Assembly (NCBI GenBank): GCA_945860295.1
Contig: CAMAQH010000007.1
Location: forward strand, 103,224-167,223
DNA from: Prosthecobacter debontii
GTDB lineage: Bacteria; Verrucomicrobiota; Verrucomicrobiia; Verrucomicrobiales; Verrucomicrobiaceae
Direction of reading: 5' to 3'
DNA length: 64,000 nucleotides
The translations under genes and the position numbers were made by a program. Position 1 is the first letter of the stretch. Every line of letters starts with the position of its first letter. The notes below the pieces were generated by a model. It did no database searches. It had not been told where the DNA came from and saw only the letters and a list, made by a program, of their open reading frames with translations. This document shows, piece by piece, positions 1 to 64,000 of this stretch.

Positions 1-2031
1 GCAGCAAAGGACGTCAAACGGCCTGTGCCGGATGTGTCCACCAGCGTAGCGGCAGGCGCGGCGCAGAGTTACCGCATCGAGCGGGACGGCGCTAAGGTGC
101 GCGTCATCGGCGGCGATGCGGTTGGCGCGATGTATGGTGGCTTGGACATCGCGGAGGCGATTCGTACGGGCACGCTCGATACGTTGAAGGATTCCGACAA
201 CAAACCGCACATCGAGCGGCGCGGCATTAAGTTCAACATCCCGCTCGATCTCCGCACACCGAGCTATTCGGACAACAGCTCTTCGGCACAGGCGAATATC
301 TCCGAGATGTGGGACCTGGAGTTCTGGCATGAATTGATCGACCGGATGGCGCGAGACCGCTACAACGTGCTCACACTTTGGAATCTGCATCCGTTCCCAT
401 CGATTGTGAAGGTGCCGGAGTATCCCAAGATCGCCCTGGACGATGTGTGGCGCACCACGGCGGATTTGGTGAAGCCATTCGAATCCTTCTCCCCTCGCGG
501 CACCGGCATGGTGAAGCCGTGGATGCTGGAAAGCCACGAGGTCGTGAAACGTATCACCATCGACGAAAAGATAGCGTTCTGGCGTGCGGTCATGGACCAT
601 GCGCATGATCGCGGCATCGAGGTCTATTGGTTCACCTGGAACGTTTTCACCAACGGCACCAGCGGCCAATACAATATCACTGACGACCTCGATAACGCCA
701 CTACCCGCGACTACTTCCGCAAGAGCCTTCGCGAGACCGTTCTCACCTATCCGCGCCTCGCTGGCATCGGCATCACGTCAGGCGAGAACATGGACCACAA
801 AGATGGCTCCAAGGGCAAGGAAGAGTGGCTATGGGCAACCTATGGCGAGGGCATCAGCGATGCGTTGAAGAGACAACCCGAGCGCAAGTTCCGACTCATT
901 CACCGTCTCCACGAAACCGGACTGAGTCCCATTTTGAACCAATGGAGGGACTATCCTGGTCCCTTCGAGTTCAGCTACAAATACGCCGTGGCGCACATGT
1001 ATGCCTCCCGTGCGCCATCGTTCATCAAAGACCTGCTTCCCGAGATCACGCCCGAGCACCGCACCTGGCTCACCGTGCGCAACGATGACCTCTACAGCTT
1101 CCGCTGGGGTGATTCAGATTTCGCTCGTGCCTTCATCAACAACATGCCTGGGTCCGACAAGCTCGCGGGCTTTTACATGGGACCCGACGGCTACATCTGG
1201 GGCCGCGATTTCCTCAGCCGCGATGCTGTGTCCGCCGATGGTCGTCGTCAGTTAGTCTGGGATCGCCAGTGGTTCAGTTTCAATCTCTGGGGCCGCTTGA
1301 GTTTTGATCCCACACTGCCCGAAGCGCATTTTCAGCGACTGCTCGGCACACGCCATCCATCCGTCTCCGCAGAGAAACTCTTTGCGGCCTCGCAGGCGTC
1401 CTCGCGCATCATTCCGCAGGTGACCCGATACAACTGGGGTGGCATCGACCTGCATTGGTATCCCGAGGCGAACCTCAGTCATCCCAATCAATACAAGGGC
1501 TTCTACACCGTGCGGCATTTCATGGAGGGAAAGACAATGCCAGGCGAAAACGTGCGCAGCATCTCCGAGTGGCGGAAAGACCTCAGTGCCAAAAAAGCCA
1601 TCACCGCTCAGACGCCGCCGGAAGTCGCAGCCGCACTCGAGCGCAATGCTGACACGACTTTGCAACTCGTCACCGACCTGCGCACACAAGCCGCCTCCAC
1701 GGACAAGGAACTGACGCTGACTCTCGGCGATTACGAAGCGCAGGCGTGGCTGGGCCGGTATTATGCCGCCAAGATTCGCGGTGCGATTGACCTCGCGGAG
1801 TTCAACGTCAGCGCGGATGCCGCAACGCAGGCGTCGTCGATCAAGCATCTGGAAAACGCGCTCGCCCACTGGAAGCAATACGCCGCGCTCTACGACCGCC
1901 AATACACGCCGCAACTGCTCAACCGCGTCGGCCCCACGGACATTCCTGCTCTCACGGCAAAGGCAGCGGAAGACATCGAAATCGTCCGCACCTGGAAGCC
2001 CGGCACATCTCCCGCCAAGGGGAAGAAATGA
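1..2031 (+). CDS. Glycoside-hydrolase-like protein, 5'-truncated by the window edge
   Basis: The reading frame is open from base 1, so the true start lies outside the window. The GTG at 25 is not a credible start because the codons before it read on in frame. The first ~60 visible residues (motif GGDAVGAMYGGLDIAEAI) resemble the small N-terminal domain of GH20/GH67-type hexosaminidases and alpha-glucuronidases. The next ~400 residues look like a TIM barrel, with ARDRYNVLTLWNLHPF, the tryptophan-rich strand VYWFTWNVF, and GIGITSGENMD near residue 260. The C-terminal ~200 residues are helical. Acidic residues are present, but I cannot assign the catalytic pair. It probably acts on plant or algal uronic-acid or hexosamine polysaccharide. 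The family assignment is by general resemblance only. It is followed 18 bp later by a DUF1592-type gene on the same strand. Confidence 0.6.
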   Translation, partial: AAKDVKRPVPDVSTSVAAGAAQSYRIERDGAKVRVIGGDAVGAMYGGLDIAEAIRTGTLDTLKDSDNKPHIERRGIKFNIPLDLRTPSYSDNSSSAQANISEMWDLEFWHELIDRMARDRYNVLTLWNLHPFPSIVKVPEYPKIALDDVWRTTADLVKPFESFSPRGTGMVKPWMLESHEVVKRITIDEKIAFWRAVMDHAHDRGIEVYWFTWNVFTNGTSGQYNITDDLDNATTRDYFRKSLRETVLTYPRLAGIGITSGENMDHKDGSKGKEEWLWATYGEGISDALKRQPERKFRLIHRLHETGLSPILNQWRDYPGPFEFSYKYAVAHMYASRAPSFIKDLLPEITPEHRTWLTVRNDDLYSFRWGDSDFARAFINNMPGSDKLAGFYMGPDGYIWGRDFLSRDAVSADGRRQLVWDRQWFSFNLWGRLSFDPTLPEAHFQRLLGTRHPSVSAEKLFAASQASSRIIPQVTRYNWGGIDLHWYPEANLSHPNQYKGFYTVRHFMEGKTMPGENVRSISEWRKDLSAKKAITAQTPPEVAAALERNADTTLQLVTDLRTQAASTDKELTLTLGDYEAQAWLGRYYAAKIRGAIDLAEFNVSADAATQASSIKHLENALAHWKQYAALYDRQYTPQLLNRVGPTDIPALTAKAAEDIEIVRTWKPGTSPAKGKK

Positions 2032-2049
2032 TCTCCCAAATACAATCAC

Positions 2050-4527
2050 ATGAACTCGCATCGCCTTTATCAACGAGCTGCCTGCCAACTATTGGTTGCA
2101 GTCCTTGCCATCACCTCATCACTCTGCGCCGCCGCTCCTTCCCCCGAGTTCCTCAAGACCTACTGCATCAATTGTCACGGCGCTGAGAAACAAAAAGGAG
2201 ATCGTCGTTTCGACGCACTCACGTCTGAGATCAAAACCCCAGATGATGCTTTGCTTTGGCAGGAAATTCTTGATCAGCTCAATCAGGATGACATGCCCCC
2301 GAAAAAAGAGAAGCAGCCGCAGAAGCCGGAGCTGCTCGCGGCGATCGATGCTATCACGCAATCCATCGCCGATGCCACGCAGCGCTTCAAAGGCACGGGA
2401 GCGCACACGGTTCTGCGTCGGCTCAACAGTTTCGAGTATCGAAACACCATCGGCGACCTGCTAGGATTGAACGTTGCGGGCTGGAATCCCAGCGCGGACT
2501 TCCCACCCGAGGTCCGTGCCGATGGCTTTGACAACAACAGCGCGGCGCAAGTAACCTCCGGCATTTTGCTCGATCATTACTTTGCCGCCGCTGAGGAGGC
2601 CATCCAGCGCACGACTGCCTTTGGTCCGAAACCTGAGATGAAGACTTACACGCAGAAGTCACCGTTCTACTTCGAGAAACGGAAAGCTGGCGACTTGCCG
2701 AAGATCTTCCAGACCGACCGCTACCGCTGGGTATCGGACACGGGCTACGATGATCTCGTCGCGCGGTATTATCGCGGTGGGCACATTGGATTCGAGCCAC
2801 TGGGGCACGGCGGCGCACCGCAGAGCGGGCGCTATACCATCCGTGTGCAGGCCGCTGCGATTGATCGCGAGAATCCGTATGATTTCCTGAAGGACATCCG
2901 CAGCGGCGATCCGATCGTGATGGAAATCGCCGCCGTGACTCGTGGAGGCAGTGTCGAGAGCACGGGGAACATCACCACGCAACGCACGCTCGCCTTGGTG
3001 GAAATCACCAGCGATAAACCACAATGGTTCGAGTGGACCGTCGATCTCGAACGCGGTGAAGAGCCGGAGGTGCGCTTCCGCAATGGCACGGAGAAGGCCA
3101 AGTCACTGGCGTTCAAGTTGAACAGATTCGCAAAAGGTCATCCCGAACTGGAAGCGATTGGAAAGCTGAGCAAGGGCGAGCTCGCTTTGGCAATGCTCAA
3201 GGCCTATCGCGGCCCGAAGCTCCGCATTTGGGAAATGCAGGTCACCGGCCCGCAACTCGATCAATGGCCGACATCGGGTCACGCCTTGCTCTATGGCAAG
3301 CTTACGCCGGATCGAATCAGCCGTGCCAACATCCCCGAGCGTTTGAAAGTCTTCGCCGAGGCAGCCTTCCGCCGTCCTTTGGCTCAACGCGAGCTGTCTC
3401 CCATCGGCAAGCTCATCAACGCCAAGCTCGACGCTGGCATGAAGCCGATGGATGCCCTGCAACTTGGCTTTCAAACCATCCTATGCTCACCCGCGTTCCT
3501 GCATGTGCATGAAGGCACCGGCAAGCTGAACGACTTTGCGCTGGCATCACGCCTTTCGTATTTCTTCTGGTCTTCGATGCCGGATCAGACGTTGATCCAA
3601 CTCGCCACCGCAGGCAAACTGCGCGAGCCCGCCACTCTGAGCGCACAGGTGGATCGCATGCTCGCCGACCCGAAGTCGCAGCGCTTCGTGCAGAACTTCA
3701 TTTGCCTCTGGCTAAACCTCGACCACATCGGCGAGATGCCGGTTTCTACCGACTTCGTTAGCTTCTTCCGCGACAACATCGACAGCGCCATGCGTGCTGA
3801 GACCGAGATGTTCTTCCGCCACATCCTCGACAAAAACTTGCCGCCACGAGAGTTCCTCGCCGCCAACTACACCTTCCTCAATCGCGAACTCGCCCTGCAC
3901 TACGGCCTGCCGCCAGTCGAAGGCGTGCAGCTTCGCCAAGTCACGCTGCCCAAAGGCGAACGCGGTGGTCTGCTAACCCAGTCCACCTTCCTCACCGCCT
4001 CTGCCAATGGCGTGGACACCTCGCCTGTCGTGCGTGGCGTCTATGTGCAGCATAAACTCCTCGGCTACACGCCGCCGCCACCTCCGCCCGACGTTCCGCT
4101 CATCGAGCCCGATGCCAGCGGAGCCAAAACCATCCGCGAGCAACTTGCCATGCATCGCGAGAACGCCACGTGTGCCTCCTGCCATCAAAAGATCGACCCC
4201 TTCGGCTTCGCACTGGAGAACTTCGACGCCATCGGCGGCTGGCGCGAAAACTATTCCGGTGATCAAAAGATCGACCCCAGCGGCGACCTCCCCACCGGCG
4301 AGAAGTTCAAAGGCTTCACCGACTTTCGCACCCTGCTCATCGCACGCCACGAGCAATTTACCCGATCCCTAACCGAAAAGCTCCTCACCTATGCTCTCGG
4401 ACGTGGCCCCGATTTCACCGATCACGCCGCCATCGACGGCATCGTCAACGACATGCGCACTCCCGGACGTGGTTTCCGCGACATGATCCACGACGTTATC
4501 GCAAGCGCTCCATTCCGGCAGAACTGA
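2050..4527 (+). CDS. DUF1592/DUF1588/DUF1585 multidomain cytochrome-type secreted protein
   Basis: This 825-residue protein begins with a signal peptide (residues 1-28) and a planctomycete-type cytochrome c motif, C39-I-N-C42-H43. A DUF1587 segment follows (LRRLNSFEYRNTIGDLLGL, about 119-137), then an insert that is probably carbohydrate-binding-like. DUF1595 is near 436-486, DUF1592 starts near 499 (SRLSYFFWSSMPDQTL), and DUF1588 is near 668-725 with a second haem-type motif CASCH at about 708. DUF1585 lies near the C-terminus (LLTYALGRGPDF). This domain order is characteristic of Planctomycetes and Verrucomicrobia. The reaction is unknown in the family. The two CxxCH motifs suggest a periplasmic redox role. 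It lies 18 bp after the glycoside-hydrolase-like gene, so the two are probably co-transcribed. No DUF1552 partner, which often follows such genes, is present. Confidence 0.93.
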   Translation: MNSHRLYQRAACQLLVAVLAITSSLCAAAPSPEFLKTYCINCHGAEKQKGDRRFDALTSEIKTPDDALLWQEILDQLNQDDMPPKKEKQPQKPELLAAIDAITQSIADATQRFKGTGAHTVLRRLNSFEYRNTIGDLLGLNVAGWNPSADFPPEVRADGFDNNSAAQVTSGILLDHYFAAAEEAIQRTTAFGPKPEMKTYTQKSPFYFEKRKAGDLPKIFQTDRYRWVSDTGYDDLVARYYRGGHIGFEPLGHGGAPQSGRYTIRVQAAAIDRENPYDFLKDIRSGDPIVMEIAAVTRGGSVESTGNITTQRTLALVEITSDKPQWFEWTVDLERGEEPEVRFRNGTEKAKSLAFKLNRFAKGHPELEAIGKLSKGELALAMLKAYRGPKLRIWEMQVTGPQLDQWPTSGHALLYGKLTPDRISRANIPERLKVFAEAAFRRPLAQRELSPIGKLINAKLDAGMKPMDALQLGFQTILCSPAFLHVHEGTGKLNDFALASRLSYFFWSSMPDQTLIQLATAGKLREPATLSAQVDRMLADPKSQRFVQNFICLWLNLDHIGEMPVSTDFVSFFRDNIDSAMRAETEMFFRHILDKNLPPREFLAANYTFLNRELALHYGLPPVEGVQLRQVTLPKGERGGLLTQSTFLTASANGVDTSPVVRGVYVQHKLLGYTPPPPPPDVPLIEPDASGAKTIREQLAMHRENATCASCHQKIDPFGFALENFDAIGGWRENYSGDQKIDPSGDLPTGEKFKGFTDFRTLLIARHEQFTRSLTEKLLTYALGRGPDFTDHAAIDGIVNDMRTPGRGFRDMIHDVIASAPFRQN

Positions 4528-4637
4528 CTGTCGAAATGAAACCGGTTTAGTTGCCGTCGCGCTCAACATTACGCGCAATAGACTGGGTTCCCTCGATTTG
4601 AACTATTCGATCACATCCCATAGTTGCCTCTGCTTTA

Positions 4638-7600
4638 TCACGTTGCGCTGCTGAGCCATTTCGAGGCGATAGCGAGCAGGTCGGTTTTGGACATCGTGGC
4701 TGCGTCCGCGCCGAAGCAGGCTGCTTCCACGCGCTCGAGGTCGGTTTGCAATTCGCTCTGTTGGGTCTCCTTCAGTTTCACGAGCGGACTCGAACACAAA
4801 CGCCGCAGCAAGGTAACAACGGCGAAGCCATCCACATCCTTGGGCATGGTGAAGACATCGCGGGCGCGCACGGGGCGCTCGGTTTTGCTTTTGCCGCGTC
4901 GTGCGAGCCAGGTGATCAATGCGAAGGCTAAAACCGCGCCGCCGATGATGGATGGCCAAAGATACGGACTCTTCGCGGCGACGATGGCGACTTCTTTGGC
5001 GCTCATGGTGCGGCCAACTTGCACTGCGGGTTCCTTCAAGGTGGTGAGGTTCATGTCGGAGTAGCTTTCGTTCACAACCTTCGCGTCCTTGGCCTTGGGT
5101 TGCGGGAAGTTGAACGTGATTGGTGTCTCGGAGGCGCGGACTTGGTCGCCATCCAAGGAGATCGTCCAGACGCGCTCGGACTTCGGCGCGACTTGATCGG
5201 CCCAGGTGTTCAGCTCGGTGATTTGCAGACCTTCGTGCGGGTTCACGTTCTTCACCGCGATGGCACTCGCGGTTTTCATGTCGAGCAGTTGATCAAGCTC
5301 AGGCACCATGCCGCTGGCGGTGGCTTTCACTTCTAGCGTGAGTGCGCCATTGATGTTGAGCTGGCGGTTGTCGAGGGTTTGCGTGATCTCGATGTTGTTC
5401 GCTGGGCGTGGTTCAATCTTGTCAGTGGCGACTTTGATGACGGTCTCGGCGGACTCGGCGGGGATGGTGATGGGGCCGCTGAGATCGACGAACTTCAGCT
5501 CAAGCTGCACGGGCGGGATTTTGTCAACGCTGGCGTCCTTAGCGCGCACATGCAGGTAGGCGAGGATGGTTTCATCCCAACCGGCTTGCGCGGTCGGGCG
5601 CGGTTTTATCTCAGGCGTGGCAAAGGTGAAGCTCTGGATGTCGAAGAAGGGCGCGAGCGCTTCGGTGATGTTGAGTTCGAGTTCATCGCGCGGGCCTTGC
5701 GCGGCGCGCATCTTCTTCACGAGTGCGGATGGTTTCTTTTGCTGTTTCACGAGTCCGGCGTTGGCGTCGTTCGTGAGGTATTGACCAAAGTGCGCGGCGC
5801 GGCCCATGGCTTCGGTGTGAACGATGCTGACGATGATGCCGAAGTCTTGATCGCGACCGACGGTGTTCGGGCCATCGACGCGGGTTTGCAACCGCACTTC
5901 ACTGAGCAACTCGTCAAGATAAGCGACCTGTTTTTGCGCGCCGAGCGTGAAGGGATCGTCCTTGGTGATGACGAGCGAGCTGGCGAGGTAGCGGTATTTT
6001 AAATCTTCGTGCAGCGGGTCTTTTTCATCAGCGAGACGGTCGTTCACGATCTTGGCAAACATGCTGATGTGCGCCTTCGATGCCTTGCCTGGCAAGGCGA
6101 CGAGGTGTTCGCGGATGCGCGTCAAAGCGGCGCGGTTCATGGCTTTGCTGAGATTGATCTGGCCGTTCGAGCTGATGCCGAGCAGGCCATTGAACCAGCC
6201 GAGATAGGCTGCGACGTTGTAGTCGGCGGGTGCAAGTTTGGCGACCTGCTTGCCATACGCGACGGCACCGCGATTGAAGTATTCCTGGGCTTGCAGGTTC
6301 TTCTCTTTGTAACCCGCCATGCGCATCTTGCTGTCGCTGGCGGCGAGTTCCTGGAAGTATTCAAAGTCACCCCACTCGACGAGTAGCGTGCCTGCGAGGG
6401 TTAGCGCGCGCGAGCTGTCGCCATGGCCCGCGATCCAGCCGTCGATGAGCTTCAGCGCGGTGCCGTAGCCTTCGCGCACGAGGTCGAGCGTCTGTGTTTC
6501 ATCGCGCTGCGTCATGCCAGCGGTTTGCACGTCCATCTTGCGCCAGCGTTCGCCGAGGTTCTTGCTCATGCGCGAGAGGATGAGGAAGAACAAAGGCTCA
6601 TCCATCTTGTCCATCTGACCGAAGACTTTCTCGATGTGCGTGGTGCGATATGTCTCCGCGTTGCTGTAGGCGAGGTCGAAGGCATCGACGACTTTGCTGT
6701 AATCAGCGGGCGCGATGCCCGCCTGACGAAACAGCACCATCATGCGCGAGAGACTCTCGATGTTCTTTTCCATCATGATCGGCGTGACGGGAATGCGTGC
6801 GTCATCGGGTAGGTTGAACTTGCGGCGCAGTTGCTCGGGGATCTGCGGGTTGTGCGTCTTCGCCCACACGCCGAGGAAGTCCTCCGCCAGCGCAGCTCCG
6901 GCGCGTGCGCTGCGTTTGCCGATCTCGACGATGCGTTCGGCGGCTTGATCAAAATTCGCGCCGGTGAGGATGAGGCGCGACATGGCGATATCCATGCGAT
7001 CTCGCGTTCCCGCATTCAGAGAGGCAGCCCATTTGTCTGTCGGCGCGTGCGGCATGAGGTCTTCGGGCAGGATGAACTTTTGCTGGTTACTCGTGGCGGA
7101 TTTTTGCGTGAACGTGTTCTCCGCTTCGCTGGCCCAAACGTCGGCCATCAGCTCGATAACCTGCGTCCAGGGCTGCTCGCCGGGCTTTATAAGATCGCAG
7201 AGCAAAGCCGCGACATTGGCCTGCACCGCAATGTTGGACGTGCGGGTCAGCACATCGCCGTTGCGGTCGTTCTGCACTTTGCGCTCGAGCGCGGCGAGCA
7301 GTTTCATCGCGATCTCGGGATTGGTTTTGACGAGATCGGTGAAGACCGGTGCGAGCGTGCTCGGTGGCACTTGAGTGATGATTTTCGAGATGGCCGAGAT
7401 GGGCTTCTGTTTTTCCCAGCCTTTGTTTTTGCCGGTCGAAGGCGCGAGCAGGTCGCGAATGTTCTCATCCCAGATGCGTTGCACCTCGCTGCGTTGCGTG
7501 CTCTCGCGTTGCTCCTGCGTGGCGACGAAGGCCATGAGTTCATTGCGCACGCCTTCATCGGCGATCTGCGCGATCTGATCATTCGTCGGCAGGTAATCGC

Positions 7601-8201
7601 GTGCGAGATCGCGGAAGTTGCCTGCGATAAGCACACGCGCGGCGAGCAGTCGCTTCGCCGGATCAGTGCCGCCAAACTTGCCCGTGCCTTTTTGAAAGCG
7701 ATCCACCAGCCAGAAGCGCTCGTTCACCGGCACGGCGATGCCGAGTAGCTGGCCGAGCCTGCGCACGTTGTCGTTGTTGAGTTCGGCGGGCGCGGCATCG
7801 GAGAGTTCGACGATGTCATCGAGGCGCACCACGGGCTTCCGATTCTCGGTGAGGTCGGCAAGCATCTTGTTGTAAATCTTCACCGCGAGGTCGGGCGGCA
7901 TCTGCTTCAGCTCCTCGCCAATCTTGGCCCAATCACCCGTAACGAAACGCATGAGGAAGCGGTCATTTGCAGGCAAAGTGGCGGGATCAGCGGTGCCCAC
8001 GCGTTCGAGCTGACGCAGCAGCTCGCCTGGGTCGCGCGTGAACTTTTGGTTCATGACCGACTCATATTCTTTGATTAGCTTCGGATCAGGCCCAGGAGGC
8101 GCTATGGGTTGCTGTGCAGGCGCGGGAACAGCCGGTTGTTGAGCTTGCGAGGTCGTGAGGATGACGAGCGCTAGTGCGGCGCAGAGATGAAGTGGGTTCA
8201 T
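4638..8201 (-). CDS. Large exported membrane-anchored protein, possibly BatD-like
   Basis: This 1187-residue protein has a signal peptide (residues 1-20, ending SQAQ) and a single membrane segment near 1078-1100 (WPSIIGGAVLAFALITWLA), then an ~87-residue basic/helical cytoplasmic tail. The long periplasmic part is helical and TPR-like at first. Towards the end it becomes strand-rich (VDLSGPITIPAESAETVIKV, about 920-1060). This plan, beta-sandwich then membrane segment then short tail, resembles BatD of Bat (aerotolerance) operons, but I see no diagnostic motif. It starts 9 bp after a small secreted-protein gene and is the last gene of a four-gene operon containing a VWA protein. The operon context is the main support for a Bat-like role. 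Confidence 0.75.
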   Translation of the reverse strand: MNPLHLCAALALVILTTSQAQQPAVPAPAQQPIAPPGPDPKLIKEYESVMNQKFTRDPGELLRQLERVGTADPATLPANDRFLMRFVTGDWAKIGEELKQMPPDLAVKIYNKMLADLTENRKPVVRLDDIVELSDAAPAELNNDNVRRLGQLLGIAVPVNERFWLVDRFQKGTGKFGGTDPAKRLLAARVLIAGNFRDLARDYLPTNDQIAQIADEGVRNELMAFVATQEQRESTQRSEVQRIWDENIRDLLAPSTGKNKGWEKQKPISAISKIITQVPPSTLAPVFTDLVKTNPEIAMKLLAALERKVQNDRNGDVLTRTSNIAVQANVAALLCDLIKPGEQPWTQVIELMADVWASEAENTFTQKSATSNQQKFILPEDLMPHAPTDKWAASLNAGTRDRMDIAMSRLILTGANFDQAAERIVEIGKRSARAGAALAEDFLGVWAKTHNPQIPEQLRRKFNLPDDARIPVTPIMMEKNIESLSRMMVLFRQAGIAPADYSKVVDAFDLAYSNAETYRTTHIEKVFGQMDKMDEPLFFLILSRMSKNLGERWRKMDVQTAGMTQRDETQTLDLVREGYGTALKLIDGWIAGHGDSSRALTLAGTLLVEWGDFEYFQELAASDSKMRMAGYKEKNLQAQEYFNRGAVAYGKQVAKLAPADYNVAAYLGWFNGLLGISSNGQINLSKAMNRAALTRIREHLVALPGKASKAHISMFAKIVNDRLADEKDPLHEDLKYRYLASSLVITKDDPFTLGAQKQVAYLDELLSEVRLQTRVDGPNTVGRDQDFGIIVSIVHTEAMGRAAHFGQYLTNDANAGLVKQQKKPSALVKKMRAAQGPRDELELNITEALAPFFDIQSFTFATPEIKPRPTAQAGWDETILAYLHVRAKDASVDKIPPVQLELKFVDLSGPITIPAESAETVIKVATDKIEPRPANNIEITQTLDNRQLNINGALTLEVKATASGMVPELDQLLDMKTASAIAVKNVNPHEGLQITELNTWADQVAPKSERVWTISLDGDQVRASETPITFNFPQPKAKDAKVVNESYSDMNLTTLKEPAVQVGRTMSAKEVAIVAAKSPYLWPSIIGGAVLAFALITWLARRGKSKTERPVRARDVFTMPKDVDGFAVVTLLRRLCSSPLVKLKETQQSELQTDLERVEAACFGADAATMSKTDLLAIASKWLSSAT

Positions 8202-8210
8202 GGAATAAAA

Positions 8211-8750
8211 TTAGGATCCTGGCTTGTCCAGCTTCTCGAACTCCTGAAATCCCGCGCGACCATCGCCATTCGAGACGCGCGCTGCGGGGACGAGTCCAAG
8301 CGGGCGGTTCAGCAACGCAGCGGCGGCAGCTTTGCCTTTGCCGCCTTCAGCACCGCCGCCAGCGGGAGTGCCTTTAGCGTCCTCTTTGATGAGCAGTGCG
8401 GCTTCGAGATTCAGCTGCTTCGGTGCGATGATGCCCTGCACTCCCTGCACCGCGCGAATCGTGCTGGTGGCAGCCGCGGGCGCTGGTGGGACGCCTTTCA
8501 CCGTGTTAGGCGGAGTGGCCTGGATGCCATCGACTTTGTTGACGCCTTGCTCGGAAGGAGGTGGTGGTGGAGTCACGGGCACGACCGTCGGCGGCGCGAT
8601 CTTTTTGATGCTGGTGACGGCTTTCTGCTTCACGCCTTTGACGCCGTTGATCGCATCTGCGGTAGGCTTTTCCTGCGCCATGGCGATGCCTGCCACAAGC
8701 AGCATGGCAGCCGCGAGTGCGTTGTTTGTTAGCCTGTTCATCATCTTCAT
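8211..8750 (-). CDS. Small secreted protein rich in V-x-G and proline segments
   Basis: This 179-residue protein has a signal peptide (residues 1-24, cleavage after AMA). The mature part is low in complexity. It has recurring short units (GVKGVKQ, GVNKVDGIQ, VKGVPP, VQGVQGI) separated by proline- or alanine-rich linkers, then a glycine/alanine-rich stretch. The C-terminus contains SNGDGRAGFQEF, which looks like a degenerate EF-hand loop. I do not recognise the family. Its start codon overlaps the stop codon of the upstream gene as ATGA (8750-8747), and the 1187-residue gene follows 9 bp later. It therefore belongs to the VWA operon and is probably a periplasmic linker or scaffold component. 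That role is inference only. Confidence 0.8.
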   Translation of the reverse strand: MKMMNRLTNNALAAAMLLVAGIAMAQEKPTADAINGVKGVKQKAVTSIKKIAPPTVVPVTPPPPPSEQGVNKVDGIQATPPNTVKGVPPAPAAATSTIRAVQGVQGIIAPKQLNLEAALLIKEDAKGTPAGGGAEGGKGKAAAAALLNRPLGLVPAARVSNGDGRAGFQEFEKLDKPGS

Positions 8751-9301
8751 TTCTCAATGGTCCTCGCAAATTCTGCCGCGACTCGATCTTCATACTTCTC
8801 CAGCGCGCCGGGCTCCTGATGCTCCGCGAGGAAGCGGAAAATCTGTCGCGTGCGCTCGGCGAAGGGTCGCCATTCCTCCTCGGCGGCACCGTTCGTTTTC
8901 AAGAGATAGGTTGCGTAATAGTGCGCCTTGCCGAGCATCTCACGCACGGCGCGGGTGATCTTTGCGTCTTCGCCATGCGTCTGTGCCGCCTCGCGCAGCA
9001 GGCCGGTCAGTTCTTCGATGGAGCCCGCGACATCGAGCAGCTCCAACTGCGCCTTTGATTTCGCCAGACGAATCTGATGATGCACGAGTGGGGCTTCGGT
9101 CTTCAGCAGCTCAGCGCTGAGCTTATCATACTCCTCAATGATGACCGCCCAGTCCGGCTCCTTCATGCGCTCCAGTTCGCGGATTTGCTCGACGTGCTTG
9201 CGCGCTGTGATACGGGCCCGCTCGTTGTGGCCTTCATTGAAGTGGTAATATAACGCCGCCACCGGACACAGCAGCCAGAGTAGGGTTAAAAACTTTCTCA
9301 T
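8747..9301 (-). CDS. Membrane-anchored helical (TPR-like) protein of the VWA operon
   Basis: I chose the ATG at 9301, giving 184 residues, because it overlaps the stop of the VWA gene as ATGA. A longer frame reaching upstream reads through the VWA coding region and is unlikely to be used. An N-terminal membrane segment (residues 4-22, FLTLLWLLCPVAALYYHF) is followed by an all-helical, charged region resembling one or two tetratricopeptide-type hairpins (IIEEYDKLSAELLKTEAP; SIEELTGLLREAAQ). In Bat operons a small TPR protein (BatC) sits beside the VWA proteins, and this protein holds that position. The exact function is unknown. Its own stop codon overlaps the next gene's start (ATGA at 8750). 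Confidence 0.8.
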   Translation of the reverse strand: MRKFLTLLWLLCPVAALYYHFNEGHNERARITARKHVEQIRELERMKEPDWAVIIEEYDKLSAELLKTEAPLVHHQIRLAKSKAQLELLDVAGSIEELTGLLREAAQTHGEDAKITRAVREMLGKAHYYATYLLKTNGAAEEEWRPFAERTRQIFRFLAEHQEPGALEKYEDRVAAEFARTIEK

Positions 9302-10278
9302 CGTGCCAATGCCGCCTCCTTCCTGACGTTGCGCACCTTCCAGTCCGAGCCAAAGAACTCCAGCGCGACGGGAATGAACGCATGGATGAACGCGCCCAGC
9401 ACCATCGCCAGCACTGCCCACTGCGCGAGCGTGAGCCCCTGATGCGGCAGGGCCAGCGGCACGACGAGATCGCCCAGCGCCTCGGTCGCGAGATGCTTAT
9501 CATTCACATCATGATAAGCACCGAGCAACGAGGTCGCGACCCGATGCAAAGTATCGGCCTCCTGACGCGATTGATGCCCGTCGATGAAGCTACCCTTGTG
9601 CGGATTGCCGATACCAAGCACCAGAAGTTCCCGCACCGATGTAGGGCGCGGATTGATCGGCGCGAGCGGCACGGAATCGCCGTCTGTGAGGATGATCACG
9701 CGCGTGCTGCTCTTGGGGAAGTCCGCCACGATTTCCAGCGAGCGATTCACCGCCGTCCCGAGATCCGTCTGGCCGACAGGCATCGCATAGGTGAGCGGCA
9801 GGCCGTTGAAGACATTTCGCACGAGTTCAGGATCACGCGCCTCCATCACCACGGGCAATGAGTCCGTGTAAAAGCCGATCACGCCGAAACGCAGATTGCC
9901 GCTCACGCGCTGCAGGATTCCCTCCACGACCTCGCGCATCCGCGCATGACGTGTCAGCGTGCCATCCGGCCCCGAGTCCTGCAAAAATATGCTCGGCGAC
10001 AAATCCGCGACAAACACTAAGCGCGTCGCCTCCGCATCGTGCCGTTCCATCGCCGTCGCATCATCCGGCGCTTCGAGTTTCAGCATCAGCAAGGTCGCCA
10101 CGCCCCATGTGAAAGCCGTGAGGCCCACCACACGCAGCGAAGGCACCACATTCGTCCACGCCGCTGCTCTGCTCGGCCCAAACGCCAGCTGCGCCGTCAC
10201 GCGAATGCGCCGCGCATGAATCCACTCGGCAAGCGAGACAAGCAGCAGGACAGTGGTGGCGGCAATCAGAGGAACCAT
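9298..10278 (-). CDS. VWA-domain membrane protein, BatA/BatB-like
   Basis: This 326-residue protein has two N-terminal membrane segments (about 3-19 and 48-68), a von Willebrand factor A domain (about 85-265) and a C-terminal membrane segment (about 284-305). This is the layout of BatA/BatB proteins. The metal-ion-dependent adhesion site looks complete: DLSPS at 92-96 fits DxSxS, T171 lies in GQTDLGTAV, and D199 in ILTDGD. It is the first gene of the operon that runs down to 4638. A 77-bp gap separates it from the DUF1501 gene upstream on the same strand, so a promoter may lie there. Unlike full Bat operons, no MoxR ATPase, DUF58 protein or second VWA gene is adjacent. Confidence 0.88.
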   Translation of the reverse strand: MVPLIAATTVLLLVSLAEWIHARRIRVTAQLAFGPSRAAAWTNVVPSLRVVGLTAFTWGVATLLMLKLEAPDDATAMERHDAEATRLVFVADLSPSIFLQDSGPDGTLTRHARMREVVEGILQRVSGNLRFGVIGFYTDSLPVVMEARDPELVRNVFNGLPLTYAMPVGQTDLGTAVNRSLEIVADFPKSSTRVIILTDGDSVPLAPINPRPTSVRELLVLGIGNPHKGSFIDGHQSRQEADTLHRVATSLLGAYHDVNDKHLATEALGDLVVPLALPHQGLTLAQWAVLAMVLGAFIHAFIPVALEFFGSDWKVRNVRKEAALAR

Positions 10279-10355
10279 TCGTGAAGGGGCGATGCAAACG
10301 TCTATAGCGTGGGCTTTCTAGCCTGGGGTGAACTGGTAGCTTTTGCCCATCGAAG

Positions 10356-11840
10356 CTACGCAATCACCCCCTTCACCACCTTCGCCGGATTCACACCGGT
10401 GAGGCGGAAGTCGAGGCCTTGGAAGCGGTAGCTGAGCTTGTTGTGATCGAGGCCAAAGAGATGGAGGATAGTGGCGTGGAAGTCGTGCATCGACACGGGA
10501 TCACGGGCGACGTTCCAGGCGAAGTCATCGGTCTCGCCATGCACCTGGCCGCCTTTGATGCCGCCGCCAGCCATCCATAAACTGAACGCGGCAGGATGAT
10601 GGTCGCGGCCCGTGACTTTCTTGAAGCCCTTGCGGTTTTCGCCCAGCGCGGTACGGCCGAATTCGCTGCCCCACACGACGAGCGTGGTGTCGAGCAGGCC
10701 GCGCTGTTTGAGGTCCTTCAAAAGCGCGGCGATGGGCTGATCGACCATCTGGCAATTGTGCGCGAGCTGCGGATCGAGCGCGCTGTGATGATCCCATGAC
10801 GCGTGGATGATATTCACAAAGCGCACGCCGCGCTCGACCATGCGCCGCGCGTTCAAGCAGTGCCGCGAGAAGGTCTGGTAGTTGCCAATGCCGCCGAGGT
10901 TGCTCTTGATCGGCGGCTCGATGCGATCCACGCCATACGCATCGAGCGTGTCCTGTGATTCGCCGCTGAGATCGACTAGCTCTGGTGCCGAACTTTGCAT
11001 GCGGAAGGCAAGTTCGTAGCTGTTGATGCGCGCTGCGATCTCTGGATCGCCGATGTGCTTGTGCTGGAGACGATTCAAATCATTGAGCGCGCGGATGCTT
11101 GCCGACTGCATTTCAGGCGTGATGCCATCAGGGTTGGCGAGATTCAACACAGGTGACGCGCCATTGCGAAACATCACGCCGCCATACGACGACGGCAAAA
11201 AGCCGCTGGACCAGGTGGAACTGCCGCCTGGCAAGCCACGACCTTTGCTGACCATCACGACATACGACGGCAACTCTTGCGAGGCATTACCGAGGCCGTA
11301 CGTCACCCACGAGCCGACGCTCGGACGCCCGAGCCGGGACTCGCCGCAGTTCAGCATGAGCTGTCCGGGCAGGTGATTGAACTGCGTCGTGTGCATCGAA
11401 CGGATCAACGCGATGTCATCCGCACAAGTGGCGATGTTTGGCAGCAGATCGCTGATCTCCATGCCGCACTGGCCATGTTTTTTGAAGATCCTCTTTGTGC
11501 CCATCACGGTGGCCGACTCCTTTTGTAGGAAGGCGAACTTTGCATTGCCCACGATGGAATCGGGCAGCGGCTGGCCGTCATATTTGTTGAGCAGCGGCTT
11601 CGGATCAAAGAGATCCATCTGCGACGGCCCGCCTTCGAGAAAGATGAAGATGCATCGCTCCGCCTTTGGCGCGAAATGCGACACCCGAGTCGAGAGCGGA
11701 TTCGCGGGGATGCTCGCATCCTCCGCGAGCAAGCCGTCCTGCTTTAGTAACGAAGCTAAAGCCAGCGTCCCCAGTCCGCACGAACTCGTCGCGAGGAAAT
11801 CGCGGCGGGTTTGGGTGAGGTGTTGTTCGAAGGGGGACAT
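10356..11840 (-). CDS. DUF1501 domain Tat-exported protein
   Basis: This 494-residue protein begins with a twin-arginine leader (R12-R13-D-F-L, then a hydrophobic stretch GLGTLALASLL). The body has the sulfatase-like fold features of DUF1501: FIFLEGGPSQMDLFDPKP near the start, LMLNCGESRLGRPSVGSWV, ASWDHHSALDPQLAHN, and VVWGSEFGRTALGENRKG near the C-terminus. The family is a member of the alkaline phosphatase/sulfatase clan without a defined substrate. It lies 20 bp downstream of the enolase-superfamily gene and probably closes the catabolic operon. No DUF1549/1553 gene is directly adjacent, unlike the other two DUF1501 genes in this window. Confidence 0.95.
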   Translation of the reverse strand: MSPFEQHLTQTRRDFLATSSCGLGTLALASLLKQDGLLAEDASIPANPLSTRVSHFAPKAERCIFIFLEGGPSQMDLFDPKPLLNKYDGQPLPDSIVGNAKFAFLQKESATVMGTKRIFKKHGQCGMEISDLLPNIATCADDIALIRSMHTTQFNHLPGQLMLNCGESRLGRPSVGSWVTYGLGNASQELPSYVVMVSKGRGLPGGSSTWSSGFLPSSYGGVMFRNGASPVLNLANPDGITPEMQSASIRALNDLNRLQHKHIGDPEIAARINSYELAFRMQSSAPELVDLSGESQDTLDAYGVDRIEPPIKSNLGGIGNYQTFSRHCLNARRMVERGVRFVNIIHASWDHHSALDPQLAHNCQMVDQPIAALLKDLKQRGLLDTTLVVWGSEFGRTALGENRKGFKKVTGRDHHPAAFSLWMAGGGIKGGQVHGETDDFAWNVARDPVSMHDFHATILHLFGLDHNKLSYRFQGLDFRLTGVNPAKVVKGVIA

Positions 11841-11860
11841 GGCATGATCCTAACGTGGCT

Positions 11861-12991
11861 TCAGAACAGCTTTTCCCCGCCCGTGTATTTCTTCACCACA
11901 TCGGGATCGAGTTCAAGACCAAGGCCAGGAGTTGTTGGGATGGCAAGCATCCCGTCGGCATCCAGCTTCCATCCACCGACGGTGATCTCGTCGATGAACG
12001 GCGATCCGGTGAGGTATTCGACCAAATCGGTGCCGGGGAATGCGGAAGCGAGGTGCAAGTCAGCCGCGAGGCCGACCGCCGTGTTCCAGCCGTGTGGGAT
12101 GAACTGCACACCGTGCTCCTGCGCCATCCAGGCGATGCGACGCTCCTCGCTGATGCCACCGACTTTGGTCACGTCGGGCTGGATGATGTCGAAGGAGCGG
12201 GCTTCGAGGAAGGGCTGGAAGGCTTGGCGGCGCGTGAGAACTTCGCCGCCGCTGATCGGCACCGGCGAATGCTCGCGGAGCTTGGCGAAGTCTTCGATCG
12301 AGTCGGGTGTGAGGGCTTCTTCAAACCAATGCACATCGTAGTCGGCGAGCATCTTCGCGGTGTTGAGCGCCCACTTGTAGCCGTTGGTCCAGTGAGCATC
12401 GCTGCCGCCAGCATCGACCATCAGCTTGTTGTCCGGCCCCACGGCTTCACGCGCGGCTTTCACAATGGCTTCGTCCGTCGCCGCATTGCGTCGCCCAAAC
12501 GGCCCCCAGCCGATCTTGAAAGCGCGAAAACCCTGCGCTTTCACTTTCAGAAGATGATCGCGAAGCTTTTCGGGCTCATCCATCAGCAGCGAGGCGTACG
12601 GCTGCACGCGTTCGCGATAACGACCACCGAGCAGACGTCCGACGGGCTGTCCCGTCGCCTTGCCTAGCAAATCCCACAACGCGATGTCGATGCCGCTGAT
12701 AGCGTGCGTGATGGAACCACCGCGACCAAGCCAGAACATGTTCTGATGCAGCTTCTCACTCACGCGCTCGGGCTCGAGGGCATTCTCGCCGCGATAAAGC
12801 GGCTCCAGCACGGCCAGCGAAGCACGCACAAGCGCATCATTCGTGAACACACTGCCGAGCCCGACGGCTCCTTCATCGGTGTGGACGGCGATGAGCGTGT
12901 GAACGCAGTCTTCAGGCCGGAGTTCATTGCTCCAGCCGCCTTCGGGGGTGGCTCCGCGCAAACCTGCGCAGCGGATTTCTCGGATTTTCAT
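11861..12991 (-). CDS. Mandelate racemase/muconate lactonizing (enolase superfamily) enzyme
   Basis: I chose the ATG at 12991 (376 residues, MKIREIRCAG) because it overlaps the upstream M81 gene's stop as ATGA. A longer frame would run back into that gene. The N-terminal capping domain (1-125) is followed by the barrel. Metal ligands fit the superfamily: D193 (LMVDAGG), E224 (WFEEAL) and E250 (ISGGEV). A histidine-aspartate dyad is visible as D273 (QPDVTK) and H300 (FIPHGWNT). The usual KxK motif reads K159-I-G161, so the second lysine is replaced by glycine. The dyad points to the mandelate-racemase subgroup, which includes sugar-acid dehydratases. The substrate cannot be read from the sequence. 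It lies in an operon with a transporter, deacylase, esterase and M81 peptidase. Confidence 0.9.
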   Translation of the reverse strand: MKIREIRCAGLRGATPEGGWSNELRPEDCVHTLIAVHTDEGAVGLGSVFTNDALVRASLAVLEPLYRGENALEPERVSEKLHQNMFWLGRGGSITHAISGIDIALWDLLGKATGQPVGRLLGGRYRERVQPYASLLMDEPEKLRDHLLKVKAQGFRAFKIGWGPFGRRNAATDEAIVKAAREAVGPDNKLMVDAGGSDAHWTNGYKWALNTAKMLADYDVHWFEEALTPDSIEDFAKLREHSPVPISGGEVLTRRQAFQPFLEARSFDIIQPDVTKVGGISEERRIAWMAQEHGVQFIPHGWNTAVGLAADLHLASAFPGTDLVEYLTGSPFIDEITVGGWKLDADGMLAIPTTPGLGLELDPDVVKKYTGGEKLF

Positions 12992-14487
12992 GGGTGTCGT
13001 TGGAAAAGTTTGGCTTGGGGTTTGAATGGAACATCTGCATCCAGTGGGAACATCGGACGCGCACACTTGGTATGGCCGAGGCTGCGCAGGTTCGCACTCG
13101 TCGAGCCCGGCGCATCCACATCGATGTATTGCGCGGCCCACTCTTTGAACATGTGCGGCTCGCAGTGCGGTGACTTCACCACGACGGCCCCAAAGTGCTT
13201 GGGATCGCAGCCGTGCGCCAGGAAAAGCGCGCGATCATACAGGCTCACCGCGCGGCTCGTGACGATCAGCGTGATGTTGCCGACCTGAATCACCGCCGTG
13301 GGTCCGGCTTGCCACAGCTCGCGTGTCGTTTCGCTGTGAAACCAGCCGTCCGACAACATGCGCACGCGTCCTTCGATCGGCAGCGGCGTGAACCGGGCAG
13401 CATCAAGAGCGCCTCCGACTGTTGTTTTGACGGTATGGCCAACACCTGACGCGATGGCCGCCTCCACAGCACCAGGATCAACAATGGGGATCAATGCCGT
13501 GCCTTCGTAGCCAGCCTCAAGCAGCGCACGCAGGATTGCATTGCTGTCACCGGAGGCACCGGAGCTGGTGGCGTCTGCCGCATCCACAAGCACGGCTGTG
13601 CTGGAGGGATTCTCTTTTGTTAGCCGAGCCGCTTCGACAAGACTGGTGAGCGGCACCTGCATCTTCTGATGATGATCCCAAAACAAGGTCGCGATGCGTA
13701 ACGCTTCGCGCTCGGCTCTTGCAGGATCATTGTCCGTGACAACGAAGCTGTTCGAAGCAAGCGCAGGCACGTCGGTGAAAGGATTGCCCCACATCATCGC
13801 TGCCGAGAGTCCGCCAGCGCTTTGCTCGATCTCCTTCGCCGCATTAACTGCATGAAGAATGGAGCCCGACGCCGTGATCAACTCATCGCCACGCACCAGA
13901 GCGGGCACCGTGACCTTTGCTGTGACCGGTTTCACTTCACCCGCGACGATGCGTAGAAGCAACCGCGCCGCACGCTCACCAGTGCCGAAGAAATCCACAT
14001 GCGGGTAGGTGTGAAACGCTACGGCTGCATCGCTCTGCTCCAGCATTCGGTCCGTGAGGATGCCATGCAGGTCGAGCGAGATCACGATGGGCACCTTCTC
14101 ACCGACAATCTTCCGTGTCTCCGCTAGCAACCATCCTTCCGGGTCACCCTCGCTCCGCGTCGCCATCGCGCCATGCAACGAAAAATAAACGCCATCCACC
14201 ATGGGTGCCGCTTTGATGCTGGACAGCAATTCGCTCGCCAGTCGCTCAAACGCTCCATCGGCCAGCGTGCCACCCGAAGTGATGAAATGCGCGCTGCATG
14301 TCGGCACGAGTTCCACGCCCGGAGCCGCATCAAACACACTCAACGCCCCGCCCACCTCACTGCGCACCTGCCGATGGTATTCGAGAATAGACTGACCATG
14401 ACGGATTGTGAAGTCGTCGTATCCGCTGAGGACCGGATTGAAGGTGGCGACTTCCTGTTTGCATTCGGCGATGAGGATTCGGGGCAT
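12988..14487 (-). CDS. M81 family metallopeptidase, MlrC (microcystinase C)-like
   Basis: This 499-residue protein matches the MlrC/DUF1485 family. It starts MPRILIAECKQEVATFNP, carries FSLHGAMATRSEGDPEGWLL, the probable metal-binding segment ISLDLHGILTD, and FHTYPHVDFFGTGERAA, then the conserved C-terminal domain (AMMWGNPFTDVPALA; DATSSGASGDSNAIL). In sphingomonads MlrC cleaves the tetrapeptide product of microcystin degradation. Other members are widespread and mostly unassigned, so no microcystin role should be assumed. No signal peptide is present, so it is probably cytoplasmic. It starts 12 bp after the esterase gene and its stop overlaps the enolase-family gene. Confidence 0.9.
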   Translation of the reverse strand: MPRILIAECKQEVATFNPVLSGYDDFTIRHGQSILEYHRQVRSEVGGALSVFDAAPGVELVPTCSAHFITSGGTLADGAFERLASELLSSIKAAPMVDGVYFSLHGAMATRSEGDPEGWLLAETRKIVGEKVPIVISLDLHGILTDRMLEQSDAAVAFHTYPHVDFFGTGERAARLLLRIVAGEVKPVTAKVTVPALVRGDELITASGSILHAVNAAKEIEQSAGGLSAAMMWGNPFTDVPALASNSFVVTDNDPARAEREALRIATLFWDHHQKMQVPLTSLVEAARLTKENPSSTAVLVDAADATSSGASGDSNAILRALLEAGYEGTALIPIVDPGAVEAAIASGVGHTVKTTVGGALDAARFTPLPIEGRVRMLSDGWFHSETTRELWQAGPTAVIQVGNITLIVTSRAVSLYDRALFLAHGCDPKHFGAVVVKSPHCEPHMFKEWAAQYIDVDAPGSTSANLRSLGHTKCARPMFPLDADVPFKPQAKLFQRHP

Positions 14488-14499
14488 GGGCGCCTCTTT

Positions 14500-17121
14500 C
14501 TACGGTGCGACAACGCCAGCCTTCATCCAAGACTCATCAAAATATCCAACCGCCACCGGTTCTCCGGTATCGATCTTCATCACCGCCCAATCGCCGAGAC
14601 GTGGGAAGAGCAGGTAGTTGAACGCGGCGAACTCCTTCTCATGAAAGGTGTGGCCGCTGTTGATGACGATGTAGCGATCTTTGGCGAGCGGGTTGGCGCA
14701 GATGAAGGCAGGGGCGTAATCGGCGGACGATTGCGTCTGTTCGCCGAGACGAATTTCGTCGCGGGTCCACGTTATCGGCAGTTTCGTCAGGGATTTGGCG
14801 ATCCAAGAGTTGCTGCCGGGATCGCCGAAGAGGATGAGGTGTTTGTCGCGCACGTCGGCTTCGGTGACTTCGGTGTCGTTCTTCACTGGCAGCTCGCCGC
14901 GCATGTAGCGCGCCCACTCGTATTCAAAGCGCTTCAGGTTTTCCTGTGCCCATTCGTCCACTTTGACATTCCATGGTTTACCGGTGCCGCGAACGCAGAG
15001 AAAGGGCGTGGCGGAGGCGTCGTCGATGGGGCCTTGCAGGCCGGGGCGTTTGCCAGTGAGCGTGATCTGGCTGCGCGGGCCGTCGCATTGCCACCAATCG
15101 CCTCTTTTGCTGAAAACGAGCACGTCATCGGCTTTGTGCGGCGGTAACGCGATCTCGGCACCAGCGATTCGCATGCGGGAAACAGGTCGGTGAATGGCAA
15201 AACGCGTGATGTTGCTCACCTGGCTGACTTCAATGCCGTCGTCGGTCACGTTGGCGCGGAGCTCGGCGCGTTCGTAGTGCTTGCCGAGGCTGAGCAGTTC
15301 GAGCCAGTGACAGCGGTTGTATTTCAGCGTCCAGGTGACGAATCGAAGCTGCTTCGGGTCGTGATCGAGACCTATGGCGACGTGTTCGCCAATGCGGCGC
15401 ATCTGCTCGGCGTGAGTCTTGGGATCAATGACGTGCCCGGTGCCAGGCGAGATGATGTTCACGAATGGGATGCCTTCCTTCGCGAAGACTTCACCCATGT
15501 GGACATGCGATTGGAAGAAGGTGTCCTTGTCGCCGATGCAGGCGATCTCCGGCACCATGCTCGCGTTCGCGGCGTAATCGATGGAGTCGAGCATGTGCAG
15601 GCCGATCTCCTGATGCGGCGGTAACGGTCCGACTTTGATGAAGCCAGGGATCGGCGTCTCGGAGAAACGATGCGTGTCCACATAGCCGCAATAAGGCCCT
15701 ATGGCGACGAAGCGATCTGGATACTTCAACCCGAGATGCCAGGTGCCCGAAGCACCCATCGACATGCCGCGCAGCACGATGCGGTCGCGGTCGATCTTAT
15801 AGTTGCGGCAGACGGCCTCGATGGCTTCAAACACATCCGTCTCGCCCGCCCAGCGGTAGCAGTTCTCCACGCGACCAAGCGGGTGCAGTTCGATGTAATC
15901 GACATAGGGGGCGGGCTTGTCGGCATCACCTTCATCGAAACGTGACATAAACTTCAGCTCGCTCATGCCCACGGGCTTCGAGCTGCCGTGCAGCACGACA
16001 TCGAGCCGCATGGGCTTTGTGCCATCGTAGTTCTTCGGGATGATGACGCCGTAGGGCTGTGTCGAACCATCGACGGTTGAGACGAAGCCTCGCACGACTT
16101 TGCCTTTCTTGGTGGTCCACGGCGATTGATTCGCCGCCAGAGCCGTGACGCGCTCGGTGCCGCGAGCGAGCGCTTTCTCAATCGTGGCGACATCTTTGGC
16201 GGTGAACGCGGATTCATAGCGCAACGCCCATTTACTGCCTTTGTGAAACACCTCGGCATCGGCCAGCAGCTCGGAATGAGCTGGTCTGAGTTTCGCGATC
16301 TGTGCTTTCAGTGTCTCTGCCGCCTTATGCAAGGCGCTTGTGCTCACCGCTTCACTTAGCACAAACTCCATCGCTGCCACGGTGTCCTCGTAGTTGGTGG
16401 AATGACCACCCGCTTCGCGATGAATGCTCAACACCTTGCGTTTCGCCTGATGGAGCTTCTCCGCGAGTCGCAGCACGCTCGCTGGCGGCACGACCTCATC
16501 TTTGCCACCGGTCGTCAGCGCTACAGGCATCGTGAACCTCTCCGGCCACAGCTCCGCGCTGCGCTTCTTGTATTCATCGGGCTTCTCCGTCTTTGATCCG
16601 CCATACGAAGCCGTGCGTGCGTCCTGAAACTTCTCATACTCGACCATGTTCGCCGTTCCGTTCAGGCTGCAAACACCCGCGATCAGTTCAGGATGCAGCG
16701 CAGCGAAGATCAGGGCCGACGTTCCGCCCATGGAGCCTCCCGCGATGAACACGCGGCCAACTTGTTGCCGCCGTTTCATCTCCGCGATGATTTGCACGAC
16801 ATCCGTCTCGGCCTTCAGTCCCATCCACGATGTCTTTGCACGGTAGTCAGGTGAGACAAAGATCAGCCCATACTTCGTAGCCACATCGCGCAGTCCCTTG
16901 CATTCGCCGCGCATGTCCTTGATGAACTGCCAGCGGTCTGATCCATGTCCGTGCAGCGCGATCATCACGTCATGCACGACAAGCGGATCGAACGGCGCGG
17001 GCATGAGTTCCACATAGCGTTGCTCGGAGCCATCGAGACTCGATTTGAAGGCGATGTCCTGCGGCTCAACGCCGAATGCGGAGACTGCGGCAAGGATGAG
17101 AATGGTGCTCGTGGTCTTCAT
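14500..17121 (-). CDS. Secreted protein with two alpha/beta-hydrolase (esterase) domains
   Basis: This 873-residue protein has a short signal peptide (1-18) and two separate alpha/beta-hydrolase domains. The first (about 25-265) has the oxyanion-type IALHGHGSD, the nucleophile elbow GGS130MGG, and a candidate histidine in REAGGHSTNYED. The second (about 335-600) has DVVLHGSSKPVG, the elbow GMSMGA near residue 455, and ISPGTGHVIDPK. The C-terminal ~270 residues include a strand-rich part and a domain with HLILFGDPGSNSWIAK. The second and third parts resemble polyhydroxybutyrate-depolymerase/prolyl-oligopeptidase-type esterases. It abuts the MFS gene with no intervening base (TGA then ATG), which implies coupled translation. 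Substrate unknown; feruloyl or acetyl ester cleavage is a reasonable guess. Confidence 0.85.
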   Translation of the reverse strand: MKTTSTILILAAVSAFGVEPQDIAFKSSLDGSEQRYVELMPAPFDPLVVHDVMIALHGHGSDRWQFIKDMRGECKGLRDVATKYGLIFVSPDYRAKTSWMGLKAETDVVQIIAEMKRRQQVGRVFIAGGSMGGTSALIFAALHPELIAGVCSLNGTANMVEYEKFQDARTASYGGSKTEKPDEYKKRSAELWPERFTMPVALTTGGKDEVVPPASVLRLAEKLHQAKRKVLSIHREAGGHSTNYEDTVAAMEFVLSEAVSTSALHKAAETLKAQIAKLRPAHSELLADAEVFHKGSKWALRYESAFTAKDVATIEKALARGTERVTALAANQSPWTTKKGKVVRGFVSTVDGSTQPYGVIIPKNYDGTKPMRLDVVLHGSSKPVGMSELKFMSRFDEGDADKPAPYVDYIELHPLGRVENCYRWAGETDVFEAIEAVCRNYKIDRDRIVLRGMSMGASGTWHLGLKYPDRFVAIGPYCGYVDTHRFSETPIPGFIKVGPLPPHQEIGLHMLDSIDYAANASMVPEIACIGDKDTFFQSHVHMGEVFAKEGIPFVNIISPGTGHVIDPKTHAEQMRRIGEHVAIGLDHDPKQLRFVTWTLKYNRCHWLELLSLGKHYERAELRANVTDDGIEVSQVSNITRFAIHRPVSRMRIAGAEIALPPHKADDVLVFSKRGDWWQCDGPRSQITLTGKRPGLQGPIDDASATPFLCVRGTGKPWNVKVDEWAQENLKRFEYEWARYMRGELPVKNDTEVTEADVRDKHLILFGDPGSNSWIAKSLTKLPITWTRDEIRLGEQTQSSADYAPAFICANPLAKDRYIVINSGHTFHEKEFAAFNYLLFPRLGDWAVMKIDTGEPVAVGYFDESWMKAGVVAP

Positions 17122-18342
17122 TCAGTGTGTGGTTTCGTAGTCAGGTTGAAACAGCGTCTTGATGCCGACGATCAACGCAATGCCTGCCGCGAGATAAGCC
17201 AGTGCCGTGATGGAGAGTAGCTTGTCGATGCCGAGTGATTGCTTCCACATGCCCCCAAACAAGGTTGCGAAGCCAGACATGATCGCACCGCAGAAGTTGA
17301 GTATGCCAACGGCGGAGGCACGGTTGTCGGCGGGGACGACTTCAAAGGCGGCGGGAAAGATGTTGCCCATGAGGAGGCCGCTGAAGAGTCCGAAGGACGC
17401 GGCGGCGATGCGAGTGACGGAAAGTGTGTCGCTGCTACCGAGGAAATGCAGGCAGGGTGCGCAAAGGATGAGGCTGGCGGTCATGAGCCAGAGGCGCGAG
17501 GCCTTGGTGCGGCGATACATCTTGTCTGCAAGCACACCGCCGCCGAGCAGGCCAACCGCAGTGGTCAGTTGAAGGGAGATTGTGGCGTTGAAGGCTGCGT
17601 CGGCTTGATTGAGCGCGAACTTCTCTTTGAGGAAGGTTGGCAGCCAGCCGTAGAGCAGCCACAAGCCAAAGACGAAGATGGGAAACACCACGCACAACAA
17701 CAGGAAGGTGCGCACGCGGAGCAGGATCGGGAAGGCGAGGGATTTGGAAGGCTTGGATGTCTCAGCGGTGGGGTTTTCATTCACGCCGCGGAGGAAGGCA
17801 AAATACGGCAGCGCATAGAGCAGGCCGATCGCGCCGAGCACAAAGAACGCGCCGCGCCATTGGCCGCGATCTGCCATCCAGCCGCCGAACCAACTGCCTG
17901 CCACAGTGCCCGCGATCTGCGCGGTGGTGAGCACCGCGATGGCGCGCGAGCGCAACTCAGGCGGATGCGCGTTCGCCGTCAAGGCGATGGCCGTGGGCAT
18001 GAAGAGCGATTCAGAGATGCCCATGGCGGCACGCAGGCCGAGCAGGATGAACGCGGAGCCTGCGAAGCCCGTGGCGACGGTGACGATACTCCACACGATG
18101 AGGCTGAGCACGACGAGCAGGCGCTTTGAAAAACGATCCGCGAGCTGACCGGCGATGGGGCAGCCGAAGGCATACACCCAGAGGAATATCGCGCCCGTGA
18201 GACCGAGTTGCTTGTCGCTCATGCCGAGATCGGCCTTCAGCGATGGGAACATCGAGAACACCGCCTGACGGTCGCAGTAGTTCAGAAAATACGTGAACCA
18301 CATGAAGGCGACGAGCGCGCCGGCTGATTTCGCCTTGCTCAT
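17122..18342 (-). CDS. Major facilitator superfamily transporter (anion:cation symporter type)
   Basis: This 406-residue protein shows about 12 hydrophobic segments. It has the MFS loop signature GQLADRFSKRLLVVLS between segments 2 and 3, and the opening FLNYCDRQAVFSMFPSLK, typical of the ACS family (hexuronate, galactonate and other organic anions). A charged residue in helix 1 (D24) and R in the 2-3 loop fit a proton-coupled symporter. The start overlaps the deacylase stop (ATGA at 18342) and the stop abuts the esterase start. It is therefore the uptake step of this catabolic operon, probably importing an organic acid or acylated product. Confidence 0.93.
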   Translation of the reverse strand: MSKAKSAGALVAFMWFTYFLNYCDRQAVFSMFPSLKADLGMSDKQLGLTGAIFLWVYAFGCPIAGQLADRFSKRLLVVLSLIVWSIVTVATGFAGSAFILLGLRAAMGISESLFMPTAIALTANAHPPELRSRAIAVLTTAQIAGTVAGSWFGGWMADRGQWRGAFFVLGAIGLLYALPYFAFLRGVNENPTAETSKPSKSLAFPILLRVRTFLLLCVVFPIFVFGLWLLYGWLPTFLKEKFALNQADAAFNATISLQLTTAVGLLGGGVLADKMYRRTKASRLWLMTASLILCAPCLHFLGSSDTLSVTRIAAASFGLFSGLLMGNIFPAAFEVVPADNRASAVGILNFCGAIMSGFATLFGGMWKQSLGIDKLLSITALAYLAAGIALIVGIKTLFQPDYETTH

Positions 18343-19346
18343 GCGCGAAGGACCTCGCGCTCACTGACTTGTCTGGCGATTACCGCGACGCAATCGCCCT
18401 GCTGCGTGAGGCAAGGCGCACGCATGGTGATGAGATAACCGCTGCTAGCGGCAACGATCTCCTCGGGCGCTCGATCCGGTCGCTCCAGATGATGGATGTA
18501 GCCAACGGTTTGGCCCTTTTTGACCTTCGCGCCGAGATCGACGGTGATTTCAAAGATGCCGGACTCGGGCGCGAGGATGTAGTCCTCACGATTCGTGGCC
18601 TGCGTGATGATCGGGGGAGCTTTGCGCGGCTGCACGCGACCTTTGAGAGCGCCAACATGGATGAGCACATTGCGCAGACCACTTTGCGTGATGCGATGCA
18701 CACTGGCAGGAATGCACTCGCCTCCGCCGAGTTCGGTGGTGATGACGAGCTTGCCCTGATTCTCCGCCTCGACGGGCAAGAGGCCTGTTCCCGCGATGTC
18801 GGCGTAGATGAAGCAAAACTCGGTGCCCCAGGCGAGCATGGCGGCGAACATCTTCGCCCGCTGCTCACGATCCGGCACCAAATGCATATGCGAGCATGGC
18901 ACGAACTCCATGCTGCGACCTCCGCTGTGGATGTCGATTACGACATCGCTGATTGGAAACAGCACCGTACGCAGGTAGTTCGCGATCTGGCTCGTGACTG
19001 GGCCTTCAGCATCGCCAGGAAAGGCACGGTTCATATTCATGCCATCAAGCGGCGACAAACGTGTGGCGGCGCGTGCTGCGGGCAAGTTGAGCGATGGAAT
19101 GAGAATGATCCGCCCCGTGACTTTCTCAGGCGTCAGTTCACGTGCGAGCTTCATGATGGCGATCTGCCCCTGATATTCGTCACCATGATTGCCACCAAGC
19201 ACGAGAACGGTCGGTACTTTGCCACGCGCGACAATGGTAATCGGCACCATCACATTTGCCCAACCACCGAGGTTGTGGGAATACGGGACTTGGAGAAAGC
19301 TCTGCTGCTTGCCGGGTTTATCGAGATCGAGGGAGGTGATGACCAT
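18339..19346 (-). CDS. Succinylglutamate desuccinylase/aspartoacylase family deacylase
   Basis: This 335-residue protein belongs to the M14-like AstE/AspA family. Zinc ligands are visible in GGNHGDEYQG (His and Glu) and DIHSGG (second His), and the expected Arg/Asn segment is DGMNMNRAFPG. The C-terminal ~90 residues form a small beta domain (SGIFEITVDLGAKVKKGQTV) like that of DoeB, the N-acetyl-diaminobutyrate deacetylase of ectoine breakdown, so deacylation of an N-acyl amino acid is likely. No ectoine genes are near, and I do not assign doeB. It starts 8 bp after the DUF1549/1553 gene and its stop overlaps the MFS start. Confidence 0.88.
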   Translation of the reverse strand: MVITSLDLDKPGKQQSFLQVPYSHNLGGWANVMVPITIVARGKVPTVLVLGGNHGDEYQGQIAIMKLARELTPEKVTGRIILIPSLNLPAARAATRLSPLDGMNMNRAFPGDAEGPVTSQIANYLRTVLFPISDVVIDIHSGGRSMEFVPCSHMHLVPDREQRAKMFAAMLAWGTEFCFIYADIAGTGLLPVEAENQGKLVITTELGGGECIPASVHRITQSGLRNVLIHVGALKGRVQPRKAPPIITQATNREDYILAPESGIFEITVDLGAKVKKGQTVGYIHHLERPDRAPEEIVAASSGYLITMRAPCLTQQGDCVAVIARQVSEREVLRA

Positions 19347-19354
19347 AAAAGCGG

Positions 19355-21496
19355 CTACTGGCGGTTGATGAATTCGTCTAGATTAAGGATCACACGAGCG
19401 GTGGCGACGAGTGTGGCGGCTTCGACGGCTTCACTGTGCTGCACAGCCTTTTCATGAGTTCCGAGTGTTTTGAGAGCTTCAGCACCTCCGTTTTGCACGC
19501 GGGTTTTTTGTTCAGAATGGAAGGCCCGGAGCCGCGAAAGCTCCTCGGCACGCGGTTCTCGGTTCAAAACGAGGCGGAAGAGCTTTTGCAGGCGCTTCGG
19601 CGCTTCGGCGGGGCTTTGGTACAAGACTCGGAGAGCAAGCAATTGTGCCGCTTCGACGAAAACGCCGTCGTTCATCATCGTGAGGGCTTGCAGTGGCGTG
19701 TTGCTGCGTTCGCGGCGCACGCAGGCATCGGCGGCATCGGGCGCGTCGAACGTCGAGAGTGTGGGATAAAGCACACTGCGTAGCGTAATGATATAGAGGC
19801 TGCGGCGGTAGATTTCATTGCCAGGGCTGGCCTTCCAGTTCGACGAGCGGCCGACATCAAACACATCTTCTGGCAGCGGAGGGCGGAAGCTCGGCCCGCC
19901 GATGGTGGGCTTCAACAGCCCGCTGACGGCGAGCGCGGAGTCGCGCAGGATTTCCGCATCAAGACGTAGGCGGTTTTGGCGGGAGAGCAGGCGGTTCAGC
20001 GGATCGACTATGACGATGTCATCGCGATGCACGGAGGATAGCTTGTAGGTCGCCGAGGTGACGATGAGCTTGATGAGCTGTTTGCGGCTCCAGCCCTGGC
20101 GCATGAACTCGGAGGCCAGCCAGTCGAGCAGTTCAGGATGCGAAGGCGGCTCGCCAGTAGTACCGAAGTCGTCGGGTGTGCTGACCAGACCGGTGCCGAA
20201 AAGCTTGCTCCAGATTTGATTCACCGCGACGCGGCTGGTTAGCGGATGCTGCGGCGAGACGAGCCACTTGGCGAGATCAAGACGGCTCGGCTCTGGCTGC
20301 GCACGCTTGCTCATCGGTGGCAGGGCCGAAAGGCCTGCTGGGATGACATCGGGGCCACGACGGGTGTAATCACCCGCCATGTGGACATAAGTCTGGCGGC
20401 GATCCTTCGTCACCTCGGCCAGCGCCGGTGCTTTGGTGTTCGGCTCGTCTTGATCGACGGTGTTGTCGAAGAAGGCGTAGAAGCTGTAGTAATCGCGGAT
20501 GGTGATCGGATCGTATTTGTGCGTGTGGCACTGCGCACAGCCGACGGTGAGGCCCATCCAAACGCGGCCAGTCGTGTTGACGCGATCGGCGAGGTTTTGG
20601 AAACGCGCTTCTTCTTTGTCGAGGCCCGCTTCCGTGTTCAGCGCGGCATTGCGATGAAAGCCGGTGGCGGCGATTTGCTCGCGTGTGGGATTAGGCAGTA
20701 AATCACCGGCGATTTGCTCGATGGTGAATTGATCGAAAGACAGGTCGCGGTTGATGGCGTCGATCACCCAGTCGCGATAACGGTAAGCATTCGGGCGCAG
20801 GCCATCGCCGAGGAAGCCGCTGCTGTCGGCATAACGCGCCATGTCCAGCCAGTGACGTGCCCAGCGCTCACCGAAGTTGGGCGAAGCCAAAAGGCGGTCC
20901 ACGAGGGTGGCATATTTGTCGTCAGACCAGTCGGACGTGACTGACAAGTCGGATGAAGTGGGGGGCAGGCCTGTGAGATCGAGGAAGACGCGTCGGATCA
21001 GCGTGATGGGATCGGCTTTGGTAGCAGGCTTGAGATCATGTTTGGCGAGATCGTTCTCGATGAAGGCGTCGATGGGGTTTGTGTTCTTCGAGATCGGCAC
21101 GGTGGGCCGTTTGATCGGCTCAAAGGCCCAGTGATTCTGATATTCGGCCCCTTCAGCAATCCAGCGGCGGAACAGCTCACGCTCCGCTTTCGTGAGCTGC
21201 TTCGGCGAGGATGGCGGAGGCATCACATCATCGGGATCAGCGGTGGTGATGCGATGCCAGAACTCGCTGTCATCCGGTTTGCCGGGCTTGATGGCTTCCT
21301 TCACCGCCTCAGCACGCACATCGAGCCGTAGATCGGCCTCACGTTTGTCTTCGTCAGGACCGTGGCAGGCGTAACACTTTGCCGCGAGAACCGGGCGGAT
21401 GTCACGATTGAATTCGACCTTAGTGTTCGAAGACGCGGCGAAGCTGGCTCCGGAGAGCAGAACGGGCAGGGCTAAGAATGGCAGTCGGAGAAGCAC
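19355..21496 (-). CDS. DUF1549/DUF1553 cytochrome-type secreted protein (short form)
   Basis: This 713-residue protein has a signal peptide (1-21) and a planctomycete-type cytochrome c motif C41-Y-A-C44-H45. The DUF1549 domain follows at about 120-340, with [28 protein letters not shown] and a second CxxCH in [16 protein letters not shown]1553 is at about 405-680, with [20 protein letters not shown] and [11 protein letters not shown]. The large insert usually found between the two domains is absent, so this is a compact member. The family is specific to Planctomycetes and Verrucomicrobia, and its reaction is unknown. It is directly upstream (8 bp) of the deacylase gene and probably opens the catabolic operon. 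A 242-bp gap separates it from the DUF1501 gene upstream. Confidence 0.95.
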
Positions 21497-21738
21497 GCGG
21501 GCAGGACTGATTCAAACGAACAGCAGAGCTGTTTTCGTGCGCACAACAGGAGAATACCTGCCAGAAAGCGAGCGATGCCCACACCGATGATCGCCCTGGC
21601 ATTTGGAAGAGGAAACATCAGCTTCGGCTGAGTCTAGCAATGAGAATGCAGGCTGAGGCGGCGCATGTCTCCGCACAAGTGGCGAGTCATGAGTCTTCGC
21701 GAATTCGCCGAAAGACTGAAGATCATTCCCTCTCCAAA

Positions 21739-23160
21739 TCACGCAATCAGCCCCTTCACCACATGGCTCTGCTCCACGCCAGTCAGGCGGAAATCGAGGC
21801 CCTGTGAGCGGAAGGTGAAGCGCTCGTGGTCGATGCCGAGTTGGTGCATGACGGTGGCGTGAAGGTCTCGGACGTGGACGGGATTTTCGGCGACGTTGTA
21901 GCTGAAGTCGTCTGTCGCGCCATACGTCGTGCCGTGTTTCACGCCAGCACCGGCCATCCACATCGTGAAGCAGCGTGGATGATGATCGCGGCCCGCCTCG
22001 GGGCTGTCCCACTTGCCTTGGCCAGCGACGCCACGACCAAACTCACCGCCCCAAATGACGAGCGTTTCATCCAACATGCCGCGTTGTTTCAAGTCTTTGA
22101 TCAGCGCCGCACTGGGTTGATCGGTGTCGCGACAACGTGCGCTGCACCAGCTTGGCAAACGGCTGTGATGATCCCAATCGGGATGGAACAATTGGATGAA
22201 ACGCACGCCACGCTCAGCCAGCCGTCGCGCGAGGATACAGTTTGCTGCGTAGCTGCCCGCACGTCGCGAATCCGGCCCATACATGTCGAAAACATGATCC
22301 GGCTCATCACTGAGATCCGTCAGCTCCGGCACGCTCGCTTGCATACGATACGCCATCTCGTATTGGCGGATACGCGTGGTGATTTCGGGATCTTGTGTTT
22401 GCTCGAAATGCATCTGATTGATCTCCGCCAGACCGTCGAGCATGCCACGGCGCAGATGACGCGGCAGCCCCTCGGGATCGGTCAGATACAAAACGGGGTC
22501 CTTCGAGTTGCGCAGCTTCACGCCTTGATAACGGCTCGGCAGAAAGCCGCTGCCCCAATAGTGATCGTATAGCGGCTGATCACTCGGGCGCTGCATCTTG
22601 GAAATGAGCACGAGGTAGTCCGGCAGGTTGCGGTTCATGCTGCCGAGGCCGTAGCTGATCCACGCGCCCATGCTCGGTCGGCCCGGAAGCTGATGCCCCG
22701 TCAAGAACTGCGTCATCGCTGGTGCATGGTTAATTTGATCCGTCGTCATCGACTTGATGAAGCACAGATCATCCGCCACCTCGCCGAGATGTGGCAACCA
22801 TTCGCTAATGGTCGAGCCGCTCTGTCCATGGCGTGAAAATTTCGTGATGCCTGGCAGGATAAGCTGCTTTTGGCCGGAGGTCATCGTCGTGAGCCGCTGA
22901 CCGTTGCGCACCGACTCCGGCAGCTCTTTGCCCGCCCATTGCATGAGTCCTGGCTTGTGATCAAACAACTCCAACTGCGAGGGACCACCGGACTGTGTGA
23001 GGAAGATCACGCGCTTCGCCTTCGCAGCAAAATGCGGCAACTGTGGCAAGCCAACCGACTCCTGCTGACCCATCGCATGGAGTGCCATCGCGCCGACGGA
23101 AACGCCGGTGCATTGGCCGAGGAAGTAGCGGCGCGTAGTTTGGAGAGAATGTTCACTCAT
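21739..23160 (-). CDS. DUF1501 domain Tat-exported protein
   Basis: This 473-residue protein has a Tat leader (R10-R11-Y-F-L) and the DUF1501 signatures FLTQSGGPSQLELFDHKP, LTGHQLPGRPSMGAWISYG, QLFHPDWDHHSRL and VIWGGEFGRGVAGQGKWD. The C-terminus QGLDFRLTGVEQSHVVKG is typical. It overlaps the end of the upstream DUF1549/DUF1553 gene by 8 bp (23153-23160). The pair is therefore translationally linked and probably works together in the periplasm. The 242 bp after its end (to 21497) hold no gene I can see. Confidence 0.95.
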   Translation of the reverse strand: MSEHSLQTTRRYFLGQCTGVSVGAMALHAMGQQESVGLPQLPHFAAKAKRVIFLTQSGGPSQLELFDHKPGLMQWAGKELPESVRNGQRLTTMTSGQKQLILPGITKFSRHGQSGSTISEWLPHLGEVADDLCFIKSMTTDQINHAPAMTQFLTGHQLPGRPSMGAWISYGLGSMNRNLPDYLVLISKMQRPSDQPLYDHYWGSGFLPSRYQGVKLRNSKDPVLYLTDPEGLPRHLRRGMLDGLAEINQMHFEQTQDPEITTRIRQYEMAYRMQASVPELTDLSDEPDHVFDMYGPDSRRAGSYAANCILARRLAERGVRFIQLFHPDWDHHSRLPSWCSARCRDTDQPSAALIKDLKQRGMLDETLVIWGGEFGRGVAGQGKWDSPEAGRDHHPRCFTMWMAGAGVKHGTTYGATDDFSYNVAENPVHVRDLHATVMHQLGIDHERFTFRSQGLDFRLTGVEQSHVVKGLIA

Positions 23161-26038
23161 GGGTCATGGCTTGATCGAGGTTAAGCACCAAGCTGGCGAT
23201 GAGCGTGTGCGCTGCGAGTTCGGGTGTGGATTTAAGCTTTGCGGCATCGGCGGGATGATCGCGGTAGTGAGTCAGTGCGCGATCGAGTTCGCGCTGGATC
23301 ACGGAAAGCTCGCGCGGGGTGGCTTGGCGAGTCAGGACAGCTTGATAGAGGAGTTGCAGTCGATCATTGGGAGAAGCGAGCATCTGCTTGGCGAGTGCTT
23401 GCGCAGCTTCCATCATCGTCTCGTCGTTCAAGAGTGTGAGTGCTTGCAGCGGTGTGTTCGTGCGTGTCATCGATACTTCACACACGCGACGTTGAGCGCT
23501 GTCGAAGAGGAAGGTCGGCGCGATGCTGCGACGCCAGAAGGCATAGAGCGTGCGGCGATGCTGAGCGGCGCCTTGGCTCGGTTCATAGGTGAAGCGGCCC
23601 ATAAAGATCTCTTCCCACACGCCTTCGGGTTGATGCGGACGAACAGGTGGACCACCGAGCGCTGAATTGAGTAGACCTGCGGATTGCAAGGCGGCATCAC
23701 GCAGCATCCAGGCAGGTAAACGGAAGCGCGGGCCGCGTGAGAGAAGAAGATTGGTCGGATCGGCCTGATCCGTCTGATTTGAAGCTTGCTGATACGTCTC
23801 GCTGCTGAGGATCAGCTTGATGAGATGCTTCACGTCCCAACCATGCTCCATGAAATCGACGGCAAGCCAGTCGAGCAACTCAGGATGCGATGGGCGCTGG
23901 CCTTGAAGACCAAAATCATCCGGCGTGCGCACGAGTCCGGCCCCGAAAAACATCTGCCAGAGATTATTGACGAACACACGAGCGGTGAGCGGGTTATCTT
24001 TTGATGTGAGCCACTTAGCGAGGCCCATGCGATCGCGGGTGAGGTCGGCAGGCCACGGTGCGATGGCGGCGGGCACGTCACGCTTCACCACGTCGCCTTT
24101 TTTATCCCACACGCCACGAACCAGCACATGTGTGTCGCGCGGCTCTTTACGCTCGGCGAGAACCATAACGTTGAGTTTGCCTGCGGCAGTGGTGACTTCT
24201 TTGAGCTGCGCAGTGGCAAGGTCGAGCGATGCCTTGGCGGTTTGATAGGGCGCGTGGTCTTCGAGAAACTGCGCCATGAGTCGATCCTTCTCGATGTGGC
24301 CTTTGGCGAGTTGTTCGAGAGTTGAAGGAGCAAGCTCACGCACCGCCGGCCCAGGTTGATCGGATGCGAAAAGACGAAACTTCGCGATGTTGGCATCGCC
24401 ATTGGTGGAGCGATGGCGAAGCTCGAAAATGAGCTCTTCATCGCTATCAAGCACGAGAGGTTTGGCGAGAGCATAAAGAGCGGTGTGGGGCTGATCTTTG
24501 GGGAAGCCTTTGGTCGTCCAGCCGTTGCGTGGATCATCGTCGAGAGTGCCTTTCACGTCGCCATACTCGCGGGCTTTGCCTTCGATCTTGGTATCGGCCA
24601 CGGCATTGCTTACGAGGATGTCGCGGATCTGCGAGCTGCCTTTTCGACGAACTTGAACCTTGATGTCGGTGAGGATGAACTCGCCTGTCTTTCCGCGTGA
24701 AAGCACGCCGTCTTGCGGTAACACTTCGAGCTTCAAACCGGTGATGCGCGGCAGTTTGATCGGCGCGATGAGGCGATAGTCGTCCTGCTTCGGATTAGGG
24801 CCACTGGCGCTGACGATGGCGTCTTTATCCTGAGCGAGCTCGGTGCCTTCCTGGGACTCCAAAAGACCACGCACGTCATGCCAGGCTTTGAAGTCGGCCT
24901 TCACGTTGCTTTGGCGTTCACTGAGCCATTTCGCGAAGGGTTTCTCGGCTTCCTGACGCGCCTTGCCTTCGATGGGCTTGCGCTGATCGACGAGTTGTTG
25001 CGCCTCTGCGACAGCACGCTTGGCATGAGGTGATTGATAGCTCAGGTAGGGCTTTGCAGCCGTGCCAGCAGCCCCGTCTTCGTCGATGCTGTTGAAGAAG
25101 GCATTCAGACTGTAGTAGTCCGAGTGTGTGATGGGATCGAACTTGTGCGAATGGCACTGCGTGCAGCCAAGCGTGAGCCCAAGCCAGACCGTGCCCATCG
25201 TGTTCACGCGGTCGATGACGTAGTCGATGCGGGACTCTTCTTTGTCGCGACCGCCTTCACCATTGGTCATGTGGTTACGATGGAAACACGTCGCGATTTT
25301 TTGCTCCGGCGTGGCATTCGGCAGCAAATCACCCGCGAACTGCTCCAGCGTGAACTGATCGAACGGCTTGTTCGCATTGAACGACTCGACGACGTAATCC
25401 CGCCAAGCCCAATTGGTGCGCGTGGCATCAGATTGGAATCCATCGGTGTCCGAATAACGCGCTGCATCGAGCCACCACATGGCCATACGCTCACCGAAGT
25501 GCGGCGAGGCCAAAAGGCTATCCACGGTTTGCTCCGAAGACGGCGGCAACCCCGTGAGATCAAACGACAGTCGGCGCTTCAGCGTGTGCTCTGGGGCAGC
25601 TTTGGAAAGCTTGAGGCCTTTTTGTGCTAGCTTGGCTTTGACGAAGAAATCCACTGGATTTCCCTCCGCGGGTACTTTGACTGGCTTCTCAAAGGACCAG
25701 TGTTTGCCCCATTTCGCACCTTCAGCAATCCAGCGCTTCAACGTGTCGATCTGCTCAGTGTTCAACTTCGGTTTATGCGACTTTGGCGGCGGCATGATCT
25801 CCTCGGGATCGTCGGAGATGATGCGAGCGATGAGGTCACCCGATTTGATGACCTCACTCGCGCTTTCTTGAGTGTCGAGTCGGAGATCAGCTTTGCGGTG
25901 GCTCTCATCCTGACCATGGCAGGTGAGGCAGTTATCCGAAAGTAAAGGCAGCACATCACGGCTAAAACTTATCGGCTCCGCTTGCACAGCGGAGACGATG
26001 AGGAATGGAAACAGGCTTTTAAACATCTGACGAAACAT
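23153..26038 (-). CDS. DUF1549/DUF1553 cytochrome-type secreted protein
   Basis: I favour the ATG at 26038 (961 residues). The open frame extends upstream to 26209 but would overlap the divergent tspO gene, and from 26038 a normal signal peptide is obtained (MFRQMFKSLFPFLIVSAVQA). ATGs at 26026 and 26062 are alternatives, and no strong Shine-Dalgarno decides between them. The haem-type motif is C37-L-T-C40-H41. DUF1549 runs at about 125-310 with a second CxxCH in GCTQCHSHKFDPI. A ~330-residue insert (about 320-650) includes a strand-rich part (LPRITGLKLEVLPQDG) resembling a carbohydrate-binding or discoidin-like domain. DUF1553 follows at about 660-930. It is the first gene of the DUF1549/DUF1501 pair. 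Confidence 0.94.
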   Translation of the reverse strand: MFRQMFKSLFPFLIVSAVQAEPISFSRDVLPLLSDNCLTCHGQDESHRKADLRLDTQESASEVIKSGDLIARIISDDPEEIMPPPKSHKPKLNTEQIDTLKRWIAEGAKWGKHWSFEKPVKVPAEGNPVDFFVKAKLAQKGLKLSKAAPEHTLKRRLSFDLTGLPPSSEQTVDSLLASPHFGERMAMWWLDAARYSDTDGFQSDATRTNWAWRDYVVESFNANKPFDQFTLEQFAGDLLPNATPEQKIATCFHRNHMTNGEGGRDKEESRIDYVIDRVNTMGTVWLGLTLGCTQCHSHKFDPITHSDYYSLNAFFNSIDEDGAAGTAAKPYLSYQSPHAKRAVAEAQQLVDQRKPIEGKARQEAEKPFAKWLSERQSNVKADFKAWHDVRGLLESQEGTELAQDKDAIVSASGPNPKQDDYRLIAPIKLPRITGLKLEVLPQDGVLSRGKTGEFILTDIKVQVRRKGSSQIRDILVSNAVADTKIEGKAREYGDVKGTLDDDPRNGWTTKGFPKDQPHTALYALAKPLVLDSDEELIFELRHRSTNGDANIAKFRLFASDQPGPAVRELAPSTLEQLAKGHIEKDRLMAQFLEDHAPYQTAKASLDLATAQLKEVTTAAGKLNVMVLAERKEPRDTHVLVRGVWDKKGDVVKRDVPAAIAPWPADLTRDRMGLAKWLTSKDNPLTARVFVNNLWQMFFGAGLVRTPDDFGLQGQRPSHPELLDWLAVDFMEHGWDVKHLIKLILSSETYQQASNQTDQADPTNLLLSRGPRFRLPAWMLRDAALQSAGLLNSALGGPPVRPHQPEGVWEEIFMGRFTYEPSQGAAQHRRTLYAFWRRSIAPTFLFDSAQRRVCEVSMTRTNTPLQALTLLNDETMMEAAQALAKQMLASPNDRLQLLYQAVLTRQATPRELSVIQRELDRALTHYRDHPADAAKLKSTPELAAHTLIASLVLNLDQAMTHE

Positions 26039-26147
26039 GCCGAAAGAAACGCCACTGAACATGCAAGGTGCAGGCATATGCTTTGGACAATCCTGATCTT
26101 TTTTTGCTCGCAGGTGCAAACCAACGGCAGGCATACTCAAAAAAACC

Positions 26148-26624
26148 ATGAGCGACTCCAACTCCAAACTCCACAATGCATTGGCACTCGTCGGCTTCAT
26201 CGTCATCACCTTCTGCGCACCGTTGTTGCGTGTCGGCTCGATGCCAGGCGCGTGGTATGCAGCCTTGCAAAAGCCGTCATGGAATCCTCCAGCCTGGTTG
26301 TTTGGTCCTGCAAGGACGCTGCTTTACACGCTAATGGCAGTGGCCGCGTGGCTGGTCTGGAAGCGCGTCGGTTTCTCGCGACCAATCGCGCTCTATTTTG
26401 CACAACTAGCGCTCAATGCCGCCTGGACTCCGATCTTCTTTGGCGCACATCAACTTGGCTGGGCGCTGATCGAGATCGTTGTGATATGGATCGCGATTTT
26501 GCTCACGCTACTGAGTTTTCGGCGTGCTGGCACAACAGCGGGATGGCTACTCGTGCCGTATCTGGCCTGGGTCAGCTTTGCGAGCTTTCTTAACTTCACG
26601 CTGTGGCGTTTGAATCCCGCGTGA
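26148..26624 (+). CDS. tspO: TspO/MBR family tryptophan-rich sensory membrane protein
   Basis: This 158-residue protein has five membrane segments. It carries the diagnostic TspO signature: KPSWNPPAWLFGPARTLLY after helix 1, LNAAWTPIFFG in helix 3, and VPYLAWVSFASFLNFTLW at the end. TspO binds porphyrins and related tetrapyrroles and acts in stress signalling or porphyrin degradation. Family length is about 150-160 residues, so it is complete. The gene is divergent from the DUF1549/1553 gene, with ~110 bp between them. It is followed 40 bp later by an oxidoreductase gene of unrelated function. I saw no photosensory or haem gene nearby. Confidence 0.95.
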   Translation: MSDSNSKLHNALALVGFIVITFCAPLLRVGSMPGAWYAALQKPSWNPPAWLFGPARTLLYTLMAVAAWLVWKRVGFSRPIALYFAQLALNAAWTPIFFGAHQLGWALIEIVVIWIAILLTLLSFRRAGTTAGWLLVPYLAWVSFASFLNFTLWRLNPA

Positions 26625-26664
26625 TGAAATCCAAGGTAGCGCGGCGTTTCTTTGATCTCCAACC

Positions 26665-27933
26665 ATGATCACAAACCGCCGTCAGTTCCTACGCTCCACC
26701 TTTCCACTCATCTTGCCAGCCGCCGTGCTGGGTCGAGCAGGAGCTGTTTCTCCGAATGGTAAAATCCGCCTCGCATGCATTGGTGTCGGTGGTCAGGGCA
26801 CGAGCAACATGCGCGCCTTTCTCGCTGATGAGCGCGTGCAAGTCGTGGCCATTTGTGATGTCGATGGACAGCATCGCGACAGCGCCATGAATTTGGCCAA
26901 GCTCACGAAGGCTGACTGCTACAATGACTTCCGTGAAGTGATCGCGCGCAGTGATGTTGATGCTGTCTTGAATGCCACGCCCGATCACTGGCACTCACAC
27001 ATCGCCGTCGCCGCCGCGAAGGCGGGCAAGGATCTCTATTCTGAGAAGCCTCTCGGGGCCAGTATCGTCGAAGGCCGTGCCATCTGTCAGGCAGTGAGTG
27101 ACAACAAACGTGTGCTGCAATGCGGCACCTGGAGGCGCTCGGGACTCAAGGTGCGGATGGCCTGCGAACTCGTGCGCAACGGCTACATCGGTGAACTCAA
27201 GGAGATCGAAGTCGGCGTGCCCGGCACCTTCGCCATTCGCGGCGGATTCACAGGGCTTGAAGGACCTGAATCTGTGCCTGCGCATCTCGATTACGCCATG
27301 TGGATGGGCAGTTCGCCTGAGCGGCCCTACACCGCCGCGCGCTGTCATTTTAACTTTCGCTGGATCGACGACTACGCTCCCGGCTACATCACCGACTGGG
27401 GTGCGCATTTTGTCGATGTCGCCCAATGGGGAGCAGGCATGGATGACACGACTCCCGTCGAAGTCAGTGCGACGCAGATCAAGCGCCGAACCAAAAGCAT
27501 TTACGACGCGCCCGAGCAGTTCCGCATCGAGTATCGCTACGTAAATGGGCTGAAGCTGACGATGTTTAGCACCGATGACAAGGCCACCTATGGCACCAAA
27601 TTTATAGGCAGTGAAGGCTGGGTGTTTAGTGAGAGCGAGACGCTCAAAGCCAGTTCGCTCGACATCCTGCGTATCAAGATGAAGGACAGCGACACGCGGC
27701 TCTTTGTTTCCAAGCATCATCACCGCAACTTCATCGACGCCGTGCTCACGCGCGGTCCCACTGCCGCATCTGCCGAGACCGCGCAGCGCGCCGCCACCAT
27801 CTGCCACATGGGCACCATCGCCGCGAAGATCGGCCAGCCTTTGAAGTTTGATCCGAAGGCCGAGCGCTTTGAATCCAACGATGCTGCCAATGCTCTGATC
27901 ATGCGCTCCATGCGCGGACCTTGGACAATCTAA
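26665..27933 (+). CDS. Gfo/Idh/MocA family oxidoreductase, Tat-exported
   Basis: This 422-residue protein starts with a Tat leader (NRRQFLRSTFPLILPAAVLG). The Rossmann domain follows, with the dinucleotide loop CIGVGGQGTSN near residues 35-45 and the conserved EKPLG motif (LYSEKPLGASI, about 132) holding the catalytic-type lysine. The second domain is the usual mixed alpha/beta (GFTGLEGPESVPAHLDYAMW). Exported members are common in Verrucomicrobia and are thought to oxidise or hydrolyse sugars using tightly bound NAD(H). It heads a three-gene operon with an SGNH esterase (6-bp gap) and an isochorismatase-SGNH fusion (12-bp gap), suggesting action on a decorated sugar. Confidence 0.94.
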   Translation: MITNRRQFLRSTFPLILPAAVLGRAGAVSPNGKIRLACIGVGGQGTSNMRAFLADERVQVVAICDVDGQHRDSAMNLAKLTKADCYNDFREVIARSDVDAVLNATPDHWHSHIAVAAAKAGKDLYSEKPLGASIVEGRAICQAVSDNKRVLQCGTWRRSGLKVRMACELVRNGYIGELKEIEVGVPGTFAIRGGFTGLEGPESVPAHLDYAMWMGSSPERPYTAARCHFNFRWIDDYAPGYITDWGAHFVDVAQWGAGMDDTTPVEVSATQIKRRTKSIYDAPEQFRIEYRYVNGLKLTMFSTDDKATYGTKFIGSEGWVFSESETLKASSLDILRIKMKDSDTRLFVSKHHHRNFIDAVLTRGPTAASAETAQRAATICHMGTIAAKIGQPLKFDPKAERFESNDAANALIMRSMRGPWTI

Positions 27934-27939
27934 CCTGTC

Positions 27940-29043
27940 ATGAAATTACTACCCTTCCTACTAGCGCTGACCTTTGCCACCGCTCTCACCGCTGCGGAAA
28001 AACTCCAGCTCACGCTCCCGCCGCATTGGCATGGCGTCGCTGGTTTGCCGATGAGTGTGTACTTCGACAACATCGTGCTCACCCAAACACCTGAGCAGTA
28101 TCGCTTTGAGGTGCGCGGCATGAACGGCCAGAGCGAAGCACGACGATGGACCACGACGCCGACCGATGGTGATGTTGGAGACCATCGGCTTGAGGTCATC
28201 GTCAAGGACAGCACGGGCAAAGAACTCGAACGCGCGCAGACCACGCTGCACATCTCAAAGCGCGATGCGGGCTCAGGCAAGCCGTTTCGGCTTCTCATCG
28301 TTGGCGACAGCCTCACGCACGCGACCCTTTATCCGAATGAGATCGCCCGCCTGCTCAGTGAACCCGGTAATCCCAAGTGGAAAATGCTCGGCACTCACAA
28401 GCCCGCCTCAGCCAAACCAAATGTCGCACATGAAGGCTACGGTGGATGGAAGTGGAGTGACTTCCTCACCAAATTCACGCCGGAAGTCCCCGGTGTCACC
28501 GCAGGTCCGCTTGCGCGTAAAAGCACCAGCCCGTTCATGTATTCTGCTGCCGATGGCAAAAGTGGCGTCTTCGATTTACCACGGTACTTCCGTGAGCACT
28601 GCGACAATCAACCGCCTGATGTCGTCACCTTCCTACTCGGTATCAACGACTGCTTCGCCGCCGATCCCGACCAGCCAGACGTCAAAATTAATGAGGTGCT
28701 CGACCAAGCCGACAAACTGCTCGCGGCTTTCCACAAGGCTGTGCCCAAAGCCATCCTCGCCGTTGGTTTGACCACACCGCCGAATTCACGACAGGCAGGT
28801 TTTACCGCCAACTACAAGGATAAATACCCGCGCTGGGGTTGGAAGCGCATCCAGCATCGCATCGTCCAACTCATGATGGAGCGGTTCGCCAATCGCGAAA
28901 AAGACGGCATCCATCTCGTCGCCACTGAACTGTATGCTGATCCTGTGGATGGTTATCCCGACAACAACGGCGTCCACCCCAACGCCATCGGCTACGCGCA
29001 GATCGGCACCAGCTTTTATGCCTTCATCAAATCAAGGCACTAA
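27940..29043 (+). CDS. Secreted SGNH/GDSL hydrolase (carbohydrate esterase-like)
   Basis: This 367-residue protein has a signal peptide (1-19), an N-terminal beta-sandwich-like domain (about 20-110) and an SGNH hydrolase domain. Block I is VGDS124LTHATL, the block III-type motif is LLGINDCF, and block V is NNGVHPNAIGYAQI with the Asp/His pair. Such enzymes deacetylate or de-esterify sugars. The position between an oxidoreductase and a fusion carrying another SGNH domain suggests that esters on the same glycan are removed in steps. Family assignment is firm; the substrate is unknown. Confidence 0.9.
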   Translation: MKLLPFLLALTFATALTAAEKLQLTLPPHWHGVAGLPMSVYFDNIVLTQTPEQYRFEVRGMNGQSEARRWTTTPTDGDVGDHRLEVIVKDSTGKELERAQTTLHISKRDAGSGKPFRLLIVGDSLTHATLYPNEIARLLSEPGNPKWKMLGTHKPASAKPNVAHEGYGGWKWSDFLTKFTPEVPGVTAGPLARKSTSPFMYSAADGKSGVFDLPRYFREHCDNQPPDVVTFLLGINDCFAADPDQPDVKINEVLDQADKLLAAFHKAVPKAILAVGLTTPPNSRQAGFTANYKDKYPRWGWKRIQHRIVQLMMERFANREKDGIHLVATELYADPVDGYPDNNGVHPNAIGYAQIGTSFYAFIKSRH

Positions 29044-29055
29044 CTAATTATCACT

Positions 29056-30660
29056 ATGCGCACTTTAGCTCTCCTTCTTGCTCTCACACTGTTGGCTCAT
29101 TCCGCAGACCTCACGCTGCAATCCCGCGCTCCATCCGGCAAAGCTTCTCTCGTCAAAGAGCAGTGGCAGCCAGCGCGCACGGCAATCATCGTCTGTGACA
29201 TGTGGGATCTGCATCACTGCAAGAATGCCGTAACTCGTGAAGCTGAGATGGCTCCGCGCATGAATGAAGTGCTCGAAAAAGCGCGCAAAGACGGCGTGCT
29301 GATTATTCACGCGCCCAGCAGTTGCATGAAACCTTATGAAGAAACGCCTGCTCGCCAACGCGCGAAGTCTGCGCCGACTGCGGCTCGTCTGCCCGATAAG
29401 ATCGGCGAGTGGTGCAAGCAGATCCCGGCGGAGGAAATGGCGGTGTATCCGCTCGATCAAACCGACGGCGGTGAAGACGATGATCCTGCCGAGCACGCTG
29501 CTTGGGCAAAGGAACTCGAAGCCAAGGGCCTGAACCCCAAAGCACCGTGGACAAAGCAGATCGATACGCTGCGCATTGATCAGGACAAGGACGCTATTAG
29601 CGACAGTGGCGTGGAGATTTGGAACCTGCTGGAATCGAAGAACATCGACAACGTCATCCTCATGGGCGTGCATCTCAACATGTGCGTCTCTGGCCGCCCT
29701 TTTGGTCTGCGCCAGATGGCCAAGAACGGCAAGCACGTCGTCCTCATGCGGGATATGACCGACACGATGTACAATCCAGCGCGCTGGCCCTTCGTCAGCC
29801 ACACACGCGGCACGGAATTGTTTATCCAGCATGTGGAGAAGCGCATCTGTCCCACTATTACTTCCGATCAGTTTATCGGTGGCCAGCCTCTCGCTTTCAG
29901 CGGTGTGACCGCGAAGAAGCGCCTGCAAATTATCCTACTTGGTGACAGTACCACAGAGGCCAGCATTCCGAAGAAGCTCGCCCCCGATGAACCACAAATC
30001 GAAGACACTCTCCGCATCCTCCTCGCCGCCCAGACCGATCTCCCTCCCTGCGACGTGTACAACGAAGGTGTCAGCGGCGAGTACATACGTCGCCTGCTGG
30101 ACACACGCTATGACAAGGCCGTGAAGACCAAGCCACAGGCCGACTACATCTTCATCCGCTATGGACTCAACGATCAAGCGAAGATCAAAGACTTTAAATC
30201 CTCGTTCCCTAAAGACTTCCACGAGCTCTTCGGTCGTCTGCGCAAAGACCACCCGAAGGCGATGCTAATCCCGATGACCGCGATCCCGTATGCCCTCAAC
30301 AATCTGCATGAGGACATCAACGCGCTCATCAAACAGATCGCTGTTGAGGAGAAGCTCACGCTCTTTGACATCGCGCCGCGCTACACCGCCGAGCTGAAGA
30401 AAGGTCCCGACATGCTGAACTACCGCCGCTACTCGCTCGCTAAAATCCCAGAGAATCTCCGCGCTTTTGCTACGCCGTACATCCAGCCCGGCACCGACCC
30501 ACAAGTCATCGTGATGGATAATCGCCTTGATGGCATCTTCGGCCATCTCCCCGGCTGGGCGGGTGATCGCCACCCGAATCTCGCAGGTTACAACGTAATC
30601 GCAGACGAAACGGCGAAGTGGCTCGCACCAGTGATTCGCGCGCAATTAAACGCCAAGTGA
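29056..30660 (+). CDS. Fusion of isochorismatase-like hydrolase and SGNH/GDSL hydrolase, secreted
   Basis: This 534-residue protein has a signal peptide (1-16). Residues 40-275 form an isochorismatase-like (cysteine hydrolase) domain, with D48 in IIVCDMWD and the nucleophile C210 in LMGVHLNMCVSGRPFG. Residues 290-530 form an SGNH hydrolase domain, with block I LLGDS298TTEA, IRYGLNDQ (block III-like) and GDRHPNLAGYNVIA (block V). The catalytic lysine of the first domain is not obvious to me. A ~60-residue acidic insert (GGEDDDPAEHAAW) lies in the first domain. Both domains appear intact. No stop or frameshift separates them, so this is a true fusion rather than two genes. Amidase plus esterase action on one substrate is inferred. 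Confidence 0.87.
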   Translation: MRTLALLLALTLLAHSADLTLQSRAPSGKASLVKEQWQPARTAIIVCDMWDLHHCKNAVTREAEMAPRMNEVLEKARKDGVLIIHAPSSCMKPYEETPARQRAKSAPTAARLPDKIGEWCKQIPAEEMAVYPLDQTDGGEDDDPAEHAAWAKELEAKGLNPKAPWTKQIDTLRIDQDKDAISDSGVEIWNLLESKNIDNVILMGVHLNMCVSGRPFGLRQMAKNGKHVVLMRDMTDTMYNPARWPFVSHTRGTELFIQHVEKRICPTITSDQFIGGQPLAFSGVTAKKRLQIILLGDSTTEASIPKKLAPDEPQIEDTLRILLAAQTDLPPCDVYNEGVSGEYIRRLLDTRYDKAVKTKPQADYIFIRYGLNDQAKIKDFKSSFPKDFHELFGRLRKDHPKAMLIPMTAIPYALNNLHEDINALIKQIAVEEKLTLFDIAPRYTAELKKGPDMLNYRRYSLAKIPENLRAFATPYIQPGTDPQVIVMDNRLDGIFGHLPGWAGDRHPNLAGYNVIADETAKWLAPVIRAQLNAK

Positions 30661-30661
30661 C

Positions 30662-31711
30662 TCACTTCACTCGTGTCTTAAACGTGCGCGAGTGCTTCTG
30701 CGATGGCACCTCAACGGTGTAGCTCTTTCCATCGGCGCAAACCACGCAGTGGATGTGCTGCGCTGCGCAGCCCTCACCAAGATCTGCGTGATTCGCAATC
30801 ATCGTCTTATCGGCCGTGTTCTCATGATCCTCGCGGATGTTTTCATGAACCTGATACATTGCTTGAATTGACGATGTAGCTTTCAGCGCGTCCATTGCCG
30901 ACTTGCTGGTGCCTTTCTTGGGGCCGTTATTCATCACGGAAACCGTCGGCTGGAGGCTGCGGATCAGCATCGGATTGTTACTCACAGCAAGACCGTGGTG
31001 ATCGACCTGATATAGATCCACCGTGCCGACGAGATTAAAGGGTGAGACGAGTTTCTCTTCGGCATTCCAAGTCAAATCCCCACCATCAAAGAAGCGAAAG
31101 CCCCCGAACTCCAACACGAGCACGACGCTGTTCGCGTTGTCAGATGTGTCTGGTGCTTTCGGTAGTACGCTACCCTTCAGTGGATTTTCCGATTGATCAG
31201 GATAAGGCGGAATGAACTTTTGGTTCGCGCCAAGGCAGCTCAGCTTGAGCGCCGGACTGCCTTCGGCCTGCATGAGAGAAATCACATCGCCAGCACTCAG
31301 CGTCACACGCTTTTCCACCTTTGCATCGCGGTAGGGGCGACTAGCTAGGGTCCAGCGCAGATCCTGTGCTTTGCCATCTGGACTGCTCTCCGTGATTCCT
31401 TTGTCATACAGTGTGCCAATTGGCATCAGCGCTGCCAGTTCGGCTAGTCCGCCAAAGTGATCGACATGAAAATGCGTGATGACAACGTGGTCGATCCTCT
31501 TCAGTCCCGCGACCTCCGTCGCCACCTTCTGAATGCGCTGCGGATCGCGCCCGCCCGGATTCCCCGTATCAATCAGCACCGACTCACCCGCTGGTGTCAC
31601 GATCAATGTCGATCCCCCGCCCTCAGAGTCGATCCAGTAGAAGTCGAGAGTCTTGTCACGCGCGGTGGAAGTAAGGGTGATGGCAAGCAGGGCGGCGATG
31701 AGTGGTTTCAT
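30662..31711 (-). CDS. Secreted MBL-fold metallo-hydrolase (ComEC C-terminal-like)
   Basis: This 349-residue protein has a signal peptide (1-17) and a metallo-beta-lactamase fold. The metal motif is [10 protein letters not shown] (HxHxDH), preceded by the usual LIDTGNPGG loop. Further ligands are in FFDGGDLTW and YQVDHHGL. The DHHG motif and layout resemble the competence-type ComEC C-terminal and phosphodiesterase-like MBL groups. It ends 2 bp from the convergent fusion gene, with no room for a terminator. It is last in a run of minus-strand hydrolases, 32 bp after the M19 peptidase. Confidence 0.88.
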
Positions 31712-31743
31712 GATTCAGTTCGATTGAGACAGAACGAGCTTCA

Positions 31744-33066
31744 TCAGGCAACTTCATTCGCCTTCAGCACGCGCAGCATGTTGCCGCCAAGCACTTGCCG
31801 GATCGCATCATCACTGTGACCACGCATGATCATGCCGAGCGTGAATAGCGGCCAATTCGACCACGCCACGCTCTGTTCGGCTTCGAGGGTCGCTATATAA
31901 TCGTCCTTGGGCCAGAGGTGCTCCCATTTGTCGCCGCTGCCAGCGGGGGCCTTCATCAATTTGGCGCGCTCTTCTTTGTCAAAGCGTGAGGTGTAGGCCA
32001 CATCACAGCCGATGCCTGCATACTGCGCGCCGAACTTTTTGATCATGTGATCCAGATGATCCATCAGCGCGGTGATGTCGCCCTTGCCGCCAAGGAAGCG
32101 TGAGATGCAGCAGATGCCCACGAGACCATCCGTGTCGCAGATGGCTTTGATCGTGTCGTCTGGTTTGCCACGGAAGTGTTTGTACAAAGACGCGCAGGTT
32201 GTGTGACTCGCCACCATCGGTTTCGCCGAAGCTTTGGCGGCATCGAGTGCCGTCTTCCATCCGCTGTGCGCCGTGTCCACGATGACACCGATCTTGTTCA
32301 TCTCTGCCACCGCTGCATGACCGAAGTCGCTCAGCCCGCCATCATGCGGTTCGCCTGCCCCATCGCCAATGGGGTTTCGTCGGTTGTAGGTGAGGTGCAT
32401 CATGCGCGTGCCCAGTTCATGGAAGATGCGGACGAAGCGCAGCTCATCCTTCACGCTCTCCCAGTCCATCATCAGCGGCACGCCATTCGTCGTGAAACAC
32501 AGGCCCACATTGCCCGCCTTTTTTAGAGCCACGATCGCCTCCGCCGTGACCACCTTCGATAACTCAGGCTTCATCAAATCCGTCGCCTTGGTGAAATGCG
32601 CGAGCCTTTTGATCAAGCGCATCGGATCGCTACCTTCCTCGCCCGTATTTTGAAAAATACATGTCACGCCAGCCGCGTGAAAGGCATCGAGAAACTCCTT
32701 TCGCTCGCGTTCGTTGGTCGCGTTTCGGTTCATCGAGATCGACTCACGCAGATCGTTCAGTTCAGCAGCGGAAGCCCCTGACTTGACCGCTTCGTTCATC
32801 GCCTCGGCATCAATCGCACAGCGCGGAGCAAAGCCGTAGCTCTCAAACACCACCGAGCCAAAATGCAGCTCCCACGCGTGCTCGATCTGAGCCTGCGTGG
32901 GCTTCAGCAGATTGACCGCAATCTCACGCGGCTTGTCGATCGCCGGATTACCCGTGAACCACAGCTTCTTCGCCTCCTGCGAGCGCCCATGAATGTTGAA
33001 GCTACTGCCTAGCGCGGCGAGCGGTAGGGATTTAATTAAGTGACGTCGGGAAAGCGTGGCGTTCAT
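31744..33066 (-). CDS. Membrane dipeptidase-like (M19 family) Tat-exported protein, metal site incomplete
   Basis: I chose the ATG at 33066 (440 residues) because it gives a Tat leader MNATLSRRHLIKSL; a start at 33090 adds only eight residues. M19 features are clear in the second half: VDTAHSGWKTA (where the family has D-x-S-H), MVASHTTCASLY (SHS-type loop), LVGICC and YAGIGCDV. The first part lacks the usual DGHND-type motif at the start of the barrel. The glutamate-bearing strand is also unrecognisable (GLCFTTNGVPLMMDW). Two or more zinc ligands may therefore be missing, and activity may be altered. It lies 24 bp after the M20 peptidase gene. Confidence 0.83.
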   Translation of the reverse strand: MNATLSRRHLIKSLPLAALGSSFNIHGRSQEAKKLWFTGNPAIDKPREIAVNLLKPTQAQIEHAWELHFGSVVFESYGFAPRCAIDAEAMNEAVKSGASAAELNDLRESISMNRNATNERERKEFLDAFHAAGVTCIFQNTGEEGSDPMRLIKRLAHFTKATDLMKPELSKVVTAEAIVALKKAGNVGLCFTTNGVPLMMDWESVKDELRFVRIFHELGTRMMHLTYNRRNPIGDGAGEPHDGGLSDFGHAAVAEMNKIGVIVDTAHSGWKTALDAAKASAKPMVASHTTCASLYKHFRGKPDDTIKAICDTDGLVGICCISRFLGGKGDITALMDHLDHMIKKFGAQYAGIGCDVAYTSRFDKEERAKLMKAPAGSGDKWEHLWPKDDYIATLEAEQSVAWSNWPLFTLGMIMRGHSDDAIRQVLGGNMLRVLKANEVA

Positions 33067-33090
33067 GCGATGGAACAAACGCACTCCCAT

Positions 33091-34389
33091 TCACTTCTTC
33101 ATCAGTCCGATTACCGCCGACGTCATCGCCTTCACACCGGTCTCGATGCTCGGCTCAGGGATCGGTTTAAAATACGGCGAGTGCAGTGATGGCAACGTGA
33201 CTCCTTTAGCCTTTGCCTCGGCGACGACGTTCGGTGGCTGCGTGCCGAGCCAGAACATGCATAGCGGGACTTTGTCCTTGGTCATGCCGTATTCAGAGAA
33301 GTCTTCAGCGCCCATGACCGGCTCACGGGTGAGAACATTGTCCGCGCCGATGGCAGCACCAATCATCTGACGCACATCGGCGCAGAGAGCTGGCTGATTG
33401 TAGAGCGCGCGAGCATGATCATCAGACACGATGACCTCGGGCATCTTGTCCGCAGGCATGTTCGCGGATTCGGCTTGTGCTTGAACGATGCGTTTGATGG
33501 AGTCGATCAAATGCTGGCGCGTATCCGTCTTGTAGCTGCGCACCGTAAGTTGCAGACGCACTTCATCGGAGATGATGTTGCCCTTTGTGCCACCGTGGAT
33601 GCTGCCGACCGTGACCACGGCTGGATCACCGGGTTTCACTTCGCGGCTGACGATTGTTTGCAAAGCGATCACGATTTGCGCAGCCAAAACGATCGGGTCT
33701 TTGGTGAGATGCGGCATGGAGCCGTGACCGCCAACTCCCCTCACGACCACTTCGAGCGTGTCCGAATTCGCCAGCGCATAGCCCTCCACAATGCCTACCG
33801 TTCCATGCACCATGTCAGCGGAACAATGGAGCGCGATGGCTTTGTCCGGCTTCGGGAACTTCGAGAACAAACCCGCACGCAACATCAACCGAGCCCCGAT
33901 CACGCGCTCCTCCGCATGTTGCCCGATCATCACCACCGTGCCCTTCCATTGATCACGCAATTGGCTCAAAGCCCGCGCCGTGCCGACAAAACTCGCCATG
34001 TGAATATCATGTCCACAGGCATGCATCACATTCACCTCACGCCCCAGATCATCCTTCACGATCTTCGTGCTCGCGTAAGGCGCACCGGTTTGTTCTTTGA
34101 CAGGAAGCGCATCCAAATCCGTGCGCACCATGATGACAGGCCCGTCGCCATTTTTGAGCACACCCACAATCCCATGGCCACCGACTTTCTCCGTGACCTC
34201 CAAACCAACGGCACGCAACTCTTTGGCGATAATGGCTGCCGTTTCACTCTCATGCATCGAGAGTTCCGGATTCGCGTGCAGTTCTTGATAAAGTGAGACG
34301 AGTGACGGCAGTTCCTGTTTCACAACTGAAGCCGGATCAGCGGCGAGAAGAGAAGATGTGATGAGCAGGAAAAGACAAATGAACTCCAT
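33091..34389 (-). CDS. M20 family amidohydrolase/peptidase, secreted
   Basis: The ATG at 34389 gives 432 residues with a clean signal peptide (MEFICLFLLITSSLLAAD), so I prefer it to 34425. M20D (hippuricase/IAA-amino-acid hydrolase-like) motifs are present: MVRTDLDALPV, MHACGHDIHMASFVG (metal-binding Cys/His), MIGQHAEERVIGARLM (catalytic Glu) and the dimerisation domain GVGGHGSMPHLTKDP. The C-terminus has MGAEDFSEYG, another ligand region. The enzyme should hydrolyse N-acyl amino acids or similar amides in the periplasm. It is 45 bp downstream of the acetylesterase gene and probably in the same operon. Confidence 0.92.
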   Translation of the reverse strand: MEFICLFLLITSSLLAADPASVVKQELPSLVSLYQELHANPELSMHESETAAIIAKELRAVGLEVTEKVGGHGIVGVLKNGDGPVIMVRTDLDALPVKEQTGAPYASTKIVKDDLGREVNVMHACGHDIHMASFVGTARALSQLRDQWKGTVVMIGQHAEERVIGARLMLRAGLFSKFPKPDKAIALHCSADMVHGTVGIVEGYALANSDTLEVVVRGVGGHGSMPHLTKDPIVLAAQIVIALQTIVSREVKPGDPAVVTVGSIHGGTKGNIISDEVRLQLTVRSYKTDTRQHLIDSIKRIVQAQAESANMPADKMPEVIVSDDHARALYNQPALCADVRQMIGAAIGADNVLTREPVMGAEDFSEYGMTKDKVPLCMFWLGTQPPNVVAEAKAKGVTLPSLHSPYFKPIPEPSIETGVKAMTSAVIGLMKK

Positions 34390-34434
34390 GTCATCATGTA
34401 AGCCGACAACTGAGCCGTCTTGCAAGTGCTGAAA

Positions 34435-35271
34435 CTATTTGGGCAGCCATCCCATCGCGCCCATCCAATCGGCACAGCGTTGGGGCCAGGCGTTGATGGG
34501 TTGTTTGTTGTCTCTCATGCCGAAGCCGTGGCCGCCTTTCGTGAAGAGGTGGAGTTCGGCGGGGATGTTTTGCTTTTTGTATTCGAGGTAGAGGACGGTG
34601 GCGGCGGTGGGGTTCTGGCCGTCGTCGTGAGCGCAGGCGAGGAACATGGGCGGCGCATCAGATGGCAAGGTGAAGTCGGGCTTGAGCTTGGTGGGATCTT
34701 TGGCATCAACGAAGCCGCCGCCGTAGATCATCATGCCAAAATTAGGCAGGTTGGTTTTCGAACTGCGATCACAAGCGATATGGGCTAGCAGATTGCCGCC
34801 GGCGCTGAAGCCGAGGAGGCCGACACGGTTGGGGTCGAGTTGCCATTCTTTAGCGTGCTCACGAACGAGGGCGATGGCTTTCGCCGCATCTTGGACGGGC
34901 TTTTCGTGTGGGGCGGCTTCGTCGCGAGTCGGAGTACGGTAGTTCAGGAGGATGCCGGTGACGCTAATTGTGTTTAGCCATTCGCAGACCTGCGTGCCCT
35001 CATGCACGGCGGAAAGGAAGATGTAGGCGCCGCCAGGAGCGACGATGACGCTGGTGCCATTCGGTTTCTCGGGGCGATAGACAGTGATGGTAGGATCGCT
35101 GATGTCGGTGATGGTGCTCTTGCCGGCCCGAGTGCGGATGAAGTCTTCAGTGAACTTGGAATGTGACAGCATCTTACCCGGAGCACCCTCAGGCCAGAGT
35201 TTGAGCGTGAGTGGCTCGGCTGCGGAAACGAGGGAGGTAAGGGCGAGCAGAAGAATGGTCAGACGCTTCAT
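34435..35271 (-). CDS. Secreted alpha/beta hydrolase (acetylesterase/Aes type)
   Basis: I chose the ATG at 35271 (278 residues) because it begins a signal peptide (MKRLTILLLALTSLVSA). The open frame continues upstream into non-coding sequence. The motif VIVAPGGAYIFLSAVHEG corresponds to the HGG-type oxyanion region, with GG in place of HGGG. The nucleophile is GFS156AGGN. The Asp is probably in FLACAHDDGQNP and the His in FTKGGHGFGMR. The length and short fold suit acetyl-xylan or related esterases. A 126-bp space separates it from the ceramidase-like gene upstream, enough for its own promoter. Confidence 0.9.
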   Translation of the reverse strand: MKRLTILLLALTSLVSAAEPLTLKLWPEGAPGKMLSHSKFTEDFIRTRAGKSTITDISDPTITVYRPEKPNGTSVIVAPGGAYIFLSAVHEGTQVCEWLNTISVTGILLNYRTPTRDEAAPHEKPVQDAAKAIALVREHAKEWQLDPNRVGLLGFSAGGNLLAHIACDRSSKTNLPNFGMMIYGGGFVDAKDPTKLKPDFTLPSDAPPMFLACAHDDGQNPTAATVLYLEYKKQNIPAELHLFTKGGHGFGMRDNKQPINAWPQRCADWMGAMGWLPK

Positions 35272-35397
35272 GATGGTGAACCTAGCACAAGACGACGAGC
35301 GGCAAGAATCGAAGTTACCAGGAGAACTCAGCATTGGGCACTCTTCTAACGATGAGGGTGGGTTTTGGAAATCTCTCGCCGGTTCAAAAAACACCGA

Positions 35398-36885
35398 TTA
35401 GCGAGAGAGTTGCTGCAAAACTTCCAGCGCCTTCGTCTCGAAGATCTTTTGCCACTCCGGAGCCACGAGCGTGTCGCAGTCTTCCTGCGCGTAGCCTGAG
35501 TTCAGTCGCTGCGAGACGGTGGGCGTGTAGAAGATGTAGCCGTTGGTATAACCGGAGACAAAGGCGTGCGCATCCTTCGCCAGTGACTTGATGTTGAGCC
35601 CGACTTGAACGGTGACTTCGCCGGGGAAGGTCACAAGTTTGAAGTTCCCGATTCGGAGGCCGCACACTTCGACATCGATCGTTGGTTTGCCTGCTGCTTT
35701 GGTTTCTTGGAGATGCTTCTTCAATAAAGCCAAGTTGGTGTTCAAGCGTGTTAACTGCTCCATCACTGCTATGTTTTGCAGATAGTTCTCCACCACCACA
35801 CGATTGTCGGCATCTAGTTGAGTGATGGCTTTCCCATCATGCAGATAGCTCTGTGAGTAGTGTGATGGGAAATCGGGCGAGAGTCGCTGCTGAACCAGTA
35901 ACGGCAGGAAGGTTTTGAAGTTGATGTTCGTCGGCTTGAGCGCGGCGAGCAGTTTGGCTTGCTCTGACTGAATGGCTTTGATGCGCTGCTCGTAGTCCGC
36001 TGCGCGTGGGATCGAGATGACTTCGCTGCTCACTCTCAATGCGCCATCTTGCTTCGTTTCGATTTCTCTCGCGGCGCTCAGCACACTCGCGCCTAGCATG
36101 GTTCCCAGCGGTTCCGCATCAGCCGGGCGGCTCACTTCTTTGTAGCGCACGGGATTGATGTCACCGCCGCAACCTTGCACAAAGAACGCCAGCGCACCGC
36201 CACCGAGCGCTTCCTCGATGACCTTCGATGCATAGCCTGGGTAGTCCGCCGAGCAGCCCTTGCTGGGCGGGTTCATGATCGGATGACAGGCGAACTGATA
36301 AAGCACGGCCAATGGCTTGCCGTCCTCACGATCCAGTCGCAGCAGACCGATCTGCGGATCAATCGGCCCCACGCCTGTCACATCCTCATCGCGCGGCATG
36401 GAGTAGGATCTCCGCATGTCCACCTGGCTGCCGTCCTTCATCTTGAGTCGGCGGTTCTCACTGATGCGCACTTCGCGCCCGATGCCGGCACCCGCTTTCA
36501 CTGGCACCAGATTCTTCATCGCATCTTTCACGGCCTGGATCACAAGCGGCTCTAGGTCGCCGCGCACGATGCCATGACAGTGACTCGCATTGACCACCAC
36601 GCTTGACGGCGCAATGCCCAGGTCCTTCTCCAATGCACCCCGAACCGTTGCCATAAAGCCATTGCCGACGCGGCCAATGCTGCCGACCGACACCGCATCC
36701 AGAGTGATGAACACGACAGTCGTCTCTGCTGTTTTCAAGACCAACGCCTTCGCGAAGCAGGGATCATTTATGAGGGCCGCCGTGCGATCCGTGATGTCCA
36801 CTTTCGCCACACCAGCACGGAGTTCGGCGGCATGAAGCGCTGCTGTGATAGAAAGCAAAGCAAGGGTGAGAAGGAGATGTTTCAT
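35398..36885 (-). CDS. Neutral/alkaline ceramidase N-terminal-domain-like secreted protein
   Basis: This 495-residue protein has a signal peptide (1-18, ending ALHA). The N-terminal part matches the neutral ceramidase domain: LRAGVAKVDITDRTA at the start, VFITLDAVSVG, VVNASHCHGIVRGDLEP (metal-binding His pair) and YQFACHPIMN. It is shorter than true ceramidases (~650-750) and lacks their C-terminal domain, as do the many planctomycete and verrucomicrobial homologues. These probably act on other amides. It lies 6 bp after the subtilase gene, so the two are co-transcribed. Confidence 0.88.
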   Translation of the reverse strand: MKHLLLTLALLSITAALHAAELRAGVAKVDITDRTAALINDPCFAKALVLKTAETTVVFITLDAVSVGSIGRVGNGFMATVRGALEKDLGIAPSSVVVNASHCHGIVRGDLEPLVIQAVKDAMKNLVPVKAGAGIGREVRISENRRLKMKDGSQVDMRRSYSMPRDEDVTGVGPIDPQIGLLRLDREDGKPLAVLYQFACHPIMNPPSKGCSADYPGYASKVIEEALGGGALAFFVQGCGGDINPVRYKEVSRPADAEPLGTMLGASVLSAAREIETKQDGALRVSSEVISIPRAADYEQRIKAIQSEQAKLLAALKPTNINFKTFLPLLVQQRLSPDFPSHYSQSYLHDGKAITQLDADNRVVVENYLQNIAVMEQLTRLNTNLALLKKHLQETKAAGKPTIDVEVCGLRIGNFKLVTFPGEVTVQVGLNIKSLAKDAHAFVSGYTNGYIFYTPTVSQRLNSGYAQEDCDTLVAPEWQKIFETKALEVLQQLSR

Positions 36886-36891
36886 GGTTGG

Positions 36892-37842
36892 TTATTTCTT
36901 CATGACATGCGACAACGCTGCCATGAGATCGAGTCGTCTATAGGTCTGTTTGGTCGGCGTGTCTTTGACAGGTTTGCCGGTCTTTTGAAAGATGATCATC
37001 ATCGCTTCGGCGATATTTGGGGCTTCAGTCTTCCAGTTGTAACCGCTCTTCTCGATGGCCTCGCGCAAGATCATCGCCGCTCCGCAAACGATGGCGTTGG
37101 AGGAGCTTGTGGCCTTTGCTGGCACGAGAAGATCAAGCTTTGCGTGGCGATCCAGCGTGGCGATGTCCTTGCCTGGCATCACGGCACCGATGGCAAAACA
37201 GTTCGGCTGTGAGGCAGGCCACGAGATGCCTTTGGTGAAGCCGTGATTGCCCGCAGGAGCGCTGACCCAGATGCCGAGTTCACGCAGCGTCGCCAGTTCG
37301 GCATCAATCTCAGTCGGAACGGGACCGGCATGTTCTTTGTCATCGACAGGCGCGAGGTTCACCGTGGTGATGTGATGTTCCGCATGATGGTCGATCACCC
37401 ATTGCAAGGCGCGAGCCAGCGAGGCGCTGTCGCTAATTTTGCAGTGGCAGCATTCGAGGCTGCGCACGATGGCGAGCTGGTTGTTGAAGGCTACGCCGTG
37501 CTTGCCCGCATGGTTGACTGACGATGGAATGCCGATCGCGCTGCCGTGGTAGCCCTTGCCTTCGTGCTTTGGATCGTTGTCACCATCCATGGCATCGTAG
37601 GCAACTTTGACTTTGTCGCCCTGCCACTCGGGCCTCGACATCGTGCAGCCATCATCCAGAAGCGCCAGCGTCTGGCCTTTGCCGAAACTCAAAACGTCCG
37701 CATAGGTCTTCCATGCCCGGATGATGCCCGCGTGCTCGAATTCGGCAGGTTGTGCAGGTTCAAATTCAGGCTCCGCGCAGATGAGCGACGCAGGTAACTG
37801 CATCCACACAAGGACGATAGCTGGCAGAAGAAAGTGTTTCAT
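36892..37842 (-). CDS. S8 (subtilisin-like) serine protease, minimal secreted form
   Basis: This 316-residue protein has a signal peptide (1-22). The catalytic triad is readable although each block is atypical: Asp in LLD63DG, His in GYH99GSAIG (usually GHGTHVAG), oxyanion Asn in APAGN199HG, and Ser in ATS246SSNAIVCG (usually GTSMATPHVAG, so the proline is replaced by alanine). No inhibitor-type propeptide is visible. A cluster of cysteines (ECCHC, about 130-134) is unusual. It is placed between a beta-propeller gene (33-bp gap) and the ceramidase-like gene (6-bp gap). Confidence 0.84.
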   Translation of the reverse strand: MKHFLLPAIVLVWMQLPASLICAEPEFEPAQPAEFEHAGIIRAWKTYADVLSFGKGQTLALLDDGCTMSRPEWQGDKVKVAYDAMDGDNDPKHEGKGYHGSAIGIPSSVNHAGKHGVAFNNQLAIVRSLECCHCKISDSASLARALQWVIDHHAEHHITTVNLAPVDDKEHAGPVPTEIDAELATLRELGIWVSAPAGNHGFTKGISWPASQPNCFAIGAVMPGKDIATLDRHAKLDLLVPAKATSSSNAIVCGAAMILREAIEKSGYNWKTEAPNIAEAMMIIFQKTGKPVKDTPTKQTYRRLDLMAALSHVMKK

Positions 37843-37875
37843 CGGAATGGGAATGCAGACTGCGAGGTGAATGGC

Positions 37876-39114
37876 TCATCCCATGATCCCCTGGATGTCG
37901 ATGAGATGAAGCTGGCGGCCATTCGCACCGTCGGGTGCGTCGATGCAGACGAGCTTTTCGTTACGGCTGCTGCGTGGGTGGCAGTCCACACGCCACTCAC
38001 CTTTGTATTCGGGTGGTTGCACGAAGTTACCGAGGTCGATGCGCTTCCTTGATGCGATGTGGTAGAGATGCGGTGTCTGGATGCGACGAATGCCCTGCGG
38101 ATACGTGTCATTGAGGATCCACTCGTTATTGTTGAGATAGGTGAGGTGGCCGCCTTTATCGAGGATGCCATGACCGATCTCCTCGACGATGCCGCTGTCC
38201 TTGTCTTCAAAGAGAAAGTCGCCCCAGTCCTTGTTTCCCAGCCAGTCTTTGGCTTGCGAGAGGATGTGCGTGGCATCGCGCCAGATGAAGTGGGAGGCGT
38301 AGCCGTTCGGGATCACGATGCGCAAGTCGCTGCCGTCCATGTTCGCCGTGATCAACCGCGTGAGATGGCCGCCCTTCGGCTGCGTCCAGCGATGCAGCAT
38401 GATGAAGCGTTTGCCATCTGGCCCGATCAGCAGGTGATAGGCATGATGCTTCGAGTCAGGATGGTTTTCGATCACCTCGCCAGTCTTCGCGAGTAGCTTG
38501 TGTGAGACGATGAGTTTCTCCGCCCCCGTCTCCAGATTCACATGCGTAACTCCGCTGCCAGCAGGAGACATTTCATCAAAGAAACGATCTTTGATACCCG
38601 CGTAGCCATAGCCCGGACGGCAATCCGCCACGCGTGAGAAGTCGCATGACACGGCCTCTCTGCCATTCGTGCTCAAGGCGTAGATCGGAGCAGGCAGCGT
38701 GTGTTTTTCGCCTGTCTTCACGTCCATGATGTGGCTGACGAATTTGTCCTTCTCGCGATCATTCCAGATCACCTTCGACTCCGTGCCGGGAATCCATTGC
38801 AACATGCAGCCCTGCTGCCAGTTCCACGCGTTCGACTTGCCGAGCGGGATCCATTTGTCGCCATCCTGGAGGTCCACCATGCCCACTTCGATCACATCAT
38901 CCCCAGTCGGAGAGCGATGCTCGAAGTTCACCTTGTTACTCAGCACAAAGCGGTTCGTCGGATCAAACTGCAGCTTATCGTAATACGCGAACCAGTGAAA
39001 GCCGGGGCCTTTCGTGATGATGCGAGTCGGCGGAAATTTGGGTACCTCCTGACCACGCGCGGCGGCGAGTGGACTGAGGGCAAGCGTGGAGAGAAATCGG
39101 CGACGTGAGGTCAT
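37876..39114 (-). CDS. Tat-exported beta-propeller protein (oligogalacturonate-lyase-like fold)
   Basis: This 412-residue protein has a Tat leader (SRRRFLSTLALSPLAAARG). The rest has recurring strand-turn segments with aromatic/HH pairs (GMVDLQDGDKWIPLG; VNLETGAEKLIV; HHAYHLLIGPDGKRFIM; ANMDGSDLRIVI). These are typical of WD40-like/TolB-type or oligogalacturonate-lyase-type propellers. The motif FHWFAYYDKLQFDP recurs in verrucomicrobial homologues. I do not assign an activity. The start is 50 bp from the divergent PQQ-propeller gene, so their promoters must share that short gap. Confidence 0.8.
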   Translation of the reverse strand: MTSRRRFLSTLALSPLAAARGQEVPKFPPTRIITKGPGFHWFAYYDKLQFDPTNRFVLSNKVNFEHRSPTGDDVIEVGMVDLQDGDKWIPLGKSNAWNWQQGCMLQWIPGTESKVIWNDREKDKFVSHIMDVKTGEKHTLPAPIYALSTNGREAVSCDFSRVADCRPGYGYAGIKDRFFDEMSPAGSGVTHVNLETGAEKLIVSHKLLAKTGEVIENHPDSKHHAYHLLIGPDGKRFIMLHRWTQPKGGHLTRLITANMDGSDLRIVIPNGYASHFIWRDATHILSQAKDWLGNKDWGDFLFEDKDSGIVEEIGHGILDKGGHLTYLNNNEWILNDTYPQGIRRIQTPHLYHIASRKRIDLGNFVQPPEYKGEWRVDCHPRSSRNEKLVCIDAPDGANGRQLHLIDIQGIMG

Positions 39115-39164
39115 GAAAAGCAGTACGCTGCGAAGGGACGCGCTTTTCGACCGTATGTGAAGCC

Positions 39165-41855
39165 ATGTTTCGCCTCACTCTCATCTTCCTCGCAAGTACA
39201 GCCCTGGCCGAAGACTGGCCGCAGTTCATGTACAATTCGGCGCACTCGGGGAATGCATCAGCGATCGAACTCGATGTCGCGAATCTCGGCCTGCAAGGCG
39301 CAGTGGCGATGACCGATGGTATCTACACATCGCCGGTGGTGGCCGATGGCAAAGTTTTTGTCGTGGATGGCTCGGGCTGCGCGGCTTGCTTCGATGCGGC
39401 GACGCTGAAGGAAGTCTGGCGCTTCCAAAGCAAAGGCGGCAAGCAGAACGTGAACAACGTCAGCTCGCCAGCCATCGTGGGGAAGTATCTGCACTTTGGC
39501 ACCACGGCGGGGATTTATTATGTACTGGATCGCGCGACTGGCGTGGTGGTGAAAGAGATTGACTGCAAAGAGCCGATCTTCAGCACGCCGGTCATCGGCA
39601 AGGATCGCGTGTATTTCGCCACGCTCGGCGCGCAGGTGTATGCGATCACGAATGACGGCGAGGTGAAGTGGCAGTGGGACTTCGTGAAGGAAGTTGTCGG
39701 CTTCGATGGCAACCGCTGGAGCGGCGAGCAGTGGGCGAAGTTCTGCGAGGCGCGCATGATGAAGACGCTGAAGCCCGGCGCGAAGCCTACTTCCAGCGAT
39801 GGTCGCGTGAATTGGAAGGATCACTTCGTCTGCTCGCGCGACATTTGCCTCATCAAAGGCAACGTGGTCGTCGTGCCTGCGGGCGGTCGCACCTTGTTCA
39901 TCGAAGACACCGGCGCTGCGCCGAAGCTGAAGGCCACGGGCGAGATCCCCGAGTGGTCCGGCAAAGAGTTCCCCGCCACCTTCGGCCAAAGCGCGGATGA
40001 CGACGGCAACGTCTATGTCCAATGGCATCGCCGCGACAACGCAGGCCGCGTGGACATCATGCGCCTCGAAGGTGACACGGTGAAGACCGGCGACTTCGTT
40101 CCCGGCACGGACACGAACATCCGCATGGATGGCCTGCTCAGCTTCTCGCCTGTCGCTATTCGCGGGAGTGATGTGTTTCGTGTGAAGCCGGAAACTGGAC
40201 GCGGATTGATCAGGCACAACATGAGCACGAAGGAGATGAAGACGCTGAGTGGCGCGGGTTCCATCTGCCCACCCGTGCTCACCAAGAATCACGCGATCTT
40301 TGGCGGGCTCGACGGCTCTGTGAAGGTCGTGCCTCTTGATGGTGGCAAGTCGATTGAATTGAAGACCCAAGACGCAGCCATCGCAGCACCAGTGGCCGTC
40401 GCTGACGGGCGCATCTATGTGCCGAGCGAAGATGGCTCTCTTTACCTCTTCGTGTCGAAACCTGCGACGGCTCAAATTGAGTTCCCTGGCCCTTTGGTAT
40501 CAAGAATTCGCAGCCCTCTCACCGGCCAATTCGCCGACGCGAAATATGATTGGTTCACCAACTACGGCAACTTCGCGGGCACAAACTCGAACGCTCAGCA
40601 ACTCGCGCCACCGCTGCGCATGAGGTGGGCGCGTCGTCTTGAAGGCACGGTGAAGCATCTGCCCGTCTGCGGCGGCGGACGCATGTACACCCATACTGCT
40701 GAGGGACAAATCATCGCAGTGGAGCAGGACACAGGTCGCTTGGTGTGGCGCAAGTGGTGGCCGGATGTGTATCTGTCCTTCACCTCACCGCTCTATATTG
40801 ACGGCAAGCTGCTCGTTCCACAGGCAGGCATCAAAAAGTCCTTCGTGCGTTGCCTTGATGCCGCGACGGGTAAGATGCTCTGGGAAGCGCCCTTCACTGG
40901 CAGTCCAAGCTGGAGCCGTCAGTTCCCGCCTGTCGTCGCGGGGAAGGTCGCGATCTATGCGAGCGGTTCCGGCGATTATGCGCCGCAGGGCAGCGAGAAG
41001 CCGTGGACCTTCGGCGGTGATCTCGTCGTGCCAAAAGATGGCAAAGAAGTGATGAGCTTCATCTATTCCAACGACAACCCGTATTACCCCACCAATCATC
41101 ATCCGCGACTCTGGGCATGGGACCTTGAGACGGGTAAGGTCGTGTGGGAGAAGGACTTCTTCGACCTCGGTCGTGGAGGCAATGATTGCGGCATCTGCGT
41201 GCTCGACGGCAAGCTCTACTACAGTGTCTATTTCGGCTACGACGCCGACACCAAACGTCGTCGCGGTCTGCCAGTCGAGAACAATGGCATGACCATGTGC
41301 ATTGACCCAGCCACCGGCAAAGTTTTGTGGCAGACTAACGAGTATTACGTCACCGCGAAATGCACGCTCAGCGCTCGTGACGGCCGCCTCTACATCGGCG
41401 GCTACAACAAAGCCAACGTGGGGACTGATGATCGCTACGTCTGGTGCCTCGATGCCACCACTGGCAAGCTCGTCTGGAAATCCGACGCCGTGAGCAGCGC
41501 GCTGAATGTCGTCAGCGTCGGCGAGCGCTTTATTTTCTCCAATGCCCTGCGTGGCAAGGGCAACATCTTCGACCGTGAGACCGGCAAGGTCGTCTATAGC
41601 ATCCAGACCAACTACGCCTGCTGCCGCTTCACCATGAGCGAGCCGTATGTGCTCGGTGCCAACATGGACATGATCGACCTCAGCCAGGATGGCAAACTCG
41701 TCTCCACAGGTCCCGCGATTGATTCGCGTGAATGCCTTGGTGCCGTGGTCAGCAACGGTCGCATCTTTTACACCTCGCAGGCGAGTGGCTTCGTCGTCTC
41801 TCAGACCTATGGGCCAGAGTCGAAGGAATTGCTGCCAGCTTGGGAGGTGCGCTAG
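39165..41855 (+). CDS. Large PQQ-binding-like beta-propeller repeat protein, secreted
   Basis: This 896-residue protein has a short signal peptide (1-15, ending ALA). It carries many PQQ-type repeats, each with an A/G-x-D-A-x-T-G-K-x-x-W pattern: CFDAATLKEVWRF, VLDRATGVVVKEID, AVEQDTGRLVWRKWW, CLDAATGKMLWEAP, AWDLETGKVVWEKD, CIDPATGKVLWQT and CLDATTGKLVWKS. These suggest two propellers (about 20-430 and 455-890). No dehydrogenase metal-site motif is visible, so it is probably a binding or scaffold protein rather than a quinoprotein enzyme. It stands alone, with a gene-poor stretch after it. Confidence 0.92.
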   Translation: MFRLTLIFLASTALAEDWPQFMYNSAHSGNASAIELDVANLGLQGAVAMTDGIYTSPVVADGKVFVVDGSGCAACFDAATLKEVWRFQSKGGKQNVNNVSSPAIVGKYLHFGTTAGIYYVLDRATGVVVKEIDCKEPIFSTPVIGKDRVYFATLGAQVYAITNDGEVKWQWDFVKEVVGFDGNRWSGEQWAKFCEARMMKTLKPGAKPTSSDGRVNWKDHFVCSRDICLIKGNVVVVPAGGRTLFIEDTGAAPKLKATGEIPEWSGKEFPATFGQSADDDGNVYVQWHRRDNAGRVDIMRLEGDTVKTGDFVPGTDTNIRMDGLLSFSPVAIRGSDVFRVKPETGRGLIRHNMSTKEMKTLSGAGSICPPVLTKNHAIFGGLDGSVKVVPLDGGKSIELKTQDAAIAAPVAVADGRIYVPSEDGSLYLFVSKPATAQIEFPGPLVSRIRSPLTGQFADAKYDWFTNYGNFAGTNSNAQQLAPPLRMRWARRLEGTVKHLPVCGGGRMYTHTAEGQIIAVEQDTGRLVWRKWWPDVYLSFTSPLYIDGKLLVPQAGIKKSFVRCLDAATGKMLWEAPFTGSPSWSRQFPPVVAGKVAIYASGSGDYAPQGSEKPWTFGGDLVVPKDGKEVMSFIYSNDNPYYPTNHHPRLWAWDLETGKVVWEKDFFDLGRGGNDCGICVLDGKLYYSVYFGYDADTKRRRGLPVENNGMTMCIDPATGKVLWQTNEYYVTAKCTLSARDGRLYIGGYNKANVGTDDRYVWCLDATTGKLVWKSDAVSSALNVVSVGERFIFSNALRGKGNIFDRETGKVVYSIQTNYACCRFTMSEPYVLGANMDMIDLSQDGKLVSTGPAIDSRECLGAVVSNGRIFYTSQASGFVVSQTYGPESKELLPAWEVR

Positions 41856-42124
41856 CAATGTGGTCCGCACAGTCCCTGTGAGGTTCTTTGAATATCCCAT
41901 TTGCCAAGTGTCTTCAGGATAAAAAATATCGTCTTAAACACCCAGCGGCAAGGAGGGCCGTGCGGGCCACTTCGGGAGCGAATCACCCTGCCCTATTTGC
42001 TTTTGCAGCCTACGTTCGTCTTTAGCTGCCACTTGTCCCTGCGGTCACCTCGATTTGAGACCTCAGCAGACTGATCGGCGACGGGCACTTCCTACTGCCC
42101 GCGTTCACGCCATTCGCTACGCCC
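41856..42124. other. Intergenic stretch without a recognisable gene
   Basis: These 269 bases lie between the PQQ-propeller stop and a small minus-strand frame. I see no convincing open frame, RNA gene or terminator with a T-tract. Together with the decayed frames to the right, it forms about 1.2 kb without a clear gene, the longest such stretch in the window. Confidence 0.5.
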
Positions 42125-42358
42125 TCAGTTTTCATCCAAATACTCCAGCGCTTTGGAGTAACTGGCCTGTTGCAAGAAGTGTGCTAATCGGCCTGATAAC
42201 AAAGGGCGAAGACGCAGGTGCTCTTTGCTAATCAGTTCGGAAATTTGCTGCAATGCGGCCAGATGACCGGGCGCGTCGAGATCGCGAAAGGCATGATCGG
42301 AGATCAGGTCGATGCGGCGTTTAAGCAGGACTTTGAGAGTGGTGAATTCGGGATTCAT
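42125..42358 (-). CDS. Small hypothetical protein, 77 residues
   Basis: From the ATG at 42358 the frame codes 77 residues with a natural, amphipathic helical composition (FTTLKVLLKRRIDLISDHAF; HLAALQQISELISKEHLRL; ALEYLDEN). The open frame continues upstream to 42616, but that part (MSSSAGAASVVVSS) looks non-coding. The protein is unlike any family I recognise. No Shine-Dalgarno is visible, but few genes in this window have one. It may be a genuine small cytoplasmic protein at the edge of a decayed region. Confidence 0.45.
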   Translation of the reverse strand: MNPEFTTLKVLLKRRIDLISDHAFRDLDAPGHLAALQQISELISKEHLRLRPLLSGRLAHFLQQASYSKALEYLDEN

Positions 42359-42467
42359 GAGCGTGCTGCTACAGTCGCAGAATCCTCTTGTAAATGACAG
42401 GCCGTGAACTTCATGCTCTGTGTCCGCCTGCCGGCCTAACGGCTGAATCATCCAAACACTGATCCTC

Positions 42468-42818
42468 ATGTGCCGAGTTCTTACGCTGTTTACACTCACC
42501 CTGCTACTCACCACCACGGACGCTGCACCGGCAGATGAACTCATGATCCCAAGTGTCAGTCTATCAGAGGGCCTCTCGGAGATTACAGGCGTGGCAATCA
42601 GCAGTCTTTGGCACACTCATGGGACGTGATTTTTGCTGAACAAACGCGCGTCTGCCGCTGAAATGCGCGAGTCAGGCATGAAGGGCTTCCTGGCTCGCCG
42701 CCTCCAGGGTGTGCCTGTGCGGACCTTGGGTAAGCCACAGATTGCAGACTGCTGGCAGCGTGAACTTTGTCTACCGGCCCTGGCTGGTGCTGCCGCAAAC
42801 GAGCGTGCCTGTGACTGA
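42468..42818 (+). pseudogene. Decayed reading frame beginning with a signal peptide
   Basis: The ATG at 42468 starts a 53-residue frame with a good signal peptide (MCRVLTLFTLTLLLTTTDA), ending at a TGA at 42627-42629. The same frame stays open afterwards to 42818 (RRLQGVPVRTLGKPQIADCW). From about 42740 a neighbouring frame looks protein-like (SVNFVYRPWLVLPQTSVPV). One stop codon plus one frameshift would join these into a single secreted or membrane protein of roughly 150-190 residues. I do not recognise the family. It could instead be a short intact secreted peptide of 53 residues followed by noise. Confidence 0.35.
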
Positions 42819-43046
42819 GGCTGGCATGGTCGTCTGCAAAGGTTTGCTGCACCCCAGTGTCGCTCATCGCAAAGCACGCTGGTCCTGCTGCCGCGTTACC
42901 GCCGAATCGAGAAAAGCATCGCTGCCCGTTTCGGCTGCTAGGAAGTCATCGACAGAGCTCTCACGCGTGGATTCATGCCATGCGCCCGTGGCTCATTGGT
43001 ATCTAATCATAGGGAAAGAACGCCCGATTCACTAAGGCTTAACTTG

Positions 43047-43616
43047 CTATTCCACGCGCTTGGCCCGCGGCTCACGAGTCACTGTATCCAAAGCGCCAGC
43101 GCTGGTCACAAAGGGGCCGTCAGCCATCGGAGCGATGCCGGTGAAGCCGACATCAGGCATGTCGCTAGGCTTACCAGCGAGAGGGAAATCTTTGCGCAGA
43201 GGGAAGTAGGGGTAGCCCTCCCACATGAGGATGCGGCGCAGATCGGGATGGCCTGAGAACTTGATGCCCATCATGTCCCAGATCTCACGCTCATGCCAAT
43301 TTGCGGTCGGCCAGATGTCGCTCACTGTTGGCACATCTTCACCATCAGGGATTTTGGATTTGATGCGCAGGCTCTGGAGATGTCCGTAGCCGTAAAGCTC
43401 ATAGACTATTTCAAAACGTGGCTCTTCGCCCATGTGATCGAGGCTGGAGATATCCACCAAGTAGTCAAAAGCCATCTCGTCCCGGCAATATTTTAGAACT
43501 GCCTTAGCTGCAGCGAGGCTGACATAAAGCGTATGCTCACCGCGAAACTCGACGGTGCTGAGCACGGCTTCTCCAAACTTTTCCTTCAGGGCGGTGACCA
43601 TCTGTGCAGCGTTCAT
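43047..43616 (-). CDS. nuoC: NADH-quinone oxidoreductase subunit C
   Basis: This 189-residue protein has the 30-kDa subunit signature HEREIWDMMGIKFSGHPDLR, followed by ILMWEGYPYFPLRKDFPL. It belongs to the peripheral arm of respiratory complex I, contacting NuoB and NuoD in the cytoplasm. It follows nuoB with a 34-bp gap. No nuoA precedes the pair and no nuoD follows it, so complex I genes are split in this genome, or this is a partial extra copy. Confidence 0.96.
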   Translation of the reverse strand: MNAAQMVTALKEKFGEAVLSTVEFRGEHTLYVSLAAAKAVLKYCRDEMAFDYLVDISSLDHMGEEPRFEIVYELYGYGHLQSLRIKSKIPDGEDVPTVSDIWPTANWHEREIWDMMGIKFSGHPDLRRILMWEGYPYFPLRKDFPLAGKPSDMPDVGFTGIAPMADGPFVTSAGALDTVTREPRAKRVE

Positions 43617-43650
43617 AACTTCGAGATCAATGATTGGTTAAACTGGCCGC

Positions 43651-44181
43651 TTAGGACAGCTCATTAATGAGTTCTTTTTTCTGCTCCAAAAAGGAGTGTT
43701 CCCCATCAATCTTGCGCTGCAGGCGCATCAGACCTTCGAGCAAAGCCTCAGGGCGTGGAGGGCAGCCTGAAATATAAATATCCACTGGGATCAAATGGTC
43801 GATTCCTTGGAGCACAGCGTAGCTGCGATACATGCCGCCACTACTAGCGCAGGCACCCATGGCGATGCACCACTTAGGCTCTGGCATCTGGTCCCAGACA
43901 CGCTTAACGGCTAGCGCCATCTTGTAAGTTACCGTGCCAGCCACGATCATCACGTCAGCCTGACGAGGTGAAAAACGCATTACCTCCATGCCGAAGCGGC
44001 TCAAATCGTAACGACTGCAAGCCGAGGCCATCATCTCGATCGCGCAGCAGGCCAGCCCCATCGGCATGGGCCAGAGCGAGTTCTTGCGCATCCAGTTGAT
44101 CGCGCTGTCGAGCTTCGTGAAGACGATATTTCCCTCGATCTTCGAGTCGTATGTGGCGTGGGATTCAGCGGGGGCTACCAT
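43651..44181 (-). CDS. nuoB: NADH-quinone oxidoreductase subunit B
   Basis: This 176-residue protein carries the N2 [4Fe-4S] ligands at C45, C46 ([10 protein letters not shown]), C111 ([11 protein letters not shown]) and C140 ([15 protein letters not shown]), all present. It is the last electron carrier before quinone in complex I. The ATG at 44181 follows a 141-bp gap shared with the divergent TrkA-C gene. It lies directly upstream of nuoC. Confidence 0.97.
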
Positions 44182-44322
44182 GGGTATTAAAACTTGCTTT
44201 GTCGGCAGGGATACGCCCCTGCCTCAACCCCGGCAACCGCTTTGTGAAAGTTTTCACAAGCGATCAAATCAACCTGCGCTGTAGAGAAAAGGCCATTGCT
44301 ACCGTAGCTTTACCCAGACCCC

Positions 44323-45024
44323 GTGGCTCCCATCATCGCACTCTTTGTTCTCGCCTTCGTTTCGCTCATCGCGGTGCGCGTGGGCGCCACCGCCCTGATG
44401 ATGACCGGACTGAGCTGGGACACGGCCAGTTTTCAGTCCTATTCAGCGTTTTTCGGCGTGGGCTTCACGACCAAAGAAGCTGAGATGGTGGTGAATCATC
44501 CCGTGCGGCGGCGCATCATTCGGGATCTCATCCTGGCGGGTAATATTGGGCTGACATCTGCGCTAGCCACGCTCGTCGTCACGCTGATGCAGTCGGCTAC
44601 GAGCAGCCATCTTTTACTCATCGTTGGCGCGCTTGTCATCGGCGCTAGTGTATTGCTTTACCTATCGCGCGTCGGCTGGTTGCAAAAGCTGCTCGACCGC
44701 ACCATTAAAAAAACGCTCGAACGCACAGGCATGGTGCGCGCCTTAGATTACGAGTTGCTCCTGCGAATCCAGCACGGCTATGTCGTCTCAGAGATCGAGG
44801 TTTTGCCAGACACCTATCTCGCAGGTCGCACACTACGAGACTCACGCCCCCGAGATCGCGGCGTGATCATTCTTTACATCAAGCGGAACGACGAAATCAT
44901 TCCTGGCCTACCTGGTCCCGGTGACCTAATCCAGCCCGGAGATGTCGTTACCGTTTACGGCAAAGAGCAATCCCTCCAAGAAATGATCGAGCCTCGGAAA
45001 CTCGATCTCGGGCCAGATCAATAA
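44323..45024 (+). CDS. Membrane protein with C-terminal TrkA-C (RCK_C) domain
   Basis: This 233-residue protein starts at GTG 44323, with no ATG near it. It has three N-terminal membrane segments (about 3-25, 65-90, 97-115), then a TrkA-C domain at about 150-225 (EIEVLPDTYLAGRTL; IKRNDEIIPGLPGPGDLIQPGDVVTVYG). TrkA-C domains bind small ligands such as c-di-AMP or other nucleotides in potassium channels and antiporters. There is no NAD-binding TrkA-N domain and no pore sequence. It may therefore be a sensor or a subunit of a transporter. A c-di-AMP synthase is encoded 9 kb away. It is divergent from nuoB. Confidence 0.8.
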   Translation: MAPIIALFVLAFVSLIAVRVGATALMMTGLSWDTASFQSYSAFFGVGFTTKEAEMVVNHPVRRRIIRDLILAGNIGLTSALATLVVTLMQSATSSHLLLIVGALVIGASVLLYLSRVGWLQKLLDRTIKKTLERTGMVRALDYELLLRIQHGYVVSEIEVLPDTYLAGRTLRDSRPRDRGVIILYIKRNDEIIPGLPGPGDLIQPGDVVTVYGKEQSLQEMIEPRKLDLGPDQ

Positions 45025-45054
45025 TGTGCACCACCCATGCGCCTCACTGTCTCT

Positions 45055-45252
45055 TTAATCAGGACAGCAGCGTCGCGTGATGGGCTTGCCACCCATTAGC
45101 TTGATGGCGTATTTGCGATCATAACCGCAGACTTCACACAGCTCGTCGAGCAGACGGATTTTGCCTTCACGACCGCGCTGGGCATAGCGCCAGCGCATCT
45201 TGGCTAGATACTCTTTTCGACTCAATTGACTCATCTCCGGAGGGGTCTCCAT
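45055..45252 (-). pseudogene. Transposase N-terminal fragment (integrase-catalytic-type IS)
   Basis: The 65 codons read KEYLAKMRWRYAQRGREG, LDELCEVCGYDRKYAIKLMG and then stop after 'GGKPITRRCCPD'. This is the typical N-terminal region of a DDE/integrase-core transposase found in Verrucomicrobia (family recalled from memory, not searched). The catalytic core is missing. Homology seems to end at MGGK, so the element was cut by a deletion. It cannot be functional. Confidence 0.65.
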
Positions 45253-45328
45253 CCGGTGTCATTCATTTTGAGGCAACAATCCGCCAATACCTCACTCGTT
45301 CACGCTTCCCCGGTGTCATTCATTTTGA
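45253..45328 (-). repeat. Two 19-bp direct repeats at the end of an insertion-sequence remnant
   Basis: The sequence CCGGTGTCATTCATTTTGA occurs at 45253-45271 and again, exactly, at 45310-45328, 57 bp apart. The first copy touches the start codon of the truncated transposase frame. Such repeats are typical of transposase-binding sites in an IS end. No second, inverted copy is seen on the left side of the fragment, so only one end of the element remains. Confidence 0.7.
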
Positions 45329-45443
45329 TGCACTGCGGTCGGTGATGATATGGTGAAATAAAGATTGCTTCATTCGTCCTATTTCGGCAACATGGCCCAT
45401 CAAAATGCATTTACAGGGCATTTACAAAGCCCCCTCAACAGCC

Positions 45444-48400
45444 ATGAAAACCCCTCGAATTCTGTTTTTGTCTGCACTCGCCGGACTCGCATGCGTTGCG
45501 CTCACGAGCGTTTATTTAGAATCCAAATTAAAGCTCGCAGAAACGCAGACGAGCTTATCGGAGCTTAAGCCTGCAGAGACTTCAGCATTTCGCGATTCAC
45601 TTGCAGCTCGGATGAGGATGGAAAAGAAGGTCGCTAAAGCCAAATCCAAGACTCAATTTCCGCTGGCGTTCAAGCTGTTAGCATCTCTGCCAAAACCTTA
45701 TGAAAAGCCACTGCCTGCGGGTGTAGATCCCAGCGCGCAGCCCCTGCACAAAGATGTGCTCAGTAGTACATTCATTGAACGGGCAAGTCTGCCCAATCTG
45801 ACCAGTCTAAAAAAGGGCCAAAAAATCGGTCTGCCCCTGCCTGATGGCAGTTCCTATGATGGTCAGGTTAATCTGGTGAAGTCGTCCACTAGGAGCGTCA
45901 TCAGGGTGGGCGGTGCCGTGATGCCGGACGGGGAAGGCAGTTTCTCTATGGGTCAGAATGGCACCAATATATCTGGCATGATCCGTTTCCCAAATATTAA
46001 CCGCGGCTATGTGATCGAATCGCTCGATGATGGTCGTGTGCTCATGCAGGAGTACCGTCTTGATGCGCTCATGTGCTTGGGAATCAAGCGCAAGGATGGG
46101 GACACTGGCTTGCAGGCGGCATCTCTTCAGCAGGGAGCACCAACCGTGCCGCAAGGAGCAGTTTCTTTACTTGACACACGGCCATTAGTCAATGCTGTAA
46201 TTTACATCGATTTTGATGGTGAAACAGTAACTGACTCCAATTGGAACAGTGGAAATCCAATCGTGGCGGTTGCTCCTACGTTCAATGGCCTTCCTTTGAC
46301 AAACGCACACATTGCGAGCGTGGTAGATGCGGTGGCAGAGGACTTTGCGCCTTTCAATGTGAGCGTTACGACTGACGTTGCGCGTTACAATGCCGCCCCT
46401 ATTGGCAGGAGAATGCGCTGCATTGTCACCCCAACGGATCCTATCACCGATGGAACTGCGGGAGGAGTCGCCTATTTGAACAGCTGGTCCACGGCTGGCA
46501 CCACCTATGATGACGATGTTCCGTGCTGGTGCTTTGGGATGTATGACCCAGCTAGTATGGCTTTGGTCATTTCCCATGAAGTGGGGCACACCTTTGGTTT
46601 GAGTCACGACAAAACGGCCGCACTAGACTACTATCCTGGCCACGCGAATAAGCTATGGGGACCCATCATGGGCGCACCCTATGGTTGCACCATGACGCAG
46701 TGGAGCAATGGCCAGTTTAATGGGTCCACTAACCCCGAAGATGATGTTGCCATCATCGCCAATGCAATCAACGCAATCGACTTCATGACGGATGCAGCGG
46801 GTAACACCCTTGGTGCCGCACTTGTCAGCGATACGGTGAATGGAGTACTCACCATTAACGAAATCCTCTTGGATCAGAATGATGAGGATTGGTTCAAGAT
46901 CAATAGCTACAACGGCACGATCGCTATTACTGCTAATCCAACCGCCACCGAGGAGAATGTAGATATTAGTCTGGAACTTCGGGACAGCACGGGCATCCTA
47001 GTCACGGGCTCTTCTCCGACTGGAAATCGCGGCGCATCTTTCAATACCGTTTTAACAGCAGGTGTTTACTACATTGTCGTGAGGCCATCAGGGGACGGGC
47101 CTGTAAGCACAGGCTATGACGAGTACGGCTCGATTGGTGCCTATCGCATTAGTGGTTCATATACTTCAGTGCCTAGTACTCCGCAGATCCTCACTCAACC
47201 GGCGAACATCGCTGCTGTCGATGGCACGACCGTCACACTTAGCGTCAATGCCATCGGTTCGGGCGGCTTGGCCTACCAGTGGCTGAAAGAAATCCTCCCC
47301 ACACCACCCCTCCCCACCCCTCCCAATTATGGAGCGGTCCTTGGAGCTACGGGACCTACTCTCAGCCTCACCAGTATGAGTGATGCCAAGACCGGCAATT
47401 ACAAAGTGCGTGTGACGAATGCCAGCAATCCTGCGCTATTGGTATTCAGTGATCTGGCAGCCGTCTCGATTGCTTTCAAACCCAAAATCACCGTTCAACC
47501 GGCGATTCCGCCGGTAATCACTTCCGGTAATCCGCATACTTTCAGTGTCACAGCGACAGGTACCGGACCATTGATCTACACCTGGGAAAAGATTGCAAAG
47601 CCTGCCAACATTCCGGTAGGCACGAATTCTCCAAGTTTTAACATTCCAAATGTGGTTCTCGCCGATGCTGGCAGTTACCGAGTTCTAGTGACTAACGTGA
47701 CGGGAACGATTGTCGCCAGCAACACGGTCATTTTGAAAGTTAGCTCTCCGCCGGTCATCCTGACTCAACCTCCGGCAAGTTTGGTGATCGCTCAAGCAGC
47801 TACAGGCATCCTGAAACTGGTAGTCGGTGGGAATGCCCCATTTGCCTATGAATGGTTCAAAGTGAATGGTTTGACCGAAGCGTCTGTCGGTAAAGCTGCA
47901 ACGCTGACCGTTAAGGGCGACGCTACAGGCCCAGGTACTTACCGCGTGAAAGTCAGTAACGCCTTGTCGCTCCCAGGAAGCCCAGTGGTCAGCACGGATT
48001 CCATCGTTGAGGTGGACAGTAAGCCAACAGTTGTGACAGCACCATTGGGCGGAACCCACGAAGCAGGGGACAACATTGCTCTATCCGTGGTGGCGGGCGG
48101 CACCGCTACTGGCCGAACTTACCAATGGTATAAAGATGGTAAAATTGTCGTGGGAGCAGTCGCGGATACTCTTGCCTTTAGTCCCGTTAAGTGGGCTGAT
48201 CGTGGCTCATACCTTGTCGAGATTATAAACCGAGTAGGCGTGATCAAGAGCAAAGCGGCGGTCTTGGTCATCCGCTCAAAACCCATCATTTTAACTGAGC
48301 CAGTTTCATTTGTTGGTGCCACCAAAGGAACGGCTGCTTTCAGTGTCGTTGCCGGAGGTGACTCCCCGCTGACATACCAATGGTTTAAAAACGGTGTTCC

Positions 48401-50387
48401 GATGATTCCAGCGGTTAAAACCGCGAAGTTGTCCCTGTCAGCACTCACGGGTGCCATGGCGGGGCCTTATTTCTGCCGTGTCTCCAATGGCCATATTGCG
48501 GGATCAACGGATTCCGCCACGGTCACTCTGACGGTGGAAGACCAACCCAAGGTGACCGCCATCCTCGCCACCAATTTGGACATCTTAGCCAAGCCAAATA
48601 AAGTGGCTGTTAATGGCAGCATCACTCTGACGCCCACGGTCACTGGCACCCCGCCGTTTACTTACCAGTGGATGAAAACTGGTAGGGTTGTCGTTGGGGC
48701 CGTTTCTCCGACGCTGACTCTCAACCCTGCCCAACTGACTGACAGCGGTTCTTACACCGTGGTGGTACGCAACCGAACCCCGCTCAGTGCGACAAGTGCT
48801 GCTCTTGCCATTAGTGTTTTGATCCGGCCGGCGGTGACTTTGCCTCCAGCTGATTTACAGATTGTAGAAGGCTATCCCGGGACGCTAAGCGTCGTGGCAT
48901 CTGGCAGCCCGACCTTGAAGTATCAATGGCAGCGCATCGAAAATTTCGGATCAGGAGATGTAACCTTTAATATTCTGGGCAAAACCAGCAGTTCGCTAGT
49001 TTTCACCAAAGCCGTAATTGCGGATGCAGGTAGATATCGCTGTTTGATTACCAATGATGTGGGCAGTACACTGAGCACGATTGCCACTCTCTCGGTTCTA
49101 CCCACGCCGCCATCCTCAATAACCAGCTTCTTGCCAACTCGCGGCCAGGCTGGCGAAAAGATATTGGTCACTGGAACCAATCTTGACTACGCCAAGACCG
49201 TCAAAATCGGCGGCATATTGGCGACTTTAACCCCTGTTTCAAACACTAAGATATTGGTCACGGTGCCCAGAGGTGTAACCCCGTCTCCTGCGAATTTTCC
49301 GATTCAAGTGATCTCTGATGCGGGCACCTTTGAGTCTTCCTCAAATTACGAGGTCTTCACGAAAGCAATCAACGACGAGGTGATTGATGCTGTCATCGTT
49401 TCGGGAACGACCTTCATCTATCGAGGATCAAACGTCGATTTTAATACCGGCCTGACTGACTCCACTGAGCATTCAGCTTGGTTGTGGTGGGTGGCACCGC
49501 GGACGGGTAGATATCAAATATCAATTAATGGTGCCTTTGATACAGCGATTAGGAGCTTTATTGGAACTCCTTTGACAGGAATCTCTGGCAGTAGGAGTCT
49601 TGACTACATCGGCCAGACTGCAGAGTTTCTGGCCTTTGATGCTACCGCCAATCAGAGTTTTGTCTTTGAACTAGGGGGATCAAGTTTCGGCTTAGCTGCA
49701 ATAACCGAAGGTAATTATCAGGCCCGACTGATTGCCTTAAATTTAGCGATTCCGCCAATGGAAGAATTCGAGAGCGCTCAGGGCTTTGTGGCCGGTAAGC
49801 CTCTTGCAGGGCAGGGAGATTGGGAGCAGGAAGGCGATATGTCTGCGGCTCGTGTGGTCTCGGGTTCTGATTCGCAGGGCGTCCAGTTGGGTGGGGCGGC
49901 TGCTAAAGACGCCGAGCCTGTGGTTCTTTGGAATTCTACCGCCACCGCTCCTGCTGGTAGTGCCGAAGTAGTCGCCTCCTTGAAGATGAAAATCGACAGG
50001 CCTGTGGACGGCAGCTCTTCCGACCGCTTTGGTTGGACCATCGCTGATCGAAACAAAAAACCTATTGCAGCGCTTTGGGTGGATGCCAGGGATGGGCAAG
50101 TGTACAGCACCGATGCTGCTGGTGTAGAAGCCAAGCTCACACAAAAGCTCCAGTCGGGATCCGAACACAAAATTGAATTCACGCTGAATCGTGAATCTGG
50201 ATTGCTGGATGCCAGTATCGACGGTCTCCCCCTCGTATCCAATCTAGCTTTGCCCGCGAACAGTGACTTTGGTGACATCTCAGCCGTGTGGATTCCATCC
50301 AAGGATGGCACTCCCCACGCCAGCATGACCTTTGATGATCTAACGGTGATTTACAGCAAGCAGGAGCAAGCTGTGAGCGCACCCTAA
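45444..50387 (+). CDS. Large secreted metzincin metalloprotease with PPC, Ig-like array and TIG domains
   Basis: From the ATG at 45444 the protein has 1647 residues; an in-frame ATG at 45405 adds 13 residues and spoils the signal peptide. A signal or anchor segment (about 5-25) is followed by a zinc protease domain with HEVGHTFGLSHD (H378, fitting HExxHxxGxxHD) and a Met-turn-like IMGAPYGCTMTQWSNG. A pre-peptidase C-terminal (PPC)-like domain lies near 470-575 (LDQNDEDWFKI; AGVYYIVVRPSG). About seven immunoglobulin-like repeats follow at about 575-1220, each with a YQW, YTW or YEW core (YQWLKE, YTWEK, YEWFK, YQWYK, YQWFKN, YQWMK, YQWQR). Then comes an IPT/TIG domain (about 1225-1305) and a concanavalin-like C-terminal part. 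It probably sits outside the cell. Its DNA looks less GC-rich than its neighbours (by eye), consistent with transfer or relaxed codon use. Confidence 0.88.
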   Translation: MKTPRILFLSALAGLACVALTSVYLESKLKLAETQTSLSELKPAETSAFRDSLAARMRMEKKVAKAKSKTQFPLAFKLLASLPKPYEKPLPAGVDPSAQPLHKDVLSSTFIERASLPNLTSLKKGQKIGLPLPDGSSYDGQVNLVKSSTRSVIRVGGAVMPDGEGSFSMGQNGTNISGMIRFPNINRGYVIESLDDGRVLMQEYRLDALMCLGIKRKDGDTGLQAASLQQGAPTVPQGAVSLLDTRPLVNAVIYIDFDGETVTDSNWNSGNPIVAVAPTFNGLPLTNAHIASVVDAVAEDFAPFNVSVTTDVARYNAAPIGRRMRCIVTPTDPITDGTAGGVAYLNSWSTAGTTYDDDVPCWCFGMYDPASMALVISHEVGHTFGLSHDKTAALDYYPGHANKLWGPIMGAPYGCTMTQWSNGQFNGSTNPEDDVAIIANAINAIDFMTDAAGNTLGAALVSDTVNGVLTINEILLDQNDEDWFKINSYNGTIAITANPTATEENVDISLELRDSTGILVTGSSPTGNRGASFNTVLTAGVYYIVVRPSGDGPVSTGYDEYGSIGAYRISGSYTSVPSTPQILTQPANIAAVDGTTVTLSVNAIGSGGLAYQWLKEILPTPPLPTPPNYGAVLGATGPTLSLTSMSDAKTGNYKVRVTNASNPALLVFSDLAAVSIAFKPKITVQPAIPPVITSGNPHTFSVTATGTGPLIYTWEKIAKPANIPVGTNSPSFNIPNVVLADAGSYRVLVTNVTGTIVASNTVILKVSSPPVILTQPPASLVIAQAATGILKLVVGGNAPFAYEWFKVNGLTEASVGKAATLTVKGDATGPGTYRVKVSNALSLPGSPVVSTDSIVEVDSKPTVVTAPLGGTHEAGDNIALSVVAGGTATGRTYQWYKDGKIVVGAVADTLAFSPVKWADRGSYLVEIINRVGVIKSKAAVLVIRSKPIILTEPVSFVGATKGTAAFSVVAGGDSPLTYQWFKNGVPMIPAVKTAKLSLSALTGAMAGPYFCRVSNGHIAGSTDSATVTLTVEDQPKVTAILATNLDILAKPNKVAVNGSITLTPTVTGTPPFTYQWMKTGRVVVGAVSPTLTLNPAQLTDSGSYTVVVRNRTPLSATSAALAISVLIRPAVTLPPADLQIVEGYPGTLSVVASGSPTLKYQWQRIENFGSGDVTFNILGKTSSSLVFTKAVIADAGRYRCLITNDVGSTLSTIATLSVLPTPPSSITSFLPTRGQAGEKILVTGTNLDYAKTVKIGGILATLTPVSNTKILVTVPRGVTPSPANFPIQVISDAGTFESSSNYEVFTKAINDEVIDAVIVSGTTFIYRGSNVDFNTGLTDSTEHSAWLWWVAPRTGRYQISINGAFDTAIRSFIGTPLTGISGSRSLDYIGQTAEFLAFDATANQSFVFELGGSSFGLAAITEGNYQARLIALNLAIPPMEEFESAQGFVAGKPLAGQGDWEQEGDMSAARVVSGSDSQGVQLGGAAAKDAEPVVLWNSTATAPAGSAEVVASLKMKIDRPVDGSSSDRFGWTIADRNKKPIAALWVDARDGQVYSTDAAGVEAKLTQKLQSGSEHKIEFTLNRESGLLDASIDGLPLVSNLALPANSDFGDISAVWIPSKDGTPHASMTFDDLTVIYSKQEQAVSAP

Positions 50388-50523
50388 AACAGCTTAGCCT
50401 GAGATTATTGAATCAATGGAGAGCGCGAAAGGTTCGTGCTCCTTATGGGTTGCTCTCTAGCATTTCGAGACGGCTAGCGTTTTGTCGCGAAAAGCCCCGT
50501 TGAGCCATTGCAGCCAGTCCTAA

Positions 50524-51051
50524 ATGATGCCAAAGACAGACATGTTTTATCGACTTGTTTTTGGGATCATTTTTGTCGCCACTCTTGTCGGCTGCGGTCC
50601 GATGGATCGGAATGGTATGACGCTGGATACCTATGAATCGCCTTCCTCGGAGGCCCTGGTTCGTGAGATCATACACGCACTGCCTGATCCGAATCCAGGC
50701 GTGGTGAAAAGCTATTCACTCGCACTTGGTGAGATCGTTTTGGGTCGTGATTACACTCCGGCAAGCCAGCCTTTCTTGAATCGTTTCAGCGATCTCAAAC
50801 TGCGTCTCGTAAGCGCGACTGTCTTAACTACCACTGCGCCGGATAATATCATCGTGGACCCAGAACTCCGCGTGGCAGTCTTTCTTATCCAGATTCGCTC
50901 CATGAAGCAGACGGGAGGTGATGCCTGGGAATACGAAATCGGGTGGTCCTACAAGAAGCATTTCCAGCGTCAAACATGGAAGGTCACTGGCACGAATGGC
51001 AGCTATCGCGCGGAACCCGGTGCTGTCTTGGAAGGGAATTGGAAAAGCTGA
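50524..51051 (+). CDS. Small lipoprotein of unknown function
   Basis: This 175-residue protein has a membrane-type leader and a lipobox, ATLVGC, with the Cys at about residue 24, so it should be lipid-anchored after signal peptidase II cleavage. The mature part is alpha/beta with a repeated WxxxWSYKKH-like end ([18 protein letters not shown]). I do not recognise the family. In-frame ATGs at 50527 and 50542 are possible starts. It is on the same strand as metX but separated by 80 bp. Confidence 0.75.
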
Positions 51052-51131
51052 TCTCTCAGCCGTTCGGCCTGCTTGTGTGATGCGGCTTTGACCGTTGACC
51101 GTCTCATCACGCTCTGTTTCATCTCGGACCT

Positions 51132-52337
51132 ATGTCCAAAGGCCAGGGCTCTACTGCCACTCAGTTTTTCGAACTCGGCTCATCTGCCGAGCCTTTTGTG
51201 TTCGCCAATGGTGAGTCACTGCCTGGAATCACGGTGGCCTATGAGGCCTATGGCAAACTGAATGCCAAGAAGTCGAATGCGATCTTGCTCTTTCATGCGC
51301 TGTCCGGCAGTCAGCACGCGGCGGGTCACACGGATGATGTGCCGGGTTTGGATGGGCGCTGGACGGACGATGTGAAACTTGGTTGGTGGGATCTATTTGT
51401 CGGTCCAGGCAAGGCGCTGGACACCAATCGTTACTTCGTCATCTGCGCAAACTACCTCGGTGGTTGCTATGGCAGCAGCGGGCCGACCTCGATCAATCCC
51501 GACACGGGCAAGCCATACGGCAAAGATTTTCCCACGGTGCTCAGCAGTGACGTGGTGCGCAGTCAGGCGGCGCTTTTGGATCATCTCGGCATCAGGACAC
51601 TTCATGCCGTGATCGGCTCATCGGTCGGCGGTTTGCTAGCCATCAACTTCGCCACACTGTTCCCTGAGCGGGTCAAAATCGTCATGCCTGTGGCGACCGG
51701 ACTCCGCACCACCGTGCTAACGCGGCTCACTTTGTTTGAGCAAGTCATGGCGATCGAAAATGATCCGCACTTTCATGGTGGGGACTATTATGATGGCCCG
51801 CCTCCTGAGTATGGGCTGGTGCTAGCGCGGATGATTTCTCACAAGACCTTTGTGCATCTCGATGCCATCGAAAACCGAGCGCGGCAGACCGTGACCCAGC
51901 CGTCAGGGCAGCTTTCCTGGTACAAAGTCGGCCACAGTGTGGAGAGTTACATGCTGCATCAAGGCAAGAAATTCGTGAAGCGTTTCGATGCCAACTCCTA
52001 CCTTCGTATCATCACCATGTGGCTGCGCTACGACCCGCTGAAAGATGCTGGCGTGGAGAGCTACGAGGCGCTCTTTGCGCGCAGTAAAGCGGCAGGTCAT
52101 CACTACCTCATCTTCAGCATCGACTCCGACTTCTGCTTCTACCCTGAGGAGCAGGCGGAAATGGTTTCCGCTCTTGAGTGTGCAGGCGTTTCTTCGATGC
52201 ACATCACCGTGCATTCGGACAAAGGCCACGACTCCTTCCTGCTCGAACCCCAGCTCTACACGCCGCATCTGGTGTACACACTGGAAGGTCGCTGGCAGAA
52301 GTCGTCGCTTGATGAGCCAGTGAACGACGTGGAATAA
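51132..52337 (+). CDS. metX: Homoserine O-acetyltransferase (or O-succinyltransferase), MetX
   Basis: This 401-residue alpha/beta hydrolase-fold acyltransferase catalyses the first committed step of methionine synthesis from homoserine. Signatures include LLFHALSGSQHAAG, CYGSSGPTSINPDTG, the nucleophile VIGS-S164-VGGLLA, an Asp in FSIDSDFCFYP (near 330) and the His in DKGHDSF (near 366). Acetyl versus succinyl specificity cannot be settled by eye. The length fits the family. I saw no SAM riboswitch upstream. It converges with the PQQ-propeller gene, with a terminator hairpin between them. Confidence 0.94.
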   Translation: MSKGQGSTATQFFELGSSAEPFVFANGESLPGITVAYEAYGKLNAKKSNAILLFHALSGSQHAAGHTDDVPGLDGRWTDDVKLGWWDLFVGPGKALDTNRYFVICANYLGGCYGSSGPTSINPDTGKPYGKDFPTVLSSDVVRSQAALLDHLGIRTLHAVIGSSVGGLLAINFATLFPERVKIVMPVATGLRTTVLTRLTLFEQVMAIENDPHFHGGDYYDGPPPEYGLVLARMISHKTFVHLDAIENRARQTVTQPSGQLSWYKVGHSVESYMLHQGKKFVKRFDANSYLRIITMWLRYDPLKDAGVESYEALFARSKAAGHHYLIFSIDSDFCFYPEEQAEMVSALECAGVSSMHITVHSDKGHDSFLLEPQLYTPHLVYTLEGRWQKSSLDEPVNDVE

Positions 52338-52369
52338 AAAAGGCCCGAAGCGTTAGCTCCGGGCCTTGG
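52338..52369 (-). terminator. Intrinsic terminator between metX and the convergent propeller gene
   Basis: A hairpin with an 8-bp stem (AAGGCCCG at 52340-52347 and CGGGCCTT at 52360-52367, 12-base loop) is preceded on the + strand by an A-run. On the - strand the stem is therefore followed by TTTTTT, the classical form for stopping the propeller transcript. It may also stop metX transcription weakly from the other side. Confidence 0.85.
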
Positions 52370-52386
52370 TCATCAACACATCAATC

Positions 52387-53667
52387 TCACTGAAATTCGA
52401 GGCAGACACCTTCCTTGGTGCTGCGGGCAAAGAGGTGATTGTAGGCCAGCACTGGGTAGCTCCAGACCTTGCCATCCAGCACATCGTCACGCTTCAGCTC
52501 GACATACTTTTCCTTGTTGGCCTCGACCACCACCACTTCACCTTTGTCACTGAGGGCGATCAGTTTGTCTCCGGCGAGGATCACCTGACCAGGGCCAAAG
52601 CCAGCCTCTTTCCACACATCCTTGCCCGTCTTGATATCCACGCAGGCCAGAGGTCCAGCGCCGTACTCTTTGAAGCTGAACATGCCGTAAAGGAAGCCGT
52701 CCTTCACCACGGGCGTGCTCCAGTGATTGAAGCACTCGTTCTCACGGCGCCAGATTTGCTCGGCGCTCAGACCGCCGCCGCTCTTGCTGATTTTGAAAGC
52801 ACCTGCACCCACGCCATAACCGGCTGAGCAATACACGATGTCTTCATAAACCACCGGGCTAGCCGCCGTAGAAACCTTGAAAGGGAAGGGCGCGCGCCAC
52901 AGCACTTTACCCGTCGCAGGCGTCACCGCGACGAGGCCCGTTTGAGTGAAAAAGATCGCCTGATGCACACCGAGAATGTCAGCCGTGATCGGCGTGGCAT
53001 GAGTCATCTTGTCGTCCTCACCAGTCCACACAATTTTGCCCGTGGTTTTGTCTAGTCCCAGCAGACCCTGACCCGAGCCGCCACCGCACATCATGAGGAC
53101 ATCGCCATCGATCACCGGTGACGCCGCATTCTGCCACTTGATCTGCACGCCTGCATTGTCCTTCATCACATCACGATTCCACACCGGCTTGCCGGTCGCG
53201 GCTTCAAAGCAGAAGACACCCAGATTTGCATCAATCACATAGACCTTATCGCCATCCACGACAGGCGTTGAGCGTGGTCCGTCGCCGCCTTTGTTGTCAC
53301 CAGCTCCGGCGTCGCCTCCGCCATCATACTTGCCGATCACGGTTAGTGATTTCTTCCAGAGTTCCTTACCGTTTTTCACATCCAGGCAGACGATCACTTC
53401 ACCCGTATTACCTTCAGTCTCGCCCGTGACGATCGTGTAAGCCTTGGCACCCGCGACCGCAAACGAGCTGAATCCCGCAGGCGTGTCTGTCTTCCACAGC
53501 GTCTTGATCTTGGCACTCTTCCAGTTGCTCACTTTGGGAGCAGCCGCAGTGCCGTCATTGTTAGGCCCGCGAAACTTGCCCCATTCAGCGGGCGCGGCGG
53601 ATTGGGCAGAAAGACTGGCCGCTGTGAGTAGCGAGCCACCGATGAGTGTGAGCGTAGTGCGGATCAT
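52387..53667 (-). CDS. Secreted PQQ-binding-like beta-propeller protein
   Basis: This 426-residue protein has a signal peptide (1-21, ending LSAQ) and the opening AEWGKFRGPNNDGTA, typical of planctomycete/verrucomicrobial PQQ-like proteins. Repeats include CLDVKNGKELWKKS, CFEAATGKPVWNRD, GLDKTTGKIVWTGE, AVTPATGKVLWRA and CVDIKTGKDVWKE, giving one eight-bladed propeller. A glycine/aspartate-rich insert (GGGDAGAGDNKGGDG, near 118) may bind calcium. No enzyme motif is visible. It is divergent from cdaA. Confidence 0.92.
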   Translation of the reverse strand: MIRTTLTLIGGSLLTAASLSAQSAAPAEWGKFRGPNNDGTAAAPKVSNWKSAKIKTLWKTDTPAGFSSFAVAGAKAYTIVTGETEGNTGEVIVCLDVKNGKELWKKSLTVIGKYDGGGDAGAGDNKGGDGPRSTPVVDGDKVYVIDANLGVFCFEAATGKPVWNRDVMKDNAGVQIKWQNAASPVIDGDVLMMCGGGSGQGLLGLDKTTGKIVWTGEDDKMTHATPITADILGVHQAIFFTQTGLVAVTPATGKVLWRAPFPFKVSTAASPVVYEDIVYCSAGYGVGAGAFKISKSGGGLSAEQIWRRENECFNHWSTPVVKDGFLYGMFSFKEYGAGPLACVDIKTGKDVWKEAGFGPGQVILAGDKLIALSDKGEVVVVEANKEKYVELKRDDVLDGKVWSYPVLAYNHLFARSTKEGVCLEFQ

Positions 53668-53832
53668 GGATGTGATTTGAACTGAGGGCGTGTCTAACGA
53701 AACGCCTGCGAGCAGTCTTGCGGATCACTCCCACGCCAGCAAACAAAACCTCTGCCAAACAACGATAAACCTCGGTGGAAGTTGACGAAACTGTTGCACT
53801 CACGCCTTCGTTACGCTTTGAGCACTTACACC

Positions 53833-54636
53833 ATGTGGGACTTTGTCACAGAGCATTGGCGCGATGGCGTGGAGATCATCATCCTCGCCGCGCTGGCTTA
53901 TCATGGTTATCTGTTTTTCCGCGCGACTCGCGGAGCTCGCATCCTCACCGGGCTGCTCGTGCTGCTCTTGAGCCTCGCGCTGATCTCTCAGCTCCTCGAG
54001 CTAGAGGTCATCAACTGGCTTCTCCAGCGCATCTCGGTCTTCCTCGCCGTCGCACTCGTCGTGCTTTTTCAGCCTGAGTTGCGTCGCGTTCTTGCCGAGT
54101 TGGGCAGCCACCGTGTCTTCTCTTTTAACCGACCCGACCCCGAGTCGCTCGATGTTTTGATGGAAGCCATGCAGCAGCTTTCCGCACGTCGCTGCGGCGC
54201 ACTGTTCGCCCTGAAGCGCGGCATTGACCTCAAAGTGTTCGCTGAAACTGGTGTCGAGATCGATGCCGCCATGAGCACCGAACTCATCACCACCATCTTT
54301 CACCCGAAGACCAGTCTGCATGATGGCGGCGTCATCATTGATCAAGGTCGCATCATGGCGGCTGGCTGCGTCTTTCCTGTCAGTCAGAAAGAAGTGCGTG
54401 ACCGCGCCATCGGCCTGCGCCACCGCGCCGCCATGGGTGTGACCGAGGAGACTGATGCCATTGCTCTGATCGTCAGTGAGGAAAGTGGAGCGCTCTCCCT
54501 GGCCTATCGCGGCAAGCTAGAGCACGACTTGGAGCCTGAAGAACTCAGAGATCGACTCAACGAGCTGCTGACCTTTGGCACGCTAAAAACCGAAACCAAC
54601 GAGGAGGAGACGACCCGTGACTTGGGCACATCTTAA
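53833..54636 (+). CDS. cdaA: Diadenylate cyclase CdaA (c-di-AMP synthase)
   Basis: From the ATG at 53833 the protein has 267 residues, near the usual ~270 for CdaA. The frame also contains a TTG at 53782, but that adds a poor N-terminus. Three N-terminal membrane segments (about 12-29, 37-52, 62-80) are followed by the DAC domain with DGG at 164-166 (SLHDGGVII) and RHRAA at 196-200 (GLRHRAAMGV), the ATP-binding and catalytic motifs. It makes c-di-AMP from two ATP at the membrane. The next gene overlaps its end by 20 bp, and glmM follows, the same order as the cdaA-cdaR-glmM operon of Firmicutes. Confidence 0.95.
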   Translation: MWDFVTEHWRDGVEIIILAALAYHGYLFFRATRGARILTGLLVLLLSLALISQLLELEVINWLLQRISVFLAVALVVLFQPELRRVLAELGSHRVFSFNRPDPESLDVLMEAMQQLSARRCGALFALKRGIDLKVFAETGVEIDAAMSTELITTIFHPKTSLHDGGVIIDQGRIMAAGCVFPVSQKEVRDRAIGLRHRAAMGVTEETDAIALIVSEESGALSLAYRGKLEHDLEPEELRDRLNELLTFGTLKTETNEEETTRDLGTS

Positions 54637-54784
54637 AAACCTCATCTGCCGGAACTGGAAGGAAAAGCTGCTCGCCGTCGTGCTTGCCTTTCTCTTTTGG
54701 TACATGATCAAAGCCCAGGCCGCACGCTCCAGCTTGCCCTACGGCTACGGCGGCGACCGAGTCCCTCGGGCGACGCGCCTTTGA
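54617..54784 (+). CDS. Very short YbbR/CdaR-like membrane anchor protein, 55 residues
   Basis: A GTG at 54617 begins a 55-codon frame with a strong Shine-Dalgarno-like GAGGAGGAG at 54601-54609, spaced 7 bases. It reads TWAHLKNLICRN, then WKEKLLAVVLAFLFWYMIKA. This matches the N-terminal cytoplasmic-membrane anchor of YbbR/CdaR (NWxLKxLxLxxAFxLW). No YbbR repeat domain follows; only ~20 residues (SLPYGYGGDRVPRA) come before the stop. It overlaps cdaA and precedes glmM, where cdaR lies in other bacteria. It could be a shortened CdaR still acting on CdaA in the membrane, or the remains of a longer gene. Confidence 0.68.
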   Translation: MTWAHLKNLICRNWKEKLLAVVLAFLFWYMIKAQAARSSLPYGYGGDRVPRATRL

Positions 54785-54787
54785 CAC

Positions 54788-54804
54788 ACCGCACCTCCTG
54801 CGGT
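54788..54804 (+). other. Small perfect hairpin before glmM
   Basis: ACCGCA at 54788-54793 pairs with TGCGGT at 54799-54804 around a five-base loop. No T-run follows, so it is not an intrinsic terminator. It lies 14 bases before the glmM start and might affect translation initiation. This is speculative. Confidence 0.3.
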
Positions 54805-54818
54805 AAAGCGCGCGCTCT

Positions 54819-56183
54819 ATGTCTGAAAAACGCCAGTACTTCGGCACCGACGGCGTCCGCGCCGTAGCCAATCGCCATCCCATGACCCCAGAGTTCGTCC
54901 TGCGACTCGGGCAGGCAGCCGCCGTCGTACTCGGCTGCACAGGTGATGGTGGTGAGCGCCCACGCTGCATCATCGGTCGCGACACGCGTGCCTCAGGCGA
55001 AATGCTTGAATCCGCACTCATTGCTGGGCTGAACTCTGCTGGAGTCGATGTCGTCCTCGTCGGCATGGTGCCCACGCCCGCAGTTGCCATGCTGGCTGCT
55101 CAAACCGGAGCCAATTTTGGTGTCATCGTCAGCGCCTCACACAATCCATTCCAGGATAACGGCATCAAGTTCGTCCACGGCAACGGCCGCAAGCTCAATG
55201 ACAAGACCGAGATCGCCATCGAGAAAATCGTGCTCGGTGAGTGCGCCGAAGCACCGCGTCCTGAGGGCCGTGGCATTGGCCGCGTCAGTCGCATGACGGA
55301 CAGCGTGGATCGCTATGTCGCACACGCCGTCGCCAGCATGGGCGGCGTCCGTCTTGATGGCATGAGAGTCGCGCTCGACAACGCCCATGGCGCATCATCC
55401 TACACCAGCGCCGCCGCATTATCTCAGCTCGGAGCCGACGTGCAGGTCTTCCACAGCGAGCCAGATGGCTTTAATATCAACGAAGCCTGCGGCTGCACTC
55501 ACAGTGAGGAACTCGAGCGCCTCGTCCGCCAATCTCAAGCGCAGGCAGGCATCGCCCATGATGGAGATGCTGACCGCATCGCCCTTTGTGATGAAGAGGC
55601 CATCGCACTGGATGGCGACGAACTCATGGCCATCGCCGCCGAGTCAATGCTGCGCAAAGGCACGCTAAAGCAGAACACACTCGCCGTCACCATCATGAGT
55701 AACTACGGGCTAGACGACCTCGTCTCCCGCCTCGGTGGTCGCGTCATCCGCACCAATGTCGGAGACCGCTATGTGCTAGAAGAAATGCACGCGCGTGGTC
55801 TCAATCTTGGCGGTGAGCAGAGTGGCCACATCATCTTCGGAGATTGGGCCACCACTGGCGACGGACTCATCGCTGGACTGCAAGTGCTCAAGATCATGAA
55901 GGAAACCGGCGAGCCACTCAGCCAGCTCCGCAAGTGCCTGAAAAAGTTCCCTCAAGCCGCGCGCAATCTCCGCGTCCGCTCCAAGCCGCCCACCGCTGAG
56001 CTGATCGACGCACAAAAGATCATCAAAGAGACCGAGAAAAAACTCGGCGACTACGGTCGCGTACTCCTCCGTTACTCCGGCACCGAGTCACTCATCCGAC
56101 TTCTCATTGAAGGGCGCGACGTTGAATACCTCGAAGCTCAGGCTGATAAAATCGCCTCGGCCATTCTCTCGCAGATCGGATAA
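54819..56183 (+). CDS. glmM: Phosphoglucosamine mutase
   Basis: This 454-residue enzyme converts glucosamine-6-phosphate to glucosamine-1-phosphate for UDP-GlcNAc and cell-wall synthesis. The start YFGTDGVRAVANRHPMT is typical. The phosphorylated serine is S107 in VSASHNPFQDNGIKF, the metal loop is HDGDADRIA (GIAHDGDADRIALC), and the sugar/phosphate loops GGEQSGHIIF and LRYSGTESLIRLLIEG are intact. It is 34 bp after the YbbR-like frame. In other bacteria GlmM binds and inhibits CdaA, which fits this gene order. Confidence 0.97.
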   Translation: MSEKRQYFGTDGVRAVANRHPMTPEFVLRLGQAAAVVLGCTGDGGERPRCIIGRDTRASGEMLESALIAGLNSAGVDVVLVGMVPTPAVAMLAAQTGANFGVIVSASHNPFQDNGIKFVHGNGRKLNDKTEIAIEKIVLGECAEAPRPEGRGIGRVSRMTDSVDRYVAHAVASMGGVRLDGMRVALDNAHGASSYTSAAALSQLGADVQVFHSEPDGFNINEACGCTHSEELERLVRQSQAQAGIAHDGDADRIALCDEEAIALDGDELMAIAAESMLRKGTLKQNTLAVTIMSNYGLDDLVSRLGGRVIRTNVGDRYVLEEMHARGLNLGGEQSGHIIFGDWATTGDGLIAGLQVLKIMKETGEPLSQLRKCLKKFPQAARNLRVRSKPPTAELIDAQKIIKETEKKLGDYGRVLLRYSGTESLIRLLIEGRDVEYLEAQADKIASAILSQIG

Positions 56184-56274
56184 AGTGGTCCGCGCAGGAC
56201 TACGAGCAAACGACAGTAAGCAAAGCACGAAATGGTGCTGGAACGCTCATTTTACGGGCTTCCGGAGCACAAAA

Positions 56275-56302
56275 ACCTGCCGTAATTGACACTTCGGCAG
56301 GT
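56275..56302. repeat. Inverted repeat upstream of the integrase
   Basis: ACCTGCCG (56275-56282) and CGGCAGGT (56295-56302) form an 8-bp stem with a 12-base loop. It lies between glmM and the integrase start (56306). On the - strand a T-run follows the stem, so it could stop antisense transcription into glmM. It may equally be a recombinase arm-type site. Its role is undecided. Confidence 0.55.
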
Positions 56303-56305
56303 GTT

Positions 56306-57556
56306 ATGCATGACAAAAGCACGACAAATCTGGCTCTACACTCCCGGTGTAGGGGTAAACCTTTCGCCGTGGTCAAACAAGGCTCGGCAGCAGTGCCCAT
56401 CTATCGGGGCGATGTTCGCGGATCCCAACGGTTCACGGTGGCTTTCTATCGGGACGGCAGAAGGATGCGACGGACTTTTGGAAGCCTAAATGCAGCCAAG
56501 GAGGAGGCGCGGCTTCTGGCTCTCAACATCCAGCGTGGCATGAGTTCGGACAACGATCTCCGCCCGCAAGACCGCGAGGCGTTCCGAGTTGTGTGCGCCA
56601 TGCTTGAACCCTTTGGGCTGCCTCTGGTTACCGCAGTGGAGGAGTATGTGCAGTGCCGTCGCAAGCTGGGTGAAACGCCCTTGATTACTTCGGTCGATGA
56701 GCACGTCCGCAGGGCCAAAGGATTCACAACAGGGGTGTTGATATCAAGGGTGATCGAGGAATTTCTTGCTGCTAAAAAGCAGGACCGCATGAGCACGCAT
56801 TACCTGAAATCACTCCAGAGCATCCTCAAACAGTTTGGGCAGGCTTTGCCGGGCGAAATCGCCAGAGTGACCACTCAGCAAATTGATGCTTGGTTGCGTT
56901 CGGGAGATTACTCTGCTGTGACGCGCAACAACCGGCTCAAACGGGTTAAACTGCTGTTTGGCTACGCTCGGCAAAGCGGCTACTTGCCGAAACGTGAGCC
57001 GACGGCAGCCGACGAGCTCAAACATCGAAAGCAGGGGGACACTGATGTTGGCATCTTTAAGCCTGAGGAGTTTGAGTTGTTGATGAGAGCTGCTCCGGCT
57101 GCACTCATCCCGGTGCTTGCTATTGGGGCTTTTGCGGGGCTGCGCGCAGCGGAAATTGCCCGCCTAGATTGGAGTGCGGTGGACTTGGGGCGCAGGATCA
57201 TTGAATTGCGAGCCGGGCAGGCCAAGACAGCATCGCGGCGCATCGTGCCCATCAGCGACAATCTCGTGGCGTGGTTGACTCCCTTGGAGCGACAGGGCTT
57301 GGTGGTGCCGGAGAAAATCGTGTTTGTGAAAATCACTAAACTGGCCAAAAGCTTGGGATTGGAGTGGCCGCACAATGCCCTACGTCACTCCTACATCAGT
57401 TATCGGATCGCCGTGGTGCAGAGCGCTGCCCAAGTCGCGCTGGAGGCGGGAAACTCTCCGGCGATCATCTTCAAGCATTACCGCGAATTGGTGACCAAGG
57501 AGGCTGCTGCCCAGTGGTTCGGCATCACGCCTAAAACCTGCACATCCACGCTTTGA
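56306..57556 (+). CDS. Tyrosine recombinase (phage-type integrase)
   Basis: This 416-residue protein has an N-terminal SAM-like core-binding domain (about 150-235, FLAAKKQDRMSTHYLKSL) and a catalytic domain. Active-site residues are R280 (AGLRAAEIARLDW), H356 and R360 (HNALRHSYIS) and the nucleophile Y392 (IIFKHYREL). The usual second His/Trp before the tyrosine is Asn (EAGNSPAII), a conservative variation seen in several families. The N-terminal ~80 residues (VPIYRGDVRGSQRFTVAFY) look like an arm-binding domain. No tRNA is adjacent that could serve as attachment site. A small HTH gene follows 15 bp later. Confidence 0.9.
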   Translation: MHDKSTTNLALHSRCRGKPFAVVKQGSAAVPIYRGDVRGSQRFTVAFYRDGRRMRRTFGSLNAAKEEARLLALNIQRGMSSDNDLRPQDREAFRVVCAMLEPFGLPLVTAVEEYVQCRRKLGETPLITSVDEHVRRAKGFTTGVLISRVIEEFLAAKKQDRMSTHYLKSLQSILKQFGQALPGEIARVTTQQIDAWLRSGDYSAVTRNNRLKRVKLLFGYARQSGYLPKREPTAADELKHRKQGDTDVGIFKPEEFELLMRAAPAALIPVLAIGAFAGLRAAEIARLDWSAVDLGRRIIELRAGQAKTASRRIVPISDNLVAWLTPLERQGLVVPEKIVFVKITKLAKSLGLEWPHNALRHSYISYRIAVVQSAAQVALEAGNSPAIIFKHYRELVTKEAAAQWFGITPKTCTSTL

Positions 57557-57571
57557 CATGCGAATCTCTGT

Positions 57572-57784
57572 ATGAACCCAACACCCAATCCTCCATCCCC
57601 CCTCCTGAAAAAGAAGCCCCTGGCTGTCCTCTTGGGAGTCAGTTCGCGAACCATCGACAACTGGGTGGCGCAGCGAATCATTCCCTACCTCGCTCCAAGC
57701 CCGAGGCTCCATTTATTTGATCCGGAGGCCGTGAGGATCGCGCTTGCGGCCCGGTTCGGAGTAGAGACGAGGACAAGGAATTGA
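57572..57784 (+). CDS. Small helix-turn-helix protein, excisionase-like
   Basis: This 70-residue protein has a winged-HTH segment PLAVLLGVSSRTIDNWVAQ (about 16-34) then LHLFDPEAVRIALAARF, as in MerR/Xis-type proteins. It follows the integrase gene by 15 bp in the same direction, an arrangement common for integrase/excisionase pairs. It could also be a regulator of the integrase. The assignment rests on the HTH pattern and location. Confidence 0.7.
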   Translation: MNPTPNPPSPLLKKKPLAVLLGVSSRTIDNWVAQRIIPYLAPSPRLHLFDPEAVRIALAARFGVETRTRN

Positions 57785-57790
57785 TCTCAT

Positions 57791-57808
57791 CCTTGTTGCG
57801 CAACAAGG
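57791..57808. repeat. Perfect 18-bp palindrome
   Basis: CCTTGTTGCGCAACAAGG is a perfect palindrome with no loop, lying between the HTH gene stop (57784) and the end of the minus-strand TIM-barrel gene (57833). It has no T-run. A dimeric DNA-binding protein or a recombinase would fit such a site. As an RNA hairpin it would need to lose the central bases. Confidence 0.7.
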
Positions 57809-57832
57809 TCGCGATGAAAAGATCGGAGTCGT

Positions 57833-58855
57833 TCACCTTGCGCGGAGGTTTTTGTTCATCCAGCGAAGACCGTGGCTGTTGTTGGATTCCTCTTCGGCGA
57901 GGATTTGGTGGTCCGGTTTGCCGCTGACGACGGGCACGGGAGCTTTGGGCGGGTTTTGCTTCACTCGCTGCATCGCGGCCGTGAGATGCGTTTCCTTGCG
58001 GCCCGGCAGGGTGGTGAAATAGCCCTCTTTGAGACAAGGAATGCGCAGCGGATCGCGCGTGGCCATTTCGAGGTTGATGACGATGCGGGGATTCACCTTC
58101 CGCAGTGTGGCGATCATGCGCGGCAGGTCGAGCATGCCGGTGCCGAGCGGGACTTCGCTGAGGAGGAAGCCGTCATCGCTGGACTGCACGACCATGTCTT
58201 TCAAATGCACGCTGAGGGCGAAGGGCGCGAGGGCTTCGATGACCGCGTGTGGCTCTTCGAGAAGGGCGAGGTTGTTGCCGGTGTCCACCAGCACGCCGAT
58301 CCACTCGCTGCTGATAACCTTCATCATTCCGACCAGCTCCTCCGTGGTGTGATCCTTGTGATTTTCGATGGCGAGCTTCAGGCGGTGCTTTTTTAAAGTG
58401 GGCTCGATGAGCGCCAGCGTTTGCTGCGCTTGCTCGTGGAAGGCACGGAAGGCCTCCAGGGTCGGAAACGCCTCGTAGCGCCGTCCATTGGTGAAAACGG
58501 CACGGGCGACGGAAGCGCCCGCCTCGCGTGTTTGGCGGACTTCGGCCTCAAACGCAGCGAGATCGCGCTCGGACTTCGGAAGACGCAACTCGCCCTCATA
58601 GTAGCCGCCGATTTGTTCGACGAGATCGCGAATCGTTTTCGGCTCGCAGCCCCGTAGCGGCGACTGCACGCCCTCTGCGCCGAGTTCGCGGGCGTAGCGG
58701 TAGAAGTCGGCGGCATTGGTCGGCTGGGTGAGTTTCCAGCGCTGATGGCAAGAGAACGTGCAGATGCCTAGCCGGCTTTTTTCCGCACCAGAGGCCGCCA
58801 AGAGCGAACGGGCGGAGACCAAAGATGCCGAAGTCAGAAAATGGCGGCGGTTCAT
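57833..58855 (-). CDS. Sugar phosphate isomerase/epimerase-like TIM-barrel protein, Tat-exported
   Basis: I chose the ATG at 58855 (340 residues). It overlaps the upstream oxidoreductase stop as ATGA and gives a Tat leader MNRRHFLTSASLVSA. The barrel resembles xylose isomerase-like (AP endonuclease 2) proteins: AIENHKDHTTEELVG, VGMMKVISSEWIGVLVDTGN (metal-binding Glu/Asp region), VHLKDMV and VINLEMATRDPL. These enzymes interconvert sugars or polyols, and exported members often accompany Gfo/Idh/MocA proteins. It is the last gene of a minus-strand operon. Confidence 0.88.
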   Translation of the reverse strand: MNRRHFLTSASLVSARSLLAASGAEKSRLGICTFSCHQRWKLTQPTNAADFYRYARELGAEGVQSPLRGCEPKTIRDLVEQIGGYYEGELRLPKSERDLAAFEAEVRQTREAGASVARAVFTNGRRYEAFPTLEAFRAFHEQAQQTLALIEPTLKKHRLKLAIENHKDHTTEELVGMMKVISSEWIGVLVDTGNNLALLEEPHAVIEALAPFALSVHLKDMVVQSSDDGFLLSEVPLGTGMLDLPRMIATLRKVNPRIVINLEMATRDPLRIPCLKEGYFTTLPGRKETHLTAAMQRVKQNPPKAPVPVVSGKPDHQILAEEESNNSHGLRWMNKNLRAR

Positions 58856-60231
58856 GCGAGCACGGCTTTGAGTTCTGCATCCCACGGGGCGCGATAGGGG
58901 CGCTGGAGCATGGCGCTGGCGTCTTTGTCACTGGCGATGTCATTGGCGGCGGCATCCCACACGACTTTGCGTCCGGTGCGGGCGCTGATGTTGGCGAGGT
59001 GGCACGTCGTGCTCACCCAATGGCTGCTGGCGAGGTCGGAGTTCGGCGTTTTGCGGCTCTTGATGCAGTCGAGGAAGTTCTTCGCGTGCTCGACATACAT
59101 CCCTTTCCAATCGCCAGTCTTGTCTTCGGCTTTCTCGCACCAGAAGTCGCCTTCGGGCTCAGGGACAGGCTGCGGGCCGCCGACGGGATGTCCGCCGATG
59201 ATGTTCGCATAGGAGTTGATGGGATCGACCTTCTTGTCGGGCAGAATTTCAAAGCCATCGCGACCGAGCGTCATCGTGCCCTTCGTACCCATGAAGGTGA
59301 GCGCTCCCATGCTGCTCGCGCCTGCACCGGCAGCGCATTCGCGGAACTGCACGATGGTGTTGAACTTCGGATACTCGATGATGGCATCCTGCGTGTCGGG
59401 CACCTCGCCGTTGTCCTTGAGGAAACGGCGTCCGCCACTGCTGCTCACGGCCTTCGGCGCACCGATGTCGAATATCCAATGCACGATGTCGAGCGAGTGA
59501 TGGCCGAGATTCGTCATCTGGCCGCCGCTGTAGTCCCAGAACCAGCGGAAGTGATAGAGCGCACGGTTCGCGTTGTATCGGCGCTGCGGCGCGGGGCCGA
59601 GCAGCATGTCCCAGTCGAGGTCTGCGGGCGCATCGCCATCCGGCGGGTTGCCGATGCCGGGCATCACGTTGCGGAAGAAATTGCACTGCACGCTGACGAT
59701 GTCGCCGATGGCACCGCCGCGCAGGAGTTCCTTCGCCTTGTGATAATGCGCCGCGCTGCGTTGCTGCGTGCCGACTTGCACAACGCGATTCGTGCGAGCG
59801 GCGACCTTTTGCATCCACTCGCCCTCGCGCACGAAAAGGTGCAGCGGCTTTTCGAGATACACGTCTTTGCCCGCATCGCAGGCCAGCATCATTTGCAGCG
59901 CGTGCCAGTGGTCGCCGGTGTTCACCACGACGGCATCGACATCCTTGCGCTCTAGCATCTTGCGAAAGTCAGGAATCTTCGCGCAATCACCACCGACCAG
60001 CTCCACGCAAGCATCCATGCGCGGCTTGAAGCAATCCGACACCGCCACGACCTTGCTCTGATCCTTCAATCCATGAAAGCTGCGCGTGTGAATGCGCCCG
60101 ATGAGGCCAAAGCCGATGATGCCCATACGGACACGCTCATTGGCTCCAGCGACCTGGGCATACGATTTGGCGGACAAGGCGGTGGCGGTGCCCGCGAGGG
60201 CTGACTTTTGGATGAAGGAGCGACGGTTCAT
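58852..60231 (-). CDS. Gfo/Idh/MocA family oxidoreductase, Tat-exported
   Basis: This 459-residue protein has a Tat leader (MNRRSFIQKSALAGTATALS), a Rossmann loop MGIIGFGLIGRIH and the conserved VYLEKPLHLFV motif. The second domain includes RYNANRALYHFRWFWDYSGG and LGHHSLDIVHWIFD, common to the large exported subgroup. Its stop overlaps the start of the TIM-barrel gene. Together they suggest oxidation then isomerisation of a sugar. The DUF1501 gene ends 46 bp upstream. Confidence 0.94.
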   Translation of the reverse strand: MNRRSFIQKSALAGTATALSAKSYAQVAGANERVRMGIIGFGLIGRIHTRSFHGLKDQSKVVAVSDCFKPRMDACVELVGGDCAKIPDFRKMLERKDVDAVVVNTGDHWHALQMMLACDAGKDVYLEKPLHLFVREGEWMQKVAARTNRVVQVGTQQRSAAHYHKAKELLRGGAIGDIVSVQCNFFRNVMPGIGNPPDGDAPADLDWDMLLGPAPQRRYNANRALYHFRWFWDYSGGQMTNLGHHSLDIVHWIFDIGAPKAVSSSGGRRFLKDNGEVPDTQDAIIEYPKFNTIVQFRECAAGAGASSMGALTFMGTKGTMTLGRDGFEILPDKKVDPINSYANIIGGHPVGGPQPVPEPEGDFWCEKAEDKTGDWKGMYVEHAKNFLDCIKSRKTPNSDLASSHWVSTTCHLANISARTGRKVVWDAAANDIASDKDASAMLQRPYRAPWDAELKAVLA

Positions 60232-60277
60232 GATGGATAGAGGAAACGAATGGTGACTGAAAGTCTGACATGGGTCT

Positions 60278-61714
<1,437 letters not shown>

Positions 61715-61720
61715 GGCGGG

Positions 61721-64000
61721 TCAGTTCTTGGTCACGGTTTCGTCGAGATTCAGCAGCAGCCCGCCGAGCGCGGCGTAGGCGGCCTGCCCGGCATCCTGGC
61801 TGGTGTCCTTGAGCAAAGCGCGGGCACCTTTGCCATCGGCGGCGAAGTCTTTGCGGAAGCGCTCCAGCGTTTCGCGGAGCACGGTGAGTTCCTCCGGGCG
61901 CGGAGGCCGGCTTGTGACGGCGCGGAAGCCGAACGCAAGACGTGCGGCATCGTCGGGGCCGCCTTCACGCAGCATGCGTGCGCCGAGCTGGCGTCCCGCT
62001 TCCACCATGGCCGGCTCGTTCATCATCGTCAGCGCCTGCAGCGGTGTGTTCGTGCGGGCGCGGCGGACGGAGCAGAATTCACGATCCGGCGCGTCGAAGA
62101 CGTTCAGAACGGGATACGGCACGGTGCGCTTCCAAAACGTGTAGAGGCTGCGCCGGTAGAGGTCGTCGCCAGTGCTGTCGGTCCAGATGGTGCCAGGGTA
62201 GTTCGCCGCGACGACGATGCCCTTGTAGAGGTCTGCGGGCTGGGTCGGAAAGACGCTCGGCCCGCCCAGCCGATGCCGCAGCAGGCCGCTCACGGCCAGG
62301 GCATGATCGCGGATTTGCTCCGCCGGCAGACGCACGCGCGGGCCGCGAGCGAGCAGGCGATTCTCCGGGTCGCGCTCGTGGAGCGTGGGCGAAATCGTGG
62401 AGTCCTGCCGATAGGTCGCTGAGAGGACAAGCGTGCGCAGCAGCGCTTTCACATCCCAGCCGCTCTCGATAAATTCCCGCGCCAGCCAATCGAGCAATTC
62501 GGGATGCACGGGATACTCGCCCTGGAAGCCAAAGTCATCCGACGTCTTGACGATGCCCACGCCGAAAAGCTGCTGCCAGAAGCGGTTCACCGCGACACGG
62601 GCGGTGAGCGGATGCTCCGGCTGCGTGAGCCAGCGGGCGAGGCCGAGACGATTGCGCGGCGCATCTTTTGGCCACGCGCCGAGCAGCGTTTCCGGCACTC
62701 CGGGCTGCACGACTTCGCCGGGCGCATCATACATTCCACGCTTGAGCAGATGGGTCGTGCGCGGCGTCGGCAGCTCTTGCATCACCATCGTCGTCGGCAC
62801 CTCGCGGGCGAGCAGCCGGCGCTCTTCGCGCAAAAGATCGCGCTCCTCGCACAGTCGCGCATAATCCACCGCAGTGCGCCGCAGGAGCAGCTCGCGCCGC
62901 CAGTCTGCGCGATCCTTTTCGCCCTCCCCTTGCGTCACCACACGGGCGAGGCTCGTCTCCACCCATGGTCGGAGGAGGGCCGGCTCCAGCACCCGCGGGT
63001 AAAGGCGGAAGCCCGCCAGTTCGCCGCGCAGGCGGTGCGGCTCCGGGGCGGCCTCCTCGCCGATCCGCAGCTTGCCACCGAGGGCGACGTCCGCGGTGCA
63101 ACCGTCATGCCCCACTTCCTTCGCGCATTCCGCACCATCGATGAAGACGCGGATGCCGGACGCTTTCATTGAGCCGTCGCACATCACCGCGATGTGCTGC
63201 CAGCGCCCTGGCAGCACCGTTTCCGAGGTGAAGACCTGCGCGGCGTAGGCCGGCCAGCGCATGGAGAGACGCACTTCGACCCGCCCTTCCGAGGTGAGTC
63301 GCACCGCGATGCCTCGACCGTAGCCCCCTGCCGATGCGTCCATCTGCATTTCCATCGTGGAGCACAGCACCGCTTCCCCGCCGGACCAGCGCACCCAGGT
63401 CGCCAGCGACCATACCTTTCCCAAATCCCCGAAATCCCTGCTCAACGCCGCGCCCGCCGTGCCGTCGAAACTCAGCACCGGACCCAGCACCGTGTCATCC
63501 GAGGCCCGCACCGTCGCCGCACCGAGCGACTTCGCTTTTGGGTCGGCGAGATTCGCCAGCTCCGTTTTTCCATCCGCAGTCGCACGAGCGCCCAGCAGGA
63601 GCCTGGCACCTTTCGGCACACTCGCGATGGACTCCTCGAGGTGCGTCTTCAGCGTCGCGAGCACTTCGGCATCGCCGCGCTCTGCGCGGTCGCCAGCGAG
63701 CAGCTTCGCGAGGGTGGCCGTCTTGAGCGCGGTCCCGGCATCGAGCTGGCGAAAGCGCTCCTGCTGCTCCCGGGTCGGCGCATCCATCAAGGGTGAGGCA
63801 TTGGCCACGCGCCCGTCTTCGCCGAGTTCCGGCACCTGATTGAAGAAAGCGAAGAGCTGGTAGTAATCGCGCTGCGTGATCGGGTCGAACTTATGATCGT
63901 GGCAGCGGCAGCATTCCAGCGTCAGCCCGAGCGTGCTCATGCCGAGCGTGCGCAGGCGATCCACCACGTATTCCACGCGGTATTCCTCCTCGATGATCCC
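61721..64000 (-). CDS. DUF1549/LamG/DUF1553 protein, 5'-truncated by the window edge
   Basis: The frame is open to the last base (visible start GIIEEEYRVEYVVDRL, the conserved segment before the second CxxCH), so the signal peptide, the first cytochrome motif and most of DUF1549 lie outside. The visible 759 residues contain LECCRCHDHKFDPI, a LamG/concanavalin-like insert (about 190-340, KVWSLATWVRWSGGEAVLC; IRVFIDGAECAKEVGHDG), and DUF1553 (about 440-740, [31 protein letters not shown]). It is the largest member of the family in this window. Confidence 0.93.
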   Translation of the reverse strand, partial: GIIEEEYRVEYVVDRLRTLGMSTLGLTLECCRCHDHKFDPITQRDYYQLFAFFNQVPELGEDGRVANASPLMDAPTREQQERFRQLDAGTALKTATLAKLLAGDRAERGDAEVLATLKTHLEESIASVPKGARLLLGARATADGKTELANLADPKAKSLGAATVRASDDTVLGPVLSFDGTAGAALSRDFGDLGKVWSLATWVRWSGGEAVLCSTMEMQMDASAGGYGRGIAVRLTSEGRVEVRLSMRWPAYAAQVFTSETVLPGRWQHIAVMCDGSMKASGIRVFIDGAECAKEVGHDGCTADVALGGKLRIGEEAAPEPHRLRGELAGFRLYPRVLEPALLRPWVETSLARVVTQGEGEKDRADWRRELLLRRTAVDYARLCEERDLLREERRLLAREVPTTMVMQELPTPRTTHLLKRGMYDAPGEVVQPGVPETLLGAWPKDAPRNRLGLARWLTQPEHPLTARVAVNRFWQQLFGVGIVKTSDDFGFQGEYPVHPELLDWLAREFIESGWDVKALLRTLVLSATYRQDSTISPTLHERDPENRLLARGPRVRLPAEQIRDHALAVSGLLRHRLGGPSVFPTQPADLYKGIVVAANYPGTIWTDSTGDDLYRRSLYTFWKRTVPYPVLNVFDAPDREFCSVRRARTNTPLQALTMMNEPAMVEAGRQLGARMLREGGPDDAARLAFGFRAVTSRPPRPEELTVLRETLERFRKDFAADGKGARALLKDTSQDAGQAAYAALGGLLLNLDETVTKN

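Follow-up and report, generated by a model that had tools for sequence, protein, structure and literature searches.

A conserved CdaR-like membrane anchor without YbbR domains encoded between cdaA and glmM in Prosthecobacter debontii and its relatives

We analysed a 64,000-nucleotide stretch of the Prosthecobacter debontii genome (contig CAMAQH010000007.1; hereafter the window), in which three genes follow each other closely on the forward strand: cdaA (53833..54636), a short gene of 55 codons (54617..54784) and glmM (54819..56183). The cdaA product, a membrane diadenylate cyclase, consists of the membrane domain PF19293 and the DAC domain PF02457 according to its Pfam matches, and scores 213 bits against the CdaA equivalog model TIGR00159 (cut-off 188.8). 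A profile search found one DAC domain in the whole genome, that of cdaA. The glmM product, a phosphoglucosamine mutase, scores 538.7 bits against the GlmM equivalog model TIGR01455 (cut-off 447.55). Both proteins thus exceed their NCBIfam cut-offs, and CdaA and GlmM are intact, as an earlier note on this DNA had described them. The same note had pointed to a Shine-Dalgarno-like sequence ahead of the short frame, and GAGGAGGAG (54601..54609, +) indeed lies within the 3' end of cdaA, 7 bases upstream of the GTG start codon. The first 20 bases of the short gene still lie in cdaA, and its product of 55 amino acids has a basic N-terminus, a single hydrophobic stretch and a short tail. Residues 6-34, LKNLICRNWKEKLLAVVLAFLFWYMIKAQ (54632..54718, +), make up the conserved anchor core, supported by profile match, hydropathy, charge and dN/dS, and predicted to be a membrane helix with the N-terminus inside. 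The product has no match in Pfam or NCBIfam, and hence no recognisable YbbR domain. Its stop codon is separated from glmM by 34 bases, and therefore no YbbR remnant is hidden in the gap.

The cyclase carries RHR, which together with DGA we take to be the catalytic motifs of CdaA; at the presumed DGA site it has HDGG (residues 163-166, window 54319..54330). HDGG occurs in 64 of 66 loci of the family to which the window belongs (repeat loci included), in 31 of 43 loci of family f2, where the other 12 have HDGA, and in all 11 loci of family f63. Directly behind glmM, 56306..57556 (+) encodes an integrase of the tyrosine type (PF00589, 30.5 bits against a cut-off of 27.1); ARAGORN found no tRNA in the window. 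Elsewhere in the genome there is a 7TM-HD protein (PF07698, 60.7 bits; locus L340, G000:C13:44846-45403), which is of the kind of PgpH and, on that analogy, a candidate for a phosphodiesterase that degrades c-di-AMP. The presence of one DAC domain and this PgpH-like protein makes c-di-AMP turnover plausible in this genome.

The short frame is a real, conserved gene. The earlier note had proposed a comparison of synonymous and non-synonymous change, and this comparison, made on 12 of the 64 family loci, those of the window and of 11 close relatives, reveals purifying selection. Outside the overlap with cdaA the dN/dS of the short gene is 0.119, with 0.063 for the anchor and 0.197 for the tail, against 1.28 and 2.18 for the two wrong frames of the same anchor DNA and 0.044 for cdaA in the same comparison; these ratios are approximate at so high a level of synonymous change (pS about 0.65). 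In the protein database, 15 proteins of 46-57 amino acids match the product with E <= 3.2e-5, one of them (P0015) being alike in the N-terminal part only. A Shine-Dalgarno-like 4-mer precedes the start codon in 49 of 58 separate family frames (a 59th, in L020, was missed by the search pattern and is left out), compared with 761 of 6838 for all ATG and GTG triplets in the same loci. The database matches, the frame-specific selection and the Shine-Dalgarno enrichment indicate that the frame is more than a product of chance. A chance open frame was ruled out by the 15 database matches and by selection being confined to this frame. Annotators may take note that the gene is missed by Pfam and NCBIfam models.

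The short protein is homologous to the N-terminal anchor of full-length CdaR, as judged from a profile comparison. A profile of 27 anchors, compared in hhalign with 15 CdaR-like proteins of 147-405 amino acids, aligns with their first 35 positions (97%, E 1.2e-10; 33 columns, 36% identity). With no PF07949 match, the protein is not filed as a YbbR-domain protein. PF07949 itself occurs in 160 of 288 genomes sampled across the phylum, all matching ones listed being outside the window's class, and in 30 of 286 genomes of a denser class sample, none of them listed in the window's order; no match was reported for the window's genome or for any sampled genome of its order. In loci from 12 of those 30 class genomes (L244-L255), cdaA is followed by a frame of 133-255 amino acids with the anchor and one or two YbbR domains, and then by glmM, in 12 of 12 cases. 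In L142, a more remote CdaR, three stretches match YbbR. The picture suggested by these sequences is one of stepwise loss of YbbR domains, from three to two, one and none. Outside the class, family f33 has bare anchors behind cdaA in four genomes (G150, G237, G300 and G340), with 17-24 residues after the core, alongside members with more: a 364-amino-acid frame in G292 and PF07949 matches in G167 and G320. Because bare anchors and longer or PF07949-bearing forms coexist in this family, the loss probably happened more than once.

These results bear out the reading in the earlier note of a frame that codes for the CdaR anchor without the YbbR repeats: CdaR does occur reduced to its anchor, as a YbbR-less gene conserved beyond the species. 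The note had set two outcomes against this reading, a frameshifted full-length ybbR at this place and a short frame not kept in relatives, and neither was found. A frameshifted full-length ybbR was ruled out by the 34-base gap to glmM and by the lack of any YbbR match in the genome. Among open-licence papers, we found no report of a YbbR-less CdaR.

A search for the short frame among relatives, also proposed earlier, traced it far beyond the species. The window's family was represented by 68 genomes, of which 64 have cdaA, and all 64 (repeat loci L109 and L112 omitted) have the anchor beside it, as 59 separate frames and 5 fusions to CdaA. The window's genome has one anchor in a search with the 27-anchor profile. 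Among the other genomes of the order with a cyclase match, the anchor is present in 81 of 96. By family, these comprise all 43 genomes of f2, all three of f65, the single genome of f64 (311 bases downstream of cdaA), 32 of 38 in f62, where five lack it and one contig ends inside cdaA, and two of 11 in f63. Of the nine f63 genomes from which it is absent, two have just 379 and 876 bases covered downstream of cdaA; further partial DAC matches were seen in two f63 genomes. The 27-anchor profile found no anchor anywhere in 14 draft genomes of the order with cdaA, which are 75-99% complete. In G376 the first cdaA copy lacks an anchor and the second has one.

From other families of the class we picked 21 genomes, nine of which have cdaA with a bare anchor; in one (G109) the anchor lies 744 bases downstream of cdaA. 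In G285, CdaA continues into the anchor and about 108 residues without a Pfam match. Eleven of the 21 have another kind of cyclase only, with no CdaA match at the cyclase locus examined. This different cyclase of other class members joins PTS_EIIA_2, DacZ_P and DAC in one chain (L169:1474-2847, minus strand; L171:511-1917, plus strand), an arrangement that, judging by its domains, would tie c-di-AMP synthesis to the phosphotransferase system. Of 80 named loci, the best 34 include the labels Prosthecobacter, Verrucomicrobium, Akkermansia, Chthoniobacter, Terrimicrobiaceae and Udaeobacter, and 33 of them have a bare anchor (32 separate, one fused), while in the remaining one the contig ends inside cdaA. 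The other 46 divide into 22 with an anchor-like start followed by 109-377 residues, some of these matches being weak (E up to 0.6), and 24 without an anchor match. A diadenylate cyclase domain was detected in 280 of the 288 phylum genomes sampled, in agreement with the suggestion that c-di-AMP signalling is conserved in this phylum. In four class relatives (L264, L269, L278 and L285) the anchor core begins while 113-143 bases of cdaA are still to come, and most of the short gene thus overlaps the cdaA end in a different frame.

Six genomes have the anchor joined in frame to CdaA, of which it makes up the C-terminus: five of the family (G064, G065, G067, G009 and G010) and one of f2 (G162). A counterpart among the named records is the 325-amino-acid protein of Verrucomicrobium sp. 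BvORR106 (L256). On a tree of 97 CdaA proteins with tails removed, which contains one long branch (L113) and one partial sequence (L083), the fused state requires three changes, and well-supported branches force these three; in principle, a single gain with two losses would also account for them. Fusion in itself has a precedent: a CdaA-CdaR fusion has been reported for some streptococci, as described in PMC10243994.

The hydropathy and charge of the anchor fit a single membrane helix with the N-terminus inside. Charge on the N-terminal side exceeds that on the C-terminal side in 115 of 139 frames of the order, is equal in 18 and lower in six. The fused forms, too, require an N-terminus inside, since the anchor there follows the cytoplasmic cyclase domain. 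The tail behind the anchor is short and variable, with a median of 25 residues; in L025, L053, L058 and similar family loci it is long and proline-rich, and would there lie outside the inner membrane. AlphaFold places a helix at residues 284-316 over the fused anchor, a part where the alignment is a single row, with pLDDT 83-85 over residues 291-310 and a whole-model pTM of 0.59. Anchors were tried as additional rows of the fold alignment, but MAFFT aligned them to the wrong end, and the model was for this reason made without them. The matches of the model in Foldseek and VIA-align concern the cyclase domain and hardly cover the membrane parts. Against solved structures, the window peptide gave two matches (E 0.61 and 1.1), taken as chance, and full-length CdaRs gave nothing below E 0.05. 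The accounts in PMC10243994, PMC8573169 and PMC6368335 locate the contact between CdaA and CdaR in the membrane helices. Our covariation analysis of anchor and CdaA (178 pairs, of which 173 are distinct; effective number 75) gave no signal for the membrane part of CdaA, which holds 9 of the top 30 pairs against 9.5 expected, with 40 of 100 shuffles as high.

The third gene of the cluster differs from its Bacillus counterpart at the CdaA contact residues. Bacillus subtilis GlmM is described as binding CdaA through D151, E154 and D195; for Escherichia coli and Pseudomonas aeruginosa it is suggested that arginine in the first of these places hinders binding (PMC8573169). At the corresponding places, read by hand from the alignment, the window GlmM has R158, D161 and Q203, so that one of the three is acidic. 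Among 44 family GlmMs, R or K stands at the first place in 39, D at the second in 37 and E at the third in two. The same places also vary in 18 GlmMs from other named records, and the acidic trio may on these sequences be a trait of few groups. Since the acidic CdaA-binding residues are not kept, control of CdaA by GlmM is doubtful in this organism, and the part of the earlier note that carried this control over from Firmicutes is not supported by R158, D161 and Q203.

The selection on the gene, its homology to the CdaR anchor, its place beside cdaA and the six fusions are direct observations. We infer a topology, a binding and an effect on CdaA as follows. The anchor is predicted to cross the membrane once with its N-terminus inside, is likely to bind the transmembrane helices of CdaA, and would serve the cyclase as a permanent fourth membrane helix that sets its oligomeric state or basal activity, not as a sensor of the cell exterior that can come off. 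Where the two are fused, detachment is not possible. The YbbR domains would then be an add-on that was shed in stages within this class and probably a further time in another part of the phylum. Braking of CdaA by GlmM through the Bacillus-type contact has probably been given up as well. That the YbbR-less CdaR anchor is a standing membrane partner of CdaA is the explanation we consider probable, if with reserve. Two results count against it: covariation did not favour the membrane part of CdaA, and 14 genomes of the order manage with cdaA but no anchor. If the anchor does bind CdaA in the membrane, this would suggest that the core of CdaR is the anchor and not its outer domains. The wider proposition, that the core of CdaR is its membrane helix and that this class runs CdaA with a bare anchor as fourth helix, built into the enzyme about three times, without YbbR and without the known GlmM brake, is offered tentatively, at slightly less than an even chance.

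The anchor might bind CdaA merely to hold or stabilise it, with no influence on activity. The fused forms, not switchable by dissociation, and the near absence of anything outside the membrane except the short variable tail are consistent with such a role, but CdaA has its own N-terminal membrane domain (PF19293), and full-length relatives are reported to alter c-di-AMP levels in Chlamydia (PMC12422730) and Porphyromonas (PMC9259658); we regard this explanation as unlikely. It is very unlikely that some other membrane protein is the partner of the anchor and that operon history alone keeps the anchor next to cdaA: it is fused to CdaA in six genomes and is homologous to CdaR, whose partner is described as CdaA (PMC10243994), even though covariation gave no signal for the membrane part of CdaA, the neighbours change and glmM was not found adjoining the anchor in f2 loci.

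Nor do we give much weight to CdaR disappearing from the class with the anchor as its functionless remnant. The stepwise loss of domains and the absence of the anchor from nine of 11 f63 and five of 38 f62 genomes would suit a decaying gene, yet the anchor dN/dS is 0.063, the anchor is retained across class families, and it has been fused to CdaA instead of decaying, which makes such a relic quite improbable. Least credible is a frame that serves mainly to couple translation of cdaA and glmM, with a peptide of secondary importance: in 122 of 139 frames the cdaA stop codon is not yet complete where the anchor core starts, and the window combines the overlap with cdaA with the 34 bases to glmM, but the amino-acid sequence is under selection, and f2 keeps the frames at loci where cdaA was found without an adjoining glmM.

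Of these readings, we carry forward that of a probable standing membrane partner of CdaA. The YbbR domains have disappeared from the order and from several more families of its class, and probably a further time in other groups, whereas strong selection maintains the anchor. How CdaR acts on CdaA is called unclear in the discussion of PMC8573169; a natural loss of YbbR with the anchor kept opens this question to direct tests, since work on some 50 residues, or on the 325 of a natural fusion, is much simpler than work on the full complex.

The arrangement described here resembles the cdaA-cdaR-glmM cluster of Firmicutes in that the short gene lies between cdaA and glmM and shares a homologous N-terminal anchor with CdaR/YbbR. 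In the Firmicutes CdaR, as presented in PMC10243994, the YbbR domains outside the membrane number three or four, whereas here there are none, and GlmM lacks the acidic contact residues. In the streptococcal fusions of the same source both partners are likewise in one chain; these are described there as large CdaA-CdaR proteins, while here the anchor alone is fused, as in the 325-residue L256. By its description in PMC12422730, the DacA-YbbR pair of Chlamydia is also alike, with a membrane cyclase and a one-helix partner. The chlamydial GlmM is reported there to be without the binding residues, and a DacA-GlmM contact was not detected in the work as described. Chlamydia differs in having a two-gene operon, dacA and ybbR, with the partner annotated as a YbbR protein (PMC12422730). 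The class relatives L244-L255 have the same gene order and the same N-terminal anchor, but, unlike the locus in the window, retain one or two YbbR domains behind it.
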